Origin: Gammaproteobacteria bacterium
Lineage (GTDB): Bacteria; Pseudomonadota; Gammaproteobacteria; Pseudomonadales; Azotimanducaceae
Direction: 5' to 3'
Assembly (NCBI GenBank): GCA_005799745.1
Contig: SYFY01000203.1
Span: forward strand, 1 to 64,000
DNA length: 64,000 nt
The position numbers and the translations under genes were made by a program. The notes under the pieces are model-generated. The model was given only the letters and a program-made list of their open reading frames with translations. It had not been told where the DNA came from and ran no database searches. Shown here piece by piece: positions 1 through 64,000 of this stretch; position 1 is the stretch's first letter, and the number at the start of each line of letters is the position of its first letter.

Positions 1-1
1 C

Positions 2-478
2 GTGCCCGTTGTTGGGTCAAAGGCACGCGTTGAAGATGCGCTTCACTCGACTCGCGCTGCAGTTGAAGAAGGTGTTGTACCTGGTGGCGGCGTAACGCTG
101 GTTCGCGCTATCGACGCGGTCAAGAAGGTCAAAGGTGACAACGAGGACCAGAACGTCGGCGTCGCGATCGCGATGCGTGCGATGTCCTCACCGCTGCGTC
201 AAATCGCAGCCAATGCCGGTGCCGAAGGCTCCGTTGTGCTGGACAAGGTCAGTGGCCTCAAAGGTAACAATGGCTATAACGCAGCCACCGGTGAATACGG
301 TGACATGTTGGCCATGGGTATCCTCGACCCAGCCAAGGTCACGCGCACTGCATTGCAGGCAGCTGCATCAGTAGCGGGTTTGATGCTCACCACGGAAGCC
401 ATGGTCTCCGAGTTGCCGGAAGACAAGCCGGCAATGCCGGGTGGCGGTGGCATGCCCGACATGGGCGGCATGATGTAA
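2..478 (+). CDS. groL: Chaperonin GroEL, C-terminal part (truncated by window start)
   Basis: Protein ends ...[30 protein letters not shown], the typical GroEL C-terminus with GGM tail; [23 protein letters not shown] motif. Confidence 0.98.
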
Positions 479-505
479 GAAGGGCCTCGCACCACTCTGC
501 TCCTG

Positions 506-536
506 AAACCCCGGCTTCGGTCGGGGTTTTTGTTTT
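506..536 (+). terminator. Rho-independent terminator after groL
   Basis: Stem AAACCCCG / CGGGGTTT (506-513, 522-529), loop GCTTCGGT, followed by a T-rich tract. Confidence 0.85.
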
Positions 537-648
537 ATAGGCGTGCACTTCGCCGAAGTTGTACGCAGGGCCGATATCCTTGGCACCCCCGAAGCCCTTT
601 CGTTATAGTCTGGATCCTCTAATAATAAGTCTATGCGAGGGGGACGAT

Positions 649-1293
649 ATGGACGCTTTGGACTTCTTTTTCCGGTACCTGCACATCCTGTTCGGCATCT
701 GCTGGATCGGTCTTTTGTATTACTTCAATTTCGTGCAAACGGAATACATGAAGGTCGGTGAAGCCGCCGCGAAGGTAGATGTGTTTTCCAAGCTGGTACC
801 GCGGGCATTGTGGTGGTTCCGTTGGGCAGCCATGTTCACGTTCATCACCGGTCTTTTGTTGCTTCACGCGCGGATGATGGGCCTTACGGTCGATATCGCG
901 GTGGGCGCAACGATGGCAACGCTGATGTTTCTTAACGTTTGGCTGATCATCTGGCCGAATCAGAAGATCATCGTCAACTCGAACCAGCAGGTGGCCGCGG
1001 GTGGCCAGGCTGACCCTGGTGCCGCCGCTGCTGCTCCCAAGGCAGCTTTGGCATCGCGTACCAATACGATGTTGTCGATCGGCATGCTGCTCTTCATGGT
1101 CACCAGTGCCCATCAGCCGACAGGCGCACTGAGCGAAAAGATGACAGCGTTTATCATCGCACTGGTCATCCTCGCTGCACTGGAAGCGAATGCGCTGTTT
1201 GGCAAACAAGGCCCCATGGTCACCGTTAACGGTGTCATTGGTTGTGGTGCTGGCCTAGCGGTTGTGCTCTGGGCCATCCTTTCCTTCCTGTAG
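649..1293 (+). CDS. Integral membrane protein, PuuD-like (urate hydroxylase PuuD family)
   Basis: ATG at 649 within ORF 559-1293; MDALDFFFRYLHILFGICWIGLLYYFNFVQ... with several hydrophobic segments. Confidence 0.65.
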   Translation: MDALDFFFRYLHILFGICWIGLLYYFNFVQTEYMKVGEAAAKVDVFSKLVPRALWWFRWAAMFTFITGLLLLHARMMGLTVDIAVGATMATLMFLNVWLIIWPNQKIIVNSNQQVAAGGQADPGAAAAAPKAALASRTNTMLSIGMLLFMVTSAHQPTGALSEKMTAFIIALVILAALEANALFGKQGPMVTVNGVIGCGAGLAVVLWAILSFL

Positions 1294-1314
1294 TCGACTT
1301 CGGTCGGCGTAATC

Positions 1315-1346
1315 AGGGCCTGCGAATTCGCAGGCCCTTTGTTTTT
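1315..1346 (+). terminator. Rho-independent terminator
   Basis: 24-bp perfect palindrome AGGGCCTGCGAATTCGCAGGCCCT (1315-1338) followed by TTGTTTTT. Confidence 0.85.
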
Positions 1347-1420
1347 CCGGGGTAAGCAAAGACAATAGCGCGCCCTTCAAGACCCGCGTCTCGGATAGAC
1401 CACCTCTCGGACGGACAAAG

Positions 1421-2167
1421 ATGGCAGAAAGACAAGATCCCTCCACCGGTTCACTCAGCACAGCAGGCGAGCGCGACTATCGCCCAGAGCGCCGTCCCGC
1501 AGGCGGAGCTGCGCCTCGAGCCGACACCACTTCACGAGGGGGGATGGGCGTCAACATCGCGCTGGCGATTCTGATCGCAGGGCTACTCGCAGCAGGTTGG
1601 TTCATCCTCAATCAAAAGAACCTGTTGGATCAGCAGAACACGATGTTGGTCGAGGCTGACGCACGTATTAAGGTCCTCGAAGATCGACTGCGCATGACGG
1701 ATGAAACGCTGAGCGAAACGGGTGACCAAACGAACGAGAAGATGAGCTTCTGGGAGTCAGAAACACGCAAGATCTGGGCTGTGGTCAAGGACAAACACGA
1801 ACGTATGATCAACCAGGCGGCGGCCAACGTTGCTTCGTTGCAAAAAACCGATTCCGCTATCGAAGCGCGATTGCGTGAACAAGGCGTGCAGGTGGACAAA
1901 GCGGAACAAGGTCTCGGCCAAATGCGACAACTCACTGATCAGCTGGCAGCCATGGAGCTGCAGTTTCAGCAGGTCGTTGATTCGCAGCGAGATCTTGTAG
2001 AAAAGTTCAACACCCAGCAGAAAGGGCTTGGGGCGATGCGCGACGATCTCAACCGGCGCATGAAAGAAAACGAAGACGCGATCAATGCGATCGACGCGTT
2101 CCGAGCGCAGATGAGCAATCGTATGAATACGCTTGAGCGACAGGTTACGGCGCCGCCATTGAATTGA
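1421..2167 (+). CDS. Hypothetical protein, single N-terminal TM segment plus long coiled coil
   Basis: 248-aa ORF; hydrophobic stretch MGVNIALAILIAGLLAAGWFIL followed by charged heptad-like sequence. Confidence 0.7.
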   Translation: MAERQDPSTGSLSTAGERDYRPERRPAGGAAPRADTTSRGGMGVNIALAILIAGLLAAGWFILNQKNLLDQQNTMLVEADARIKVLEDRLRMTDETLSETGDQTNEKMSFWESETRKIWAVVKDKHERMINQAAANVASLQKTDSAIEARLREQGVQVDKAEQGLGQMRQLTDQLAAMELQFQQVVDSQRDLVEKFNTQQKGLGAMRDDLNRRMKENEDAINAIDAFRAQMSNRMNTLERQVTAPPLN

Positions 2168-2266
2168 CGTCGTATCTGCGCAGTTTGTCGCTCGGGCCGC
2201 GGCGAAATGTGACGTACTGCAGCTTGTGAAGGTGCACCGGCGGGCATACTGACGACATCGAAGTCA

Positions 2267-4150
2267 TTGGAAGATGCGATGCCATCCGTGGACCGGCACC
2301 CCTCGCTTTGCATCCATCAAATACCCAACAACACCCTGGCAACTCTGGCTCGCGCACAGGATTGGCAGGTCCTCAGTCCAGATGAATCGTTAAGCGAAGA
2401 TCATCGCGATACGGTTGCGCTGGTTGTATTGGATGATGAATCGGCAGCTGCCGGCTCACGAATACTCCTCCCGTATGCACTTTTTGTCGCCCTCGAAGTG
2501 GATTCCGACGCTGACATTCACGTTGGGCCGAATGCTTCAGAAGAACAACTTCGTCAGCTGCTGCGTCACAGTGAAGCGCATTGGCGACGGAATCAGAAAG
2601 TTACGCAACTCGCATCTGAGGTTGGGATGCGTCGCCAGCGATTGCATCAGCTCTCTGAGATTGGCGCACAACTTTCCACTCAACTCGACCTCGACGCGCT
2701 GCTTGAGACCATTCTTTCTGAGGCACGCAAGATCGGCGGCTGCGAAGGTGGTTCGTTATATCTGGTTGATCGAACTTCTGAGCTGCCCGCGCTGGTTTTT
2801 AAACTCGCGCAGAACGACGCTTTCCCGGTGCCGTTTGTAGAGACGCGTCTGCCTATGACCGCAGCCTCCATTGCTGGTTACGTCGCCACCAGCGGTGAAC
2901 AACTCAACATCACCGACGTTTACGAGCTCGCACCCGACTTACCCTATCGCCTCAACCGCTCGTTTGATGAGCGGATGGGTTACCGCATGCGCTCTATGCT
3001 GGTCGTGCCGATGCGGGATCACCGTAATCAGGTGGTTGGGGTGCTGCAATTTGTGAATCGGCTGGATCGTAAGGGGCAACCTGTTGAGTTCGACGGGGAA
3101 ATCGCTGAAGTGCTCCGAGCCATTGCGAGTCAGGCAGCCATCTCTATTCAACGCAACGCGCTCGTACGCAATATCAACGAGCTGTTTGAGGGATTTGTCC
3201 GCGCCAGCGTCAAGACCATCGAACAGCGAGATCCTTCAACGAGTGGTCACTCGTTTCGGGTTGCTGAATCGACTGTGGCCTTATTCGAACTGCTGCCGAA
3301 ATCTGGGGTTGCCCGGTTTCGCGATCTGATCATCACGGCCGAACAGACACGTGAAGTTCGTTATGCCGCGTTGCTGCACGATTTCGGAAAGATCGGGGTT
3401 CGCGAACAAGTGCTTCTAAAAGCGAACAAGCTAACGCCTGATCGCCTCAGCATGCTTCGATATCGGTTTGAACTGCAGCGTGAACGACTGAAACGTCGTG
3501 CGTTGGAAAAGGAACTGCACTTGTTGCACCACGAGGCGGTCGATCTCGATATGTCCAGGCGCCGGGTGCATCGTGATCTCGAGAAGCAGTTATCAAGACT
3601 CGATGACTATTGGACCTGGGTGCAATGTGCGAACAGTCCGAGTGTGCTCGAAGACGGTGACTTCCGACATCTGCTGGAGGTTCGCCAGGAGCGCTTCCTG
3701 GATATTGATGGAACGTTCTCCGGGTTGATTGAAGATGACGATCTCCTGGCATTGTCCGTTCAAAGGGGTTCACTGACGCCTAACGAGCGACGCGAGATCC
3801 AGTCGCACGTTGTCCACACCAAGGAGTTTTTGACGGTATTGCCGTGGCCGCCTGAACTTGCGGCGATTCCGGCGATCGACGGCGCCCATCACGAAAAACT
3901 AGATGGCAGTGGTTATCCGGATGGTCTGATTGGCGAGCAGATTCCACTGCCTGCAAGGGTGATGGCCGTCTGTGACATCTACGATGCGTTAACGGCCATG
4001 GATCGACCTTACAAGTCGTCGATCAGTCCCGATCAGGCAGCGGCGATTCTTGAAGATGAAGCACGCCGTGGCCTCATCGACACAGACATCGTCAGTATCT
4101 TCATTGGCGCGAAGATGCATGAGAAGGCAGGCAGGGTGGTGAACGGCTGA
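2267..4150 (+). CDS. GAF domain plus HD-GYP domain protein (putative c-di-GMP phosphodiesterase)
   Basis: 627 aa; GAF-like middle region, HD motif LLHDFGKIGVREQVLLK and GYP motif HHEKLDGSGYPDGL. Confidence 0.85.
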   Translation: MEDAMPSVDRHPSLCIHQIPNNTLATLARAQDWQVLSPDESLSEDHRDTVALVVLDDESAAAGSRILLPYALFVALEVDSDADIHVGPNASEEQLRQLLRHSEAHWRRNQKVTQLASEVGMRRQRLHQLSEIGAQLSTQLDLDALLETILSEARKIGGCEGGSLYLVDRTSELPALVFKLAQNDAFPVPFVETRLPMTAASIAGYVATSGEQLNITDVYELAPDLPYRLNRSFDERMGYRMRSMLVVPMRDHRNQVVGVLQFVNRLDRKGQPVEFDGEIAEVLRAIASQAAISIQRNALVRNINELFEGFVRASVKTIEQRDPSTSGHSFRVAESTVALFELLPKSGVARFRDLIITAEQTREVRYAALLHDFGKIGVREQVLLKANKLTPDRLSMLRYRFELQRERLKRRALEKELHLLHHEAVDLDMSRRRVHRDLEKQLSRLDDYWTWVQCANSPSVLEDGDFRHLLEVRQERFLDIDGTFSGLIEDDDLLALSVQRGSLTPNERREIQSHVVHTKEFLTVLPWPPELAAIPAIDGAHHEKLDGSGYPDGLIGEQIPLPARVMAVCDIYDALTAMDRPYKSSISPDQAAAILEDEARRGLIDTDIVSIFIGAKMHEKAGRVVNG

Positions 4151-4195
4151 CCTAATTCTGAGTGTTTGCGTTGCAAAGCAGCTGACCGCACTACC

Positions 4196-4846
4196 TTACT
4201 GCCACAGGTCGAGTACAGGGACGTCAACCATGATCTCACCATTGTCCCAGACGGCACCTTCCTGAGTAATTTCCGCAAGCATCCAGTCACCCATCACTTC
4301 CCCTTCACGCATCCGTTTGCCTTCCACGGAAAGGGATCGTTTTGACGGAGTAGACGTATACAGGTGGGAGGAATATTCAAACCCGAGCAAGGTCTGCTGT
4401 GCTTCCTCTGGAGCCGCCTGCAAAGCCATCGGCGAGCGGGTTTCAGGCGGCACTTTGATAACTTCGCGCTCGACGACTTGTTCGCTGCTTGATTCGCTGT
4501 TGATGGCTCCAGGTGTGTCGAGGATTGAGTTTTCGACGGGTGCCGGTTCGACCCTTTCGACGGGCTGATACCAAGACGTGTCAGAGCCAACGTTCTTCAC
4601 GGAAGACACGACGACGCCCTCTTCTGGTGAACCGACGGCAGCGTCGCCCAGAGATTCGGCAGGAGAGAGCACAAACCATTTGATGATGATGGCCGCCGTC
4701 AGTATGACGCCGGTCGCCGTGAGTACACCGATCACCCACCAGATACGCTGCTCACACCGTCGGACCCTGTCAAAGGCCAGGCTCGCCGCTTCCATGGGGA
4801 CGGTTTCCTGTTGTTGTCTGCGAGTAGCTTCAACGATAAAGGACAT
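4196..4846 (-). CDS. gspB: GspB-like general secretion pathway assembly protein
   Basis: N-terminal cytoplasmic part, one TM segment, variable linker, C-terminal ...LSVEGKRMREGEVMGDWMLAEITQEGAVWDNGEIMVDVPVLDLWQ, which resembles the GspB C-terminal domain; adjacent to gspA. Confidence 0.65.
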   Translation of the reverse strand: MSFIVEATRRQQQETVPMEAASLAFDRVRRCEQRIWWVIGVLTATGVILTAAIIIKWFVLSPAESLGDAAVGSPEEGVVVSSVKNVGSDTSWYQPVERVEPAPVENSILDTPGAINSESSSEQVVEREVIKVPPETRSPMALQAAPEEAQQTLLGFEYSSHLYTSTPSKRSLSVEGKRMREGEVMGDWMLAEITQEGAVWDNGEIMVDVPVLDLWQ

Positions 4847-4872
4847 GATCAGTGACGTTTGGCTCAGGTTTC

Positions 4873-6536
4873 CTACGATGGTGGATCGGGTTCCCGGAGG
4901 CTAGGAAGTGGCCGGCTCGCATTCACTCTCGTCAGGCGAACCCAAGTCATTGGACCTGCTACGGCTTCTAGTGGCAGTGCTTCCCGTTTCTGGAATTCTG
5001 TTAATGCCTTGGCCAATTCTTCGTCAAACAGGTTGCTGATGGTATAGGAGATTGGGCGGCCAAGGGCGCGCTCTAATCGGTCTCGCAGAATGGCGACACC
5101 GTCCTGCAGGTCGCCTTTTTGCAAAAGGTCTTGATGTAGAGGAGGTTGTGGCCAGAAGAAGCTGAAGTTTCCAAACCACAATGTCTTGAGGTCTTCTGCG
5201 GATACCTGCAGCGTCTGCGTGCCGACCACCAACGTCATGCGTGTGGAGTTACCCCGGGTCATCGCAGCAAAGTACGGCGCTCCCTCGCCATCCTGAAGTT
5301 CGAGAATCACCGGCAGATCCAATAACGCGATGTCTGCCCACGTACCACTACGCGAACCACATAACAGTTTGACCCGCTGTGCGAATTCGCAAGGTGCCAC
5401 GGACTCATCGCTGTCGTACGGTACCCCCCAAGCCTTGAACAAGGCCGCGTAGGTGCTGCGTTGCAAAGACCCAGCGGGTATCGGCGGCCGGCTGATCTTG
5501 AGATCTTCTGCAGCGGCTTCACCCAACGGGGTCAAAATCGGATCCTGCTCAGTTGCTGGGACTGGACCGGTGGCGTCTGCCGGGATTTCGAGAGAAGTCG
5601 GTGGCTCGTTGCGCACCTGAACTTCGTTGTTAGCGCTTAGACGCATGAGCAGTACTACAGCCAGGCTGGCAGCCGTAATTGTGAATAACCAACCGATGAG
5701 GTTGCGGATCGACCAGGGTGTCGGTGTTTTTGGCAGTACTTCTTGTGCTGCCTGCCGAACGATATCTGCGTCAACCTCGTACACTCCTCGTGCATAAGCT
5801 CCGAGTAGCGCGCGATCAGCGATGATGTTGATAAGCCTTGGAATTCCAGCGGTTCGCTTGTGCAGTATCCGCACGGCGGCGTCGCTGAAGATTCCTGCCC
5901 GCCCACCTGCGGTACTCAGCCGATGGACCACATAGGCCACGGTTTCTGCGGCGTCCAACGAAAGCAGCTTGTACCTTGCGGTGTACGTTGTGAAAGTTGT
6001 CGCAGTTCTGTCTTGGCCAACATCTCGTCCAGTTCAGGTTGACCGATGAGGATGATGCGCAAGAGTTTGCGTTCGTCGGTTTCGAGATTGGTCAGCAAGC
6101 GAATTTGCTCAAACACACCGGGAGCAAGATTTTGTGCTTCGTCGATGACGAGCACGGTGCTGCGCCCCGCGCGGTGGGCTTGTAACAGGTGCCTCGTCAG
6201 GAGATCGATAAAGTGTTTGATCGACACCGTGGCGGTGCGGTCGTATTGGATTCCGAGTTCATCGCAAATGGTTTCCAACAATTCCTTGGCCGTGAGCCGT
6301 GGATTGAGGATGAAGGCGATGTCCATGTGATCGGGTGTGCCGCGTACCAAGTTACGCAGCAGAGTGGTCTTGCCGGTACCTACTTCGCCCGTGATGAGTA
6401 CGAAGCCACCATGAGAGAGCCCGTACTCCAGGTGCGAAAAGGCTTCATTGTGGCCAGCGCTCAGATAGAGGAATCCTGGATCCGGGGCGATTGAGAACGG
6501 TTCCCGGGAGAAGCGAAAATGTTCGAGGTACATCAA
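4873..6536 (-). pseudogene. gspA: GspA/ExeA family AAA ATPase with C-terminal peptidoglycan-binding domain; broken by a single-base frameshift near 5985
   Basis: N-part (ORF 5916-6536): FSREPFSIAPDPGFLYLSAGHNEAFSHLEYGLSHGGFVLITGEVGTGKTTLLRNL; C-part (ORF 4873-5958): PG-binding-like FDEELAKALTEFQKREALPLEAVAGPMTW. Continuous if one base is restored (LRQLSQR[Y]TARYKLLSLDAAET). Confidence 0.85.
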
Positions 6537-6684
6537 GGGGCCTGTGCTTGATGTCTGTTTCCGCCAGAGTTGCGTTGGTCGTCCCTCCAGAAAATCGCGG
6601 ATTTACTGCACATCCGCGATTTCCTTCCGCCGCGCAGACTCCTAGCTCTGACGAAAATATCCGATGAATCAGAGTCCCCTTCGC

Positions 6685-7638
6685 TCAAGTCTGAGCGGCG
6701 GCAGAGCGGTCGCGAGCAGCTTCGTCCTGAGTGCCAAGTAATGCGACTACTTTTTCGCTGGAAGGTCCAGAACGATAGGCGTCCAAGCGCTGGTCTTTCA
6801 ATCGCCAACGCTCATCGATCCACGCCACGAGGAGGCGTCGCTGCGCACGTTCGTCGGCTTGTTGTGTGATGCTCTCTGGAAAGGGCAGCGCGGCAATGTG
6901 TACATCCACATGTGGGCAGTTGCCTTGGATGAAATCCCAGAAGCTGGGGGTGCGTCCAGGATACGCGATGGTGATATCCACCAGTCGGTGTAGGGATTGC
7001 CCCATCTCTGCAACGACATAGGAGAGACCACCGATCTTCGGATTGAGGAGGTGCTGATGGGCGGCGCGTTGGCGTGCATGTTTCTCCGGCGTGAATCGCA
7101 TACCTTCAACGAAATTGAGCAATGTCGAGGGATAAAACCGGAATCGTTTGCAGGCGTTGCGGATGTTCTCGCGATCCGCGTTTTTGAGATCAGGATTCTT
7201 GGTGATCTGAGCCTTGGTGGCGCGTTTCAGATAGGGGAAGCCAAGAACGTACATGCCGAAACCGATGAAGGGTATCCAGATGAGCTGTGCCTTGGTGAAG
7301 AACTTGATAGGCGGCAGTCGGTTCCAAAGGACTGTCTGCAGCACGAGGATGTCGGTCCAACTTTGATGATTCGAGATCACCAGATACCACTGGTCTTTCG
7401 ACACGCCTTCCTGGCCTTCCCATTCAACCCGCATTTCCGTGGTTCCGAGGACTCGGAACAGCCAGCGATTGAAGCCGGTCCAGCTGAACAACCATACTTC
7501 CATGAGCCTTCGGAAGTACACACCAGTACGCCCAGGAATCAGCAACGCAACGATGGCCATCGTAAACAAGGGCGCGCACACCAGGACGGTGACGATGACG
7601 ATGATCACGAAGGTGGTGATGCCGCGCAGCAACAACAT
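6685..7638 (-). CDS. Lysophospholipid/1-acylglycerol-3-phosphate acyltransferase family protein
   Basis: LVISNHQSWTDILVLQ (NHxxxxD motif), FFTKAQLIWIPFIGFGMYVLGFPYLKR, FVEGMRFT. Confidence 0.85.
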   Translation of the reverse strand: MLLLRGITTFVIIVIVTVLVCAPLFTMAIVALLIPGRTGVYFRRLMEVWLFSWTGFNRWLFRVLGTTEMRVEWEGQEGVSKDQWYLVISNHQSWTDILVLQTVLWNRLPPIKFFTKAQLIWIPFIGFGMYVLGFPYLKRATKAQITKNPDLKNADRENIRNACKRFRFYPSTLLNFVEGMRFTPEKHARQRAAHQHLLNPKIGGLSYVVAEMGQSLHRLVDITIAYPGRTPSFWDFIQGNCPHVDVHIAALPFPESITQQADERAQRRLLVAWIDERWRLKDQRLDAYRSGPSSEKVVALLGTQDEAARDRSAAAQT

Positions 7639-7686
7639 GATGGAAGACGGATCAATCGGGTGGAGAGGGAGTATACGGGGCCGTTC

Positions 7687-8823
7687 ATGACCCGCCAAAT
7701 GACCTTCGCCCCATTGCTGATGATGACACTCATGGCGGTCTTATCGGGTTGTTCAACCCTGGGTTATTACGGTCAGGCAGCGATCGGCCAAACCCGGATA
7801 GTGCTCGCACGCGAGCCGTTGAACGAGGTGCTCGTCGATCCCGATACGCCCGTAGTGCTTCGGTCCCGGCTGCAGACTGCGCAGGACATCCTCACCTTTG
7901 CTGAAAGAACGCTGGGGCTTCGCCCCGAAGGTCAGTATTCCACCTTTGTCGAAACCGGCCGTGAGGCGGTGGTCTTCAACGTGGTCGCTGCGGATGAGTT
8001 CTCCCTGGTGCCGATGACGTGGTGTTACCCCATCGTTGGATGTCTCCCCTATCGGGGCTTTTTCAAGGCGGAAAAAGCGCATGCACTCGCCGCGACACTT
8101 CGCGCCCAAGGCGCAGACGTTCATGTCGGTGGGGTGCCGGCTTACTCGACACTTGGTTGGTTTAGTGATCCGTTGCTCGATACCTTCATCGCCTGGCCAG
8201 ACGGGCATCTAGCCAATTTGTTGATTCACGAGCTCACCCACGGTCGGATCTGGGTCAAGGGTGATGCCGTGTTTAACGAATCGCTGGCGTCCTTTGTAGG
8301 GCATCAGGGTGCACTTGCCTGGCTCGATGGTCGCGACGCAGAACGTACCCGTTATTTGAACGATGAGGATGCGGAAGCGCGCTTCGGAGTATTTCTCTTG
8401 CAACTTCGAAACGCCCTCCAGGCTGTGTATTCAGGTGCCTTGGATCGGGCAGCCAAGCGACTTGAACGAACCCGTACCTACGACCGCTTTCGGGTGTGTT
8501 ATCGGCGCCATCGATCCATCCTTGGCGGAGGGCGCTATGACAAGGTGATCGATTCTCGCCTGAATAACGCTTACCTCGCCGCGCGTCGTACCTATGATCA
8601 CCATAGATCCGCGTTTGCCGTCTTTTTTGCGAGGGGAAGTGGGGATTGGGGGGCTTTTTTTGAAGCAGTGGAACACGTCGCCACACTGCCAGCGTCAAAA
8701 CGGGAGGCTGAACTACGGCGGCTTGCGGCGGCAGCGAATGATGTGCAGACCGTGGCAGGCGCTGAAGATCAAAACGATTTCGAGGTGGCAGCCGGGCTAC
8801 AAAGTCATCGACAATGCCAGTAG
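7687..8823 (+). CDS. Putative lipoprotein aminopeptidase/zinc peptidase
   Basis: Start at 7687 within longer ORF; lipobox-like MAVLSGCSTLGYY, HELTHGRIWVKGDAVFNESLASFVG (HExxH-like with downstream NE). Confidence 0.75.
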   Translation: MTRQMTFAPLLMMTLMAVLSGCSTLGYYGQAAIGQTRIVLAREPLNEVLVDPDTPVVLRSRLQTAQDILTFAERTLGLRPEGQYSTFVETGREAVVFNVVAADEFSLVPMTWCYPIVGCLPYRGFFKAEKAHALAATLRAQGADVHVGGVPAYSTLGWFSDPLLDTFIAWPDGHLANLLIHELTHGRIWVKGDAVFNESLASFVGHQGALAWLDGRDAERTRYLNDEDAEARFGVFLLQLRNALQAVYSGALDRAAKRLERTRTYDRFRVCYRRHRSILGGGRYDKVIDSRLNNAYLAARRTYDHHRSAFAVFFARGSGDWGAFFEAVEHVATLPASKREAELRRLAAAANDVQTVAGAEDQNDFEVAAGLQSHRQCQ

Positions 8824-8888
8824 AGGTTCGGCGGGCGACTTGGGCGGGACTGGACACATTCGAGTAAGACCCAGCGCTTGCAACGCCG

Positions 8889-10322
8889 TTGACATCCAAA
8901 AGGAAACCCGTGACCGCATCCTTCTACTGGTATGACCTTGAAACCTCCGGAACTGATCCCCGTTGGGACCGTATTGTTCAGTTCGCAGGCCTGCGCACGG
9001 ATGCGGAACTCAACCCGGTAGGCGATGAGTTCGTGACGGACGTGGTGCTGGCTGACGACGTCTTGCCAGACCCGAGAGCCTCCTTTGTTACCGGAATCAC
9101 TCCTCAACGTACCCACTCCGGGCTGCCTGAGTGGCAGGCGGTTGAACGTATCCTCGCGGCGCTGTCGGTCCCAGGCACCTGTGCGGCCGGATACAACAGC
9201 CTCCGGTTCGATGATGAGTTCATCCGCTTCACACTCTTTCGTAATCTCCGTGACCCGTATGCCCGCGAGTTTCGTGGCGGTAACTCCCGGTGGGACCTCA
9301 TTGACCTTGTTCGGGCGGCAGGCGCGCTACGGCCCGAAGGTATTGAGTGGCCCAAGGATACCGAGGGTTGGCCGGTGTATCGGCTTGAAGAACTGACCCG
9401 CGCCAATGGTCTCGAACATGGCTCTGCTCACGATGCGTTGTCGGATGTGCGAGCGACGGTTGATCTCGCCCGCTTGATTCGCAAGGCACAACCGAAGCTC
9501 TTTGAGTATTACCTCGAATCACGTGACAAACGCACCGTGCGGCGTCTGCTTGAGCCGTTTGCTCAGCGTATTTGTGTGCACGTCTCGGGCATGTATCCGA
9601 AGGAGCGGTACCGCGTGGCGCCGGTGATTTCGCTTTGCCGACACCCCGTGAACGCCAACTCCATTATTGTTGTGGACCTCGGCAGTGATATCGAACCGCT
9701 GATTCGTGGCGACGAGGCTGATCTCAAAAAAGCGCTGTTTACCGCCGGATCGAACGAGCATCCTCCCCTTAAAGAAGTGCGCCTCAACCGTTGTCCGTTT
9801 GTCGCTGATATTAGTGTGCTCACACCCACCAACCTCGAGCGGGCTCGGATCGATATGGCGCTCGTTAAAAGCCGCAAAAGGCGACTGTCCCAGCCGGCCA
9901 TCCTGCAGAAGATCGGCCAGCTGTTCGCCGATCCACGAACCAGCAAAGCGGAAGACGTCGATGCCTCGTTGTACGACCGCTTTATCCAGGACGAAGACCG
10001 GGCGCGCTGTGATCAGTTTGTGCAGCGCATGGCTGATGGTGAGTGGCCGGTGATGGACTTTCGCGACAAGCGGCTAAAAGAACTTGTTAGACGACTCAAA
10101 GGTCGTTCGTTCCCAGCGACCATGGATAATGCAGAGCAGGCCATCTGGGCCGAACATGTCCGCGAGCGCCTTAGTGCGGAAAAAGTGCCGTGGAAAACGC
10201 TGTACACCTTCGAAACCGAGATCACCAACATGCGAGGGGAAGGACTGTCACCGGAGCTGCTTGATCAGTTAGCTGCGCATGCTCGGGATATTCGTACCCG
10301 TTATGGGATCACGGCCAGCTGA
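8889..10322 (+). CDS. sbcB: Exodeoxyribonuclease I
   Basis: 477 aa; FYWYDLETSGTDPRWDRIVQFAGLRTD, CAAGYNSLRFDDEFIRFTLFRNLRDPY, HDALSDVRATVDLARLI. An in-frame GTG at 8910 may be the true start. Confidence 0.93.
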   Translation: MTSKRKPVTASFYWYDLETSGTDPRWDRIVQFAGLRTDAELNPVGDEFVTDVVLADDVLPDPRASFVTGITPQRTHSGLPEWQAVERILAALSVPGTCAAGYNSLRFDDEFIRFTLFRNLRDPYAREFRGGNSRWDLIDLVRAAGALRPEGIEWPKDTEGWPVYRLEELTRANGLEHGSAHDALSDVRATVDLARLIRKAQPKLFEYYLESRDKRTVRRLLEPFAQRICVHVSGMYPKERYRVAPVISLCRHPVNANSIIVVDLGSDIEPLIRGDEADLKKALFTAGSNEHPPLKEVRLNRCPFVADISVLTPTNLERARIDMALVKSRKRRLSQPAILQKIGQLFADPRTSKAEDVDASLYDRFIQDEDRARCDQFVQRMADGEWPVMDFRDKRLKELVRRLKGRSFPATMDNAEQAIWAEHVRERLSAEKVPWKTLYTFETEITNMRGEGLSPELLDQLAAHARDIRTRYGITAS

Positions 10323-10377
10323 TCCCCCATAGGTCTAGAAATGACTCGAGAGTTGACCCGAGAGGTCGACCACGATG

Positions 10378-11379
10378 CTAGTTCTGACGACTCTCCATCC
10401 ATGCCAGAAAGGCGTTGTAGCTGCACTTCGATGGATCGTAGTCGATATCCGCAGGTGGATTTTCCACAACTCCTACTCGCCACTGTTCTGCATCTTTAAC
10501 GGGTTCCGCCGTCACCAGATTGTCAGCCCAATGATAATCTCCAGGCGAATAGTCCTGCGGCGCGTCGGTGTAGCTCATAAGCACGTTGCCATCTCGCAGG
10601 GCTTGTTGAATGTGTGGTGGTGCCTGTAAGAACTCGGCATCACGCAAGGCACGCGCCTGATCCTTCGGACCGGCCAGCAGAATGCGAATTGCACTGCCAT
10701 CGGCACGCAACATGAGAAATCCAGGTGGCTCATCGATCAGGTAGTACTCGACGATACGGTACTTCTGCATCAATCGACGGATGGAGCGCGCCACATCTCG
10801 ATCGAGCAAAAATAGAGGCGGATCGAGTGCGAGCGTGTTGATCAGGCGTACGGTGTGCTGCGAGAAGTAGTCGTGTTGCAACTCCTCCGAAAACGCCAGG
10901 ATGTCGCTGACGGAGTGACTCGTGTTCTTCGGGATGAAACGATTGATGAGCTTGGCGTTAAACGCCTGCACTGCCACTTTCTCATCTGCTACCCCCGTCA
11001 GCATCGCTTTTTGCAGGTAGGGATCTGTCAGTTCTGAACAAAACTCAAGCCCGTTCATCAGCGGCATGGAGTAATCGACCAGGACCACGGAGTTGCGTGC
11101 GAAACGAGCGAGGTGGTTGATCTCCTGTTCGATCATGGCAATGTCGAGCGTCATCGATCGGCCGCCTAGCTTGTCTCGCGAATGCACGAAGCAGCGGTCT
11201 ACCAATGGCGCAAGTGGCGGTGGCTGATTCAGGAAATCGAGGGCGATTTCTGGATCAGCAAAGGAGCGATAAGCCCAATGTGCGGGTAGCTCGAGATCCA
11301 GACTCTTGAGAAAACTCTCGTTGTCATCGACGAAGATGACCGTAGTTGGGTGAAAGTAAGGTGCAAGCGTAAAAGCCAT
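10378..11379 (-). CDS. Response regulator (REC domain) with uncharacterised C-terminal region
   Basis: TVIFVDDNESFLKSL ... VVLVDYSMPLMNGLEFCSEL ... KAMLTGVADE. Confidence 0.75.
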   Translation of the reverse strand: MAFTLAPYFHPTTVIFVDDNESFLKSLDLELPAHWAYRSFADPEIALDFLNQPPPLAPLVDRCFVHSRDKLGGRSMTLDIAMIEQEINHLARFARNSVVLVDYSMPLMNGLEFCSELTDPYLQKAMLTGVADEKVAVQAFNAKLINRFIPKNTSHSVSDILAFSEELQHDYFSQHTVRLINTLALDPPLFLLDRDVARSIRRLMQKYRIVEYYLIDEPPGFLMLRADGSAIRILLAGPKDQARALRDAEFLQAPPHIQQALRDGNVLMSYTDAPQDYSPGDYHWADNLVTAEPVKDAEQWRVGVVENPPADIDYDPSKCSYNAFLAWMESRQN

Positions 11380-11395
11380 CGGTATCGCCGGGTAG

Positions 11396-11761
11396 TTACT
11401 TCAAGAGATCAATCAACGCCTGTCGTTTCGGTTGCGACAGCCGTCTGAACATCCGGATGATGACCTGTTCATCTTCGGTCAGCGTACGCCGGAACAGCGC
11501 GTCGAGAGGAACCTGCATCGGCGGTTCGATAAGGCTTGATTCCGCCTCACCCGGCAAGCCGCTGAAAGTTTGTTCAAGGCGTGCCACGATCGCGGAATTG
11601 ATACTACGACGATGGGTGCCAGCGGCCTTCGCGAGCCTGTCCCGCATTTCCGCAGGTAGCCGCACTACGAACCTGTAAGGCTTCGTCCTGTCGAACTCGT
11701 CGTCTTCATCTTCTCGTGGCGGCAGCACGGGGAAACGAGGATTGTCCTCACTGGATGTCAT
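11396..11761 (-). CDS. Arc-like ribbon-helix-helix DNA-binding protein
   Basis: KPYRFVVRLPAEMRDRLAKAAGTHRRSINSAIVARLEQ is typical of the Arc family. Confidence 0.75.
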   Translation of the reverse strand: MTSSEDNPRFPVLPPREDEDDEFDRTKPYRFVVRLPAEMRDRLAKAAGTHRRSINSAIVARLEQTFSGLPGEAESSLIEPPMQVPLDALFRRTLTEDEQVIIRMFRRLSQPKRQALIDLLK

Positions 11762-11836
11762 CGGCGTTGCCCTCCCTCAGGCATTTAGGCATGGTGAGTG
11801 TTCCTCGACAAGCACGCGATATCAGGGTGATATCAG

Positions 11837-12592
11837 ATGGAACCCATTCAGAGAGGCAACATCCGCCTGGCGGCAACGCTTCTGTTGCTCAGAGACAATG
11901 AGTCAGGCCCCGAGGTCTTTATGGTGAAAAGACCCATCGGAGTCGTGTTTCCGGATCTGCATGTCTTTCCCGGAGGCAAGGTGGACGATGGTGATCATCT
12001 CGAGCCTGGCTTCGCCGACATCGATGACCATCAAGCGTCTGCGCATCTTGGTGTGGGTGCAGGTGGCTTGCGCTACTGGGTCGCAGCTATCCGTGAGTGT
12101 TTCGAAGAATGTGGGGTTTTGTTGGCGAAACGAGCCGGTTGTCTCCTCGACTTCGACGAGCCCGATGAGCGTGCGCGATTCGCGGCCTATCGCGCCGAGC
12201 TCGCTGCGAATCGCATGTCGATGCCAGAACTCTGTGTGCGCGAGGACCTGGTGCTGGCCTGTACCGAGCTCGTCTATTTCTCCCATTGGCTCACGCCACC
12301 GTCGGTTGAAAAGCGTTTTGACACCCGCTTCTTTGTCACCACCATGCCCATGGGACAACATGCACTTGCGGACACTGACGAAACGGCAGACTCCGACTGG
12401 ATTACGCCGAGTGAAGCGTTGGCTCGCAGGGCTCGCAATGAGTGGCAAATGATTCATCCGACCTGGATGACTTTAACCACCATCCGCGACTTTCCCGATG
12501 TGGCGTCAACTCTGAAAGCCGTTGCAGCAGAAACACATCTGCCATTGTTGACGCCAGAACTGAACGGCCATGGCATGCAGTCGTTGCGCTGA
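11837..12592 (+). CDS. NUDIX hydrolase
   Basis: VFPGGKVDDGD...AIRECFEECGVLLA resembles a Nudix box. Confidence 0.8.
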   Translation: MEPIQRGNIRLAATLLLLRDNESGPEVFMVKRPIGVVFPDLHVFPGGKVDDGDHLEPGFADIDDHQASAHLGVGAGGLRYWVAAIRECFEECGVLLAKRAGCLLDFDEPDERARFAAYRAELAANRMSMPELCVREDLVLACTELVYFSHWLTPPSVEKRFDTRFFVTTMPMGQHALADTDETADSDWITPSEALARRARNEWQMIHPTWMTLTTIRDFPDVASTLKAVAAETHLPLLTPELNGHGMQSLR

Positions 12593-12621
12593 TCCTTGCA
12601 ATCCGCGACCTTTGAGGTCTG

Positions 12622-13308
12622 ATGAAGCCCATTTCTCCCGCCGTTTCCGTTCGAGGACTTGTTAAGACCTACCGCGATGGGGAGAACGTGCGACGAGTCG
12701 TGGATGGGCTCAATTTTGATGCGCTTCCTGGTGAATGCGTTGCGTTGTGGGGGCCAAGCGGCTCCGGTAAATCGACGTTGCTCAACATCCTCGCGGCATT
12801 GCTGAAACCGGATGCCGGTGAAGTGCTGGTCCGACCAAGCCGCACAGAAGAGTTGATTGCAGTGCATTCGCTCACTGCCGCACAGGCGACGCGTTATCGC
12901 CGCCGCTGCCTCGGTTATGTTTTCCAGTTCTTCAACCTTGTGCCGACGCTCACAGTTGAAGAGAACATACGTTTGCCGCTGGCTCTCAATGGTATGGAAA
13001 AGAACTGGTTCGATGCCAAGGCGCGTCTCGGCCGACTCGGACTGGGTGATCGCCTTAACGCCTTTCCGGAGGTGTTGTCGGGGGGTGAGCGTCAACGTGT
13101 CGCCATCGCTCGCGCACTCGCGCATCGGCCTTCGATCGTGTTGGCCGACGAACCTACCGGTAACCTGGATGCGGGCAATGCGCAGACGGTCGCAGCGCTC
13201 TTGTTTGAAGCGGTTCGTGCAGAAGGCGCGACACTTTTGCTGGCCACCCATGACGCGTCGCTCGCAGAATGTGCTGACCGGCGTATCGATCTCGTTATGC
13301 ATTCATGA
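12622..13308 (+). CDS. ABC transporter ATP-binding protein (LolD/AttE-like)
   Basis: Walker A GPSGSGKST, signature LSGGERQRVAIARAL, Walker B IVLADEPTGNLD. Confidence 0.93.
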   Translation: MKPISPAVSVRGLVKTYRDGENVRRVVDGLNFDALPGECVALWGPSGSGKSTLLNILAALLKPDAGEVLVRPSRTEELIAVHSLTAAQATRYRRRCLGYVFQFFNLVPTLTVEENIRLPLALNGMEKNWFDAKARLGRLGLGDRLNAFPEVLSGGERQRVAIARALAHRPSIVLADEPTGNLDAGNAQTVAALLFEAVRAEGATLLLATHDASLAECADRRIDLVMHS

Positions 13309-15686
13309 CTATATCCCTTGGCTTGCTGGTCCTGGCGACGCTTCGATTCATGCGTTCCGCACCTGGATCGACAGTGTCGGTCTTCGTGGGGGTGGTGATT
13401 GGCATCATTTCGATCGCCGGTGTGCACATTCTTAGCGAACGGATTGGTGAAGCGCTTTCGGGAGCCCGCCCCGCATGGCTGGATGGTGTGACGCACGTGG
13501 CGACGCGAGATGGGCTCACTATGGACGACTACGTCTCAGAGCGTCTCCGTTGGCGTAACGGTGAGCTACGCGACGTGACGTCACTGATGCCGCTGCATGA
13601 GTTTGTTACTGCTGATGGCGTGCGCGTCGTAGGTACCGATTGGATCGCAGTGCTCGATGGCGGTGGAATACCCCCAACGTCTGAATTCAGAGGCGACCTC
13701 CTCAGTGGTTCACTCCGGGGTGCCCCGGCCATTGTTACGGGCCTACCGTACGCAGCAGGCGAAGTGTTTGCGTTGGGTTCTGTCCCGCTGCAGGTCATGG
13801 CTCGTCGGTCCGAAGCCAAAGAAGCATCAACGCCGGTGGTGTTCGTGGATCTGTCGACGGCGTTTCGCATTTCAGGCAGATCACCGAAACACCTCGATGC
13901 GATTTTGATTTCCCAGGAATCCTCGTTTGTCAGTTTGTCAGTGTGGCTGGAACGCATCATGCCGGGAATTTCCGCAGGGCTACCCGCCGCTGATCTGCCA
14001 CAGTTGCCGAGACTGGATGTCCGTCCGGTGGCGACTGAGCTGCCAACCGAAGCCCTGATCCGCGCCGTGTTGTTTAATCTGGGCGCACTTGGTTCATTGT
14101 CTCTCCTGGTGGCGCTGCTGCTGATGTATCAGACCGCTACAGTGTGGCTCCGGCGTCAACAGCTCGTGCTGCGATCCTTGTTTGAAGTCAGTGTTTCTAT
14201 GCGCCTGCTCGCGGCTGGATTCATAGGCGCGTTGTTCTTGCTGGCGATACCTGCGACGTTTTTGGGGATCGTCTGCGGGGAAAGGCTCGCCGCCGTTCTG
14301 CAGTCCGTCGTGCTCGGCGCACCTCTTACTGACATTGTCTTTCCGGGGGGCGAAGTTCTGTTGAAGTCTCTCATTGCCGGAACGGGTGTCGCCATCGTCG
14401 GTGGCAGCATCGCTTGGTGGCGCGAGTGGCCGAAGGATCATCGCGGCACGAAAGGAGTGGCCGTCGGTGTTGCCGGGCTGTTGATTGCGAGTCTTGCTGG
14501 TTGGATCTTCAAATCATCCGGTCTTGCCGGCATATTCTTCTGCATTCTCGTGGTCGCCTTGGTTGCGGCGTTCTGCGCTATGCCCTTGTTGCGCAAGCTT
14601 CGACACGTGGCTCAATCACTCCGTGGTCCGCTCTGGATGCGTCTCGGTATTCGTGAGGCGAGTTGGTTTCCTGAAGACCTTGGCGTCGCGTGTGCGGCGC
14701 TCGCGTTGGCCGTTGCGGTCAGCATCGGCGTCGGGCTGATGGTAGAGAGTTTCCGCAGTGAGTTTTCCGAGTTGCTCGAGACCCGCCTTGCACCCGATGT
14801 GTTGGTCACAGTTCCTTCGCACATCGATGCGCGACAACTCGCGACCGACGTTGCGGGTTGGTCAGGTGTTGAAGACGTGTCACTTTCCGGCGAGATATCC
14901 ATAAGGGTGCGTGGATTGCCGGTGGTGCTCGGTTTTACGACCTTCGACCGGAAGCGCGCCGGGCGGTATGGATATCAAAATGCGCTCAATACCGGTGAGG
15001 TGCTGATCAATGAATCGTTGGCGACTGTCCTTGATATAGGCGCTGGAGAAGAACTACGCGTTGGGGAAATCAACTATAACATCGCGCATGTGTTCAAGGG
15101 CTATGGTGAATCGGGTTTGCGCCTGTTGATTGACGCTTCTGCGGCGCATCAGCTAGTGGGTCGGGATCCGAGGTATACGCGTCTCAGCGTTGATACTCTT
15201 GACCCTGAAGCCATGCTGCAGTTGTTGGAACGTATCGATGGCGTCGAGGTATCGCTGAGTGCTGCAGTTCGAGCTCGTGCGCTTGCGATCTTTGATCGGA
15301 CCTTTGCGACCTCCGATGCGCTGACCTGGCTCGCCTTGTTGATAGCCTCCGGCGCGCTCCTGAACGCACTCGCAGGTTTCAGACTGAGTCAGCAGGCGAC
15401 CGGGCGTCTTCTCGATGCGGTAGGTGCCGGAGGACTATTTAACCTCGGTGCTAGCCTCGTGCGTGCGCTTGTTGTCGGTGGCGCCGCCATCATGATCGCA
15501 ATACCCCTTGGGATTTGGCTCGGCTTCATTCTCTGCAGTGAGGTCAACCCGCGCGCGTTTGGATGGACGCTTCGATTTCAACTACTGTTCTCGCCCGTGA
15601 TGGTGCCTGTCATTCTGGCAATCCTCGCCGCACTTGTTGCGGGCGCGGCCGGAGGCCTTACCCGCGTCCCTGGAGTACGTCAGTGA
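13305..15686 (+). CDS. ABC transporter permease, FtsX/MacB-like, two permease modules in one 793-aa protein
   Basis: 4-bp overlap with the ATPase gene; multiple TM clusters in both halves; followed by an AttH-like gene. Confidence 0.85.
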   Translation: MTISLGLLVLATLRFMRSAPGSTVSVFVGVVIGIISIAGVHILSERIGEALSGARPAWLDGVTHVATRDGLTMDDYVSERLRWRNGELRDVTSLMPLHEFVTADGVRVVGTDWIAVLDGGGIPPTSEFRGDLLSGSLRGAPAIVTGLPYAAGEVFALGSVPLQVMARRSEAKEASTPVVFVDLSTAFRISGRSPKHLDAILISQESSFVSLSVWLERIMPGISAGLPAADLPQLPRLDVRPVATELPTEALIRAVLFNLGALGSLSLLVALLLMYQTATVWLRRQQLVLRSLFEVSVSMRLLAAGFIGALFLLAIPATFLGIVCGERLAAVLQSVVLGAPLTDIVFPGGEVLLKSLIAGTGVAIVGGSIAWWREWPKDHRGTKGVAVGVAGLLIASLAGWIFKSSGLAGIFFCILVVALVAAFCAMPLLRKLRHVAQSLRGPLWMRLGIREASWFPEDLGVACAALALAVAVSIGVGLMVESFRSEFSELLETRLAPDVLVTVPSHIDARQLATDVAGWSGVEDVSLSGEISIRVRGLPVVLGFTTFDRKRAGRYGYQNALNTGEVLINESLATVLDIGAGEELRVGEINYNIAHVFKGYGESGLRLLIDASAAHQLVGRDPRYTRLSVDTLDPEAMLQLLERIDGVEVSLSAAVRARALAIFDRTFATSDALTWLALLIASGALLNALAGFRLSQQATGRLLDAVGAGGLFNLGASLVRALVVGGAAIMIAIPLGIWLGFILCSEVNPRAFGWTLRFQLLFSPVMVPVILAILAALVAGAAGGLTRVPGVRQ

Positions 15687-16795
15687 AGATCCTTACGCGG
15701 CTGCTTTTGCTGCTTGGCATCACCGCGTGTGGTCCAGTCGACAAAGTGCCTGTACCGCCGGGTGAAGGTGCGGTACGTCTGGGCACAGTGCTCGGCAGTC
15801 AGGAAGACGACGCAGCGTTTGAACGCGCGACCGTGCAACGCACCTTTGTTTTTCCTGAAGATCACGGCGCGCATCGAAACTTTCGCAGCGAGTGGTGGTA
15901 TCTCACGCTGGTCCTGGAAGATGCCGACGAGCGCACCTATGGTGCGCAATTCACACTGTTTCGTCAGGCGATCCGACCTCCCTCGAACGCTGTATCCGAT
16001 AACCCCTGGGATTTGACGCACGTCTGGCTCGCGCATTTCGCCATGACGGATGTTGACGGGGCAGAACACGTCGCGTTCGAGCGCTGGTCACGGGACCATC
16101 CACAGCTGGCCGGTGTTAAACGTGGTGGCGACAACGTGGAAGCGTTCCTCGATGATTGGTCGCTCCACATCAACACCCCCGGTGCCCATCTCGCGGCGGC
16201 CTCCGGCGACTGGCAGATAGAACTTGATCTGGCCGCCTCTCAACCGTTGATTCCGCAGGGTGACGCAGGCCTCTCTCGCAAGAGTGCCGGGCAAGCGTCG
16301 TACTACTACTCCTGGCCTCGTCTTGAAGCGACAGGCACGTTAGTCGCGCACGGAGAGACCTATGTGGTGAAGGGCCTCGGCTGGCTTGATCACGAGTGGA
16401 GCACAAGTGTGCTGGCCGAAGGACAGATGGGTTGGGCGTGGTTTGCCCTGCATCTCGATGACGGTCGCAGCGTCATGGCATTCCGCCTGCGTCGGCGTGA
16501 TGGCAGCCGCGATCCCTTTGATCATGGGGTGATGGTGCAAGCCGATGGGTCATATCAGCCCCTGCACGCCGCTGATTTTCAACTTGAACCGGACCTGAAG
16601 TGGCGAGACCCCGACGGCACTGAGTGGCCCGTCGGCTGGGTGTTGGATATAGGCAATGAATCCTGGGTTCTGCGCGCAGCGGTTGAGGATCAACGCATGC
16701 ACACACGAATTCCCTATTGGGAAGGGGTTGTCTACATGCAGGAAAAAAACGGCAATCGGATCGGATCGGGTTTTATGGAGCTAACGGGCTTCTGA
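15683..16795 (+). CDS. AttH-like / carotenoid 1,2-hydratase-like lipocalin-type lipoprotein
   Basis: GTG start overlapping the permease stop; lipobox LLLLLGITACG; FRSEWWYLTLVLEDADERTYGAQFTLFRQAI; GLGWLDHEWS. Confidence 0.85.
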   Translation: MKILTRLLLLLGITACGPVDKVPVPPGEGAVRLGTVLGSQEDDAAFERATVQRTFVFPEDHGAHRNFRSEWWYLTLVLEDADERTYGAQFTLFRQAIRPPSNAVSDNPWDLTHVWLAHFAMTDVDGAEHVAFERWSRDHPQLAGVKRGGDNVEAFLDDWSLHINTPGAHLAAASGDWQIELDLAASQPLIPQGDAGLSRKSAGQASYYYSWPRLEATGTLVAHGETYVVKGLGWLDHEWSTSVLAEGQMGWAWFALHLDDGRSVMAFRLRRRDGSRDPFDHGVMVQADGSYQPLHAADFQLEPDLKWRDPDGTEWPVGWVLDIGNESWVLRAAVEDQRMHTRIPYWEGVVYMQEKNGNRIGSGFMELTGF

Positions 16796-17308
16796 TTTGC
16801 GCCCATGAATCATCGCCGCGATCAAGTTTTGCCGCTCACGCCATGAGGCAAACAACACACCGCTAATGTGTAGAACGACTGCGGCGATCAAGAGATCGGA
16901 TGACAACGTATGGGCATTGCCGACCCACTCTACGCCCCAGAATCGATCTGTTGTATACAACCACCCGGTGAAACTCACGAGAGTCAAGAACATCAACAAG
17001 GTCATCACCATCCAGGCACCTAGCGGGTTGTGACCGGCATTGGGCGAGGCGGAGGAGCCGGGTAGCTGGCGAAGGTAGATCAGGGTTTTCGTAGGCGAGA
17101 CGACGAAGGAATTGAATGCGTAAGGCGCCTCACCTAAGACACCCGTTACCACGCGCCAAACGACGACAACGAGTACCGCATAACCCAGCCACTCATGCCA
17201 CACGCCCTCAGCGTGCCGGGTTAACCAGGAAGTTACAGTCGTGCCCACCAGCAGCCAGTGGCCAATGCGGATGGCCAGCGGCCAGACGAACGTTCCAGCC
17301 ATCCGCAC
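16781..17308 (-). CDS. Cytochrome b561 family protein
   Basis: VWPLAIRIGHWLLVGTTVTSWLT, W(H)EWLGYAVLVVVVWRVVTGVLG, TM segments with histidines. Confidence 0.85.
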   Translation of the reverse strand: MRMAGTFVWPLAIRIGHWLLVGTTVTSWLTRHAEGVWHEWLGYAVLVVVVWRVVTGVLGEAPYAFNSFVVSPTKTLIYLRQLPGSSASPNAGHNPLGAWMVMTLLMFLTLVSFTGWLYTTDRFWGVEWVGNAHTLSSDLLIAAVVLHISGVLFASWRERQNLIAAMIHGRKSEAR

Positions 17309-17313
17309 GGGAA

Positions 17314-17601
17314 TCAGTCTTCTTCGGTCGCAACCGGTGCGAAATCACGGGGATCGAAGTAGGCCTCGACCTTCTTGCCTTCATCGGTCACCGCATAAAC
17401 CTCATAACATCCGCCATCAACCTTGATCCTGCGCACTTGCCAGCCTTTCGCCTCAAGATCGGCTTGTAGTTGCTCCTGGGGTTTCCAATTGGCGGGGTCG
17501 CCGGAATCACAAGTAGCGAGGCCCGTTGCGGACGCTGCGGAGGAAACGAATGTCAGCAGCACCAAGCTGCATGCCGGAATGAACTTCACAATCAGCTCCA
17601 A
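17314..17601 (-). CDS. PepSY domain periplasmic protein
   Basis: Signal peptide; LQADLEAKGWQVRRIKVDGGCYEVYAVTDEGKKVEAYFDPRDF; next to cytochrome b561, as is often seen. Confidence 0.8.
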   Translation of the reverse strand: MELIVKFIPACSLVLLTFVSSAASATGLATCDSGDPANWKPQEQLQADLEAKGWQVRRIKVDGGCYEVYAVTDEGKKVEAYFDPRDFAPVATEED

Positions 17602-17649
17602 ATACGGAGGATGAGGGAGTGGAGGAGGATACGGCGAGAACCCGTGTCT

Positions 17650-18092
17650 TTACCAGACCGGGGGTTTTGGACCTCTCTGTTTTTCGAGCGTCGCCAGGAA
17701 TCGCTCTTTGTCTATAGGAGAAATCATGATGGTTCGCCCGTGGCCATAGCGGATTTCGATACGATCGAGAGATAGTGCCGGGCTCGACAGGGGATTTCGT
17801 GTTGGTTTGATGGAGGTAATGCAGGAATGTCCACGTCCCAGCGGAACGGACCGCTACGGATTCGCAGGGTCGTGCCATCGACCGTGTAATGGGTTGCGAT
17901 GAGAAGCCATACCGCGAACCCTTCCGGGATTAGGGAGAACAGAAGCACCATGACGATCAATTGTGGGTTGTCGGCACCGACAACGGCTGTTACCGCAATC
18001 AGCGCAGTTGGTACTCCGAACAAAGCCAGGAGCAACCAAGCATCAACCTTGGAACGAAACACTTCAGGTTTTTCCATATCTCGAGACCTCAT
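17650..18092 (-). pseudogene. PH-domain-like small membrane protein, single-base frameshift at about 17820/17821
   Basis: N-part RSKVDAWLLLALFGVP...TLRIRSGPFRWDVDIPA in ORF 17724-18092; the C-part in another frame reads ITSIKPTRNPLSSPALSLDRIEIRYGHGRTIMISPIDKERFLATLEKQRGPKPPVW*. Confidence 0.8.
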
Positions 18093-18330
18093 CCAGTGGC
18101 GACCAATCGCGAACAGGCGTCTTGCTGTGGTCGAGGCACGAGAGGATAGACGACCTGAGGATGTGTGGTCGATCTAGTGCCATCGAGCCGAATGGACGAT
18201 GTTGATTCACCTCCTGCTGGCCGCAAAAAAACGCCGGGCTCACTCCGTCTGCTGGTAGCTTACCGTCTCGACTTTGTTCACAATCCCAGCGTGACCCCTT
18301 GCGAGCCAAAGCGTCCGCGATCAAATCTGC

Positions 18331-20673
18331 ATGAACGGCGCCGATATTTCGCGCACATCTGCTGAGACGTTCTCCAGAACCGCCTCGTCGAGGAATCGAG
18401 CGGAAGGAGCTACGGGATCGGCCTTGCCTCGATCAGTGGAGCCACTTCAACCAGTGCTCCACGATGCGCGCATTCTCCTCGTGGACGACAAGCCCGAGCT
18501 TCTTGAGAGCCTCTATCAGCTCATCACGTTGCACGGTTACAACGCTGAAAAAGCGTTGGGTGGGCAGGCGGCGCTCGATGCCCTCGCAGATCAGAACTAC
18601 GACGTCGTCTTGCTCGACCTGATCATGCCGGGTGTCAGCGGCCACGATGTGCTCGATTTCGTCGCCCGCGAAAAGATTGATACGAAAATCATCGTGGTCA
18701 GCGGTGATGCTTCGTTCAGCGGTGTGAAACATGCCCTGCACTGCGGTGCCTTCGACTTTGTGAAGAAGCCGTATGACGCCGCGGAGTTGGTGGCCACCAT
18801 GGAAACAGCACTTCGCCAGGTGCGACTGGAAAATCGCAATCTGGATGTGGAGGCGCAGCTTCGTGCCAGTGAGGAGCTACACCGGTTCATCGTCAACAGC
18901 TCACCCGACCTCGTTTACATGCTCGACCGGAATGGGTGTTTTACTTTTCTCAACGACCGCCTCGCCCCCATGCTGGGGTTTGATAAACGCGATCTGATAT
19001 CGAGGCACTTTTCAGAGCTCGTTGACCCCGAATACCTTGATCTTGCAACCAACGTTTTTAATGAGCGGCGCGTTGGTTCACGCTCCGCACGTAACGTTGA
19101 GTTGAAGCTGCGCAGCACACTGAAGCGCCCCGGGTCACGATTCAGTGATGTTCAGTCAATCTGGGTCGAGTTGACCGCGCAGGGCGTGTACACCGATCCA
19201 CGTGATCGCAATCGTCAGACCTTTATTGGCACGTTTGGCACCATCCGTGACATCAGCGAACGTAAGGAAGCCCAGGAAGTGATTAACTTCCAGGCCTACC
19301 ACGACCTGCTGACGCACCTACCCAATCGCGCATTGCTGAAGGACCGGCTGGAACTGGCGATCACGCAGGGCTCACGTAACAAGGCCCGGCTCGCTGTAAT
19401 GTTCCTCGACCTCGACCGATTTAAGGTCGTGAACGACACGCTCGGTCATAGCATGGGTGACCGCCTTCTCAAGGCAGTAGCCAATCGGCTGCAGAGTTGC
19501 CTGCGTCGTGGTGACACGTTGTCCCGATTTGGTGGTGACGAATTTACTCTGCTGCTACCGGAGATCCGCACGCGGGATGACGTCGTCGTGATCGCCAGCA
19601 AGATCCTCGATCGACTCAATTCGCCCTTTGTCATCGATGGGCATGAACTTTTCGTAGGTGCCAGCATCGGCATCGCCATGTATCCGGAAGGTGGCAGCAG
19701 CGCGGATGCCTTGATTCAGAACGCTGACATCGCGATGTATCACATCAAGAGCCGCGGCAAGAACGGCTATCAGTTCTTTGCTGACGAGATGAACAACCGC
19801 TTCTCCACACGCCTGATTCTCGAGCGCGAACTGCGTAATGGTCTGACGCGTAACGAATTTGAAGTGTATTACCAGCCGCAGGTCTGTCTGCGAACTGGCC
19901 GCATTACAGGCGTTGAAGCACTGGTTCGGTGGCGGCATCCAGAACGTGGGATGGTTTCTCCAGGCGAGTTCTTGCCACTAGCGGAGGAAACCGGACTCAT
20001 CATTCAGCTGGACGAGTATGTTCAGCGGCGCGCATTTTGTGACGTCGCAGCCTGGGATCGCGCGGGTGTCGGCAATGTTCGTATTTCCGTCAACGTCTCT
20101 GCAGCGCAGATCGAAAAAGAAGGCTTCGTCGAACAAATCGTCGAAGCACTCAGAGGTGCTGGGCTTGACGCTTCCCGGGTCAAGGTGGAGATCACCGAGA
20201 ACACCCTGATGCAGGATATGTAGGTGATTCTTCCGAAGCTCAAGACGCTGCGTGGAGTCGGCGTGACCGTGGCTATCGATGATTTCGGGGCCGGGTATTC
20301 TTCACTCAGCTATCTGCGACAGTTCCCGGTGAATACGCTCAAGATTGATCGCAGTTTTGTCTGCGATATCCGCTAAGAAGAAGGTGAGGGTGAGGCCAGC
20401 ATCATTAATGCGATTGTGGCGATGTCGCGTGGGCTCAAACTCGATCTGATTGCCGAAGGGGTCGAAAACCGCACTCAACTCACCTATCTGCGAGAGCAGG
20501 GTGTGACTGAGGTCCAGGGATTCATCTTCTCCGAACCACTGCCGGCTGCGCAGATGTACGAAATGCTCAAGGCAGATCCCTTTGCCGAAATCGTGGTTTC
20601 AGAGGCGTCGAGCGAATCGACGCTCCCAACTGAGACCGGTTCTTCCATTCGGGAAGGGGCAACCGCTTCCTGA
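18331..20673 (+). pseudogene. REC-PAS-GGDEF-EAL signalling protein interrupted by two in-frame stops (TAG 20221-20223, TAA 20374-20376)
   Basis: REC (ILLVDDKPELLESL...VVLLDLIMPGVSG), GGDEF (RFGGDEFTLLLPEI), EAL start (EALVRWRHPERGM); after the TAG the same frame continues [84 protein letters not shown]...QGFIFSEPLP. Confidence 0.88.
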
Positions 20674-20727
20674 CCGACTGGGCGCTGTCGTATAGTTCCC
20701 GCCCCTTTTCCAGCGATCATCACTGCC

Positions 20728-21966
20728 TTGAAAGGCTTTACCACCCGAATCGTTCATAGCGACCGCCAAGATCCCATTGAGCACGGGAGCTTGCAAAAGC
20801 CCGTGCATGCCACTGTGACGTACGGCTACGAAGATGCGCGTGATCTTGCGGCTGTCTTCCAGGGTCGAAAACCCGGCTTCACCTATGGTCGGCAAGGTAA
20901 TCCGACCGTCGAAGCCTTACAGAACAAAGTCACGCGGATGGAAGAAGGTGTTGCAACGGTGTGCTTCAGCACCGGCATGGCTGCGATCGGCACGATGCTG
21001 TTTGCGCTCCTGCGGCGCGGTGACCACTTTGTCTCGAGCTCGTTTCTCTTCGGCAATACCAACAGCCTCTTCAACAGTTTCACGACACAAGGCATCGACG
21101 TCAGTTTTGTCGACGCGACGAGCGTTGATGCAGTGCGCGAAGCGATCAGACCCGAAACCAAACTGATCTTTATAGAGACCATTGCCAACCCGGTGACGCA
21201 GGTATCCGCCCTTGAAGAGATCGGTGTGCTGGCCAAAGAACGTGGTTTGGTTTATGTCGTCGATAACACCATGACGTCGCCCTGGCTGTTCCAACCGAAG
21301 AATGTTGGCGCCAGCTTGATCGTGAATTCGTTGACGAAGTACATAGGTGGTCATGGCAACGCACTGGGAGGCGCGATCACTGAGACTGGCCTTTTCGACT
21401 GGCGATCATTCGAAAACCTCTACGACATCTACAAACAGGGTGATCCGCAGAAGTGGGCCGTCCAGCAGATCAAGAAAAAGGGCTTGAGGGATTTTGGGGC
21501 TGCGCTTGCACCAGAAGCGGCCCATCACATCGCTGTCGGTGCGGAAACCTTGGCGTTACGCATGGAGCGTCAATGTGCAAATGCGCAGCGACTGACCGAA
21601 TTTCTTGAGGCGCAGCCCTGGGTCAACGCCGTCTATTACCCTGGGCTCAAGTCACATCCACAACATCATCGGGCGAAGCATTTGTTCCGCCATCCCGGTG
21701 CGCTTTTCGGTTTTGAACTCTCCCATGAAGTGGATCTCTGGGCGTTCCTGAATGCACTCAAGGTGATCATCAAATCGAGCAATCTCGGCGATAACCGAAC
21801 ACTCGCCATTCCGGTGGCGCATACAATCTATTTTGAGATGGGGCCGGAACGTCGCGCGAGCATGGGCATTGATAATTCACTCATTCGAATTTCCGTAGGT
21901 ATCGAAGAGCCGGATGATCTCATCAACGATTTGAGTGATGCCTACGCGGCTATCGCCAAAATCTAA
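20728..21966 (+). CDS. Cystathionine gamma-synthase family PLP-dependent enzyme
   Basis: TTG start; TYGRQGNPTVEALQNKVTRMEEG, VVDNTMTSPWLFQPKNVGASLIVNSLTKYIGGHGN (PLP lysine region). Confidence 0.9.
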   Translation: MKGFTTRIVHSDRQDPIEHGSLQKPVHATVTYGYEDARDLAAVFQGRKPGFTYGRQGNPTVEALQNKVTRMEEGVATVCFSTGMAAIGTMLFALLRRGDHFVSSSFLFGNTNSLFNSFTTQGIDVSFVDATSVDAVREAIRPETKLIFIETIANPVTQVSALEEIGVLAKERGLVYVVDNTMTSPWLFQPKNVGASLIVNSLTKYIGGHGNALGGAITETGLFDWRSFENLYDIYKQGDPQKWAVQQIKKKGLRDFGAALAPEAAHHIAVGAETLALRMERQCANAQRLTEFLEAQPWVNAVYYPGLKSHPQHHRAKHLFRHPGALFGFELSHEVDLWAFLNALKVIIKSSNLGDNRTLAIPVAHTIYFEMGPERRASMGIDNSLIRISVGIEEPDDLINDLSDAYAAIAKI

Positions 21967-21997
21967 TCGACTAACGATCATATTCAGCGGGGTACGT

Positions 21998-22762
21998 ATG
22001 GGCAGACTCGAAGGCAAAACCGCCATCATCACCGGTGGTGCCGGTGGCATTGGCAAAGCAGCCGGTGCACTCTTTGCGAAAGAAGGGGCCAATGTGTTGC
22101 TCGTAGATCTTTCAGAAGATGCCCTCAAAGCGGCGGTATCCGAGATTGGCAGCAATCGGGTCCATTGGTATGTGGGGGATGTGACCAAGGCGAAAGACAA
22201 CGATGGCATGGTCGCCGCAGCCAAAGAGAAGTTTGGTGGTGTTGACGTTTTTCTCGCGAATGCCGGCATTGAAGGTGATGTGAAGCCCATCGAAGAATAC
22301 GACGAAGCGCGGTTCGATCAGGTGATCGCGGTTAACGTGAAAGGTGTTTTTCTTGGCCTCAAGTCATCCATGCCCGCCATGCGCGAACGAGGGGGTGGTT
22401 CCATCGTCATCACGTCGTCAGTCGCGGGTGTTCAAGGCAGCCCAGGTGTCGCACCTTATGTCACCAGTAAACATGCTGTGATCGGCATGATGCGTTCGGC
22501 TTCCAAAGAAGGCGCGCCCCATAAGATCCGTGTTAACACGGTAAACCCATCGCCGGTGGAAACCCGAATGATGCGCAGCCTCGAAGAAGGCTTTATGCCC
22601 GGTCATGCCGATGTCGCCAAACAGGGTATGGCGAGCCGTATCCCGCTCGGCCGTTATGGCATGCCGGAAGAAATTGCCCAGGTCATGTTGTTTCTCGCCA
22701 GTGATGATTCAAGTTGGGTGACAGGTAGCGTCTACCTCGCCGATGGCGGTAGTACGTCCTGA
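21998..22762 (+). CDS. SDR family oxidoreductase
   Basis: GKTAIITGGAGGIGKAAG, NAG motif, YVTSKHAVIGMM. Confidence 0.9.
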   Translation: MGRLEGKTAIITGGAGGIGKAAGALFAKEGANVLLVDLSEDALKAAVSEIGSNRVHWYVGDVTKAKDNDGMVAAAKEKFGGVDVFLANAGIEGDVKPIEEYDEARFDQVIAVNVKGVFLGLKSSMPAMRERGGGSIVITSSVAGVQGSPGVAPYVTSKHAVIGMMRSASKEGAPHKIRVNTVNPSPVETRMMRSLEEGFMPGHADVAKQGMASRIPLGRYGMPEEIAQVMLFLASDDSSWVTGSVYLADGGSTS

Positions 22763-22783
22763 CGGATTTACAGAGTTTCTCTC

Positions 22784-23716
22784 ATGAAAGAAGCGTTGCT
22801 CCGTACTGAACTTGATCTGCCCAATCGCCGCAGTGGCAAAGTGCGCGACCTCTACGATGTACCTATGGCCGATGGCAGCCATGCAGTATTGATCGTTGCT
22901 ACGGACCGCATCAGTGCCTTTGATGTGGTGATGGCCAATGGCTTGCCTGGAAAAGGCATCGTGCTGACGCAACTTTCGCGCTTCTGGTTCGACAAATTCA
23001 AAGACGTGATTCCAAACCATCTCATCTCCATGGATGTAATGGATGTGCCCGGTTTGACCGATGCGGCTCGCCATGTTTTGGATGGGCGCATCATGTTGTG
23101 CCGCAAGGCGGAAATCCTGCCGATAGAGTGTATCGCCCGGGGTTACATCACGGGCAGCGGATGGGTCGACTATCAATCGAGTGGCTCCGTGTGTGGCCAG
23201 ATACTGCCGACCGGGCTTCGCAACAGCGATCGTCTGGCGGAGCCGATCTTTACACCGGCAACCAAGGCTGCGAGTGGCCACGACCAGAACATCAGCTTTG
23301 AAGAAGCTGTCGCGGTGATCGGTGAATCACACATGCGCTTCATGCGTAAAACGACACTTGACCTCTATGCGCGTGCGCGTGACTACGCTGCATCGCGTGG
23401 AATCCTGCTTGCCGATACCAAGTTTGAATTTGGTTTATTGCCCGGCGCGACGACACCGATTCTGGTCGATGAGATTTTTACGCCTGACAGTTCGCGCTTC
23501 TGGCCAGCGGATGATTGGGAGCTGGGTCGCGAGCAGCGAAGCTTCGATAAACAGATTGTGCGCAACTACCTCGAAACACTGGTGAAAGCCGGCCGGTGGG
23601 ACAAGACGCCACCAGGACCGCGTCTGCCCGAAGACGTGATTGAGCGAACCTTGGCGCGTTATCTCGAAGCTCATGAACGATTGACCGGCGCCGCGCTTGA
23701 TCTCTCGAAGTACTGA
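22784..23716 (+). CDS. purC: Phosphoribosylaminoimidazole-succinocarboxamide synthase
   Basis: RRSGKVRDLYDV, ATDRISAFDVVMANGLPGKGIVLTQLS, IECIARGYITGSGW. Confidence 0.95.
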   Translation: MKEALLRTELDLPNRRSGKVRDLYDVPMADGSHAVLIVATDRISAFDVVMANGLPGKGIVLTQLSRFWFDKFKDVIPNHLISMDVMDVPGLTDAARHVLDGRIMLCRKAEILPIECIARGYITGSGWVDYQSSGSVCGQILPTGLRNSDRLAEPIFTPATKAASGHDQNISFEEAVAVIGESHMRFMRKTTLDLYARARDYAASRGILLADTKFEFGLLPGATTPILVDEIFTPDSSRFWPADDWELGREQRSFDKQIVRNYLETLVKAGRWDKTPPGPRLPEDVIERTLARYLEAHERLTGAALDLSKY

Positions 23717-23725
23717 GTCTCTGGT

Positions 23726-24061
23726 GTGGATTGGACGACCTATAAATCGATCGCTGCGCGAGCAGATGTCTGCTCGCGTGAATTGATTGATTGGTCCGCT
23801 CGACGAGTAACGAACCCAGCAGTACGAGAAGCGCTGACGGACTGTCTTCGTGGAAAGCCCTGGGAGCGACCAACCGATGCGGTCCAGGACCCACGTGTCG
23901 ATCTTTTCACGGTGAGCTTCCACGAACCACACATCTCGGGGCTGATTGTCGCGCTGGAACATTGCGACGACGCGGGCACAAAGAGAGGCCGTCATGCGAT
24001 CATCGTCTGGCGCGAATATCGTCATTTTATTCATCAGTTAACTGGAGGAGAGGTCACTCAC
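23726..24061 (+). CDS. Small uncharacterised protein in the same frame as the following epoxide-hydrolase-like gene
   Basis: GTG start; MDWTTYKSIAARADVCSRELIDWSARR...IVWREYRHFIHQL; no stop before the downstream ATG (ORF runs to 24442). Confidence 0.5.
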
Positions 24062-24442
24062 ATGCAAGCAGCAGATACCGTCAACCGATTAATGGCCGCG
24101 TTCGACAACCGGGACGTCGATGGCATCGCGGGTTGTTTCGCGCCCAACGCCCTCTACCACAACATTCCGATGGAACCAGTAACCGGGGTTGATGCCATCA
24201 AGGCCTCGCTCGCTCCGTTCATGGGCATGGCATCGGAAGTGAAATTCGAAGTGTTGCGCAGTGTGACCAATGGCAACGTCGTGATGAATGAGCGAATCGA
24301 CCGTTTCAACATGGGCGGCAAGTGGCTCTCCATTGCCGTCATGGGCGTTTTTGAAGTAGGTCCTAATGGCATCACCGCGTGGCGCGACTACTTTGATCTG
24401 GGTCAATTCCAGTCGCAGATGGCTGCGATCCAAGGCGGCTGA
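24062..24442 (+). CDS. Limonene-1,2-epoxide hydrolase-like / SnoaL-type protein
   Basis: ATG preceded by GGAGGAG; VNRLMAAFDNRDVDGIAGCFAPNALYHNIPMEPVTGVDAIKASL...ITAWRDYFDLGQFQ. Confidence 0.8.
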   Translation: MQAADTVNRLMAAFDNRDVDGIAGCFAPNALYHNIPMEPVTGVDAIKASLAPFMGMASEVKFEVLRSVTNGNVVMNERIDRFNMGGKWLSIAVMGVFEVGPNGITAWRDYFDLGQFQSQMAAIQGG

Positions 24443-24463
24443 TTCGATTTCGGAGCAATTCAG

Positions 24464-24685
24464 ATGGCACGACATGAAGTTGAAAGCGAAGTCGCGGGGT
24501 CGGTGTGGAAAGTCGAGGTGGTCGTGGGAGCAACGGTTGCCAAAGGGGACGTACTCATCATCCTGGAATCCATGAAAATGGAGATCCCTGTAGAAAGTCC
24601 GGTGAACGGGGTAGTTGAGGAAATCCTCGTGAAACCCGAAGACCAAGTGGCGGAAGAGCAGGTGTTGGTGATCGTGCGGAGCTAA
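24464..24685 (+). CDS. Biotin/lipoyl attachment domain protein (BCCP-like)
   Basis: 73 aa with the biotinylation motif ILESMKMEIPVESPVNG. Confidence 0.92.
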   Translation: MARHEVESEVAGSVWKVEVVVGATVAKGDVLIILESMKMEIPVESPVNGVVEEILVKPEDQVAEEQVLVIVRS

Positions 24686-24821
24686 CGTTCTCCGAATCGC
24701 CCGACAAAACCCGTGTTCGAGAGCCTGTGTTAAGGTACGCGCCCGGCCCGCCGGTAACCCGCTGCAGCCGGGTAGCTCGCTTAAGCGAGTAGCCTGCTGA
24801 AACTTCTGGAGATCAGAGATC

Positions 24822-25640
24822 ATGACTGAGTTAGTTACTATAGCTGTTGAAAACGGTGTTGCCGATGTGCGCCTCAATCGCGCTGACAAATACAACGCAC
24901 TCAGCCCCGAGATGTTCTCCGCGATCATCGCTGCAGGGGAAAAACTGCAGAACGCCAAAGATGTTCGAGCAGTAGTGATCTCCGGTAATGGTCCAGGATT
25001 CTGTGCAGGCCTCGACATGACGAGCATGCAGGGTCTTGGTAAAGGCAGTGGTGGTGATAGCGGTGGCGGCACACCAAATCTGCTCCGCCGCGACATGGAA
25101 CGACCGGAGAATCATGCACAGCGACCGGCGTTTATCTGGCGCAAGATTCCGGTGCCTGTGATCTGTGCGATTCACGGGGTCGCCTATGGTGGTGGTATGC
25201 AGATCGCCCTTGGTTCCGATATTCGTATCGCGGCACCGGACGCCAAGATGTCAGTGATGGAGATCAAGTGGGGACTGATCCCCGATATGGGCATCACGCA
25301 GTCGCTTCGGGATGTTGTGCCGATGGATGTGGCCAAGGAACTCACCTTCACGGGCCGTATTCTCTCCGGTACCGAAGCGAAGGAGCTTGGACTCGTCACT
25401 TACGTCGATTCCAATCCGCTACAGCGTGCGCTGTCGATCGCTCGGGAAGTCGCGGGCAAGAACCCGGATGCCATTCGTCGCGGCAAGGAGCTCTTTGAGA
25501 AGAGCTGGCGTGCCGAACCACGTGAAGGTCTTGAACTCGAAGCGAAACTGCAGATGGAGCTCATTGGTTCTTCCAACCAGGCAGAAGCCGTGAAAGCCAA
25601 CTTCGAGAAACGCGCGCCAAACTTCAAAGACCCCGCATAG
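24822..25640 (+). CDS. Crotonase/enoyl-CoA hydratase family protein
   Basis: NRADKYNALSPEM, ISGNGPGFCAGLDM, IHGVAYGGGMQIALGSDIRIAAPDAKMSVMEIKWGLIPDMG. Confidence 0.92.
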   Translation: MTELVTIAVENGVADVRLNRADKYNALSPEMFSAIIAAGEKLQNAKDVRAVVISGNGPGFCAGLDMTSMQGLGKGSGGDSGGGTPNLLRRDMERPENHAQRPAFIWRKIPVPVICAIHGVAYGGGMQIALGSDIRIAAPDAKMSVMEIKWGLIPDMGITQSLRDVVPMDVAKELTFTGRILSGTEAKELGLVTYVDSNPLQRALSIAREVAGKNPDAIRRGKELFEKSWRAEPREGLELEAKLQMELIGSSNQAEAVKANFEKRAPNFKDPA

Positions 25641-25659
25641 GGCGGTTGGTCCGTAAGGC

Positions 25660-27213
25660 ATGAGTTGGGAGTCCGAAGCCGACGAGATTCGTCGTCGGCG
25701 TGAACTCGCCCAAGTCCAAGGTGGCGAGAGTGGCATCAGCAAGCAGCACTCGCAGGGCCGACTCACGATTCGGGAACGAATCGATGCCTTGCTCGATCCT
25801 GGATCGTTCGAAGAACAAGGCCTCGCGACTGCAGTTCCTGACTACGACGATGAGGGGCGAATTCGCGAATTCGTTCCCGCGAACTACGTGCTTGGCTTCG
25901 GCAAGATCGATGGCCGTCGAATTGCCGTCGGTGGTGAAGATTTCACGCTGAAAGGGGGCTCACCTAATCCTACGGGTCTGCGCAAGAGTGTTTATGCGGA
26001 GAACATGGCGTGTCACTACAAAGTGCCGCTCGTGCGGCTGCTTGAAGGCGGTGGTGGCAGTGTCAAAGGCAGCGGCAAACCCGGCACGAGCTGGGGAGAT
26101 CCGGTTTTTAACGAACCGAGATTTCGCATCATTGCTGATGCTATGGGCCAGGTACCGGTGGTCTCAGCAGCGTTGGGAGCCGTTGCAGGGTTTCCAGCGG
26201 GGAGATTGGTCGCATCACACTTCTCGGTGATGACTAAAGAAACCGCGCAGGTGATGACGGGTGGACCGGCGCTGGTTGAGCGCGCGCTCGGTACCAAGCT
26301 CACCAAAGCTCAGCTAGGCGGTGCGGCGATCCACGCGAAGAGCGGTGTGGTCGATAACCTTGCAGACGATGAACTTGACGCATTCCGGCAGATCCGACGA
26401 TTCCTCTCCTATCTGCCTGCGCATGTGAATGAACGCGCGCCTCGCCATTCATGCACCGATCCAGTGGAACGCATGGAAGACGAACTCATTCGCATCGTTC
26501 CCCGTGAGAGTAACAAGGCGTTCAACGCGCGCCTCATCCTCGACATGGTGATGGATGCGGGCTCCGTGTTTGAACTCGGTGCTTCCTTTGGCAAAGGCCA
26601 GATCTGTGCACTTGCGCGATTGTCGGGACAATCGGTAGGCGTGATGATCAACAACAACAAGATCTACGCGGGTTCGATGACGGCGCAGGCGGCGCAGAAG
26701 TACCGGCGGTTTGTGGAGTTGTGTGATCTCTTCCATCTGCCCATCGTCAACTTCGTCGACCAACCTGGCTTCATGATTGGCCCAGAGGCTGAAAAGGCCG
26801 GGACGATTCGCTTCGGCATGGCGGCGGTTTCGGCAGCGGTTCAATCGGTGGTGCCGTGGGCAGTGATACAAGTCCATAAAGGTTTTGGTGTCGCCACTGC
26901 GGCACACTACGCGCCGGATGCCTATGTGCTCGCTTGGCCTTCCGTTGAAAGTGGCGCGTTACCCCTCGAAGGTGGTGTGGCCGTCGCCTTCCAAAAGGAA
27001 ATTGCAGCCGCACCGGACCCTGAGGCGAAACGTAAAGAACTTGAGGACATGCTCCGCGCTAGGCGGAATCCGTATGCGCGCGCGGAATCGTTCTCCGTCC
27101 ATGAAATGATCGACCCACGAGAGACGCGGCCTTACCTGTGCCGTTGGATCGAGTGGATTCAACCCTTGCTGGAAACCCTGAAAGGTCCGGTCCGTTTCGG
27201 AATCCGCCCATGA
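25660..27213 (+). CDS. Acyl-CoA carboxylase carboxyltransferase (beta) subunit
   Basis: 517 aa; RLTIRERIDALLDPGSFEE, VGGEDFTLKGGS, FVDQPGFMIGPEAEKAGTIRFG. Confidence 0.9.
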   Translation: MSWESEADEIRRRRELAQVQGGESGISKQHSQGRLTIRERIDALLDPGSFEEQGLATAVPDYDDEGRIREFVPANYVLGFGKIDGRRIAVGGEDFTLKGGSPNPTGLRKSVYAENMACHYKVPLVRLLEGGGGSVKGSGKPGTSWGDPVFNEPRFRIIADAMGQVPVVSAALGAVAGFPAGRLVASHFSVMTKETAQVMTGGPALVERALGTKLTKAQLGGAAIHAKSGVVDNLADDELDAFRQIRRFLSYLPAHVNERAPRHSCTDPVERMEDELIRIVPRESNKAFNARLILDMVMDAGSVFELGASFGKGQICALARLSGQSVGVMINNNKIYAGSMTAQAAQKYRRFVELCDLFHLPIVNFVDQPGFMIGPEAEKAGTIRFGMAAVSAAVQSVVPWAVIQVHKGFGVATAAHYAPDAYVLAWPSVESGALPLEGGVAVAFQKEIAAAPDPEAKRKELEDMLRARRNPYARAESFSVHEMIDPRETRPYLCRWIEWIQPLLETLKGPVRFGIRP

Positions 27214-27256
27214 CAGAGATAATCCAGATTCATCTGACAGACTGAGGTAACAGCAC

Positions 27257-28123
27257 ATGACTTATTCCTTCGAAGGCAAAGTAGCGATCATCACCGGCGC
27301 TGGAGGTGGCCTTGGTCGCTGTCACGCTCTCGAACTGGCCAAGCGTGGCTGCAAAGTCCTGGTGAATGACTTAGGCGGCGCGATGGACGGCTCTGGTGGC
27401 TCATCACAAGCCGCTCATGCGGTGGTTGCAGAGATCAAGGCAGCAGGTGGTGAAGCGCTTGCCAACGGTGGCTCTGTATCCGATGCCAAAGGTGCCAAGA
27501 GCATGGTTGATGATGCGATGAACGTGTGGGGCCGCGTCGACATCCTGATCAACAACGCTGGCATTCTGCGTGACAAGTCATTCCACAAAATGGACATGAC
27601 GGATTTCAACATGGTGATGAACGTCCACCTCACTGGCGCTGCCATGGTGACCCGCGAGGTTTGGGAAATCATGCGAACCCAGAACTACGGTCGCATCGTC
27701 ATGACCACTTCTCCCACGGGTCTGTATGGCAACTTCGGTCAAGCCAACTATGGCGCCGCAAAGCTTGCACAGGTTGGGTTGATGAATACGCTCAAGATTG
27801 AAGGCGCGAAGTACAACATTCGCGTGAACACGATTGCCCCAGTGGCCGCCACGCGCATGACGGAAAACCTGATGCCGGAAGCCGTACTCAAGAAGCTCGG
27901 ACCCGAGCTCGTCACACCTGCAGTGGTTTATCTGTGCACGGAGGATGCGCCTAACGGCGTCATCATTCAGGCACAAGGTGGACGGTTCTCTACGGCCATC
28001 ATCGTCGAGAATGAAGGCGTGAATATCGGCGTGGATGCGACGGTTGAAGACATTGCCGACAACTACAAGAAGATCGTTGAGCTCACGAATCTCCGTCCGC
28101 GGGCCATGTTGCAGTCGAACTAA
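27257..28123 (+). CDS. SDR family oxidoreductase (MFE-2/HSD17B4-like 3-hydroxyacyl-CoA dehydrogenase type)
   Basis: KVAIITGAGGGLGRCHALELAKRGCKVLVNDLGGAMDGSG, NNAGILRDKSFHKM, YGAAKLAQVGLMNTL. Confidence 0.88.
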   Translation: MTYSFEGKVAIITGAGGGLGRCHALELAKRGCKVLVNDLGGAMDGSGGSSQAAHAVVAEIKAAGGEALANGGSVSDAKGAKSMVDDAMNVWGRVDILINNAGILRDKSFHKMDMTDFNMVMNVHLTGAAMVTREVWEIMRTQNYGRIVMTTSPTGLYGNFGQANYGAAKLAQVGLMNTLKIEGAKYNIRVNTIAPVAATRMTENLMPEAVLKKLGPELVTPAVVYLCTEDAPNGVIIQAQGGRFSTAIIVENEGVNIGVDATVEDIADNYKKIVELTNLRPRAMLQSN

Positions 28124-28130
28124 GGAGCTC

Positions 28131-28162
28131 TTGTAGGAGCGGCTTGGAGGCCGCTCCTACAA
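28131..28162. repeat. REP-like perfect inverted repeat between convergent genes (possible bidirectional terminator)
   Basis: TTGTAGGAGCGGC-TTGGAG-GCCGCTCCTACAA: 13-bp perfect arms, 6-nt loop. Confidence 0.8.
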
Positions 28163-28163
28163 C

Positions 28164-30376
28164 TCAATCCTTCCAGGAAGCCCGATTTTGTAACAACGAC
28201 CCAGGCCGGTCAGAAACAAACTGACGCACGAGCGCTGGCAACAATACGACGTCCGCAATGAGCGCGATGAACATCGTCGTGATCATCAGCATTGCAAAGT
28301 CGTGGAACGGCTGCATTTCCGCGAAGAACAACACCACAAAGCCGAGGCAGACCGCCAGCGTCGTCGTCATCACGGGCGCAATTAACTCTCTGACCGTTCG
28401 CAACATGGCCGTCGCTGGGTCGTAACCACTTCGCTGCAATTGTCGGAGCCGAACCACGAGGTGCGTCGTATCGTCGAGCACAATACCGAACGCCATGGCT
28501 GCGACGAGCGAGCTGCCCATGTCGATGGCCACTCCTGCAGCGCCGAGCAGCGCGAGGCCGGCCAATACCGGGATAGCGTTCACGATGATCCCGATCACCG
28601 CATAGGGTACGGACCTGAAAATCACCAAGAGCATTGCGAAGACCAATGCTGTGCTGACGGCGAGTCCTTTGAGGTTGTCTGAACCGATGCGACGGCCCGT
28701 TTCGAAAAAGCTGGCTACCCGACCGACGTAGTAGCCGTTGATATCGTTTTCCGCGAGGTATTGCTCGACGATGACTTTCATCTCGTGGTAACCGCCGGAG
28801 CCAATCTAGGGAATCTGGAAATTCACCAGGATCCGTGAACGATCTTCGTCCATGTAAAGCTCAAGGTCTTCCGGATCGAACCAGATGAAGAGCTGCGCGA
28901 GTGTCTCTTCGTCTTCAGGAAATCCTGCCTCCGGATTTCCGCTTACAGCTCGGTTTAGTTGCACGATCTGATCGTAGAACCACACCGCCTGAAAGCCACT
29001 GGGGTACTTCTCGTACATCGTGTCGATGAGCGGCTTCAGCTTGATCCAGGTTTCAGGATCCTCGGCACTTTCCACTTCCACCATGAGAGGCAGGTTCATT
29101 CGGCTAAACCACTGACCCGCAGTCTCATAGTCTGCCCGATACGAATTCGACATCGGCAGATAGTCGGTGGGACTGTAGTCAACCTTCAGCCTCGACCTAC
29201 CGTAAACGATGCCGAGCACAAAGAAGATCAACAAGCCGATACCCGCAGCACTATGAATCAGCGGCCAGCGCGGCACGGTGAACTGCACGGTGAAACGTAG
29301 GTTTTTTGCGCCGTACAGAACCGGGAAAGCGAAGAGGAAAACGCCCACCGTTGCTGCACAGATACCTACAACGCCCATGATCGCCAGAGCTTGCACGTCG
29401 GGCGCTGGCGTCATGCCAGTACAGGCAAACCCCACTGCGGTGGTCAACCCCGCAAATATGCAGGGCATCCAGGCCTCATCCGGGATGAGCTTGCGTTCGG
29501 CCTGTCGCGCACATATCCATGTGCGTTAATGACGAAAGTGCCGGTCAGAGGAACGAGAAGAAAAATAACCAGTGAGGTCGCCGGAGTCAGTGCCATCCCG
29601 ATCCAGCCCATGAAACCGTAGGAGAATCCGACTACGAAAATCGAAAGGCCGAGTGCCACGAGGGTCGACGTGGAAGAACGGGTGATCGCGTACACAAAGA
29701 TCAACATGGCCACGAGAATTGCAGCAACCAGGCTGGAGTCCCGTGCGACAACCCGCGAAAGCTCGGCGCTGACGATGGCTTCACCGGTGATAACCATACG
29801 ACCACCGGCCGCGTTGGCTTCCGCGGCGAGAGGCTTGTAGATGTCCACCAGTAAATCGCTGAAGGTGGTGGCGTTCTGCCCAGGAGCGGCAATAAGGAAC
29901 AGGGCAGCAGCTTTTCCGTCCGGTGAGACGAGCACATTGCGATAAGGCGCATAGTTCGTAGCGGCCACGCAACGATCGGCGGGCGAACTGAATTCAGCGT
30001 CGCGGAACCGACTGAGATCAACGGTGTCGCCGCTGCCAATTACATAGCGGGTGGACATCGAAGCGAGTGAAAGCGTGCGATCAATCACGGGGTGTTCAGC
30101 GAATGCAGCTTCGGTTTTTTTGATCAGATCCCAACCTGCTTCCGAGCAAAACAGGTCTTCGAAGACCACCAGGGCGCCCTGGTCGTTGGGAAATCTCGCG
30201 AGGTAGTCGGAATAACGAGCAACCGTTTCCGGGTCGGCCGGAAGCATCGCCTCGGAAGCGTCGTCAGTGACTTTAAGTCGTGTTGCACCGAGCGCGGCAA
30301 GCACGAAAAGCACTGCAAATCCCAGCAGTGCCAGACGTTTTTGTTTTGTTATGGAATCCACGGTGGTCCCTATCAC
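28164..30376 (-). pseudogene. MMPL/RND-family exporter broken by a frameshift near 29510 and an in-frame TAG at 28806-28808
   Basis: Three consecutive ORFs make one protein: SITKQKRLALLGFAVLFVLAALGATRLKVTDDASEAMLP...TGTFVINAHGYV / ARQAERKLIPDEAWMPCIFAGLTTAVGFACTGMTPAPDV...ILVNFQIP / * IGSGGYHEMKVIVEQYLAENDINGYYVGRVASFFETGRRIG.... Confidence 0.88.
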
Positions 30377-30515
30377 CCAAGGGCGAGATTAAACCTCAAT
30401 CGAACGTCGCTTCCTATCTACATGTTGTTTTACCAAGTGCTCTAATTCCGGTCCATTGTGTCCTGCCGTAGCAGGCGCTATCGTCCAAGCCAAAGAAGAA
30501 TGGGGAGAAGCGAAT

Positions 30516-31694
30516 ATGTCCCGCAGCCTGCGTGGTCAGGTCGCCGTTGTGGGTGTAGGCGAGACGGCCTATTACAAACGGGGTGGCAGTCCCGATCCGG
30601 AATTTAAACTGGCACTGAACGCGATCCTCAACGCATGTGCGGACGCCGGGATATCACCACAAGATATCGACGGATTTTCTTCCTACAGCAACGACCGGAG
30701 TGAACCTTCGCGCATCGCCGCCGCGCTAGGTTGTCATGAACTCAAGTTTGCGACGATGCAATGGGGTGGTGGTGGTGGTGGTGGTTCCGGTGCGCTCGCG
30801 AATGCTGCTACGGCGATAGTTGGTGGCGTAGCAGACTGTGTCGTAGTGTTTCGAGCACTCGCTCAAGGCCAGTTCGGACGGTTTGGTCAAGGTCCACGGA
30901 GCAATGTGATTTCTGGACCAGGCGCACATACAGTTCCGTATGGCCTTATGTCTCCTGCGCAGATGTTTGCAATGAAGGTCACCCGATTCATGCACGACTA
31001 TGGTGTGCATCAACACGCGCTTCGGTCGATTGCGTTGGCGTCGTACCACCATGCTCAGAACAACCCGCGAGCTGTGATGTATGGGCGTCCCCTTGATGAA
31101 GACGCTTACGATGCATCGCGCTGGATCGTAGAGCCTTTCCACCTCTTCGATTGTTGTCTTGAAAATGACGGCGCAGCAGCGATGGTGCTGGTATCTGCAG
31201 AACGCGCGAAGGATTTTCCGCACAATTCCTGTTACGTGCTCGGCGCGGTTGCTGGCTCTCAGTACCGTGCAGGCGCGGATGTGCACAACACGCCGGACTA
31301 TGCCTCTTCGAGTTTCAAAACCGTAGCGCCGCGGTTGTATGACATGGCCAAGGTGAAACCTTCGGACGTGGATGTGCTGCAGAGTTACGAGAACTTCACC
31401 GGCGGCGTCATGATGGCCATGGTGGAACATGGTTTCTGTGCTCCGGAAGCCTGTAATGAGTTCTTTGTGAAAGAACGTTTCCTCGCCACAGGTGGAGACC
31501 TGCCACTCAACACCAGCGGTGGCAACTTGGCGGAGTGTTATATGCATGGCCTCGGGCTCAATCTCGAAGCCGTGCGGCAGATACGTGGTCAGTCGACGAG
31601 CCAAGTGGCGAACGCAGATGTCTCTATGGTGATTTCAGGCCCGATGGTGACTCCAGTGAGCTCCTGCATCTTCGGATCGGAGGCGACGTTATGA
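30516..31694 (+). CDS. Thiolase-family protein (SCP2-thiolase/lipid-transfer type)
   Basis: GQVAVVGVGETAYYKRGG, ACADAGISPQDIDGFSSYSND, MQWGGGGGGGSGALANAATAIVGGVADCVVVFRA; followed by a DUF35 partner. Confidence 0.88.
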   Translation: MSRSLRGQVAVVGVGETAYYKRGGSPDPEFKLALNAILNACADAGISPQDIDGFSSYSNDRSEPSRIAAALGCHELKFATMQWGGGGGGGSGALANAATAIVGGVADCVVVFRALAQGQFGRFGQGPRSNVISGPGAHTVPYGLMSPAQMFAMKVTRFMHDYGVHQHALRSIALASYHHAQNNPRAVMYGRPLDEDAYDASRWIVEPFHLFDCCLENDGAAAMVLVSAERAKDFPHNSCYVLGAVAGSQYRAGADVHNTPDYASSSFKTVAPRLYDMAKVKPSDVDVLQSYENFTGGVMMAMVEHGFCAPEACNEFFVKERFLATGGDLPLNTSGGNLAECYMHGLGLNLEAVRQIRGQSTSQVANADVSMVISGPMVTPVSSCIFGSEATL

Positions 31695-32134
31695 GTGGTT
31701 ATCTCGTCTCCGGTTTGCCGATCCCGGTGGCATCACCCGATGGTCGAGATAAGCCGTTCTGGGAAGGCCTCGCCAACAATCAGCTTCTGCTGCAACGTTG
31801 TAACGCCTGTCGTGGCTGGCAGTGGGGTCCGGAGTACATCTGCCACCATTGCCTCGGTGACGACCTGTGTTTTGAAGAAGTGGTGCCGGAAGGCGTCATC
31901 TACAGCCATGAACGGGTGTGGCATCCGGTGCATCCGGCACTCAAGGCGCAAGGCGGCCCGTACATCGTGGTGCTGGTTGAACTGCCGCAGGCAGGCAACG
32001 TCCGCCTTGTCGGCAATCTGCTCGGTGACCCGAAGCAGACCATCCAAATTGGCGCGCGTGTGCGGGGTGTGTTTGAGCACCACCCGGACAGTCAACCGGC
32101 CTACACCCTGCTGCAGTGGCGGTGTTTGGATTGA
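31691..32134 (+). CDS. Zn-ribbon/OB-fold (DUF35) protein, likely thiolase partner
   Basis: PFWEGLANNQLLLQRCNACRGWQWGPEYICHHCLGDDLCFEEV (CxxC...CxxC); ATG overlaps the thiolase stop. Confidence 0.9.
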   Translation: MSGYLVSGLPIPVASPDGRDKPFWEGLANNQLLLQRCNACRGWQWGPEYICHHCLGDDLCFEEVVPEGVIYSHERVWHPVHPALKAQGGPYIVVLVELPQAGNVRLVGNLLGDPKQTIQIGARVRGVFEHHPDSQPAYTLLQWRCLD

Positions 32135-32144
32135 AAACCATTTC

Positions 32145-33290
32145 ATGGAGCTTCACTCAATGACTGAGATTCACGGGCGCTGCGATGATCGTTTTGCAGT
32201 AGTCCGCGAGGCATTCAAAAAGAACTTTGCATCGCACGGCGATGTTGGCGCGAGTGTCGCTGTAAGTCTTGAAGGTGAGCTTGTGGTCGATCTTTGGGGC
32301 GGCCATCGTGACGCGGCCAAGACGTTACCGTGGGAAGAAAACACGATTGTGAACGTGTATTCATCCACCAAGACAATGGCGGCCATGTGTCTTCTTTTGC
32401 TTGCTGATCGAGGTGCGGTGGATCTCTATGCACCGGTGGCACGGTACTGGCCAGAATTCGCACAGAACGGCAAAGACAAGATTGAAGTACGGCACTTCTT
32501 GAGTCATAGCGCCGGGCTCTCCGGAATGGATGAAGTGCTGAGCGATGAAGAATTCTACGTGTGGGAAAACGTTGTCAGTGCCCTGGCGCGACAGAAGCCG
32601 TGGTGGGAGCCGGGTACCCAAAGTGGCTATCACGCGCTTACCCAAGGACACCTCATTGGTGAAGTGGTGCGGCGCGTTACGAATAAGTCCATCGGTACGT
32701 TTTTCCGCGATGAGATCGCGGTTCCGATGGGCGCTGATTTTTTCATTGGCACACCGGAAAGCGAGTTCGGGCGTATCGCTGAACTCATACCACCGGAAGT
32801 TCAACCCGTGGGTCAGGTTGCCTCGGATTCAGTGGCGGCGCGTTCATTTGCGAACCCCAAAATCGATGCAGCTGCTGCGAAAACACGCGGTTGGCGAATG
32901 GCAGAAATTCCAGCTGCCAATGGTCACGGCAACGCACGCTCCATCGTGCGTGCCCAATCTGCAATGGCCAATGGCGGTGTTGCTTTCGGCAAACGTCTGC
33001 TGAGCGAAGCGGGAGCGCGTCGTATCTTTGACAAGCAGACGCATACGGAAGATCTCGTGCTCGGGTTACCGATTCTCTTTGGTATGGGCTATGGGATCAG
33101 TGAATCGAGTATGCCTATGGGACCTAACACCCACATCGCCTACTGGGGCGGCTGGGGTGGATCGACTGTGGTGGTCGATCAGGACGCTCGAGTCTGTGTA
33201 TCGTACGTGATGAACCGCATGGAGAGTGGGCTCATGGGTGACCCACGGGGTTTCGGGATCACGCACGCGGTGTATCAATCTCTTGGGTGA
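32145..33290 (+). CDS. Serine hydrolase of beta-lactamase/EstB type
   Basis: VNVYSSTKTMAAMCLLLLADRG (SxxK), HFLSHSAGLSGMDE, SGYHALTQGHLIGEVV. Confidence 0.88.
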   Translation: MELHSMTEIHGRCDDRFAVVREAFKKNFASHGDVGASVAVSLEGELVVDLWGGHRDAAKTLPWEENTIVNVYSSTKTMAAMCLLLLADRGAVDLYAPVARYWPEFAQNGKDKIEVRHFLSHSAGLSGMDEVLSDEEFYVWENVVSALARQKPWWEPGTQSGYHALTQGHLIGEVVRRVTNKSIGTFFRDEIAVPMGADFFIGTPESEFGRIAELIPPEVQPVGQVASDSVAARSFANPKIDAAAAKTRGWRMAEIPAANGHGNARSIVRAQSAMANGGVAFGKRLLSEAGARRIFDKQTHTEDLVLGLPILFGMGYGISESSMPMGPNTHIAYWGGWGGSTVVVDQDARVCVSYVMNRMESGLMGDPRGFGITHAVYQSLG

Positions 33291-35221
33291 AATTCTGGCG
33301 CAGACGCGCATCGTTGCAATTGAGGAAGGCTGAATTGTTTCGACGATTGATCGTACTGTTGTTCGTTGGATTTTCAACGCCGTTCGCCGTTGGCGCGACG
33401 GCAGGTGGAGACTCGGATGTCCAAGTATCTGAGTTGGGATTGCGTGGCTTTAACGCCAAGGCATCCGGTGCTCCGCTCTACGCAAAACATTGCGCGTCGT
33501 GTCATAGCGAGGGCGTCGCGCGTGCGCCGAACCCACGCATGTTGCAGTTCCTTACCCCGGGATCGATTTATCGCACGCTGGTGTCCGGCGTTATGCAGCC
33601 TCAAGCATCTGTGCTTTCGGACGTTGAGAAACGCCAGGTCGCCGAATACCTTACGAACGTCGTGCTCACGGACGACGCCATCACACCTAAGCTCAAGATG
33701 TGTGGTGATGATCGAACGGGTTTTGCAGCGAAGGAGCCGCCGGAGTTTCCGAACTGGGGACTCGGTTACGACAACAAACGCGACGTGTCCACGGAACATG
33801 CGGCTTTTGGTGCCACGGATGTGGATCGTCTGCAACTGAAATGGGCATTTGCCTACCCAAATGCCCAACGTGCACGCTCTCACCCGCTCCTCGCAGCGGG
33901 CGCGGTTTTTATGGGCAGCCAGGATGGTACGGTGTATGCGCTGGATCGTGAAACCGGCTGTGTGAAGTGGACTTATGTGGCGTCTACCGAGGTGCGTACC
34001 GGGATCGTCATGTCATCCCCCGTGAAACCGGAAGAGGCCACGCTCCTGTACTTTGGTGATCTGCTCGGCAATGTCTACGCCATTGAAGCGTTCACCGGCA
34101 AACTTAAGTGGCGCGTGCATCCTGATGATCATCCCGGCTCCACGATTACGGGAACACCGACCTTGTATCAAGGGCGCTTGCACGTCCCGGTATCTTCTCT
34201 TGAAGTTCTGTCCGCGTTGAATGACCGTTATGCCTGCTGCACGTTCCGTGGATCTGTTGTGACGCTGGATGCGGCGACAGGAGAAAAACTCTGGCAGACC
34301 TTTACGATTCCGGAGCCTGCGAGCAAGCAAGGCGCGAATCGAGCGGGTGCCGACGCGATGGGTCCTTCCGGTGCGCCGATCTGGAACAGCCCGGCCATCG
34401 ATGAACAACGTGGTGTGTTGTATGTCGGCACTGGAGAGAATTACTCCTCACCGGCAACTAAAACCAGCGATTCCATTTTTGCCATGGACATCACCACTGG
34501 AGCCATTCGTTGGGTGTATCAGGCCACACGACACGATGCATGGAATGCGGCGTGTGCACCGGCCAACGGCGCGAATTGCCCCAAGGAGAATGGCCCCGAT
34601 TTCGATTTCGGCGCGGCTATGGTGTTGGCGCGCCATAGCAGTGGTCGCGACTTCGTGCTCGGTCCGCAGAAGGCGGGTGTCGTTCATGCCGTGGATGCGG
34701 ACACAGGAAAACTCGTTTGGAAAACCAAACTGGGTCGTGGTGGCTTGCATGGTGGGGTTCACTTCGGCATCGCGGCGACGGGTGACCGGGTGTTTGTTCC
34801 GATCTCAGATGCGCCCGATGGGCGCAAGCACAAGAAGAAGGGCAGCCCAGGACTTTACGCGCTGGATCTTGCGACAGGTGATGTTCTTTGGCGACAACCG
34901 ATGGCTGATGAGTGTGCAGGTCGAGAGTTCTGTGCCCCGGGCATCGGCGCTGCGATCACGGCAACACCTGAACTCGTCTTTGCGGGTGCATTGGATGGTT
35001 ATCTTCGTATTCATGATGCGAAGACCGGTACGATGCTGCGTAAGATCGACACGAGCGCACCCGTGACCACTGTGGACGGTTCAACGGCACACGGGGGTTC
35101 GATGGACGGAGCGACGGCGCCGTTGCCGAGCCGCGGTGAGCTCTTCGTCAATTCCGGCTACAACTTTGCTGGCCACATGCCTGGTAACGTCTTGCTCGTC
35201 TTCGGCGTCAAAATCAAATAG
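33287..35221 (+). CDS. PQQ-binding-like beta-propeller dehydrogenase with N-terminal cytochrome c domain
   Basis: Signal region; YAKHCASCHSEGVARAP (CxxCH); repeated propeller blades, e.g. GSQDGTVYALDRETGCVKWTY, GVVHAVDADTGKLVWKTKLG. Confidence 0.85.
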   Translation: MKFWRRRASLQLRKAELFRRLIVLLFVGFSTPFAVGATAGGDSDVQVSELGLRGFNAKASGAPLYAKHCASCHSEGVARAPNPRMLQFLTPGSIYRTLVSGVMQPQASVLSDVEKRQVAEYLTNVVLTDDAITPKLKMCGDDRTGFAAKEPPEFPNWGLGYDNKRDVSTEHAAFGATDVDRLQLKWAFAYPNAQRARSHPLLAAGAVFMGSQDGTVYALDRETGCVKWTYVASTEVRTGIVMSSPVKPEEATLLYFGDLLGNVYAIEAFTGKLKWRVHPDDHPGSTITGTPTLYQGRLHVPVSSLEVLSALNDRYACCTFRGSVVTLDAATGEKLWQTFTIPEPASKQGANRAGADAMGPSGAPIWNSPAIDEQRGVLYVGTGENYSSPATKTSDSIFAMDITTGAIRWVYQATRHDAWNAACAPANGANCPKENGPDFDFGAAMVLARHSSGRDFVLGPQKAGVVHAVDADTGKLVWKTKLGRGGLHGGVHFGIAATGDRVFVPISDAPDGRKHKKKGSPGLYALDLATGDVLWRQPMADECAGREFCAPGIGAAITATPELVFAGALDGYLRIHDAKTGTMLRKIDTSAPVTTVDGSTAHGGSMDGATAPLPSRGELFVNSGYNFAGHMPGNVLLVFGVKIK

Positions 35222-35228
35222 TCAGGCG

Positions 35229-36158
35229 ATGAAGCCGCTCGATCTCAGCAAATTGCCTGAGCTGGTACGCACCAAGGCCGATGCCTTGGGCGAAATCGGC
35301 AAGGCGTGGCTGGAAGGCTTGCTGGATCACGTGCGCACGCTGGAATGTCGTTGGGCCATGTCGACAGGCACGCTGCTCAGCGGCGGATCGGAGGCGCTGG
35401 TCCTCGAGGCACAGATCGAAGGCCGTGACGCGGTGCTAAAGATTAGCCTGCCACAAGATGTTGGACTCAAACACGAAGCGAAAGTGTTGGGGCTGGCGCA
35501 AGGGCAAGGGTATGCAGAGCTCTTCGCGCATGATGAAGCGCTGAACGCCATACTGGTTGAGCGCCTCGGTCGGCCGCTCGGTGAAACTGGTGTTAGCGAG
35601 CGCGAACAAATCGAACGACTGTGTGTAACAGCGCAGTCGGCATGGATCAACATCGGACCTGATGCCGGATTCACGACTGGTGCGGGCAAAGCGCGGTGGC
35701 TGCGTGAGTTCATCGAATCCGCCACGGCGAAAGACCCGAGTGCGGTTAGCGAAGCACTCAATTCTCAGGCGATCACCCTCACCCTGAAGCGTGAAGCAGC
35801 ATGGTCAGCAAGAGCATCACTCCTGGTTCACGGCGATGTGCATTCGTTCAACACGCTCGAAGACCTGAGAGCCCATGGACGATTTAAGCTGGTCGATCCC
35901 GATGGTTACTTCATGCAATCTGAATACGACCTCGGCTTGATCATACGTGATTTCCACGCCGACTTGCGTGGCGGTCATCCTCTCACTGAAGGTCGAGCAC
36001 GCTGCCGACGATTGGCGGAGGCGACCGGTCTTGACGAAGAAGCTATTTGGCAGTGAGGTTTTATTGAACGGGAGACCACCGGCCTGTACTTGCTGCAACT
36101 CGGCGAGATTGAAGAAGGTCGTGCCTTTCTTTCGATTGCCGAAGAATGGGTCGCATAG
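35229..36158 (+). pseudogene. Aminoglycoside phosphotransferase-family kinase with in-frame TGA at 36054-36056
   Basis: LLVHGDVHSFNTLE...FKLVDPDGYFMQSEYDLGLIIRDF; after ...LDEEAIWQ the TGA is followed in the same frame by GFIERETTGLYLLQLGEIEEGRAFLSIAEEWVA*. Confidence 0.8.
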
Positions 36159-36201
36159 TCCGTCCTCGTCAGATCGAAGGTAAGAATTCAGGAGTCTTTC
36201 C

Positions 36202-37185
36202 ATGTTGAAGAGTTATGTTTTTTTGCTCTCTATCTGTTGCACTGCAGTGCCTGCGATGGCGATTGCAGACAGTTACGATCCGCGGTCCATCGATCCAAAA
36301 CATGTCGCAGAGGTTAGTGACGTTGAGGTTATCGACAACACCCGCAACCGAATCATTCCTCTTCGAATCTACCTGCCAGCCCAAGTAGACCGACACGCTG
36401 TGGTGTTGTTCAGCCATGGGCTGGGTGGGTCACGGGAGGGCAGTTCCTATCTCGGCCGTTATTGGTCGGCGAGGGAATATGTAGTGGTGTTTCTCCAGCA
36501 TCCTGGCAGTGATGAGTCGGTGTGGAAAGGCGTTCCTCCGGCGGAACGTATGCAGGCGTTGCAGAAAGCGGCATCCTTCGATGCTTACATACAGCGCGTC
36601 CTTGATGTTCCAGCAGTTCTTGATCAACTCGGTCGCTGGAACGAACAGAAAGGTCATGTGTTGGAAGGACGCCTTGATCTCGAAGCCATCGGTATGTCCG
36701 GACACTCCTTCGGCGCCGTGACCACCCAGGCGGTTAGCGGTCAGAGTGGTGCGGGTGGTCGCCAACCGTTCACTGACAAACGAATCGACGCGGCAGTGAT
36801 CATGAGCCCGTCTACACCACGCCAGTTACTGGCGCAGAAAGCGTTTTCTAACGTCCAGATTCCGTGGCTCCTGATGACTGGCACTCACGACACTGCGCCC
36901 ATCGGCAATCAGGACATGGCGTCTCGTCTTGCAGTGTTTCTGGCACTTCCGACGGGTTCCAAGTACGAACTGGTGCTCGATGGTGCGGAGCATTCGGTGT
37001 TCACTGACAGAGCACTGCCGGGTGATGCCAAGTCGCGCAATCCCGCTCACCATCCCGCGATACTTGCTTTGTCGACCGCGTTCTGGGACGCATGGTTGCT
37101 GAAGAACAAGTCGGCAAAAAAGTGGCTCGATGGTGATGGCCCGCGTTCTGTTCTCGTTGCCGAGGATCGCTGGCAAGTCAAATAA
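36202..37185 (+). CDS. Secreted alpha/beta hydrolase (acetylhydrolase/chlorophyllase-like)
   Basis: Signal peptide; VVLFSHGLGGSREGSSYLGRYWS, IGMSGHSFGAVTTQAV (GxSxG-like). Confidence 0.8.
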   Translation: MLKSYVFLLSICCTAVPAMAIADSYDPRSIDPKHVAEVSDVEVIDNTRNRIIPLRIYLPAQVDRHAVVLFSHGLGGSREGSSYLGRYWSAREYVVVFLQHPGSDESVWKGVPPAERMQALQKAASFDAYIQRVLDVPAVLDQLGRWNEQKGHVLEGRLDLEAIGMSGHSFGAVTTQAVSGQSGAGGRQPFTDKRIDAAVIMSPSTPRQLLAQKAFSNVQIPWLLMTGTHDTAPIGNQDMASRLAVFLALPTGSKYELVLDGAEHSVFTDRALPGDAKSRNPAHHPAILALSTAFWDAWLLKNKSAKKWLDGDGPRSVLVAEDRWQVK

Positions 37186-37204
37186 CGACGGCTGCGTCAC
37201 TCGC

Positions 37205-38081
37205 TTACCGATCTGAATCGTCGCCGTCCGCCTCAAGCAGGATGCGGGCTTTTTCAAAGAGCGCCATATCCGCTTCCTGTGGAGCAGGGTAGGCGAGAGG
37301 CAACGCCTCCAGGGTGTGAACTATGATGCTCGCCACAATGGCCGGCATCGTGGGTTTGTCATCGGCCGGAATCACATACCAGGGTGCGTGATCTGCATCG
37401 GTGTTAGCGATCGCGTCCTGGTACGCGGTCTGGTACTCGTCCCAGTGTTCCCGTTCATCGACATCCCGTGGATTGAACTTCCAGTGTTTTTCACTCTCTT
37501 CGAGTCGCGCCAGCAAGCGTTCGCGTTGTTCTTCTTTGGAGACATTGAGAAAGAACTTCACTACGACCACACCGTTGGCAGCGAGATGTTCCTCCATGCT
37601 GCGAAAATCCCGGAAACGTTGCTCCCAAAACGCGTCGTTGATGTTCTTGTTGGCGAGCTGTTGCCCCTGAATGATCTCGGGGTGCAGGCGTACCACCAGC
37701 ACTTCTTCGTAGTAGGAGCGATTGAAGATGCCGATATGCCCACGGGCCGGCATGGCCTGCCAATGCCGCCACAAGAAGTTGTGATCGTTGTGTTCGTAAG
37801 TGGGTGCTTTGAAGCTACGGGTTTCAAATCCTGCTGGATTCACACCCGTTGTGACCTTCTTGATGGTGCTGTCTTTACCCGCTGCATCCATGCCCTGAAA
37901 AATCAGTAGCAGCGCGTAACGATCATCTGCGAAGAGTTTGTCTTGCAGTTCGGCGAAGCGTTCAACCGCCTTTTTTGCGGTGTTCTTTGGGATGCTCGAG
38001 GTCTTTCCGACGGGTTGGCAGTTCGGTGATCCGGGTGCCTGCTTCGTAACGAAAGGTGGACGCGATTTTCTCGTGTTTCAT
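37205..38081 (-). pseudogene. Polyphosphate kinase 2 (PPK2) family protein, frameshifted in an A6 run (T6 at 37971-37976 on +)
   Basis: N-part MKHEKIASTFRYEAGTRITELPTRRKDLEHPKEHRKKGG*; one-base shift gives KAVERFAELQDKLFADDRYALLLIFQGMDAAGKDSTIKKV, continuous with ORF 37205-37891. Confidence 0.85.
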
Positions 38082-38896
38082 GACTTCGACGCCTTGCAGA
38101 GATGATTCTGTACAGCGATTTTCCAGTGCTCCGGATTTTCATACTGCGGACAATGTTCCGCATCGGGAAGAATCACGAGCGCTGCGCCAGGTATAGCCTT
38201 GGCCATCGCCTCCGACGGCTCGATGAAGGGGCGGTCATCATCTCCCACGAGGATCGTGGTCGGGCAGGAGATCTGGTGCAGCGCGTCGAGCACACTCTGA
38301 TGAGCAAAGAGTTCATTGCCCAGATCCAGAAACGCCTGCCAGTGCATCTGCTGGAGTTTGAGTTCGATGCGCCTCCAATGTTCCTGCGCCCCCAGGAAAT
38401 CAATGCCACGCTGTGCACGACGAGAAGGTTTCTGCGCCCGCATGGCAGTGACCAACAATCCGGCACCACTGGTCCGCATTACCTCTGCGATCCGTTCTCG
38501 TGTTTCAGGTGTTGTGAGCGACAGTGGCGAGGGTGAGGTATCCATCAGAATCAACGAGGCAAATCGGTCCGGTGCTTTCAGCACCGCGCGCATGGCCACC
38601 ATACCGCCGAGCGAATGTCCGAGCAGGTGTACACGCTTGAGTCCCAGCAGGTCGATGAAGCGAATCAAGTCGTCGACCATCAGCGGAAACGAATACGCGT
38701 CCGCATGGGTGGTTTCACCATGACCACGCTGGTCCGGCGCGATCGCCTGATAACCCTCAAAGCACGACAGTTGGTCGTGAAAGTCGAGCTTTGAACCGGT
38801 GTAACCGTGTAGCAGCAGCAGCGGTTCGCCAGTACCCCATTCAAGATACGCGGTGATAAGCGGGCCGTTAGTGACCCGCTGTGTGAGATGCGACAC
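38078..38896 (-). CDS. Alpha/beta fold hydrolase
   Basis: LLLLHGYTGSKLDFHDQL, LLGHSLGGMVAMRAVL, IALVGD-like IILVGDDDRPFIEPSEAMA region and C-terminal histidine (PDAEHCPQYENPEHW). Confidence 0.85.
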   Translation of the reverse strand: MSHLTQRVTNGPLITAYLEWGTGEPLLLLHGYTGSKLDFHDQLSCFEGYQAIAPDQRGHGETTHADAYSFPLMVDDLIRFIDLLGLKRVHLLGHSLGGMVAMRAVLKAPDRFASLILMDTSPSPLSLTTPETRERIAEVMRTSGAGLLVTAMRAQKPSRRAQRGIDFLGAQEHWRRIELKLQQMHWQAFLDLGNELFAHQSVLDALHQISCPTTILVGDDDRPFIEPSEAMAKAIPGAALVILPDAEHCPQYENPEHWKIAVQNHLCKASKS

Positions 38897-38898
38897 CG

Positions 38899-39990
38899 TC
38901 AGAATTCGAGGATGGCGCGGCCGCTGATCTTGCCCGTATCCAGCGCACGACAGGCCGCGTTGATATCGTCGATGCGGTAACGCTCCGTTACCATGGCATC
39001 CAGATCGAGCGTACCTTTTTCAAACCAGTCGATGAATTTAGGGAAGTCGCGATCCGGGGCGCAGGAACCACCGAGACTGCCGATGAAGTGTTTTTCATGG
39101 AGGAGGATATCCATGGCGTTGAGTTCCACGGGAGTACCCGGAACACCAACCAGCACGGCAGTACCACCGTCGCAAGCACCGAAATGACCCGACCGGCACG
39201 CGGGCACGATCTGCTCCATCGTCTTGCGAATACCTATGCAATCAAACGCGAAATCAACACCGCTTACCGGCGTGTGCAGGATGGTGTATTTGTCCTTCTT
39301 GCCCGTCAGCGCGTGAATGGCGGCGATGGGATCTTCACGACTCGCATTGATGCCATGGGTTGCGCCGAATTTCTTGGCGAAGGCGAGCTTCTCATCAGAG
39401 AGATCCACGGCGATGATGGGATTGGCACCGGCAACCTTGGCGCCGACGACGGCGGAGAGGCCCACACCGCCCACACCGAAGATCGCAACACTCTGCCCTG
39501 GCTTGACGTTGGCGGTATTAATGACGGCACCGGCGCCGGTCATCACTGCGCAGCCGATGATGGAGGTGACATCCTTGCGAATGGACTCTGCGACCTTCAC
39601 CACGTATTGCTCATCGGCAATGGTGTGATCCGCCCATGTGAAGACGTTCTCGGAAATAGCTGTTCCGTCGGATACTTTGATTTCCGCGCGCACCGGGACT
39701 TTCTTGCGACCTCGCGCGTTGCGGGGCACCCAAGTGACCATCACGGTGTCGCCTTCGCGGACGTGTGTGACCAGTGAACCTTTTTTCACGACCACACCGG
39801 TGGATTCATGACCGAGAACGACGTTGTTGGCTCTGGGGCGGTGAATCTGGTGAAGCTGGGAGTGGCAGATGCCTGAAGCAAACTGTTTAACGACGACCTG
39901 TGTGGGGCCAGGATCGGGCAGTGTCAGGTCCTCGACCCGGAGTTGTGACGTGGCTTGCGGAAGGACAACTACGCGTGCAGGTGTACCCAT
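38899..39990 (-). CDS. Zn-dependent alcohol dehydrogenase (MDR family)
   Basis: GICHSQLHQIHRPRANNVVLGHESTGVVVKKGS, VAIFGVGGVGLSAVVGAKVAGANPIIAVDLSDEKLAFAKKFGATHGIN. Confidence 0.88.
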   Translation of the reverse strand: MGTPARVVVLPQATSQLRVEDLTLPDPGPTQVVVKQFASGICHSQLHQIHRPRANNVVLGHESTGVVVKKGSLVTHVREGDTVMVTWVPRNARGRKKVPVRAEIKVSDGTAISENVFTWADHTIADEQYVVKVAESIRKDVTSIIGCAVMTGAGAVINTANVKPGQSVAIFGVGGVGLSAVVGAKVAGANPIIAVDLSDEKLAFAKKFGATHGINASREDPIAAIHALTGKKDKYTILHTPVSGVDFAFDCIGIRKTMEQIVPACRSGHFGACDGGTAVLVGVPGTPVELNAMDILLHEKHFIGSLGGSCAPDRDFPKFIDWFEKGTLDLDAMVTERYRIDDINAACRALDTGKISGRAILEF

Positions 39991-40057
39991 GGTGCTTCTC
40001 CCAGTATCCTCGTGGTTTGAAGGGATTATTCAGGGCTTTCTCTCGGGTGGGAAGGGC

Positions 40058-40075
40058 CGCAGGTGTACACCTGCG
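40058..40075. promoter_or_regulatory. 18-bp perfect palindrome in a divergent intergenic region; candidate operator
   Basis: CGCAGGTGTACACCTGCG between divergent genes starting at 39990 (-) and 40108 (+). Confidence 0.55.
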
Positions 40076-40107
40076 ACGTTCGAGGAATGTAATCACCGGG
40101 AAGGGAT

Positions 40108-40797
40108 GTGACGGCGACCTACCAGCTCATTTTCAAAGGCGAAGTCATCGAAGGACAGCATCCTGCGGTGGTGCGTAAGCGCTTGGGCCTTGCGCTTAAA
40201 CTCGACGATGCCCTTGTGCAGTCGCTGTTTTCAGGCACTCCCGTTGTGGTCCGTAAATCTGTCGATGCGGAAACGGCGGCCAAATTCCAGGCCGTGTTCA
40301 AAAAGGCAGGCGCACGATTGCGTGTCGCTCCCATTGCCGAAAGCGTGTCCCCGCAGGCGGAGACTGCAGCGCGTAATGACCCAAGTTCCAGCTGGGACAT
40401 CCTGCCGCCGGGAAGTGATTTGCTAGAGCCCGCCCAACGAACACCTTTTGTCGCGCGCAACATCGATACCTCGCACTTGGCTTTAGCGCGTCAGCTGGCT
40501 TTTCTCCCTCCTCAAGAGCCCTACGATCCCTCACTTATTGACGCGCCCTCGTTCGATGTGTTGCCAGTGGGCAGTCGCATGAGTGAAGGCGGAGATTCCG
40601 AAGCAGAACCTTTGGCGCTGGATATCGACTTTGAAATTGCTGAACCCGGCGCCATTCTCGGTGTGCCGAGTGCACCGGTCGCTTCGAAGCGAACTCCTGA
40701 TCCGAAGTTCGATGTCGCAGAGCCCTGGGTGCGGATGTCCGAACCGTCACCTCCACCACCGCCGGCTCCGGACGTTTCGCACATCAGCCTCGAATAG
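40108..40797 (+). CDS. Hypothetical protein
   Basis: GTG start; N-terminal YQLIFKGEVIEGQHPAVVRKRLGLALKLDDALVQSLFSGTPVVVRKSVDAETAAKFQAVFKKAGARLRV, Pro-rich C-terminus. Confidence 0.6.
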   Translation: MTATYQLIFKGEVIEGQHPAVVRKRLGLALKLDDALVQSLFSGTPVVVRKSVDAETAAKFQAVFKKAGARLRVAPIAESVSPQAETAARNDPSSSWDILPPGSDLLEPAQRTPFVARNIDTSHLALARQLAFLPPQEPYDPSLIDAPSFDVLPVGSRMSEGGDSEAEPLALDIDFEIAEPGAILGVPSAPVASKRTPDPKFDVAEPWVRMSEPSPPPPPAPDVSHISLE

Positions 40798-40867
40798 CTT
40801 CATCTCGAGGAGCGAGCGACTCATCGCACCGATTCAGTTCATTGGATGTTTCACAGGGGGAGTTTTC

Positions 40868-41476
40868 ATGCGTCTTTACGAATCGCCATCGCCCAACGCC
40901 AAGCGAGTCCACATCTTCATGGCGGAAAAGGGGATTGAATGTCAGCGGATAACGGTTGACATCCGTGGCGGGGAAAACCGTCAGGCCGCCTACCTCGGCA
41001 AAAACCCGTCCGGGCGTGTACCAGTTCTAGAACTCGACGATGGCACCTTTCTCGCTGAATCCGTGGCGATCTGCCGTTACTTCGATTGGGTCAGCCCTGA
41101 GCCTAAGTTGTTTGGAGAGCCGGGTATTGAGGCCGCCACCATCGAGATGTGGAATCGACGCGCCGAACTCAACTTCATGGCCAACGTCGCTTCGGCCTTT
41201 CGTAATATCACCGGTTTCTTCAAAGATCGGGAAACGTGTGTGAAAGAGTGGGGCGAAGTTTCGGCGAAGGTCGCCGGTGACTTTGTTGAAATGTTCGATA
41301 CTCAGCTGTCGAAATCGGAATACCTTGCCGGCGATCGCTTCAGCATTGCCGACATCACATTTGTGGTGGCCTGGGATTTTGCCAAGCGAGTTAAGGTTGT
41401 GCCGCTACCGGACGCGCCAAATGTGGCGCGCTGGCATGCCTTAATCGCATCACGCCCGAGTTATTCGGCGGAGTGA
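40868..41476 (+). CDS. Glutathione S-transferase family protein
   Basis: MRLYESPSPNAKRVHIFMAEKGIECQRITVDIRGGENR...NPSGRVPVLELDDGTFLAESVAICRYFD. Confidence 0.9.
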   Translation: MRLYESPSPNAKRVHIFMAEKGIECQRITVDIRGGENRQAAYLGKNPSGRVPVLELDDGTFLAESVAICRYFDWVSPEPKLFGEPGIEAATIEMWNRRAELNFMANVASAFRNITGFFKDRETCVKEWGEVSAKVAGDFVEMFDTQLSKSEYLAGDRFSIADITFVVAWDFAKRVKVVPLPDAPNVARWHALIASRPSYSAE

Positions 41477-43695
41477 ATCGTGACGGCGAAGGCGGAATAG
41501 CCTGCGTCTTGCATGGCGTCGACCAACTGACTTTGATCTTCGGCGATCGCAACGACTGCACCGCCGCCACCACCGCCCGTGAGTTTTGCCCCTGTTGCAC
41601 CATAGCGGCGGGCGACGTGGATCAACGTTTCCAGGGCCGGAGTTGAAAGGCCGAGCGCGTTCAAGAGGCCGTGGCAGATGTTGAAGATTTCGCCGAGTTG
41701 TCGCAGATCCCCGGATTTCGCTGCAGCGATACCATCATCTGTAAGTGAACCGATCTCAGTGAACAGGCGTTGATGCCTTGCCGGATCACGATCATGGCGT
41801 GCTCGCACGGCAGCAACCGTTTGTGCCGTACTACCAGGTTCACCCGATAAACCGATGACCAGCGGCAGTGGTTTGTCGAAATCGATAAAGGTCATCGGCG
41901 GCGTTGTGCCGCGTTGGAACCGAAGTGCACGCCCCCAGGTCGCGACGGTGTTGTCGACGCCCGAGGGAGAGCCGTGTGCGGCCGTTTCGAGTTCAAACGC
42001 CAGTGTATTGATTGCCTCGTTGTCCAAACCCAGCGCCCACGCTTCACTGATGGCGCGTAGTGCAGCAACGGCCATGGCTGCGGAACTGCCAAGTCCCATG
42101 CCGGGTGGCACATGTGGAAAAAGGCGAATGGTTGCGGCGCCTCCGTCCAGATTCATCTTCTGCATGACGCGGAACAGCGCGCCGCCGAACCCGGCTGTGG
42201 AGGCATCGAGATTTTGCGCGTAGTTCCAATCGTCGATGATCAACTGCGATTGGCCGCCGCCCCGTTCTGCACTCGCCTCGATAGCGATAGGAAGTGGGGC
42301 AGCGAAGGCGGGTTGCCCATACACCACTGCATGTTCACCTAACAGAATGACTTTGCCGCAAGCGGAGATCCTGGGTCTCGCTGATGTCGACTTAGTGATC
42401 ATCTCAGCCATCAGCGCTTCAGCTTTCCACACCTTGATTTCGCCGCTGGCCACCAGTGCGTCGACCACGGTGTCAAAGAGGTGATCAGGAACGCCGGCGG
42501 TACTCGCGACACTGCGTGCGTGGAGTTTCATGTGATTCGCTTGAATGCCACGCGTGCTGAGTGAACGCAGCGCTGCGAAATTCTGGGCAAGGCCTACAAC
42601 CCCCATGATGCCCGCGAGTTCCGGTGCTGTAGGCGAACCAAGCAGGTGATGACTGATGCGCACCATGGGATTGGTTTCGAGGGATCCGCCCACCGTACCC
42701 ACTTTCATTGGGATGCGGATTTCACCGGCGAGATCACCGTTTGTTGCGCGGTACCAGCGGGTCAGCGCCCGGTATCGACCATCCCGTGCAGCGAAGGCGT
42801 GGGCGGCAGCTTCAATCGCTCGCCAATCGTTACCGGTGGCGATCGCCACGGCATCCACGCCGTTCATGATGCCTTTGTTGTGTGTGGCGGCCCGATATGG
42901 ATCCATCAGGGCGAGATCGTTAGCGAGGATGATGCCGTCACGCACCTGTTCACCGGAAAATCCTGGTGTTTCCAATGACTGTATCGGGAAGTTGACCGTG
43001 GCAGTCACCACGGAGCGGTCGCTCAAGTTCGAGAGGATGCGCAGATGTGAGCGTCCGCCTGTTAGCCGAGCTACCAACGGTGCAATGCCTTCACACATCG
43101 AGTTGACGAGGTTCGCGCCCATCGCATCACGTGTATCGACATGCAGATACAGCACCAGCATTTCGCCGCCGGATTCGGGCGCAGTCATGACGTCGATCGT
43201 GATTTCGCGAGCGCCGCCCCCTCGGCGGACCATATTCGGAATAAGTGCGTTGGCTTCAGCGAGAATTTGTTCTTGCGCCTCGAGTAGCGTGTTACGAGCG
43301 GTACCCGTGTCACCAACACCGATGATCTGTATCTGACCGGAAAGCACAGGTTCCGGATGATTGCAGTGGAATCCGCCGCCCTCGCGGGCCATGCGTGCTG
43401 CACCTGACAACCCGGCAACGATAGACGGTTCTTCCACAACCAGTGGGATCACATAGTCACGTTCATTGATCAGAAAGTTCAGCGCAACGCCAAATGGCAG
43501 GCCATGCACACCGACCACGTTTTCGATCATGCGATCCGCGGTGGTGACCTTTAAAGTACTCGCGCCTGCGAGCAACCTGCGCGCCTCTTCTGCGGAGATG
43601 AGATCTCGTTCAGCGAGCGCCCCGATGCGTTCCTTCACAGAAAGCTTGAAGAAGTTCGGGATGCGGGAGTTACCCGATCCGGCGTTCGAGGCCAT
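41461..43695 (-). CDS. Fused class II HMG-CoA reductase (about 431 aa, 42403-43695) and mevalonate kinase (about 313 aa, 41461-42402)
   Basis: HMGR: MIENVVGVHGLPFGVALNF, DTRDAMGANLVNSMCEGI, THNKGIMNGVDAVAIATGNDWRA. MVK: ISACGKVILLGEHAVVYGQPAFAAPLP, PPGMGLGSSAAMAVA, ETAAHGSPSGVDNTVATWG, GAKLTGGGGGGAVVAI. Single 744-codon frame. Confidence 0.9.
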   Translation of the reverse strand: MASNAGSGNSRIPNFFKLSVKERIGALAERDLISAEEARRLLAGASTLKVTTADRMIENVVGVHGLPFGVALNFLINERDYVIPLVVEEPSIVAGLSGAARMAREGGGFHCNHPEPVLSGQIQIIGVGDTGTARNTLLEAQEQILAEANALIPNMVRRGGGAREITIDVMTAPESGGEMLVLYLHVDTRDAMGANLVNSMCEGIAPLVARLTGGRSHLRILSNLSDRSVVTATVNFPIQSLETPGFSGEQVRDGIILANDLALMDPYRAATHNKGIMNGVDAVAIATGNDWRAIEAAAHAFAARDGRYRALTRWYRATNGDLAGEIRIPMKVGTVGGSLETNPMVRISHHLLGSPTAPELAGIMGVVGLAQNFAALRSLSTRGIQANHMKLHARSVASTAGVPDHLFDTVVDALVASGEIKVWKAEALMAEMITKSTSARPRISACGKVILLGEHAVVYGQPAFAAPLPIAIEASAERGGGQSQLIIDDWNYAQNLDASTAGFGGALFRVMQKMNLDGGAATIRLFPHVPPGMGLGSSAAMAVAALRAISEAWALGLDNEAINTLAFELETAAHGSPSGVDNTVATWGRALRFQRGTTPPMTFIDFDKPLPLVIGLSGEPGSTAQTVAAVRARHDRDPARHQRLFTEIGSLTDDGIAAAKSGDLRQLGEIFNICHGLLNALGLSTPALETLIHVARRYGATGAKLTGGGGGGAVVAIAEDQSQLVDAMQDAGYSAFAVTIHSAE

Positions 43696-44632
43696 GAGCG
43701 GTTCCTGTCAGGTCGAGGGGGACAAACCCACGTTGCTGTGCGGCGCTTTCGAATGCTCCGATGTGATGGTGGCTGCCGTCATGATCGAATCCGATGACCA
43801 TGCCCACATCACCACCACCGGCACCGCAGGGTTTGTACAGTAGCCCGTGACCGTCCGCCAGCTCACTCAAGACATTGTGTGCCGTAGAGAAGATGCCGAG
43901 ATTAGCGGAGAGATCGAGATGCCGTAGGGCGTCGACATAGCGTCGCCACGCATCAGGGTCATCGGCGTGTTCAAAAAGTGCATGACAAGCCAGCGCCAAC
44001 ATGTCGAGTGGCACCGTATTGCCTCGCTCTCTCCAACTGCTGAAGCTGCCGAGTTTTTTCGCGGTGGAAGCACTTTCGCCGCTAAAAACGAAGCGGATAT
44101 GCAACGACAGCGGTAACTCGAGCGGCTGCGCGCGTTCACTCTTGAAACGAATGGTTCCACCGTGAATCGCTGCCGCAACGTCGAGTCCGCTGCCGCTGCC
44201 TTGAAAGTGTCGATGAGCAGCTATCGCGCGCGCAAGATCAACCTCTTCACCAGACCACGCAGCAAGCGCCCCATAACAAGCGACCAAAGCGGCGGCACTT
44301 GAGCCGATTCCGAGTTTGCCAGTGGCACCTTGGAACGTTGAGGTGTCTAGGACGATGTTGAGGTTTTCTCGCGGTGTGGAGATCAGCGCTGAGGCCGCTG
44401 CCGCAAACAGTCGAGCCGAGGTTGGAAGGGATGTCTCGCGAAGATCCGGTGTATCTACGGGTTTCATCTCGAAACCCGTAGCGTGCAAGCGAAACCCTGA
44501 TTTGTGCGAAGTGATCCGGCAGGTAGCGAATCGGTCGACCGCCATCACTGCAGCAGGCACACCCGCGAGCACGGCGTATTCACCCCAGAGAACGACCTTT
44601 CCTGGTGCTGTTGTTTCTACGATGTCAGGCAT
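43670..44632 (-). CDS. Phosphomevalonate kinase-like GHMP kinase
   Basis: TTAPGKVVLWGEYAVLAGVPAAVMAVDR, ATGKLGIGSSAAALVACYGAL, FQGSGSGLDVAAAIHGG; located between MVD and HMGR-MVK genes. Confidence 0.82.
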   Translation of the reverse strand: MPDIVETTAPGKVVLWGEYAVLAGVPAAVMAVDRFATCRITSHKSGFRLHATGFEMKPVDTPDLRETSLPTSARLFAAAASALISTPRENLNIVLDTSTFQGATGKLGIGSSAAALVACYGALAAWSGEEVDLARAIAAHRHFQGSGSGLDVAAAIHGGTIRFKSERAQPLELPLSLHIRFVFSGESASTAKKLGSFSSWRERGNTVPLDMLALACHALFEHADDPDAWRRYVDALRHLDLSANLGIFSTAHNVLSELADGHGLLYKPCGAGGGDVGMVIGFDHDGSHHHIGAFESAAQQRGFVPLDLTGTAHGLERRIG

Positions 44633-45563
44633 CAACAACTCGGGCACCGGCACCGAGACCTGTCCTGACGAGTTGCCGAACACCCGCTACTTCGCCGAGT
44701 GATTTCGCGACGATATCTGCAGCTTCCGGTAGACAGACAGCTTTGATCTGAGGACCCGCATCGATGGTGAAGAACACGGGTACGCCGCTGTCTCGAAGTG
44801 CGGAAATGCGCTGCATGAGCGCAATGCTGGTGCCATTCCAATAAAGCAATGTTGGCTGGCTCGACAACATCACAGCGTGCATGTTGAGCGTGCTGCGTTC
44901 GGCGAGTGTCGCCAGTGCGGAAAAGTCATGCGCCTGAACAGCATCGAGGGCGGCATGGAACATGGTCTTGGTCTGTTCGATCCACGCGGGATAAAAGGGC
45001 GACGTGTTGCGCGATCGCTCCATACCTGCGGAAGAGCTTACAGCCTTTCGTCCTGTATCCGTGATGGCAATGATGATGCTGAGTGGCCAGTCTTTGGCGT
45101 CGAGAAGTGGGGACGCTTGCCAGTTCGGTGGCTTAAGCGTTGCAAATCCTCCAAACAATGACCGAGCGGCCGAGCCCGAACCTTGTCGGGCCCAACCGCT
45201 ACAACTTTCAGTGGCTAACCCAAGTTGGCAATGTGCATTGATCGCGACGATCAGCGCCGCAAATCCCGATGCTGAAGAAGCGAGTCCGGCCCCCGTAGGG
45301 AAGTTGTTGGCGGTGTCGATGTGAATTGGTGGAATGGAGAAATGTTCTCGGAGCGATGCCAACCAACGAAGAACCTTCACGTCGTCGCTGAGCTCGCCAT
45401 TGATGCGCAGTTGATCTGCTTGCGCCGACATAACGGTCGTTGTCGTCGAGAGTCCATCGAGTGTGATGGACAAGGAAGGCGAGGCGGGCACGTTCCCTGT
45501 CTCAGGCGCTTTACCCCAATACTTGATCAGCGCGATATTGGGGTGGGCTATGGCGGTCGTCAC
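44625..45563 (-). CDS. mvaD: Diphosphomevalonate (or phosphomevalonate) decarboxylase
   Basis: GTG start; AHPNIALIKYWGKAPETGNVPASPSLSITLDGLSTTTTV, NFPTGAGLASSASGFAALI, GSGSAARSLFGGFATL, FTIDAGPQIKAVC. Confidence 0.92.
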   Translation of the reverse strand: MTTAIAHPNIALIKYWGKAPETGNVPASPSLSITLDGLSTTTTVMSAQADQLRINGELSDDVKVLRWLASLREHFSIPPIHIDTANNFPTGAGLASSASGFAALIVAINAHCQLGLATESCSGWARQGSGSAARSLFGGFATLKPPNWQASPLLDAKDWPLSIIIAITDTGRKAVSSSAGMERSRNTSPFYPAWIEQTKTMFHAALDAVQAHDFSALATLAERSTLNMHAVMLSSQPTLLYWNGTSIALMQRISALRDSGVPVFFTIDAGPQIKAVCLPEAADIVAKSLGEVAGVRQLVRTGLGAGARVVDA

Positions 45564-45572
45564 GTTTCGATA

Positions 45573-47027
45573 TCAGTTCGCGAATGCTGGCGGAGGGGTG
45601 AAACGGAACCCGTCCTGTTCGAGTTTCTCGGCAATGCCGATGGTGATGAGATCACCGTATTCAGGACCGATGATCTGAACGCCAATCGGCAGACCCTCGC
45701 CATTCAAACCTGTTGGTATCACTGTAGATGGCAGGTAAGACACACCGGAAAGCCCAGCCCAGAACACTTGGCGGAAGTAAGGAATATCGCTGTTGTCCAC
45801 ACGCAGCATGCGTTCGGAAAACTTGCGGTGATCCTGAGGGAAGGCGGCTGTTGGCGTCACGGGCGCAAGCACGATATCATAGTTCTGGAAGAACTCGTGC
45901 CAACGCCATCGGAATTGCTCCCGATCTTCGTTGGCACCTGCCCAATCCCGAAAGCGGGTAGTTTGGTTGCGGAACACCGCAGCCGCCTCGCTCCTGTCGT
46001 CCGGTGCATATTTCGCCGCCTGTTTGAGTAGCGTTCCGAACTCCGCGTCGGGTGTGCCTGAAGCGAGTGTCGCCTGCAACAATCGTTGGTAGATGTCGTG
46101 GCTCTGTGCGCTGGAGAGTGCAGGGCGTGCCGAGCTGTCGACGTGTGCACCTTTGTCACGAAGCGCAGTAGCGACGGCTTCCACACGTTTGCGAACGTCC
46201 TGACTTACTGGACAGAATTCATCGTCGGCCCACACCGCAACACGCAGATCTGAAAGCTGCCGGCCCTCAAAGGTCGGCAAGTTGAGCGAGAAGCCCCTCG
46301 CGGCGATGGCGTCGGGCACTGCCATCGCACGCAGCGCGATTTCTAGATCCTTCGCTGAGCGTGCCAGAGGTCCGATGACGGCGATGTCTGTATCGGTTCG
46401 ATGATCTCCGGGGGCACTGTGACCTCGTGACCAGCACAGATTCCACGTCGGCTTGTGGCCAAACACGCCGCAGAAGTGCGCGGGATTGCGAATCGACCCA
46501 CCGATATCCGACCCCGCTTCGATGCCCGTGAATCCTGCAGCAAGCGACACAGCAGAACCGCCTGACGAGCCACCTGGGGTGCGCGTCCTGTCGTATGGAT
46601 TGTGTGTGGTGCCGTAGATGGCGTTGTAGCTCTGAAAATCTGCCAGGGCGAGTGGCACGTTGGTTTTGCCGTGCAGGTTAATACCGATGCCTTTGAGTCG
46701 CTTTACGGCCTCCGCGTCTTCCTGTGTCACGTTGACTTTCCACGCAGGGTTCCCCCAGGTGGTTGCGGTGCCCGCGACGTTGTAGGACTCCTTGATGGTC
46801 ATGGGTACGCCGTGGAGTGAGCCACGTGAGTGTCCGCGCGCCTTTTCTGAGTCCATTCGTCGCGCTTCGGCACGCGCGCTGTCGCGAAGATCGACGATGA
46901 CCGCATTGAGGGTCGGGTTGTAATGATCGATGCGATCAAGGTAGAGGTTTAACAACTCTTCGCAGCCAATCTCACTGCGTTGGATCATTGCCGCAAGCCG
47001 ATGTGCACTCTCAAAGACTGGATTCAT
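45573..47027 (-). CDS. Amidase (amidase signature family)
   Basis: GSLHGVPMTIKESYNVAG, TRTPGGSSGGSAVSLAAGFTGIEAGSDIGGSIRNPAHFCGVFGHKPT. Confidence 0.93.
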   Translation of the reverse strand: MNPVFESAHRLAAMIQRSEIGCEELLNLYLDRIDHYNPTLNAVIVDLRDSARAEARRMDSEKARGHSRGSLHGVPMTIKESYNVAGTATTWGNPAWKVNVTQEDAEAVKRLKGIGINLHGKTNVPLALADFQSYNAIYGTTHNPYDRTRTPGGSSGGSAVSLAAGFTGIEAGSDIGGSIRNPAHFCGVFGHKPTWNLCWSRGHSAPGDHRTDTDIAVIGPLARSAKDLEIALRAMAVPDAIAARGFSLNLPTFEGRQLSDLRVAVWADDEFCPVSQDVRKRVEAVATALRDKGAHVDSSARPALSSAQSHDIYQRLLQATLASGTPDAEFGTLLKQAAKYAPDDRSEAAAVFRNQTTRFRDWAGANEDREQFRWRWHEFFQNYDIVLAPVTPTAAFPQDHRKFSERMLRVDNSDIPYFRQVFWAGLSGVSYLPSTVIPTGLNGEGLPIGVQIIGPEYGDLITIGIAEKLEQDGFRFTPPPAFAN

Positions 47028-47109
47028 GGGATGACCGCACGCAGAGGAGCAGTCATGTTAAAGAAGATGACTTGCGGTGTTAACCTGCTGTTCGTAATCG
47101 GGAGCTGAC

Positions 47110-48129
47110 ATGAATACAAATCGACAATGGCTGCTGCACAAACGCCCCTACGGAATGGTGACACGCGAGAATTTTGAATACGCCGAATCGCCTATTCCGG
47201 TGCCGGGACCCGGCGAAGTGTTGGTGCGTAACCTGTGGCTGTCGTTTGATCCGACCCAGCGAGGCTGGATGGAAGACCGCGAGAGCTATGTTCCGCCCGT
47301 CAAGATCGGTGAAGTGATGCGGGCAGGCAGCATCGGACAGGTGGTCGAGTCCAATAATCCTGGGTTCAGCCGAGGCGATCTCGTGCAGACCACAGGGGGC
47401 TGGCAGGATTTTCTGGTCACAAAGCCGGATCAGGGGTTGATGGGTCTGAACAAGATTCCGGCAGGAATTCCTCCGGAAATGATGATGTCCGTGTTTGGTG
47501 TGACTGGATTAACTGCGTACTTCGGTCTTCTCGACCTCGGGGTGCCAAAAGCGGGCGAAACGGTCGTGGTCTCAGGTGCTGCGGGTGCAACAGGTTCCGT
47601 CGCTGGTCAGATTGCACGAATCAAAGGCTGCCGCGTGATCGGTATCGCTGGTGGTGCAGAGAAGTGCCGTTGGCTCAAGGACGTTGCTCGCTTTGACGGT
47701 GTCATCGACTACAAGAGCGAGAACGTGGATGCGCGCCTTGCAGAGCTTTGCCCCAAGCGTGTTGATGTCTTCTTTGACAACGTGGGTGGCGACATTCTCG
47801 AAGCGACGCTCAACCACATCAACATGAAGGCTCGAGTCGTGTTGTGTGGGGGTATCTCAGCCTACAACAACACTGAAGCCGCCCCTGGTCCGAAGAACCT
47901 CATGAACCTGGTGATCATGCGTGCGCGCATGGAAGGGTTTATCGTCATTGATTACATGTCGCGAGCCATGGAAGCCATCGCTGAACTCGGTCAGTGGGTG
48001 CAGTCAGGGCAACTGGTCTATCAGGTCGACGTGCAGCAAGGGTTCGACAACATTCCCGATACGTTGAATCGCCTGTTCACCGGGAAAAATCTGGGTAAAC
48101 AACTGCTGAAGATCGCTGATCCGTTCTGA
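47110..48129 (+). CDS. NADP-dependent oxidoreductase (MDR, CurA/LTB4DH-like)
   Basis: ETVVVSGAAGATGSVAGQIARIKGCRVIGIAGGAEKCRWL, FFDNVGGDILEATLNHINMKARVVLCGGISAYN. Confidence 0.9.
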   Translation: MNTNRQWLLHKRPYGMVTRENFEYAESPIPVPGPGEVLVRNLWLSFDPTQRGWMEDRESYVPPVKIGEVMRAGSIGQVVESNNPGFSRGDLVQTTGGWQDFLVTKPDQGLMGLNKIPAGIPPEMMMSVFGVTGLTAYFGLLDLGVPKAGETVVVSGAAGATGSVAGQIARIKGCRVIGIAGGAEKCRWLKDVARFDGVIDYKSENVDARLAELCPKRVDVFFDNVGGDILEATLNHINMKARVVLCGGISAYNNTEAAPGPKNLMNLVIMRARMEGFIVIDYMSRAMEAIAELGQWVQSGQLVYQVDVQQGFDNIPDTLNRLFTGKNLGKQLLKIADPF

Positions 48130-48163
48130 TTGGTTCAGCGTTCTCAGTAAGCCGCTGCAGGCC

Positions 48164-49375
48164 TCAAATCACTCCGCGTGCTTTGAGGTCGGCAATCGTC
48201 TCTGGCTTGCAACCAAGGTCTCTTAGTATCTCAGCGGTGTGCTCTCCGAGTGATGGCGCACGACTCCGAATTCGAATCGGTGTGCGCGAGAACTTCGCAG
48301 CAGGCCCCGTTAGCGGAACCTTCTGACCGTTGGCCAACTCAACCTCCTGCAACATGTCGCGTGAGTGCACATGTTTTTGTTGGGCTACTTCGGCGTAGGT
48401 ATTCACTCGTGTCGCGGGTAGGCCGAGTTCCGTACAACGGTTCACCACTTCTTCCACACTACGTTCAGCACAGTAGTTTGCGAGCAATCCGTCCAGGAGC
48501 TCACGCTGACCGAGTCGATCCATTAGACCGAGTGGGGCGAGATCTTCGCGGTTCATCTCTTTAGCAAGCAGCTTCCAGTGACTGTCGAGCAACACGCCGG
48601 CGAATACCCTCCCATTTGTGCAGGCGTAGGCGTTAACAGGTGTTGCCAATGCGAATTGATTGCCCATACGAGGTATTGGGATTTCAAGCGCACCCAATGT
48701 TGGGAAGCCGTTGCTTTGAAAAAGCAAACAATCGATTAACGCGATGTCGACGTGTTGGCCTTCACCCGTTCGGCTGCGGTGCAGCAATGCGGCCATGGTG
48801 CCGAGCGCCGCGTGCAATCCAGCCAGATCATCACCAAGAAACGTTGGCGCTTTTGTTGGTCCGCCCTGTGGTTCGCCGTTGAGTGAAGACCAGCCCGAGT
48901 AGTTCTGCGCAATCGGGTCATATCCGGCGCGTTCGTGCAGGTCACCAAACTGACCGAAGCCGCTTACGGACACATAGATGAGGTCAGGTTTGACTTCACG
49001 AAGGTGCTCGTAGCCCAGTCCCCAATCAGAAAGCGCACCCGGTCTGAAATTCTCAAGGAAAACGTCAGCGGTTCTAACAAGGTCCTTTAGGAGTTGTTGG
49101 CCTTCTGCGCCATGCAGATCGATCGTGACGTTGCGTTTGTTGCGATTCACCGTTTCGTGCGGAATGCCGAGGTTGGTTCCGGGCACCATCGGTAGCAGTC
49201 GCCGACCTACTTCACCGGTTGGTGCTTCGACCTTGATCACATCGGCGCCGTAATCGGCTAGCACACAACCACACATAGGCCCTGCCCATGTTGTCGTCAC
49301 TTCGACGACTTTAATGTCATGTAGCGGACCGTTGATGTCGGTACGGGCGGCTCGATAGAAATCATGTTTTTCCAT
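48164..49375 (-). CDS. CaiB/BaiF (class III) CoA-transferase
   Basis: IKVVEVTTTWAGPMCGCVLADYGADVIKVEAPTGEVGRR, NRNKRNVTIDL, DVFLENFRPGALSDWGLGYEHL. Confidence 0.93.
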   Translation of the reverse strand: MEKHDFYRAARTDINGPLHDIKVVEVTTTWAGPMCGCVLADYGADVIKVEAPTGEVGRRLLPMVPGTNLGIPHETVNRNKRNVTIDLHGAEGQQLLKDLVRTADVFLENFRPGALSDWGLGYEHLREVKPDLIYVSVSGFGQFGDLHERAGYDPIAQNYSGWSSLNGEPQGGPTKAPTFLGDDLAGLHAALGTMAALLHRSRTGEGQHVDIALIDCLLFQSNGFPTLGALEIPIPRMGNQFALATPVNAYACTNGRVFAGVLLDSHWKLLAKEMNREDLAPLGLMDRLGQRELLDGLLANYCAERSVEEVVNRCTELGLPATRVNTYAEVAQQKHVHSRDMLQEVELANGQKVPLTGPAAKFSRTPIRIRSRAPSLGEHTAEILRDLGCKPETIADLKARGVI

Positions 49376-49382
49376 GGTTTTC

Positions 49383-49829
49383 TCAACGCAGATCGAATGG
49401 AACTTCCAGAATTTGGTCTTCGCCAATGCGCAGTTGAACGCTCACCGGCGAATCACCAGCAATGAATCCAAAGACCATCAAGTGTTTACCGCCGGGCTCG
49501 AAGGAGACGGTCTCTCCCGGCGCGACCACAACTTCCTTAAGCCGCCGCATGCGCATCATGCCTTCTTCCTCAAGCGTTTCGTGAAACTCAATCTTTCGTG
49601 CAGACTTACTTTGTGCGACTTTCAGAACAATCGGCGTTTCAGAATGATTGGTGACCTTGAAGTAGCCAGCAGTTTTGTCGAGCGGAGGTATCGGTTTGCG
49701 AATCCATGGGTCCGTTACTTCAATAAGCGGTGGAGCCATGTTGGGTTTCGAGCAAGACGCCAAGAACATAGAGCTGAGTATTCCGAACAAGGCAAATGCT
49801 GTTACGGCGCGTCGTGCGCTCACGCGCAT
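49383..49829 (-). CDS. Copper chaperone PCu(A)C family lipoprotein
   Basis: Lipobox MFLASCSK; VTDPWIRKPIPPLDKTAGYFKVTN, MMRMRRLKEVVVAPGETVSFEPGGKHLMVFG (H...M pattern). Confidence 0.9.
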   Translation of the reverse strand: MRVSARRAVTAFALFGILSSMFLASCSKPNMAPPLIEVTDPWIRKPIPPLDKTAGYFKVTNHSETPIVLKVAQSKSARKIEFHETLEEEGMMRMRRLKEVVVAPGETVSFEPGGKHLMVFGFIAGDSPVSVQLRIGEDQILEVPFDLR

Positions 49830-50785
49830 GATTCACCCGCGGCGAGTTTTGAAACAATCGTCTGCATCTGATCCCACTGCGCCAAAATGAATTCTCGGTG
49901 TTTTGAAGCTTCGGGAGTATCCTCGAACTTGACTCTCCAGCAGTGAAGCCGGATGTCAGCACCAATCCAAGCACCTGATAGAAGTTCATGCAGTTCAGCG
50001 GCGGGTTCAAACCCGCTGTGCGCTATGAACAGGATGTCGAGGCCAGGGTTGGCTTCAAGCATTGCGAGCGTACCTCCCATTCGAGGAGGTAAAAGGTTGG
50101 GCCAACGTTCGATCATCGCGCGTAGCTCGGGTTTCTCCGACTGAGCAAGTTTTGCGGCTTTCTTTGGCGTGTAGCGGGTTCCTTCAGGAAACATGGCGAT
50201 GCCTTCGACTTCGCCCACACCTGCAGTGAGCGCTCGGACTGCTCTTACGGCCCCTTGGCTATCTTGTCCGGACCGATCAACGAAGTGACAGGGAACGCGA
50301 TTCCCGCCCACATCGAGGCACGGATCCCAAAGCAACTCCCGTTTGAGCACGTACCGCAATCGCACTTTCTGAGGTGAGCCGTAGAAGACGATAGGCACTA
50401 CGGTATCGGCAAGGCTTGCGTGGCGTGGAAACACCATGCATGGCCTGCCGTGAAGCGCTTCGGTGCCGCTCAGTTGAAACCGAAGGCGAAAGCAGTGTTG
50501 CACCCAGCGCTTGAGAGAGTTGGCCCACCAGTACTGTACGGCGCGATTTCGATCGATGTAGTCATCGTGATTTCGATGCAATAACCACGTGAAAAATAGA
50601 CGCCTCATACCACCGAGTTGAAAGTACACGTAGCCCAGAACGAAGAGCAGTGCGGAGGTAGCTCCTTTTGCCCATGTGAGTTTGCTGATGGCGCTGGCAA
50701 CGATGAGAAGTGGAAGCGCGAGAATTGCCAGGAGTGCTGCGGTAACGAACAGCAGTGGAATCGTAACGAGTCTACGCAGCAACAC
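49820..50785 (-). CDS. 1-acyl-sn-glycerol-3-phosphate acyltransferase family protein
   Basis: CMVFPRHASLADTVVPIVF, LRYVLKRELLWDPCLDVGGNRVPCHFVDRSG, IAMFPEGTRYTPKK. Confidence 0.85.
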   Translation of the reverse strand: MLLRRLVTIPLLFVTAALLAILALPLLIVASAISKLTWAKGATSALLFVLGYVYFQLGGMRRLFFTWLLHRNHDDYIDRNRAVQYWWANSLKRWVQHCFRLRFQLSGTEALHGRPCMVFPRHASLADTVVPIVFYGSPQKVRLRYVLKRELLWDPCLDVGGNRVPCHFVDRSGQDSQGAVRAVRALTAGVGEVEGIAMFPEGTRYTPKKAAKLAQSEKPELRAMIERWPNLLPPRMGGTLAMLEANPGLDILFIAHSGFEPAAELHELLSGAWIGADIRLHCWRVKFEDTPEASKHREFILAQWDQMQTIVSKLAAGESCA

Positions 50786-52115
50786 ACGACAGCATCCTGG
50801 CTTTGAACCAGAAGTAGCCTACCGTACCCATTGCCAAATTGCTGACTAACGTCGCGATGAATATCCCTTTGAATCCAAACAACCGATTCAGAATCCATGC
50901 GAGTGGAAGGAACAGAAAGAACATACGTGTGAACGACATGATGGTACTCGGCAGTGGTTTGCCAAGTGCGTTGAATGACGCCGATGACATCATCAGCATC
51001 CCCCAGAGGCCATAACTCCACGGAACCACGGCGAGGTACCAACCGGCTGTGTTGATGACATCTTCGGAGCCCTCAATCCAACTCGCGAAAGTGCTGCCAA
51101 AGACAAGCAACAGAAGGGCCATGAAAAAACCCCAGATCAGGCAAAAAACGTAGGAGACGTTGAGACCTTCACGCACTCGATCAATTTTCCCTGCGCCAAA
51201 ATTCTGACCGACAAAAGGACCGATGCTGCCGGATAGCGCGAAGAACAGCATCACAGCGATGCCTTCTATCCGCGTGGCTACACCGTAAGCAGCGACAACG
51301 ATTTCCCCATGGCTGGCAAGTAGTCGGGTGACTAGCGCTGCCGTTATCGGTCCGATCATCTGCGTTGCCATAGCAGGGAAAGCGATGTGAGAGATGCGCT
51401 GCGACGATTCACGCAATCCGCTCCAGACGCTGCGCAGATAGACAAGGTTTCCGTTCACCACGTAGTAGAGGAGCACCGCGCTGGTGAGTACGCGTGAAAG
51501 CGTCATCGCTGTCGCTGCACCCGCCAATTCCATTCGTGGAAATCCAAACCAGCCGAAAATCAAAATCGGATCGATGAGGAGATTGAGTGCCGCGCCGGCG
51601 GTCATAACAAGCCCGGGCACATTCGCCTGACCGATCGCCCGCATGATGCTGCTCGCGATCATGGTTAAGGTGAAAAGCACAACACCCGGATAGTAGATGT
51701 CGAGGTAGGAATGAATCATCGGAAGCAGGTGATCTTCCGCCCCGAGAAACTCGAAGACCGGGTCGATTGAAAGCCATCCTACGAATGAAAGAACGGACAT
51801 CGCGATGGAAGTGACGATGAGACTGTGGGTTGCGAGGCGTTGATTTTCAGCAACGTTCCCACCACCAACGCTTCGAGCGATGACAGACGAAGTTCCGATC
51901 GAGATGCCAAGCGCGATGCTTGTGAGGATCATTGTTAGTGGGAAGGTGAACGTGATCGCAGCGACGTGAGAGTGGCTGAGTTGGCCGATGAAGCCCATTT
52001 CCAGGGTTTGGACGATGATGCTGGAGGAGACGCCGAGCATCATGGGGGCGGTTAGCTTAGAAATCTGTGTCAGAACGCTACCGGTGGTGAGCGGGTGCGC
52101 GTTGTTAGCGTTCAT
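50772..52115 (-). CDS. MATE family efflux transporter
   Basis: 447 aa, multi-TM; APMMLGVSSSIIVQTLEMGFIGQLSHSHVAAITFTFPLTMI, GPFVGQNFGAGKIDRV. Confidence 0.92.
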   Translation of the reverse strand: MNANNAHPLTTGSVLTQISKLTAPMMLGVSSSIIVQTLEMGFIGQLSHSHVAAITFTFPLTMILTSIALGISIGTSSVIARSVGGGNVAENQRLATHSLIVTSIAMSVLSFVGWLSIDPVFEFLGAEDHLLPMIHSYLDIYYPGVVLFTLTMIASSIMRAIGQANVPGLVMTAGAALNLLIDPILIFGWFGFPRMELAGAATAMTLSRVLTSAVLLYYVVNGNLVYLRSVWSGLRESSQRISHIAFPAMATQMIGPITAALVTRLLASHGEIVVAAYGVATRIEGIAVMLFFALSGSIGPFVGQNFGAGKIDRVREGLNVSYVFCLIWGFFMALLLLVFGSTFASWIEGSEDVINTAGWYLAVVPWSYGLWGMLMMSSASFNALGKPLPSTIMSFTRMFFLFLPLAWILNRLFGFKGIFIATLVSNLAMGTVGYFWFKARMLSCVAA

Positions 52116-52870
52116 ATCGGAGTCGAAGTGTCTCCATGGTTCAGCTTGCCATTCGGTTCGAGGGCTGCCTGACAGCTCTTTCTCGGAAAAGTGAGCTCGA
52201 AACAGGTCGAGAATCCCGGTTCATCCACAAGGTGAATTTCTCCACCGAGGTCGTCCATTACTTTTTTGCAAAAACTCAAGCCGATGCCGTTTCCCTCTCC
52301 GGACTGCGTAGTTGTAAAGAACGGTTGGAATAGTCGACGGCGACTTTCCTTGGAGATACCGGATCCGTTATCCATGACACGAATAAACCAATAGTGTTCA
52401 CGATTTCTTCCAACGTGTACTTCTACCGCTGGCTGTTTTGACTTTTGTGAGTAGTAAACTGCGTTCTTTAGAAGATTCACTATCGTGTGAGTTACAAGCA
52501 AGCGAGGACAAAACAAATGGAAATCTTGGTGGATAACGAGTTTTGTAAGCTCTCGCTCAAACGAGTTGTTTGTAGGCAATCGATCAATCGCATCTTGTAC
52601 TGCGTCTGAAGCTTTGACGGTCTCATACTCTGAACTAGTGGGTACGTGCTGACCTGACCTAACTAAGAGCATGTCTATCACCACGCTCGAATAAGACGAT
52701 TCCCGCTTTATTGATTCGAGTACGCTGACTAACCCGGATAGTTGGGAACTTCTCAACTCGCCTTCGGCGATGCCAGCACTCTTGGCTCTGTTATATGTTC
52801 TGACAAGAGTTCCAAGGTGGTTTTCTGCACCATTCGCAAACTGTCGTATAGCGGCCAACGGCGTTCTCAA
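52112..52870 (-). CDS. Histidine-kinase-like ATPase domain protein, N-terminally truncated (possible remnant)
   Basis: LRTPLAAIRQF...NLLKNAVYYSQKSKQPAVEV, VMDNGSGISKESRRRLFQPFFTT, GNGIGLSFCKKVMDDLGGEI. In-frame TAG 14 codons upstream of the TTG start; no sensor domain. Confidence 0.6.
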   Translation of the reverse strand: MRTPLAAIRQFANGAENHLGTLVRTYNRAKSAGIAEGELRSSQLSGLVSVLESIKRESSYSSVVIDMLLVRSGQHVPTSSEYETVKASDAVQDAIDRLPTNNSFERELTKLVIHQDFHLFCPRLLVTHTIVNLLKNAVYYSQKSKQPAVEVHVGRNREHYWFIRVMDNGSGISKESRRRLFQPFFTTTQSGEGNGIGLSFCKKVMDDLGGEIHLVDEPGFSTCFELTFPRKSCQAALEPNGKLNHGDTSTPI

Positions 52871-53033
52871 ACTCGGAAAAACTGATCGGCTACGAGTAAT
52901 GTTCTACGAGTTGGTTCGGCCTTTCGCGTTTTTTCTTTCACGCCGTAGAACTAACCCTAGACTCAGAAGAACGATTTCGGATTAGTCATCCTCACTTCGT
53001 TACTAGCAAGACAGCTAGCGTTTCCTTCGGTTT

Positions 53034-53420
53034 TCAGCGGAACCCGGTAACCCTAATCTCCACCCGCGCCCCCGGCACCGCCAGCTCCGACACGCCAATC
53101 GCTGTCCAAGCCGGATAAGGTTCCTTCACGAACTCATCCTTCACTTTCATAAAGGTACCAAGGTTCTCCCTCAGCCCAACATGAAATGAAGTGATGTCGA
53201 CGATGTCGTCGTAGCTCAACCCAGCAGCGGCGAGGACCTTACCAACGCCACGCCAGGCATTGCGAAATTCTTCTTCGGCACTTGCGGGTACACTCCCGCC
53301 AGCTTGAGAACCAATCTGGCCCGAGCAAATCACGAGCCCGCTAGCGCGCGCTGCGGACGCGAAGTGGAAGTTCTTGTATAGGGCTTTGTCTTCTTCGGGG
53401 ACAATGATGTTCTTCGCCAT
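53034..53420 (-). CDS. RidA/YjgF family protein
   Basis: FASAARASGLVICSGQIGSQAGGSVPASAEEEFRNAWRGVGKVLAAAGLSYDDIVDITSFHV...RVEIRVTGFR. Confidence 0.93.
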   Translation of the reverse strand: MAKNIIVPEEDKALYKNFHFASAARASGLVICSGQIGSQAGGSVPASAEEEFRNAWRGVGKVLAAAGLSYDDIVDITSFHVGLRENLGTFMKVKDEFVKEPYPAWTAIGVSELAVPGARVEIRVTGFR

Positions 53421-53522
53421 CTTCTTTCAGCTTCCTCCCGGTTGGCTGGCATCATAGCCTGAGCTGATCCGGCCGGGTACAGGGACTCTTAGCTGGCAGG
53501 CAGCGCATCGTTCGGAGGACTC

Positions 53523-54356
53523 ATGATCACATTTGCCAATCCCGTGCCGGTAAGCGATGCACAGCGCTTGAGCTATCTTGAGTTCGCGCGGATGGCTGCT
53601 CGTCGGGCGGGAGAAGCGACGCTTCCTTTCTTCCGAACGCCCTTGATCGTCGACCACAAGCCAGGTCTAGGGAGGTTTGACCCGGTAACCGAGGCTGATC
53701 GTGGCGCTGAAACGGTGTTACGTGAGCTGATCCGTGAAAGATTCCCAGAGCATGGTGTGTTGGGTGAGGAGTTCGGTCATCAGCCAGGGAACGGCCTCAC
53801 TTGGGTGATCGATCCTATCGATGGCACCCGCGCCTTTATGTCCGGAATGCTGCACTGGGGATTATTGCTGGGTCTGTTTGACGGCCAGGAGCCGATTGTC
53901 GGTGTGATGTATCAACCGTTCACCAGAGAGCTGTGGTCGGGTGATGGTAGTGCTGCGTGGTTCCAACAAGGTGATGGAGGCGCGCAACGAATCCACTCGC
54001 GAGGGGTGAGCGATCTGGCAGTTGCAACACTTGGAACTACCAATCCCAATCTGATTGCTGCTGGCTCAGCGCGCGAAGGGTATGACCGGCTCGAACGGAG
54101 CGTGCGGCTCGCACGATATGGTGGTGATTGTTATGTCTACGCGATGGTCGCCATGGGGTTCATGGATCTTGGCATCGACGGTGGGCTGCATGCCTACGAT
54201 GTCATGGGGCTCATCCCGGTGATCCGTGGTGCAGGTGGCGTGATCACAAATTGGGCGGGTGAGTCTGCATGCATGGGTGGCAACATCCTCGCTTCGGGCA
54301 ATGCCGTGCTTCATGAGAGGGCGCTTGCTGTACTTAGCGGTGCGGCGGGGCGTTGA
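53523..54356 (+). CDS. hisN: Inositol monophosphatase family protein, probable histidinol-phosphatase
   Basis: ARRAGEATLPFFR, PVTEADRGAETVLRELIRERFPEHGVLGEEFG, WVIDPIDGTRAFMSGMLHWGLLLGL. Confidence 0.88.
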   Translation: MITFANPVPVSDAQRLSYLEFARMAARRAGEATLPFFRTPLIVDHKPGLGRFDPVTEADRGAETVLRELIRERFPEHGVLGEEFGHQPGNGLTWVIDPIDGTRAFMSGMLHWGLLLGLFDGQEPIVGVMYQPFTRELWSGDGSAAWFQQGDGGAQRIHSRGVSDLAVATLGTTNPNLIAAGSAREGYDRLERSVRLARYGGDCYVYAMVAMGFMDLGIDGGLHAYDVMGLIPVIRGAGGVITNWAGESACMGGNILASGNAVLHERALAVLSGAAGR

Positions 54357-54481
54357 TCTTGGTGCGTTAGTGGTTTGAATCGCACCAAAGCGTGGCGTTC
54401 CAAGCGAGCGGTAAGCTCAAAACGGCCGAGATCATGGGTTGAACGCATCATCTCGCGTTTCAACTCGTCACCTGAGCTAGT

Positions 54482-54497
54482 TGGCACATACATTGCT
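54482..54497 (+). promoter_or_regulatory. Sigma-54 promoter candidate 1 (-24/-12)
   Basis: TGGCAC-ATACA-TTGCT, matches TGGCAC-N5-TTGCW; upstream of glnK-amtB. Confidence 0.7.
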
Positions 54498-54583
54498 TGG
54501 TATGTATCAACTCATCAGGAGGCACGGCAAGAAACAGAACTCCCTTCACTCCCCATTTGATCTCTCTCCAATCTCTCGTGTGT

Positions 54584-54608
54584 GGAGGGGTGGTTCTGCC
54601 GCCCCTCC
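54584..54608 (+). terminator. Strong hairpin between two sigma-54 elements; possible terminator or sRNA structure
   Basis: GGAGGGGTGG-TTCTG-CCGCCCCTCC (10-bp stem with one G-T pair) followed by TTCCCTCTATT. Confidence 0.5.
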
Positions 54609-54626
54609 TTCCCTCTATTCAATTAG

Positions 54627-55181
<555 letters not shown>

Positions 55182-55203
55182 CTATCGAGGAGCAACGTCA
55201 ACT

Positions 55204-56655
55204 ATGGACGCGATAAAAACACGAGAAATCCCGCGCGAAGCGGGAATGAGCGCACGATTGCCTCTGGCTACAGCGTTCGTCACGATGTTGGCCTTGTTGC
55301 CAACCTTTACGTTTGCATCCGATGCACCCGTCCCTGATAAGGGTGACGTTTCATGGATGCTCGTATCAACACTGCTCGTCATCATGATGACGATACCCGG
55401 GCTCGCACTGTTCTACGGCGGTCTTGTTCGAGCAAAGAACATGCTGTCCGTACTCATGCAGGTGATGGTGGGGTTCTCACTCATTGTCGTGTTGTGGAAC
55501 GTGTATGGCTACTCCCTGGCGTTCACTGAGGGCAATGCGTTCATTGGCGGTTTTGATCGCCTCTTGATGAACGGCATTTGGGATCCCGTAGCGGGTACCT
55601 TCGCTATGGCGGCGACGTTCAGCAAAGGCGTCTACATCCCGGAGATCGTCTTTGCCGCGTTTCAGGCGACGTTTGCCGGGATCACTTGCTGTCTGATCGT
55701 CGGAGCGTTCGCTGAACGCATGCGATTTTCTGCTGTGCTTATCTTCATGGTTATCTGGTTCACCATCAGCTATCTGCCGATTGCACACATGGTGTGGTAC
55801 TGGATGGGACCGGACGCATACAGCAGTGCCGAAGTTGCCGCGGACATGACCTCTAAAGCAGGGTTGATCTGGCAGTGGGGCGCACTGGATTTCGCGGGCG
55901 GAACTGTCGTTCACATTAATGCCGGCATCGCAGGTCTCGTCGGTGCGTATCTCGTAGGTCGCAGAACGGGATATGGGCGAGAGCCGATGCCACCTCATAA
56001 CCTCGTCTTCACTATGGTTGGCGCATCACTCTTGTGGGTCGGCTGGTTTGGCTTTAATGCGGGCTCCGCACTGGAGGCAGGCAATTTCGCCGCCCTGGCC
56101 TTTATCAACACATTCCTCGCTGCCGCCGCCGCAGTGCTCGCGTGGATCTTTGCCGAGTGGGTCATCAAGGGCAAACCCTCGATGCTCGGCGCGGCGTCAG
56201 GTGCGGTCGCGGGACTGGTCGCTATCACACCAGCAGCGGGTAACGTGGGATTGATGGGGGCCCTGGCTATCGGAGCCATCGCAGGACTTGTGTGTCTATG
56301 GGGAGTAACAGGGCTCAAACGAATGCTCAACGCGGATGACTCGCTCGATGTCTTCGGCATCCACGGTCTTGGTGGCATCGTCGGCGCGTTGCTTACTGGC
56401 GTGTTCAACACACAGGTGCTGGGTGGCCCAGGACTCGTCATGGATTGGGTGACGGCGACCGTGGGATCGAACCCCATCGGCACACAAGTTTGGATTCAGC
56501 TCAAAGGTGTGCTCGTGACCGTTGTCTGGTCAGGTGTGGCGGCGTTCATCGCCTTCAAGATCGCGGACCTCATCGTTGGGTTACGTGTTCCTGAGGATGA
56601 AGAACGTGAAGGTCTGGACACCAATGCGCATGGCGAGCGCGCTTATACCCACTGA
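55204..56655 (+). CDS. amtB: Ammonium transporter
   Basis: DKGDVSWMLVSTLLVIMMTIPGLALFYGGLVRAKNMLSVLMQ, DFAGGTVVHINAGIAGLVGAYLVGRR, GIHGLGGIVGALLTGVF. Confidence 0.97.
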   Translation: MDAIKTREIPREAGMSARLPLATAFVTMLALLPTFTFASDAPVPDKGDVSWMLVSTLLVIMMTIPGLALFYGGLVRAKNMLSVLMQVMVGFSLIVVLWNVYGYSLAFTEGNAFIGGFDRLLMNGIWDPVAGTFAMAATFSKGVYIPEIVFAAFQATFAGITCCLIVGAFAERMRFSAVLIFMVIWFTISYLPIAHMVWYWMGPDAYSSAEVAADMTSKAGLIWQWGALDFAGGTVVHINAGIAGLVGAYLVGRRTGYGREPMPPHNLVFTMVGASLLWVGWFGFNAGSALEAGNFAALAFINTFLAAAAAVLAWIFAEWVIKGKPSMLGAASGAVAGLVAITPAAGNVGLMGALAIGAIAGLVCLWGVTGLKRMLNADDSLDVFGIHGLGGIVGALLTGVFNTQVLGGPGLVMDWVTATVGSNPIGTQVWIQLKGVLVTVVWSGVAAFIAFKIADLIVGLRVPEDEEREGLDTNAHGERAYTH

Positions 56656-56663
56656 TGGAAGTG

Positions 56664-56688
56664 GCGGCTCCAGACGAGGAGCCGCTTT
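56664..56688. terminator. Hairpin between convergent amtB and CoA-transferase genes
   Basis: GCGGCTCC-AGACGA-GGAGCCGC followed by TTT. Confidence 0.65.
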
Positions 56689-56700
56689 CCCGATCAACGT

Positions 56701-57903
56701 CTAGATGTCACCGCGTTTTCGCAGCTGATCTAGATTGTCAGCACTGAATCCGAGCGATGCCAAGATCTCATTCGTATGTGCGCCCACGGCGGGCCCAGCC
56801 CAATCAGTTCGACCGGGTGTCGATTCGAGCTTTGGCAGAATGGCTGGGATTTCCAACGCACCATTGGGTGTCGCCACGGACTCGAACATTCCGCGTGCGC
56901 GATAGTGTGGATCATTGGATGCATCTTCGATGCTGTAAATAAGGCCGATGGGGACTTCGGCCGCTTCAAGAATTCGCATGACTTCGGAAGCCGATAGCGT
57001 CTTCGTCCACGCACCGATGGCGCCATCGATTCGTGCCTGGTGTTCAACCCGACCGCGGTTGTTGGCGCAAACGGGATCATTCCCAATATCTGCGCGTCCG
57101 ATGGCGCTCATCAGTCGCACGAAAATCGAATCGCCATTGCCCCCGATCACAACATATTTTCCATCTGCGCAGGCGTAGGTATTCGTGGGCACGATACCAG
57201 TGATCGTAGAACCGGATGGGCCACGCACCTGGGCAGCACCGGAATATTCTGGAAGGACGGCTTCCATCAGGTTGAACATCGATTCATAGAGCGCGACATC
57301 CACAGTCTGTCCGGTGCCGTTCATCACGCGATCTCGCCCCGCAAGTGCGAGCAGTATGCCGATCACAGCGTGCAAGCCGGAAATCGTGTCGCCGATGCTG
57401 AGGTTGGGTCGCACCGGAGCTTCGCCTGGAAAACCATTGAGATGACGAAAGCCGCTGAAGCCTTCCGTTACCGAGGCATAACCGGGTTTGTGTGCATAAG
57501 GGCCGGTCTGTCCGTAGCCGGAGATGCGTGAGTAGATGAGCTTCGGGTTGGACACCTTGAAGACTTCAGGTCCAAGCCCCCACTTCTCCATTGTGCCGGG
57601 TTTGAAATTTTCGATCAGCACGTCTGCGGTATTGGCGAGGCGACGCACGATCTCGCGTCCTGCCTCACTGCGTAGATTTGCGGTGACGGATTTTTTGTTG
57701 CGTGCGAGGCTGTACCACCAGAACGACGTTCCGCTTTCATCAAGGACTCGCCAGCCCCGAATAGGATCACCGTCGCCAGGTGGCTCGACCTTGATGACCT
57801 CAGCACCAAAATAGCCGAGCAAGGTGCCTGCAAAGGGACCAGCGAGCAGTTGACCGACTTCGATGACACGAAGGCCGTCGAGTGGACGTTTCCGATTCGA
57901 CAT
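56701..57903 (-). CDS. CaiB/BaiF (class III) CoA-transferase
   Basis: LDGLRVIEVGQLLAGPFAGTLLGYFGAEVIKVEPPGDGDPIRGWR, KKSVTANLRSEAGREIVRRL, ADVLIENFKPGTMEKWGLG. Confidence 0.94.
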   Translation of the reverse strand: MSNRKRPLDGLRVIEVGQLLAGPFAGTLLGYFGAEVIKVEPPGDGDPIRGWRVLDESGTSFWWYSLARNKKSVTANLRSEAGREIVRRLANTADVLIENFKPGTMEKWGLGPEVFKVSNPKLIYSRISGYGQTGPYAHKPGYASVTEGFSGFRHLNGFPGEAPVRPNLSIGDTISGLHAVIGILLALAGRDRVMNGTGQTVDVALYESMFNLMEAVLPEYSGAAQVRGPSGSTITGIVPTNTYACADGKYVVIGGNGDSIFVRLMSAIGRADIGNDPVCANNRGRVEHQARIDGAIGAWTKTLSASEVMRILEAAEVPIGLIYSIEDASNDPHYRARGMFESVATPNGALEIPAILPKLESTPGRTDWAGPAVGAHTNEILASLGFSADNLDQLRKRGDI

Positions 57904-57906
57904 CTT

Positions 57907-58500
57907 CTAGGCACCTCTGCGCGATTCAGTCTTCCACCGACTGATCACGTCGATGAGCAGCGTTTGTTCGGCTGATTTGACGCGTTCCTGCAATGACTCC
58001 GGTGTATCTTCTGGCAGGACCGGCAGTTCACTTTGTGCGATCACGGGTCCGGTGTCGTAGTCGCCTCGAACCAGATGCACGGATGCCCCTGTCACCTTTT
58101 CTCCTGCAGCGATGACGGCAGTGTGGACGTGAATCCCGAAGAACCCGGCACCACCGAACTTCGGCAGAAGGCTCGGGTGGGTATTGATGATGCGACCATC
58201 AAAGGCCGTGAGTGTCGCATTGCCCAGTGGTTTCATATAACCGGCAAGCACGGCCAGATCGACGTTTGCGTCGAGCATGGCGTCGCGAACGGCGTGATCG
58301 CGAGTTTCATCGTCCGGGTGGGTCGAACCACTGATGTGTGCTGTTGGGATTCCCGCAGCACGGGCTCTATCCATCGCCCCGCTCCTGCTGTTGTTGCTGA
58401 TGAGGAGAACGACTTCAGCGTTAAGCCGTTTGCTTGTGATGGCGTCGATGATGGCTTGAAGCGTAGTGCCGCCGTGGGACGCGAGAACGCCAAGTCTCAT
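57907..58500 (-). CDS. purN: Phosphoribosylglycinamide formyltransferase-like protein
   Basis: LGVLASHGGTTLQAIIDAI, AGYMKPLGNATLTAFDGRIINTHPSLLPKFGG, GASVHLVRGDYDTGPVIAQ. Confidence 0.82.
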   Translation of the reverse strand: MRLGVLASHGGTTLQAIIDAITSKRLNAEVVLLISNNSRSGAMDRARAAGIPTAHISGSTHPDDETRDHAVRDAMLDANVDLAVLAGYMKPLGNATLTAFDGRIINTHPSLLPKFGGAGFFGIHVHTAVIAAGEKVTGASVHLVRGDYDTGPVIAQSELPVLPEDTPESLQERVKSAEQTLLIDVISRWKTESRRGA

Positions 58501-59273
58501 GCACCCGCGACCTTGTAAATAGCGGTGTGCAGAACCCGCGCGATCAAACCATCAGCATCGCTGTAACGAATATCGAGCTTCACGAACTCATGGCCTTTTC
58601 GATCCCAGCGTTCAACGCAAGCGGCGTTGACGTCGATAGTCGAATCCGCGCGGAAAGGCCGGTGCTGGCTGATCTCGCTACCGACATGAATCCAAGCAGG
58701 CATGACGTAGGAGCGCACCAAAATGTAGTTTGAAGTCGCGAGTGCCCAGTGCGGGTGAATGAAATCCGGGTACACCGACAAGTCGTCTGCGACCTGGGCG
58801 GAGTAATCTATGTTACCGGTTCGGTCCGCACGCCAGTGCCAGACCGGCAGGGGTCGTTCGAGGTCGATGGTATCTTTCGAAATCAGAACCCGCTCGCGTT
58901 CGAGGGACGGATATGAAAATGCTGCAGGTAGCGGCGCGGGTACGTCGTCACACGGCATTTTGGAGCTCATGACCGCGAGCAGTTCGTTTCCGGGACCGGT
59001 GCAAGTCACTTCCCAAGCACTGCCTGCGGCTTTGAGCTCAACACTGATTTCTTCACCGTCGTAGGCTGGCTTGAGAAATCGCACACTGGTTTGATGGCTC
59101 GAAAGCCAATCCGCACCGAAGCGGTCGACTAGTGGACGGGTCATGTAGCCATAAACGGAAACCCCGGGAACCAGGGCACCGCGAAATCCCAGGCGACTGG
59201 CGATCTCGTCGCTGTGGATGCGGTTCTCACTTGATTCCGCGTGATTGATGGCGATGACTTTATAGATGCTCAT
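58497..59273 (-). CDS. MaoC/hotdog-fold acyl dehydratase-like protein
   Basis: ASRLGFRGALVPGVSVYGYMTRPLVDRFGADWL and second-half hotdog-like sequence. Confidence 0.6.
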   Translation of the reverse strand: MSIYKVIAINHAESSENRIHSDEIASRLGFRGALVPGVSVYGYMTRPLVDRFGADWLSSHQTSVRFLKPAYDGEEISVELKAAGSAWEVTCTGPGNELLAVMSSKMPCDDVPAPLPAAFSYPSLERERVLISKDTIDLERPLPVWHWRADRTGNIDYSAQVADDLSVYPDFIHPHWALATSNYILVRSYVMPAWIHVGSEISQHRPFRADSTIDVNAACVERWDRKGHEFVKLDIRYSDADGLIARVLHTAIYKVAGA

Positions 59274-59277
59274 GAAA

Positions 59278-60633
59278 CTATCCTGTGCCGTAAGCCTGAT
59301 TGGGCAACCAGGTCACGATGGGTTCCCAATAGAAAGTCGCCGCGATCCCGACCAATTGCAGAAGAATGAAAGGCACCACGCCTCGGTAGATGACCTCAGT
59401 GTCCACTTCCGGTGGTGCCACCCCTTTGAGATAGAAGATCGAAAAGCCGACGGGCGGTGTGAGAAAGCTGGTTTGCAAACACACAGCAAAAAGCACTGTG
59501 AACCATACCGGGTCAAAACCGAGCTTCACGACTACCGGCGCAACCAGTGGGAGAATGATGAGGGTGAGTTCAATCCAGTCCAAGAAAAAGCCAAGGATGA
59601 ATGTCACGAACAGGATGGCGATGATGATCCCGGTCGGCCCAAACGGCAGACTCATTAACGCGCGCTCGATCAACTCATCACCGCCCAGTCCACGCAGTAC
59701 CAATGAGTATGCCGTTGCGCCCAACATGATGGCGAAGATGAATGCTGTTGAACGCGTGGTTTCCTGCAACACATGATGCATCCCGTTCATGTCGATGGAG
59801 CGCTTATAAAGCGCCAGCAACAAGGCGCCAAACGCGCCGACACCGGCAGCCTCGGTGGGGGTCGCCCAACCAAAAAAGATGCTGCCGAGTACGGCAAGGA
59901 TCAGCGCAGCAGGCGGCACGATTGCTTTGAAGAGATCGAAGACCGCCGCTAAGTCTAAGGGTTCGTGTTGCGCTGCCGGCACCCGTTCCGGGTAGAAAAG
60001 GCCGTACACGAAGATGTAAATGATGTAGAGCGCACCGAGTAGTAATCCCGGAAACAATGCGCCGAGAAACAGATCGCCGACACTCATCGCCATGCGATCC
60101 GCCATCATCACCAGCATGATCGAAGGCGGAATGAGAATTCCGAGCGTTCCGACTGCAGCGACAGTGCCCGCCGCGAGGGGTTTGTCGTAGCCGGCTTTCA
60201 GCATCACAGGCAGGCCGAGCAACGCCAACAGCATTACCGACGAAGCAACGATGCCTGTGCTCGCCGCGAGTAACAAACCAATCAACGTGACCGCAATCGC
60301 GAGACCACCACGCATGCTGCCGAGCAAGCGTGCAAAGCTGGTCATGAGATCACGTGCAATACCGGAACGATCCAGCAGAAGCCCCATGAGAATAAACATG
60401 GGAAGGGCCACCATCACCCAGTTTTCCATCGTGTTCCAGATGCGATCAACGGTCAGCGACGCGTAGCTCCAATCAACGCCGATGGTGACGTTGAAGTCGA
60501 CGTCAAGAACGATCGCGAGCGCAGTGAAAATCACCGCCAAACCACCGAGCACCCAAGCCACTGGAAAACCCGTGAAGACGAGTGCGATGAAGACCACGAA
60601 CATGGCCAATGCCAACCATTCGTTATCGGGCAT
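59278..60633 (-). CDS. dctM: TRAP transporter large permease (DctM family)
   Basis: FTGFPVAWVLGG, MVALPMFILMGLLLDRSGIARDLM, GLLLAASTGIVASSVMLLALLGLPVML, LGILIPPSIMLVMMA. Confidence 0.93.
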   Translation of the reverse strand: MPDNEWLALAMFVVFIALVFTGFPVAWVLGGLAVIFTALAIVLDVDFNVTIGVDWSYASLTVDRIWNTMENWVMVALPMFILMGLLLDRSGIARDLMTSFARLLGSMRGGLAIAVTLIGLLLAASTGIVASSVMLLALLGLPVMLKAGYDKPLAAGTVAAVGTLGILIPPSIMLVMMADRMAMSVGDLFLGALFPGLLLGALYIIYIFVYGLFYPERVPAAQHEPLDLAAVFDLFKAIVPPAALILAVLGSIFFGWATPTEAAGVGAFGALLLALYKRSIDMNGMHHVLQETTRSTAFIFAIMLGATAYSLVLRGLGGDELIERALMSLPFGPTGIIIAILFVTFILGFFLDWIELTLIILPLVAPVVVKLGFDPVWFTVLFAVCLQTSFLTPPVGFSIFYLKGVAPPEVDTEVIYRGVVPFILLQLVGIAATFYWEPIVTWLPNQAYGTG

Positions 60634-61147
60634 CGCTGCGATCCTGGAAGAAGAGGAATGACCACACGCGATGGAGTCTCGCGAGGACAGCAACGCCCAG
60701 CAGTGCAAACCCAAAGGGTAGTACGGCCTTGATCAACCAACGCAGACCTAAGCCTCCAGGTGATGAAGAGACTTCATTGGCGAGGAAACTCGACTGCACA
60801 AAGGAAAAGCCATAGATCACAACGAGTGCGATGAACGGCAATAACAGGAGCAGTATTCCGTAGAGCTCGATCCATGCCTGGGTGCGTTTGGACAAACGTT
60901 CGTGCAGCACGTCAACACGAACGTGCACATCAGCCTGATAGGCGTAACTCATGCCGATCAGAAAACCGATGGAGTAGAGATGCCACTGCAACTCCTCGAG
61001 TTCGATTCGACCCTCGGAGAAAAAATAGCGCAGCACCACGTTGATCATGATGACGGCGAGCAGTACGAGCCATACCCAGGAAAGTGCCTGGCCGATGCGG
61101 ATCAACCAGGCATCCACGACTCGCGAGAAAGCCGTTTCCGGGTACAT
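60623..61147 (-). CDS. dctQ: TRAP transporter small permease (DctQ family)
   Basis: RYFFSEGRIELEELQWHLYSIGFLIGMSYAYQADVHVRVDVL; between dctP- and dctM-like genes. Confidence 0.9.
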   Translation of the reverse strand: MYPETAFSRVVDAWLIRIGQALSWVWLVLLAVIMINVVLRYFFSEGRIELEELQWHLYSIGFLIGMSYAYQADVHVRVDVLHERLSKRTQAWIELYGILLLLLPFIALVVIYGFSFVQSSFLANEVSSSPGGLGLRWLIKAVLPFGFALLGVAVLARLHRVWSFLFFQDRSDAR

Positions 61148-62274
61148 CAGAAGTCCCTCGGCAAATAAGCCTTGGATTTCCAGTGTGCGTATTCGGCGCG
61201 GAATTTCTGCTGCGACTCGAGGATCTTAGCGAAGTCCGGATCAGCTTTAGCTTCAGCGTCGAGAACCAGCTTCGTCACGCTTTCAAGTTCACGCAAGAGT
61301 TCCATGGGCAGTACCTCAGCACTCACGCCGCGTTCCGGGAACTTTGCCATCACGGCACCTTGCAATCCTTCTGATCGCGCCAGGTTTCGTGTGATGCCTG
61401 CTGTACAAGCCGTCTCGATAACTGCCTTGTCCGCATCCGTGATTGCGTCCCAGTGCCGTTGATTGATGACCAGGTGCGATGCCGTGAACGGTTGATGCCA
61501 GCCGGGGTAGTAGTTGAACTTGGCGATACGATCGAAGCCGAGGGTTTGATCAACCACGGGCAATGCGAACTCCGTTGCATCGATGGCGCCTTTTTCCAGA
61601 GCCTGGAAAATCTCGCCACCCGGTAACATGGTGACGGACGCGCCCAGCTGTTCAATCACTTTGCCGCCGATACCCGCGAAGCGAATCTTCAGACCTTTGA
61701 CGTCTTCCAGCGTTTCGATGCGTTCACGAAACCAGCCCGCAGTTTCGGGACCGGTCATGCCGCAATAGAGAAGATGCATGTTGTGTGGCTTGTACAGTGC
61801 TTCCGCCAGTTCCCGGCCACCGGCTTCGTACCACCAGGCACTGTATTCCCACGGCTCCATGCTGAAAGGTACGGCACCTAACAACGCTGATGCGGGGATC
61901 TTGCCCTGGTCGTAACCGAGCCAGGTGTAGCCTGCTTCTACTTTGTTATCGCGCACCGCGTCCGTAACGCTGAAAGCCGGAACGACTTCGCCGGGCTCAT
62001 AGAGCCGAATGCGAATTGCGCCGCCGCTGGCCGTTTCGATCTGTTTTGCTACATAAACGGGATTGTCACCGAGGACAGGAAGATTGGTTTGAAAGACCAC
62101 CGGCACACGCCACGAAATGCGAGCCTCACCCTCACCGTCCGATTCCGTGGCACTGAACTGGCGCTCACCCGTGATCGTGTGGGGTCGTATGGCAAGACTG
62201 CCGATCAGACCGGTGCCGAATGCAACCACCACGGCGAATAGCGCGGCACGATTACTCAAACCCCGAAATGCCAT
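61147..62274 (-). CDS. dctP: TRAP transporter substrate-binding protein (DctP family)
   Basis: FAGIGGKVIEQLGASVTMLPGGEIFQALEKGAIDATEFALPVVDQTLGF; N-terminal signal anchor. Confidence 0.92.
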   Translation of the reverse strand: MAFRGLSNRAALFAVVVAFGTGLIGSLAIRPHTITGERQFSATESDGEGEARISWRVPVVFQTNLPVLGDNPVYVAKQIETASGGAIRIRLYEPGEVVPAFSVTDAVRDNKVEAGYTWLGYDQGKIPASALLGAVPFSMEPWEYSAWWYEAGGRELAEALYKPHNMHLLYCGMTGPETAGWFRERIETLEDVKGLKIRFAGIGGKVIEQLGASVTMLPGGEIFQALEKGAIDATEFALPVVDQTLGFDRIAKFNYYPGWHQPFTASHLVINQRHWDAITDADKAVIETACTAGITRNLARSEGLQGAVMAKFPERGVSAEVLPMELLRELESVTKLVLDAEAKADPDFAKILESQQKFRAEYAHWKSKAYLPRDF

Positions 62275-62586
62275 TTCTCTGGTCCCCGCCCCTTAAGAAT
62301 GTCCCACGCAGTGGTCTGCGTTTGTGGCGGCGATTATGCCCGAGTCGAGGCATTTCACTTACATCCTCACCGACTTCCGGCTCGGAGGCTTTGCGTACAC
62401 TACCGACTCCACTACACTCTGGCGCCTTTCGTGCCCGGGGTACCCGGGTTTGTGTAGCGGCTGGCAAGTCCAGACGACTACAACGAGAGAGGGACGACAA
62501 GAAAGCAGCCATGGGCAAGGCATTCGTAGCGCCGACTCATTAGAGTTGCGTACCGCGTGGTGCCGGGGCAATTCCACTGCGCCGTG

Positions 62587-62614
62587 GTGACGATCCAAGA
62601 GTGACGATCCAAGA
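62587..62614. repeat. Tandem duplication of a 14-bp unit upstream of pntAA
   Basis: GTGACGATCCAAGA x2, exact, ending about 24 bp before the ATG at 62639. Confidence 0.9.
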
Positions 62615-62638
62615 GACCGACCAATTTCTGGGGGTAGC

Positions 62639-63772
62639 ATGCAAATAGGGGTGCTCCGGGAAACCCTTCCGGGAGAATTGCGCGCGGCAATCACGCCGGC
62701 AAGCGCGAAAAAACTGATTGGTAAAGGCATCAGCATTGCCGTTGAAAGTGGTCTTGGCGAACCTTCGGGTTATCGCGACGCCGACTACACGGCCGCAGGT
62801 GTAAGCCTGAAAGATCGCGCGACGCTGCTTCGGGAAAGCGATGTCGTGATGCGGGTGCGCAAGCCTTCGGTTGAAGACATTGCTCAACTGAAGAAAGGTA
62901 GTGTACACGTCAGCTTCCTCGACCCGTTTAACGAGCGGGCGCTTGTAGAAGCAATGGCCAATCAGGGCGTCACCGCCATCTCCATGGAGATGATTCCGCG
63001 GACCACACGTGCCCAGAAGATGGATGCACTGTCCTCGCAGGCGAACCTTGCGGGATACGTGATGGTTATTCAGGCGGCGTACCACAGCCCGAAGATCTTT
63101 CCGATGATGATGACACCTGCTGGCACCATCGCGCCGGCCCGTGTTTTCGTGATTGGCGCTGGTGTTGCCGGTCTTCAAGCGATTGCGACCGCGAAACGAC
63201 TCGGTGCGCGCGTGGAAGCCTTTGATACCCGGCCTGTGGTTGCTGAACAGGTGCGTTCACTCGGTGCCAAGTTCGTTGAAATTGACCTCGGTGACGTGGG
63301 CCAGACCGCGCAGGGTTATGCGAAGGAACTGACGCCTGAGCAGGTCGAAATGCAGAAGCAGGGCCAGGCCAAGGTCATCGCGCAGTCCGATATCGTGATC
63401 ACCACCGCCCAGGTTTTCGGGCGACCGGCACCACGAATTGTCTCCCGTGATGTTGTGGAATCCATGCAGCCCGGCAGTGTCGTCATCGACATGGCGGTTG
63501 AATCCGGTGGCAACGTTGAAGGTTCTGTGGCGGGTCAAGTGGTCGACGTCAACGGCGTAAAAGTCGTGGGGATCACCAACCTGCCGTCGGAAGTTGCGCG
63601 TAATGCCAGCGACATGTACTCGGCCAACCTCTACAACCTAATCGACGAGTTCTGGGATAAAGAGAAATCGATTCTCGATCTCGATCCCGCTGACGACATC
63701 ATCAAGGGGTGTGTAATCACCCGTGATGGACAAGTCGTCAACCCCGTCATCATCAACCATTACGCGAGGTAA
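62639..63772 (+). CDS. pntAA: NAD(P) transhydrogenase subunit alpha part 1
   Basis: MQIGVLRETLPGELRAAITPASAKKLIGKG, VFVIGAGVAGLQAIATAKRLGARVEAFDTRPVVAEQVRSLGAKFVEID. Confidence 0.95.
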   Translation: MQIGVLRETLPGELRAAITPASAKKLIGKGISIAVESGLGEPSGYRDADYTAAGVSLKDRATLLRESDVVMRVRKPSVEDIAQLKKGSVHVSFLDPFNERALVEAMANQGVTAISMEMIPRTTRAQKMDALSSQANLAGYVMVIQAAYHSPKIFPMMMTPAGTIAPARVFVIGAGVAGLQAIATAKRLGARVEAFDTRPVVAEQVRSLGAKFVEIDLGDVGQTAQGYAKELTPEQVEMQKQGQAKVIAQSDIVITTAQVFGRPAPRIVSRDVVESMQPGSVVIDMAVESGGNVEGSVAGQVVDVNGVKVVGITNLPSEVARNASDMYSANLYNLIDEFWDKEKSILDLDPADDIIKGCVITRDGQVVNPVIINHYAR

Positions 63773-63775
63773 GAC

Positions 63776-64000
63776 ATGGACGCGATTTTTCTTGCCTACA
63801 TCCTGGTTCTGTCGATTTTCCTGGGCTTTGAGCTGATTTCGAAGGTTCCAGCGACACTGCACACACCCCTTATGTCTGGCGCCAACGCGGTGTCGGGTAT
63901 CACGGTGGTCGGGGCGATCCTCTCAGCGGGCAGCGGTGCACACATCATGGCCAACATTCTCGGCGGTATCGCTGTGGCGTTGGCAATGATCAACGTCGTG
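63776..64000 (+). CDS. pntAB: NAD(P) transhydrogenase subunit alpha part 2 (truncated by window end)
   Basis: MDAIFLAYILVLSIFLGFELISKVPATLHTPLMSGANAVSGITVVGAIL; open at the window end. Confidence 0.93.
   Translation, partial: MDAIFLAYILVLSIFLGFELISKVPATLHTPLMSGANAVSGITVVGAILSAGSGAHIMANILGGIAVALAMINVV

Follow-up and report, generated by a model that had tools for sequence, protein, structure and literature searches.

A candidate nitrogen-responsive small RNA between two sigma-54 promoters upstream of glnK-amtB in one genus of Azotimanducaceae

Introduction

The DNA in front of the glnK-amtB operon of this gammaproteobacterium raises a simple question: does it give rise to a regulatory RNA of its own, or only to a leader of the genes behind it? 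The window analyzed here (the whole stretch of 64,000 nt) carries an inositol-monophosphatase (IMPase) family gene (53523-54356) upstream of the region, followed by a first sigma-54 promoter (P1), the predicted RNA with its hairpin, a second sigma-54 promoter (P2), and then glnK-amtB. The original prediction, made from the window alone, described a sigma-54-dependent small RNA (sRNA) or leader that starts near 54508 and runs through an unusual C/U-rich stretch with anti-Shine-Dalgarno-like (anti-SD) motifs into a strong hairpin with a pyrimidine-rich tail. Here, we follow up this proposal by comparison with relatives, folding, and searches of the genus, family, order and class. The features that the argument needs are the following.

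54359-54397, no strand assigned: enhancer-like inverted half-sites TTGGTGCG (54359-54366) and CGCACCAAAGCGTGGCG (54381-54397), from the sequence
54481-54498, + strand: P1, sigma-54 promoter TTGGCACATACATTGCTT, 12/12 in the scan, also in G055, G029, G074 and G091
54509-54612, + strand: predicted small RNA of ~104 nt, 69% identical to G055 (spacer 42%), at the same position in G029, G074 and G091
54517-54522, + strand: AGGAGG near the 5′ end, without a start codon after it, from the sequence and a five-genome comparison
54540-54579, + strand: C/U-rich segment, a candidate for pairing, with TCTCTCTCCAA..TCTCTCGTGTGTG as its conserved core, from sequence comparison and folding
54584-54608, + strand: hairpin GGAGGGGTGGT-TCT-GCCGCCCCTCC, 11 bp, candidate terminator or 3′ stabilizer, from local folding
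54689-54707, + strand: P2, second sigma-54 promoter CTGGCACGAAACGTGCTCT, for glnK-amtB, 11/12, in all five genus genomes
54837-55181, + strand: glnK, PII protein (PF00543, E 2.6e-33)
55204-56655, + strand: amtB, ammonium transporter (PF00909, E 2.5e-114)

Two sigma-54 promoters frame the predicted RNA

The promoter and the start site are as originally described. P1 (TTGGCAC-N5-TTGCTT) reaches the full score and places the predicted transcription start at ~54508-54509, giving the −24/−12 promoter expected of a sigma-54-dependent sRNA at the correct spacing from the predicted RNA 5′ end. P1 and P2 are the only sites scoring at least 11/12 in a scan of both strands of the 64 kb; the scoring scheme and the segment boundaries were chosen by us after seeing the sequence, and the p-values given in this text are descriptive.

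The inverted half-sites, ~85–120 nt upstream of P1, are a probable binding site for NtrC, an assignment for which we take the E. coli-type site as the model. Similar GCACCA/TGGTGC half-sites precede P1 in 5/5 genomes, their full dyads being imperfect. All five genomes of the genus also contain matches to the NtrC family and to Hfq. The ntrC matches lie on contigs other than that of the glnK-amtB locus in each of them, and in the window's own genome NtrC is split across two contigs.

The layout is shared within the genus, and conservation follows the predicted RNA

P1, RNA, hairpin and P2 occur in this order upstream of a glnK-amtB operon in every one of the five available genus genomes, all of them draft assemblies, with a predicted RNA of ~104–150 nt. 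The RNA comes in a short form (the window and G055) and a long form (G029, G074 and G091), in which AGGAG begins 9 nt and 26 nt from the start, respectively. Searching the genus by BLAST with 54340-54860 gave a 75% match in G055 that covers window positions 54513-54614, that is, the predicted RNA. The G055 locus repeats the order of the window (IMPase gene, half-sites, P1, RNA, hairpin, P2, glnK). There, CATCAGGAG directly follows the start, and TCTCTCTCCAATTCTCTCGTGTGTG and the hairpin come after it; the AACTCCCTTCACTCCCC stretch is replaced, and TCTCTCTCCAA..TCTCTCGTGTGTG alone is retained from the C/U-rich segment.

The long form is predicted to fold into a stem-loop with a C/U-rich loop of ~28–30 nt and a GC-rich hairpin (z −4.3 to −6.2). 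Three of its 20 pairs are changed on both sides with pairing kept; with five genomes to compare in the whole genus, the covariation is thin. The gene after the module is glnK in G091 and a porin-like gene followed by glnK in G029 and G074, and the glnK-amtB operon behind the long form differs from that of the window. It is possible that the operon has been exchanged behind a retained control region. The short and long forms resemble each other only marginally in sequence (1/400 to 58/400 shuffles), and the case for their common descent therefore rests mainly on position.

Within each form, the RNA stands out from its surroundings. G029 and G074 are 96% identical over the RNA, against 75% in the enhancer region, 42% in the 12 nt that separate P1 from the start, 76–77% in the spacer past the hairpin, and 71% at the third codon positions of the porin gene (RNA versus third positions, p = 3e-10). 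For the window and G055, the corresponding values are 69% (ungapped) in the RNA and 42% in the spacer (p = 4e-4). Conservation begins at the predicted start and fades beyond the hairpin in both pairs, a pattern suggesting that the predicted RNA has apparently been kept by selection. A loss of the hairpin and the C-rich segment in relatives, which the original prediction had named as counter-evidence, is not what we see: the hairpin persists, and so does the core of the segment. The idea of a sigma-54-dependent sRNA thus gains strong comparative support, from a layout present in 5/5 genomes and from conservation confined to the predicted transcript.

A C/U-rich segment and a hairpin with a competing fold

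The C/U-rich stretch is indeed unusual: its best 40-mer is 82.5% pyrimidine, the highest on the + strand of the window and the only one there at this level (two occur on the − strand). Its C-over-G excess is not unusual, being equaled by 26 stretches on the + strand and 59 on the − strand of the window. A Rho-site reading on this measure was dropped as evidence because the value is so common.

Taken as a local segment, the hairpin at 54584-54608 is as strong as originally claimed, with 11 pairs at −22.7 kcal/mol and a z of −5.5 (0/200 shuffles equally stable), and its three one-sided changes in G055 all keep the pairing. In the whole window RNA, however, an alternative fold is predicted to be more stable (−33.9 versus −30.8 kcal/mol), in which AGGAGG pairs with the 3′ arm of the hairpin and CUCCC with the 5′ arm, and which leaves the hairpin a pair probability of ~0. 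Because of this competitor, the strength of the hairpin is certain for the local segment only. The hairpin has a pair probability of 0.81 in G055, and hairpins dominate the predicted ensembles of G029, G074 and G091. The tail, described earlier as pyrimidine-rich, contains 4 T in 8 and fails the standard filter for intrinsic terminators; U-tracts are weak in four of the five genomes (3–4 T in 8), with the hairpin conserved.

In the predicted folds, the C/U motifs are mostly unpaired, with at least one unpaired CUCUCC or CUCCC in each of the five RNAs, while the exact motifs vary. The anti-SD part of the original proposal is the weaker one: every homolog exposes C/U motifs, yet not all of the UCCC motifs themselves are conserved. 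For pairing with local ribosome-binding sites, the start regions of glnK, amtB and the porin gene perform no better than shuffled sequences.

Searches beyond the genus

A search for the tandem-promoter pattern (two sigma-54 sites ~204–233 nt apart) finds it once in each of the five genus genomes, at the glnK locus, and in 1/202 other family genomes, where the match lies away from glnK (genus versus the other family genomes, p ~2e-9). Samples of the order and class contain matches, none of them upstream of glnK. In most other genera of the family, glnK has just one sigma-54 promoter, which often lies a long way upstream with a reading frame in between, and no second promoter with a C/U-rich RNA is seen there.

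Covariance models (CMs) built from the short and long forms have strong matches in this genus alone. Outside it, they return nothing convincing in 207 family genomes (a few weak matches, E 0.002–0.05), and model R2 finds no convincing match in 392 genomes of the order. Second copies of the RNA within genomes were represented by chance-level CM matches only. Rfam 15, with both gathering and permissive thresholds, yields no family at the cut-off and nothing credible. As far as searched, the RNA would thus be restricted to this genus.

The closest named records that we found for the window AmtB (55204-56655) are from Burkholderiales, with up to 79% identity; the amtB following the RNA in G029, G074 and G091 has a visibly different start. 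At the betaproteobacterial loci whose AmtB is closest among the named records, the models find nothing below E 0.2, and in nearly all of them glnK is preceded by no more than one good sigma-54 site.

Several further arrangements came to light. Genomes of genus g23 of the family (L014-L017, L019, L021) have a sigma-54 site ~295–317 nt upstream of glnK, followed in several of them by a conserved non-coding leader of some length (GAGGATCTAAACGGCGACGGCTGGGAAAGT..GGTTTAAGGCTACTATTTC), which does not resemble the window RNA. In genus g7 (G039, G112, G132, G139), two glnK genes share a contig and a strand, ~1.4–1.5 kb from each other. At locus L249 (G686:C1:1685301-1685524), two sigma-54-like sites in tandem, with GC-rich sequence between them, directly precede a nirB-like gene; this is possibly a nitrate/nitrite leader RNA.

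A proposed trans-acting RNA and its alternatives

From the promoters, layout, predicted structure and conservation, which are directly established, we arrive at a genus-specific, non-coding sRNA that would be made from its own sigma-54 promoter under NtrC control and act in trans through its C/U motifs; we put the probability of this reading at roughly 0.6. When nitrogen becomes limiting, phosphorylated NtrC would switch on both promoters, P1 and P2, at once. Transcription from P1 would yield the 104–150-nt RNA, presumably ending at the GC-rich hairpin, and P2 would drive glnK-amtB, with the porin gene first in two genomes. The RNA would then act in trans, probably with Hfq (hfq is matched in 5/5 genomes). 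Its exposed C/U motifs point to purine-rich sites as partners, and most plausibly the unpaired CUCUCC and CUCCC would engage ribosome-binding sites on mRNAs that are to be lowered in nitrogen-starved cells. The AGGAGG near the 5′ end may restrain these motifs.

The strongest competitor, which we nevertheless regard as unlikely, is a cis-acting leader: P1 would produce a long glnK leader in which the hairpin and C/U segment serve as an attenuator, whether intrinsic, dependent on Rho, or controlled by a bound antiterminator protein, and the short RNA would be a by-product, as with the NalA/nirBD leader of Pseudomonas. Such a leader would account for an RNA encoded upstream of glnK on the same strand, for the two competing folds of the window RNA (hairpin versus AGGAGG/CUCCC pairing), and for the weak U-tract, and the C/U-rich, G-poor stretch could resemble a Rho-binding site. 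Against it, P2 is a good sigma-54 promoter past the hairpin in 5/5 genomes and would bypass any attenuator, conservation fades from the hairpin to P2, and the genes behind the module differ (porin-glnK or glnK directly). The predicted folds of the relatives also count against it, with the dominance of hairpins in G029, G074 and G091 and the 0.81 pair probability in G055. A second sigma-54 promoter behind the hairpin speaks for an RNA in its own right more than for a simple leader of glnK.

Improbable, in our view, is an insulator, in which P1 is an upstream or relic promoter, the hairpin keeps transcription that comes from the IMPase gene or from P1 from running on into P2, and the RNA itself has no function. 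As a local structure, the hairpin is more stable than any other element, and read-through from 53523-54356 is possible; yet the whole RNA is conserved beyond the hairpin and above third codon positions, P1 is retained in all five genomes, and the distance from AGGAG to the start is constant within each form. Still less credit goes to an RNA that titrates a protein, such as CsrA/RsmA (through GGA motifs) or Hfq, instead of pairing with mRNAs: AGGAGG is conserved and CrcZ offers a sigma-54-dependent precedent for Hfq sequestration, but each RNA has only one or two GGA and lacks a AANAANAA motif. Hardly credible is a short peptide or upstream ORF read from the P1 transcript, which would fit the strong ribosome-binding-like AGGAGG and the two 3-nt gaps in the window/G055 alignment, but was rejected, in line with the earlier finding of no convincing ORF, because no start codon closely follows AGGAGG in any of the five genomes, no reading frame is shared (none is conserved in G055), and stops interrupt the relatives' frames.

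The trans-acting sRNA can be extended into a bolder and, to our minds, doubtful picture. The promoter-RNA-promoter block might be a self-standing regulatory cassette retained before two different glnK-amtB operons, so that one NtrC signal, through paired promoters, would produce both an mRNA-silencing RNA and an ammonium-uptake operon. AGGAGG and the C/U motifs would then act as an internal switch, by which the pairing region is masked or freed.

Known systems and significance

The precedent named originally, NrsZ of Pseudomonas, is an intergenic, processed RNA of ~226 nt, described as being induced through NtrB/C and RpoN when nitrogen is limiting; it lies between ntrC and PA5126, has the conserved motif ACAGGCAG, and has been termed the first nitrogen-regulated sRNA of P. 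aeruginosa PAO1 (PMC9308961, PMC8395346). The RNA described here is likewise intergenic, with nitrogen/sigma-54 regulation predicted from sequence. The precedent thus serves for regulation but not for motif or genomic place: ACAGGCAG has 0 occurrences in the five RNAs, and the window RNA, which contains a C/U-rich element, sits before glnK-amtB with a sigma-54 promoter on either side. CrcZ is also RpoN-dependent, a 407-nt RNA driven by the two-component system CbrA/B that serves carbon control by Hfq/Crc sequestration (PMC9308961); neither the window RNA nor its homologs have the motif AANAANAA.

Among C-rich-loop sRNAs, Agrobacterium PmaR mainly activates and uses no anti-SD region, while AbcR1 acts by anti-SD pairing (PMC6234868). 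Their likeness to the long form, with its C/U-rich single-stranded loop on a GC-rich stem, is one of shape. We know of no sigma-54 or nitrogen control for sRNAs of this type. C-rich-loop RNAs such as PmaR are nearest in shape, and NrsZ is nearest in regulation. GlnZ-type sRNAs of Enterobacteriaceae are released from the 3′ UTR of the glnA (glutamine synthetase) mRNA (PMC9731577). They share with our candidate the tie between a nitrogen-limitation sRNA and a nitrogen-assimilation gene (here through predicted promoters), but the window RNA lies upstream of its genes and has its own predicted promoter. The NalA/nirBD leader of Pseudomonas is an NtrC/sigma-54 leader that gives a short terminated RNA before a nitrogen operon; here, in contrast, a second sigma-54 promoter lies past the hairpin.

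Few NtrC/sigma-54-controlled small RNAs are described in the literature that we found. In titles and abstracts of the open-access literature, which leaves most subscription journals outside, no sRNA between tandem sigma-54 promoters at glnK is evident. The locus thus probably encodes a new regulatory small RNA that is switched on by nitrogen starvation. If true, the core nitrogen response of a little-studied lineage would gain a post-transcriptional branch. The predicted RNA, which all available genomes of the genus carry and which went undetected in the rest of the family, may also offer a test case for how such RNAs originate.
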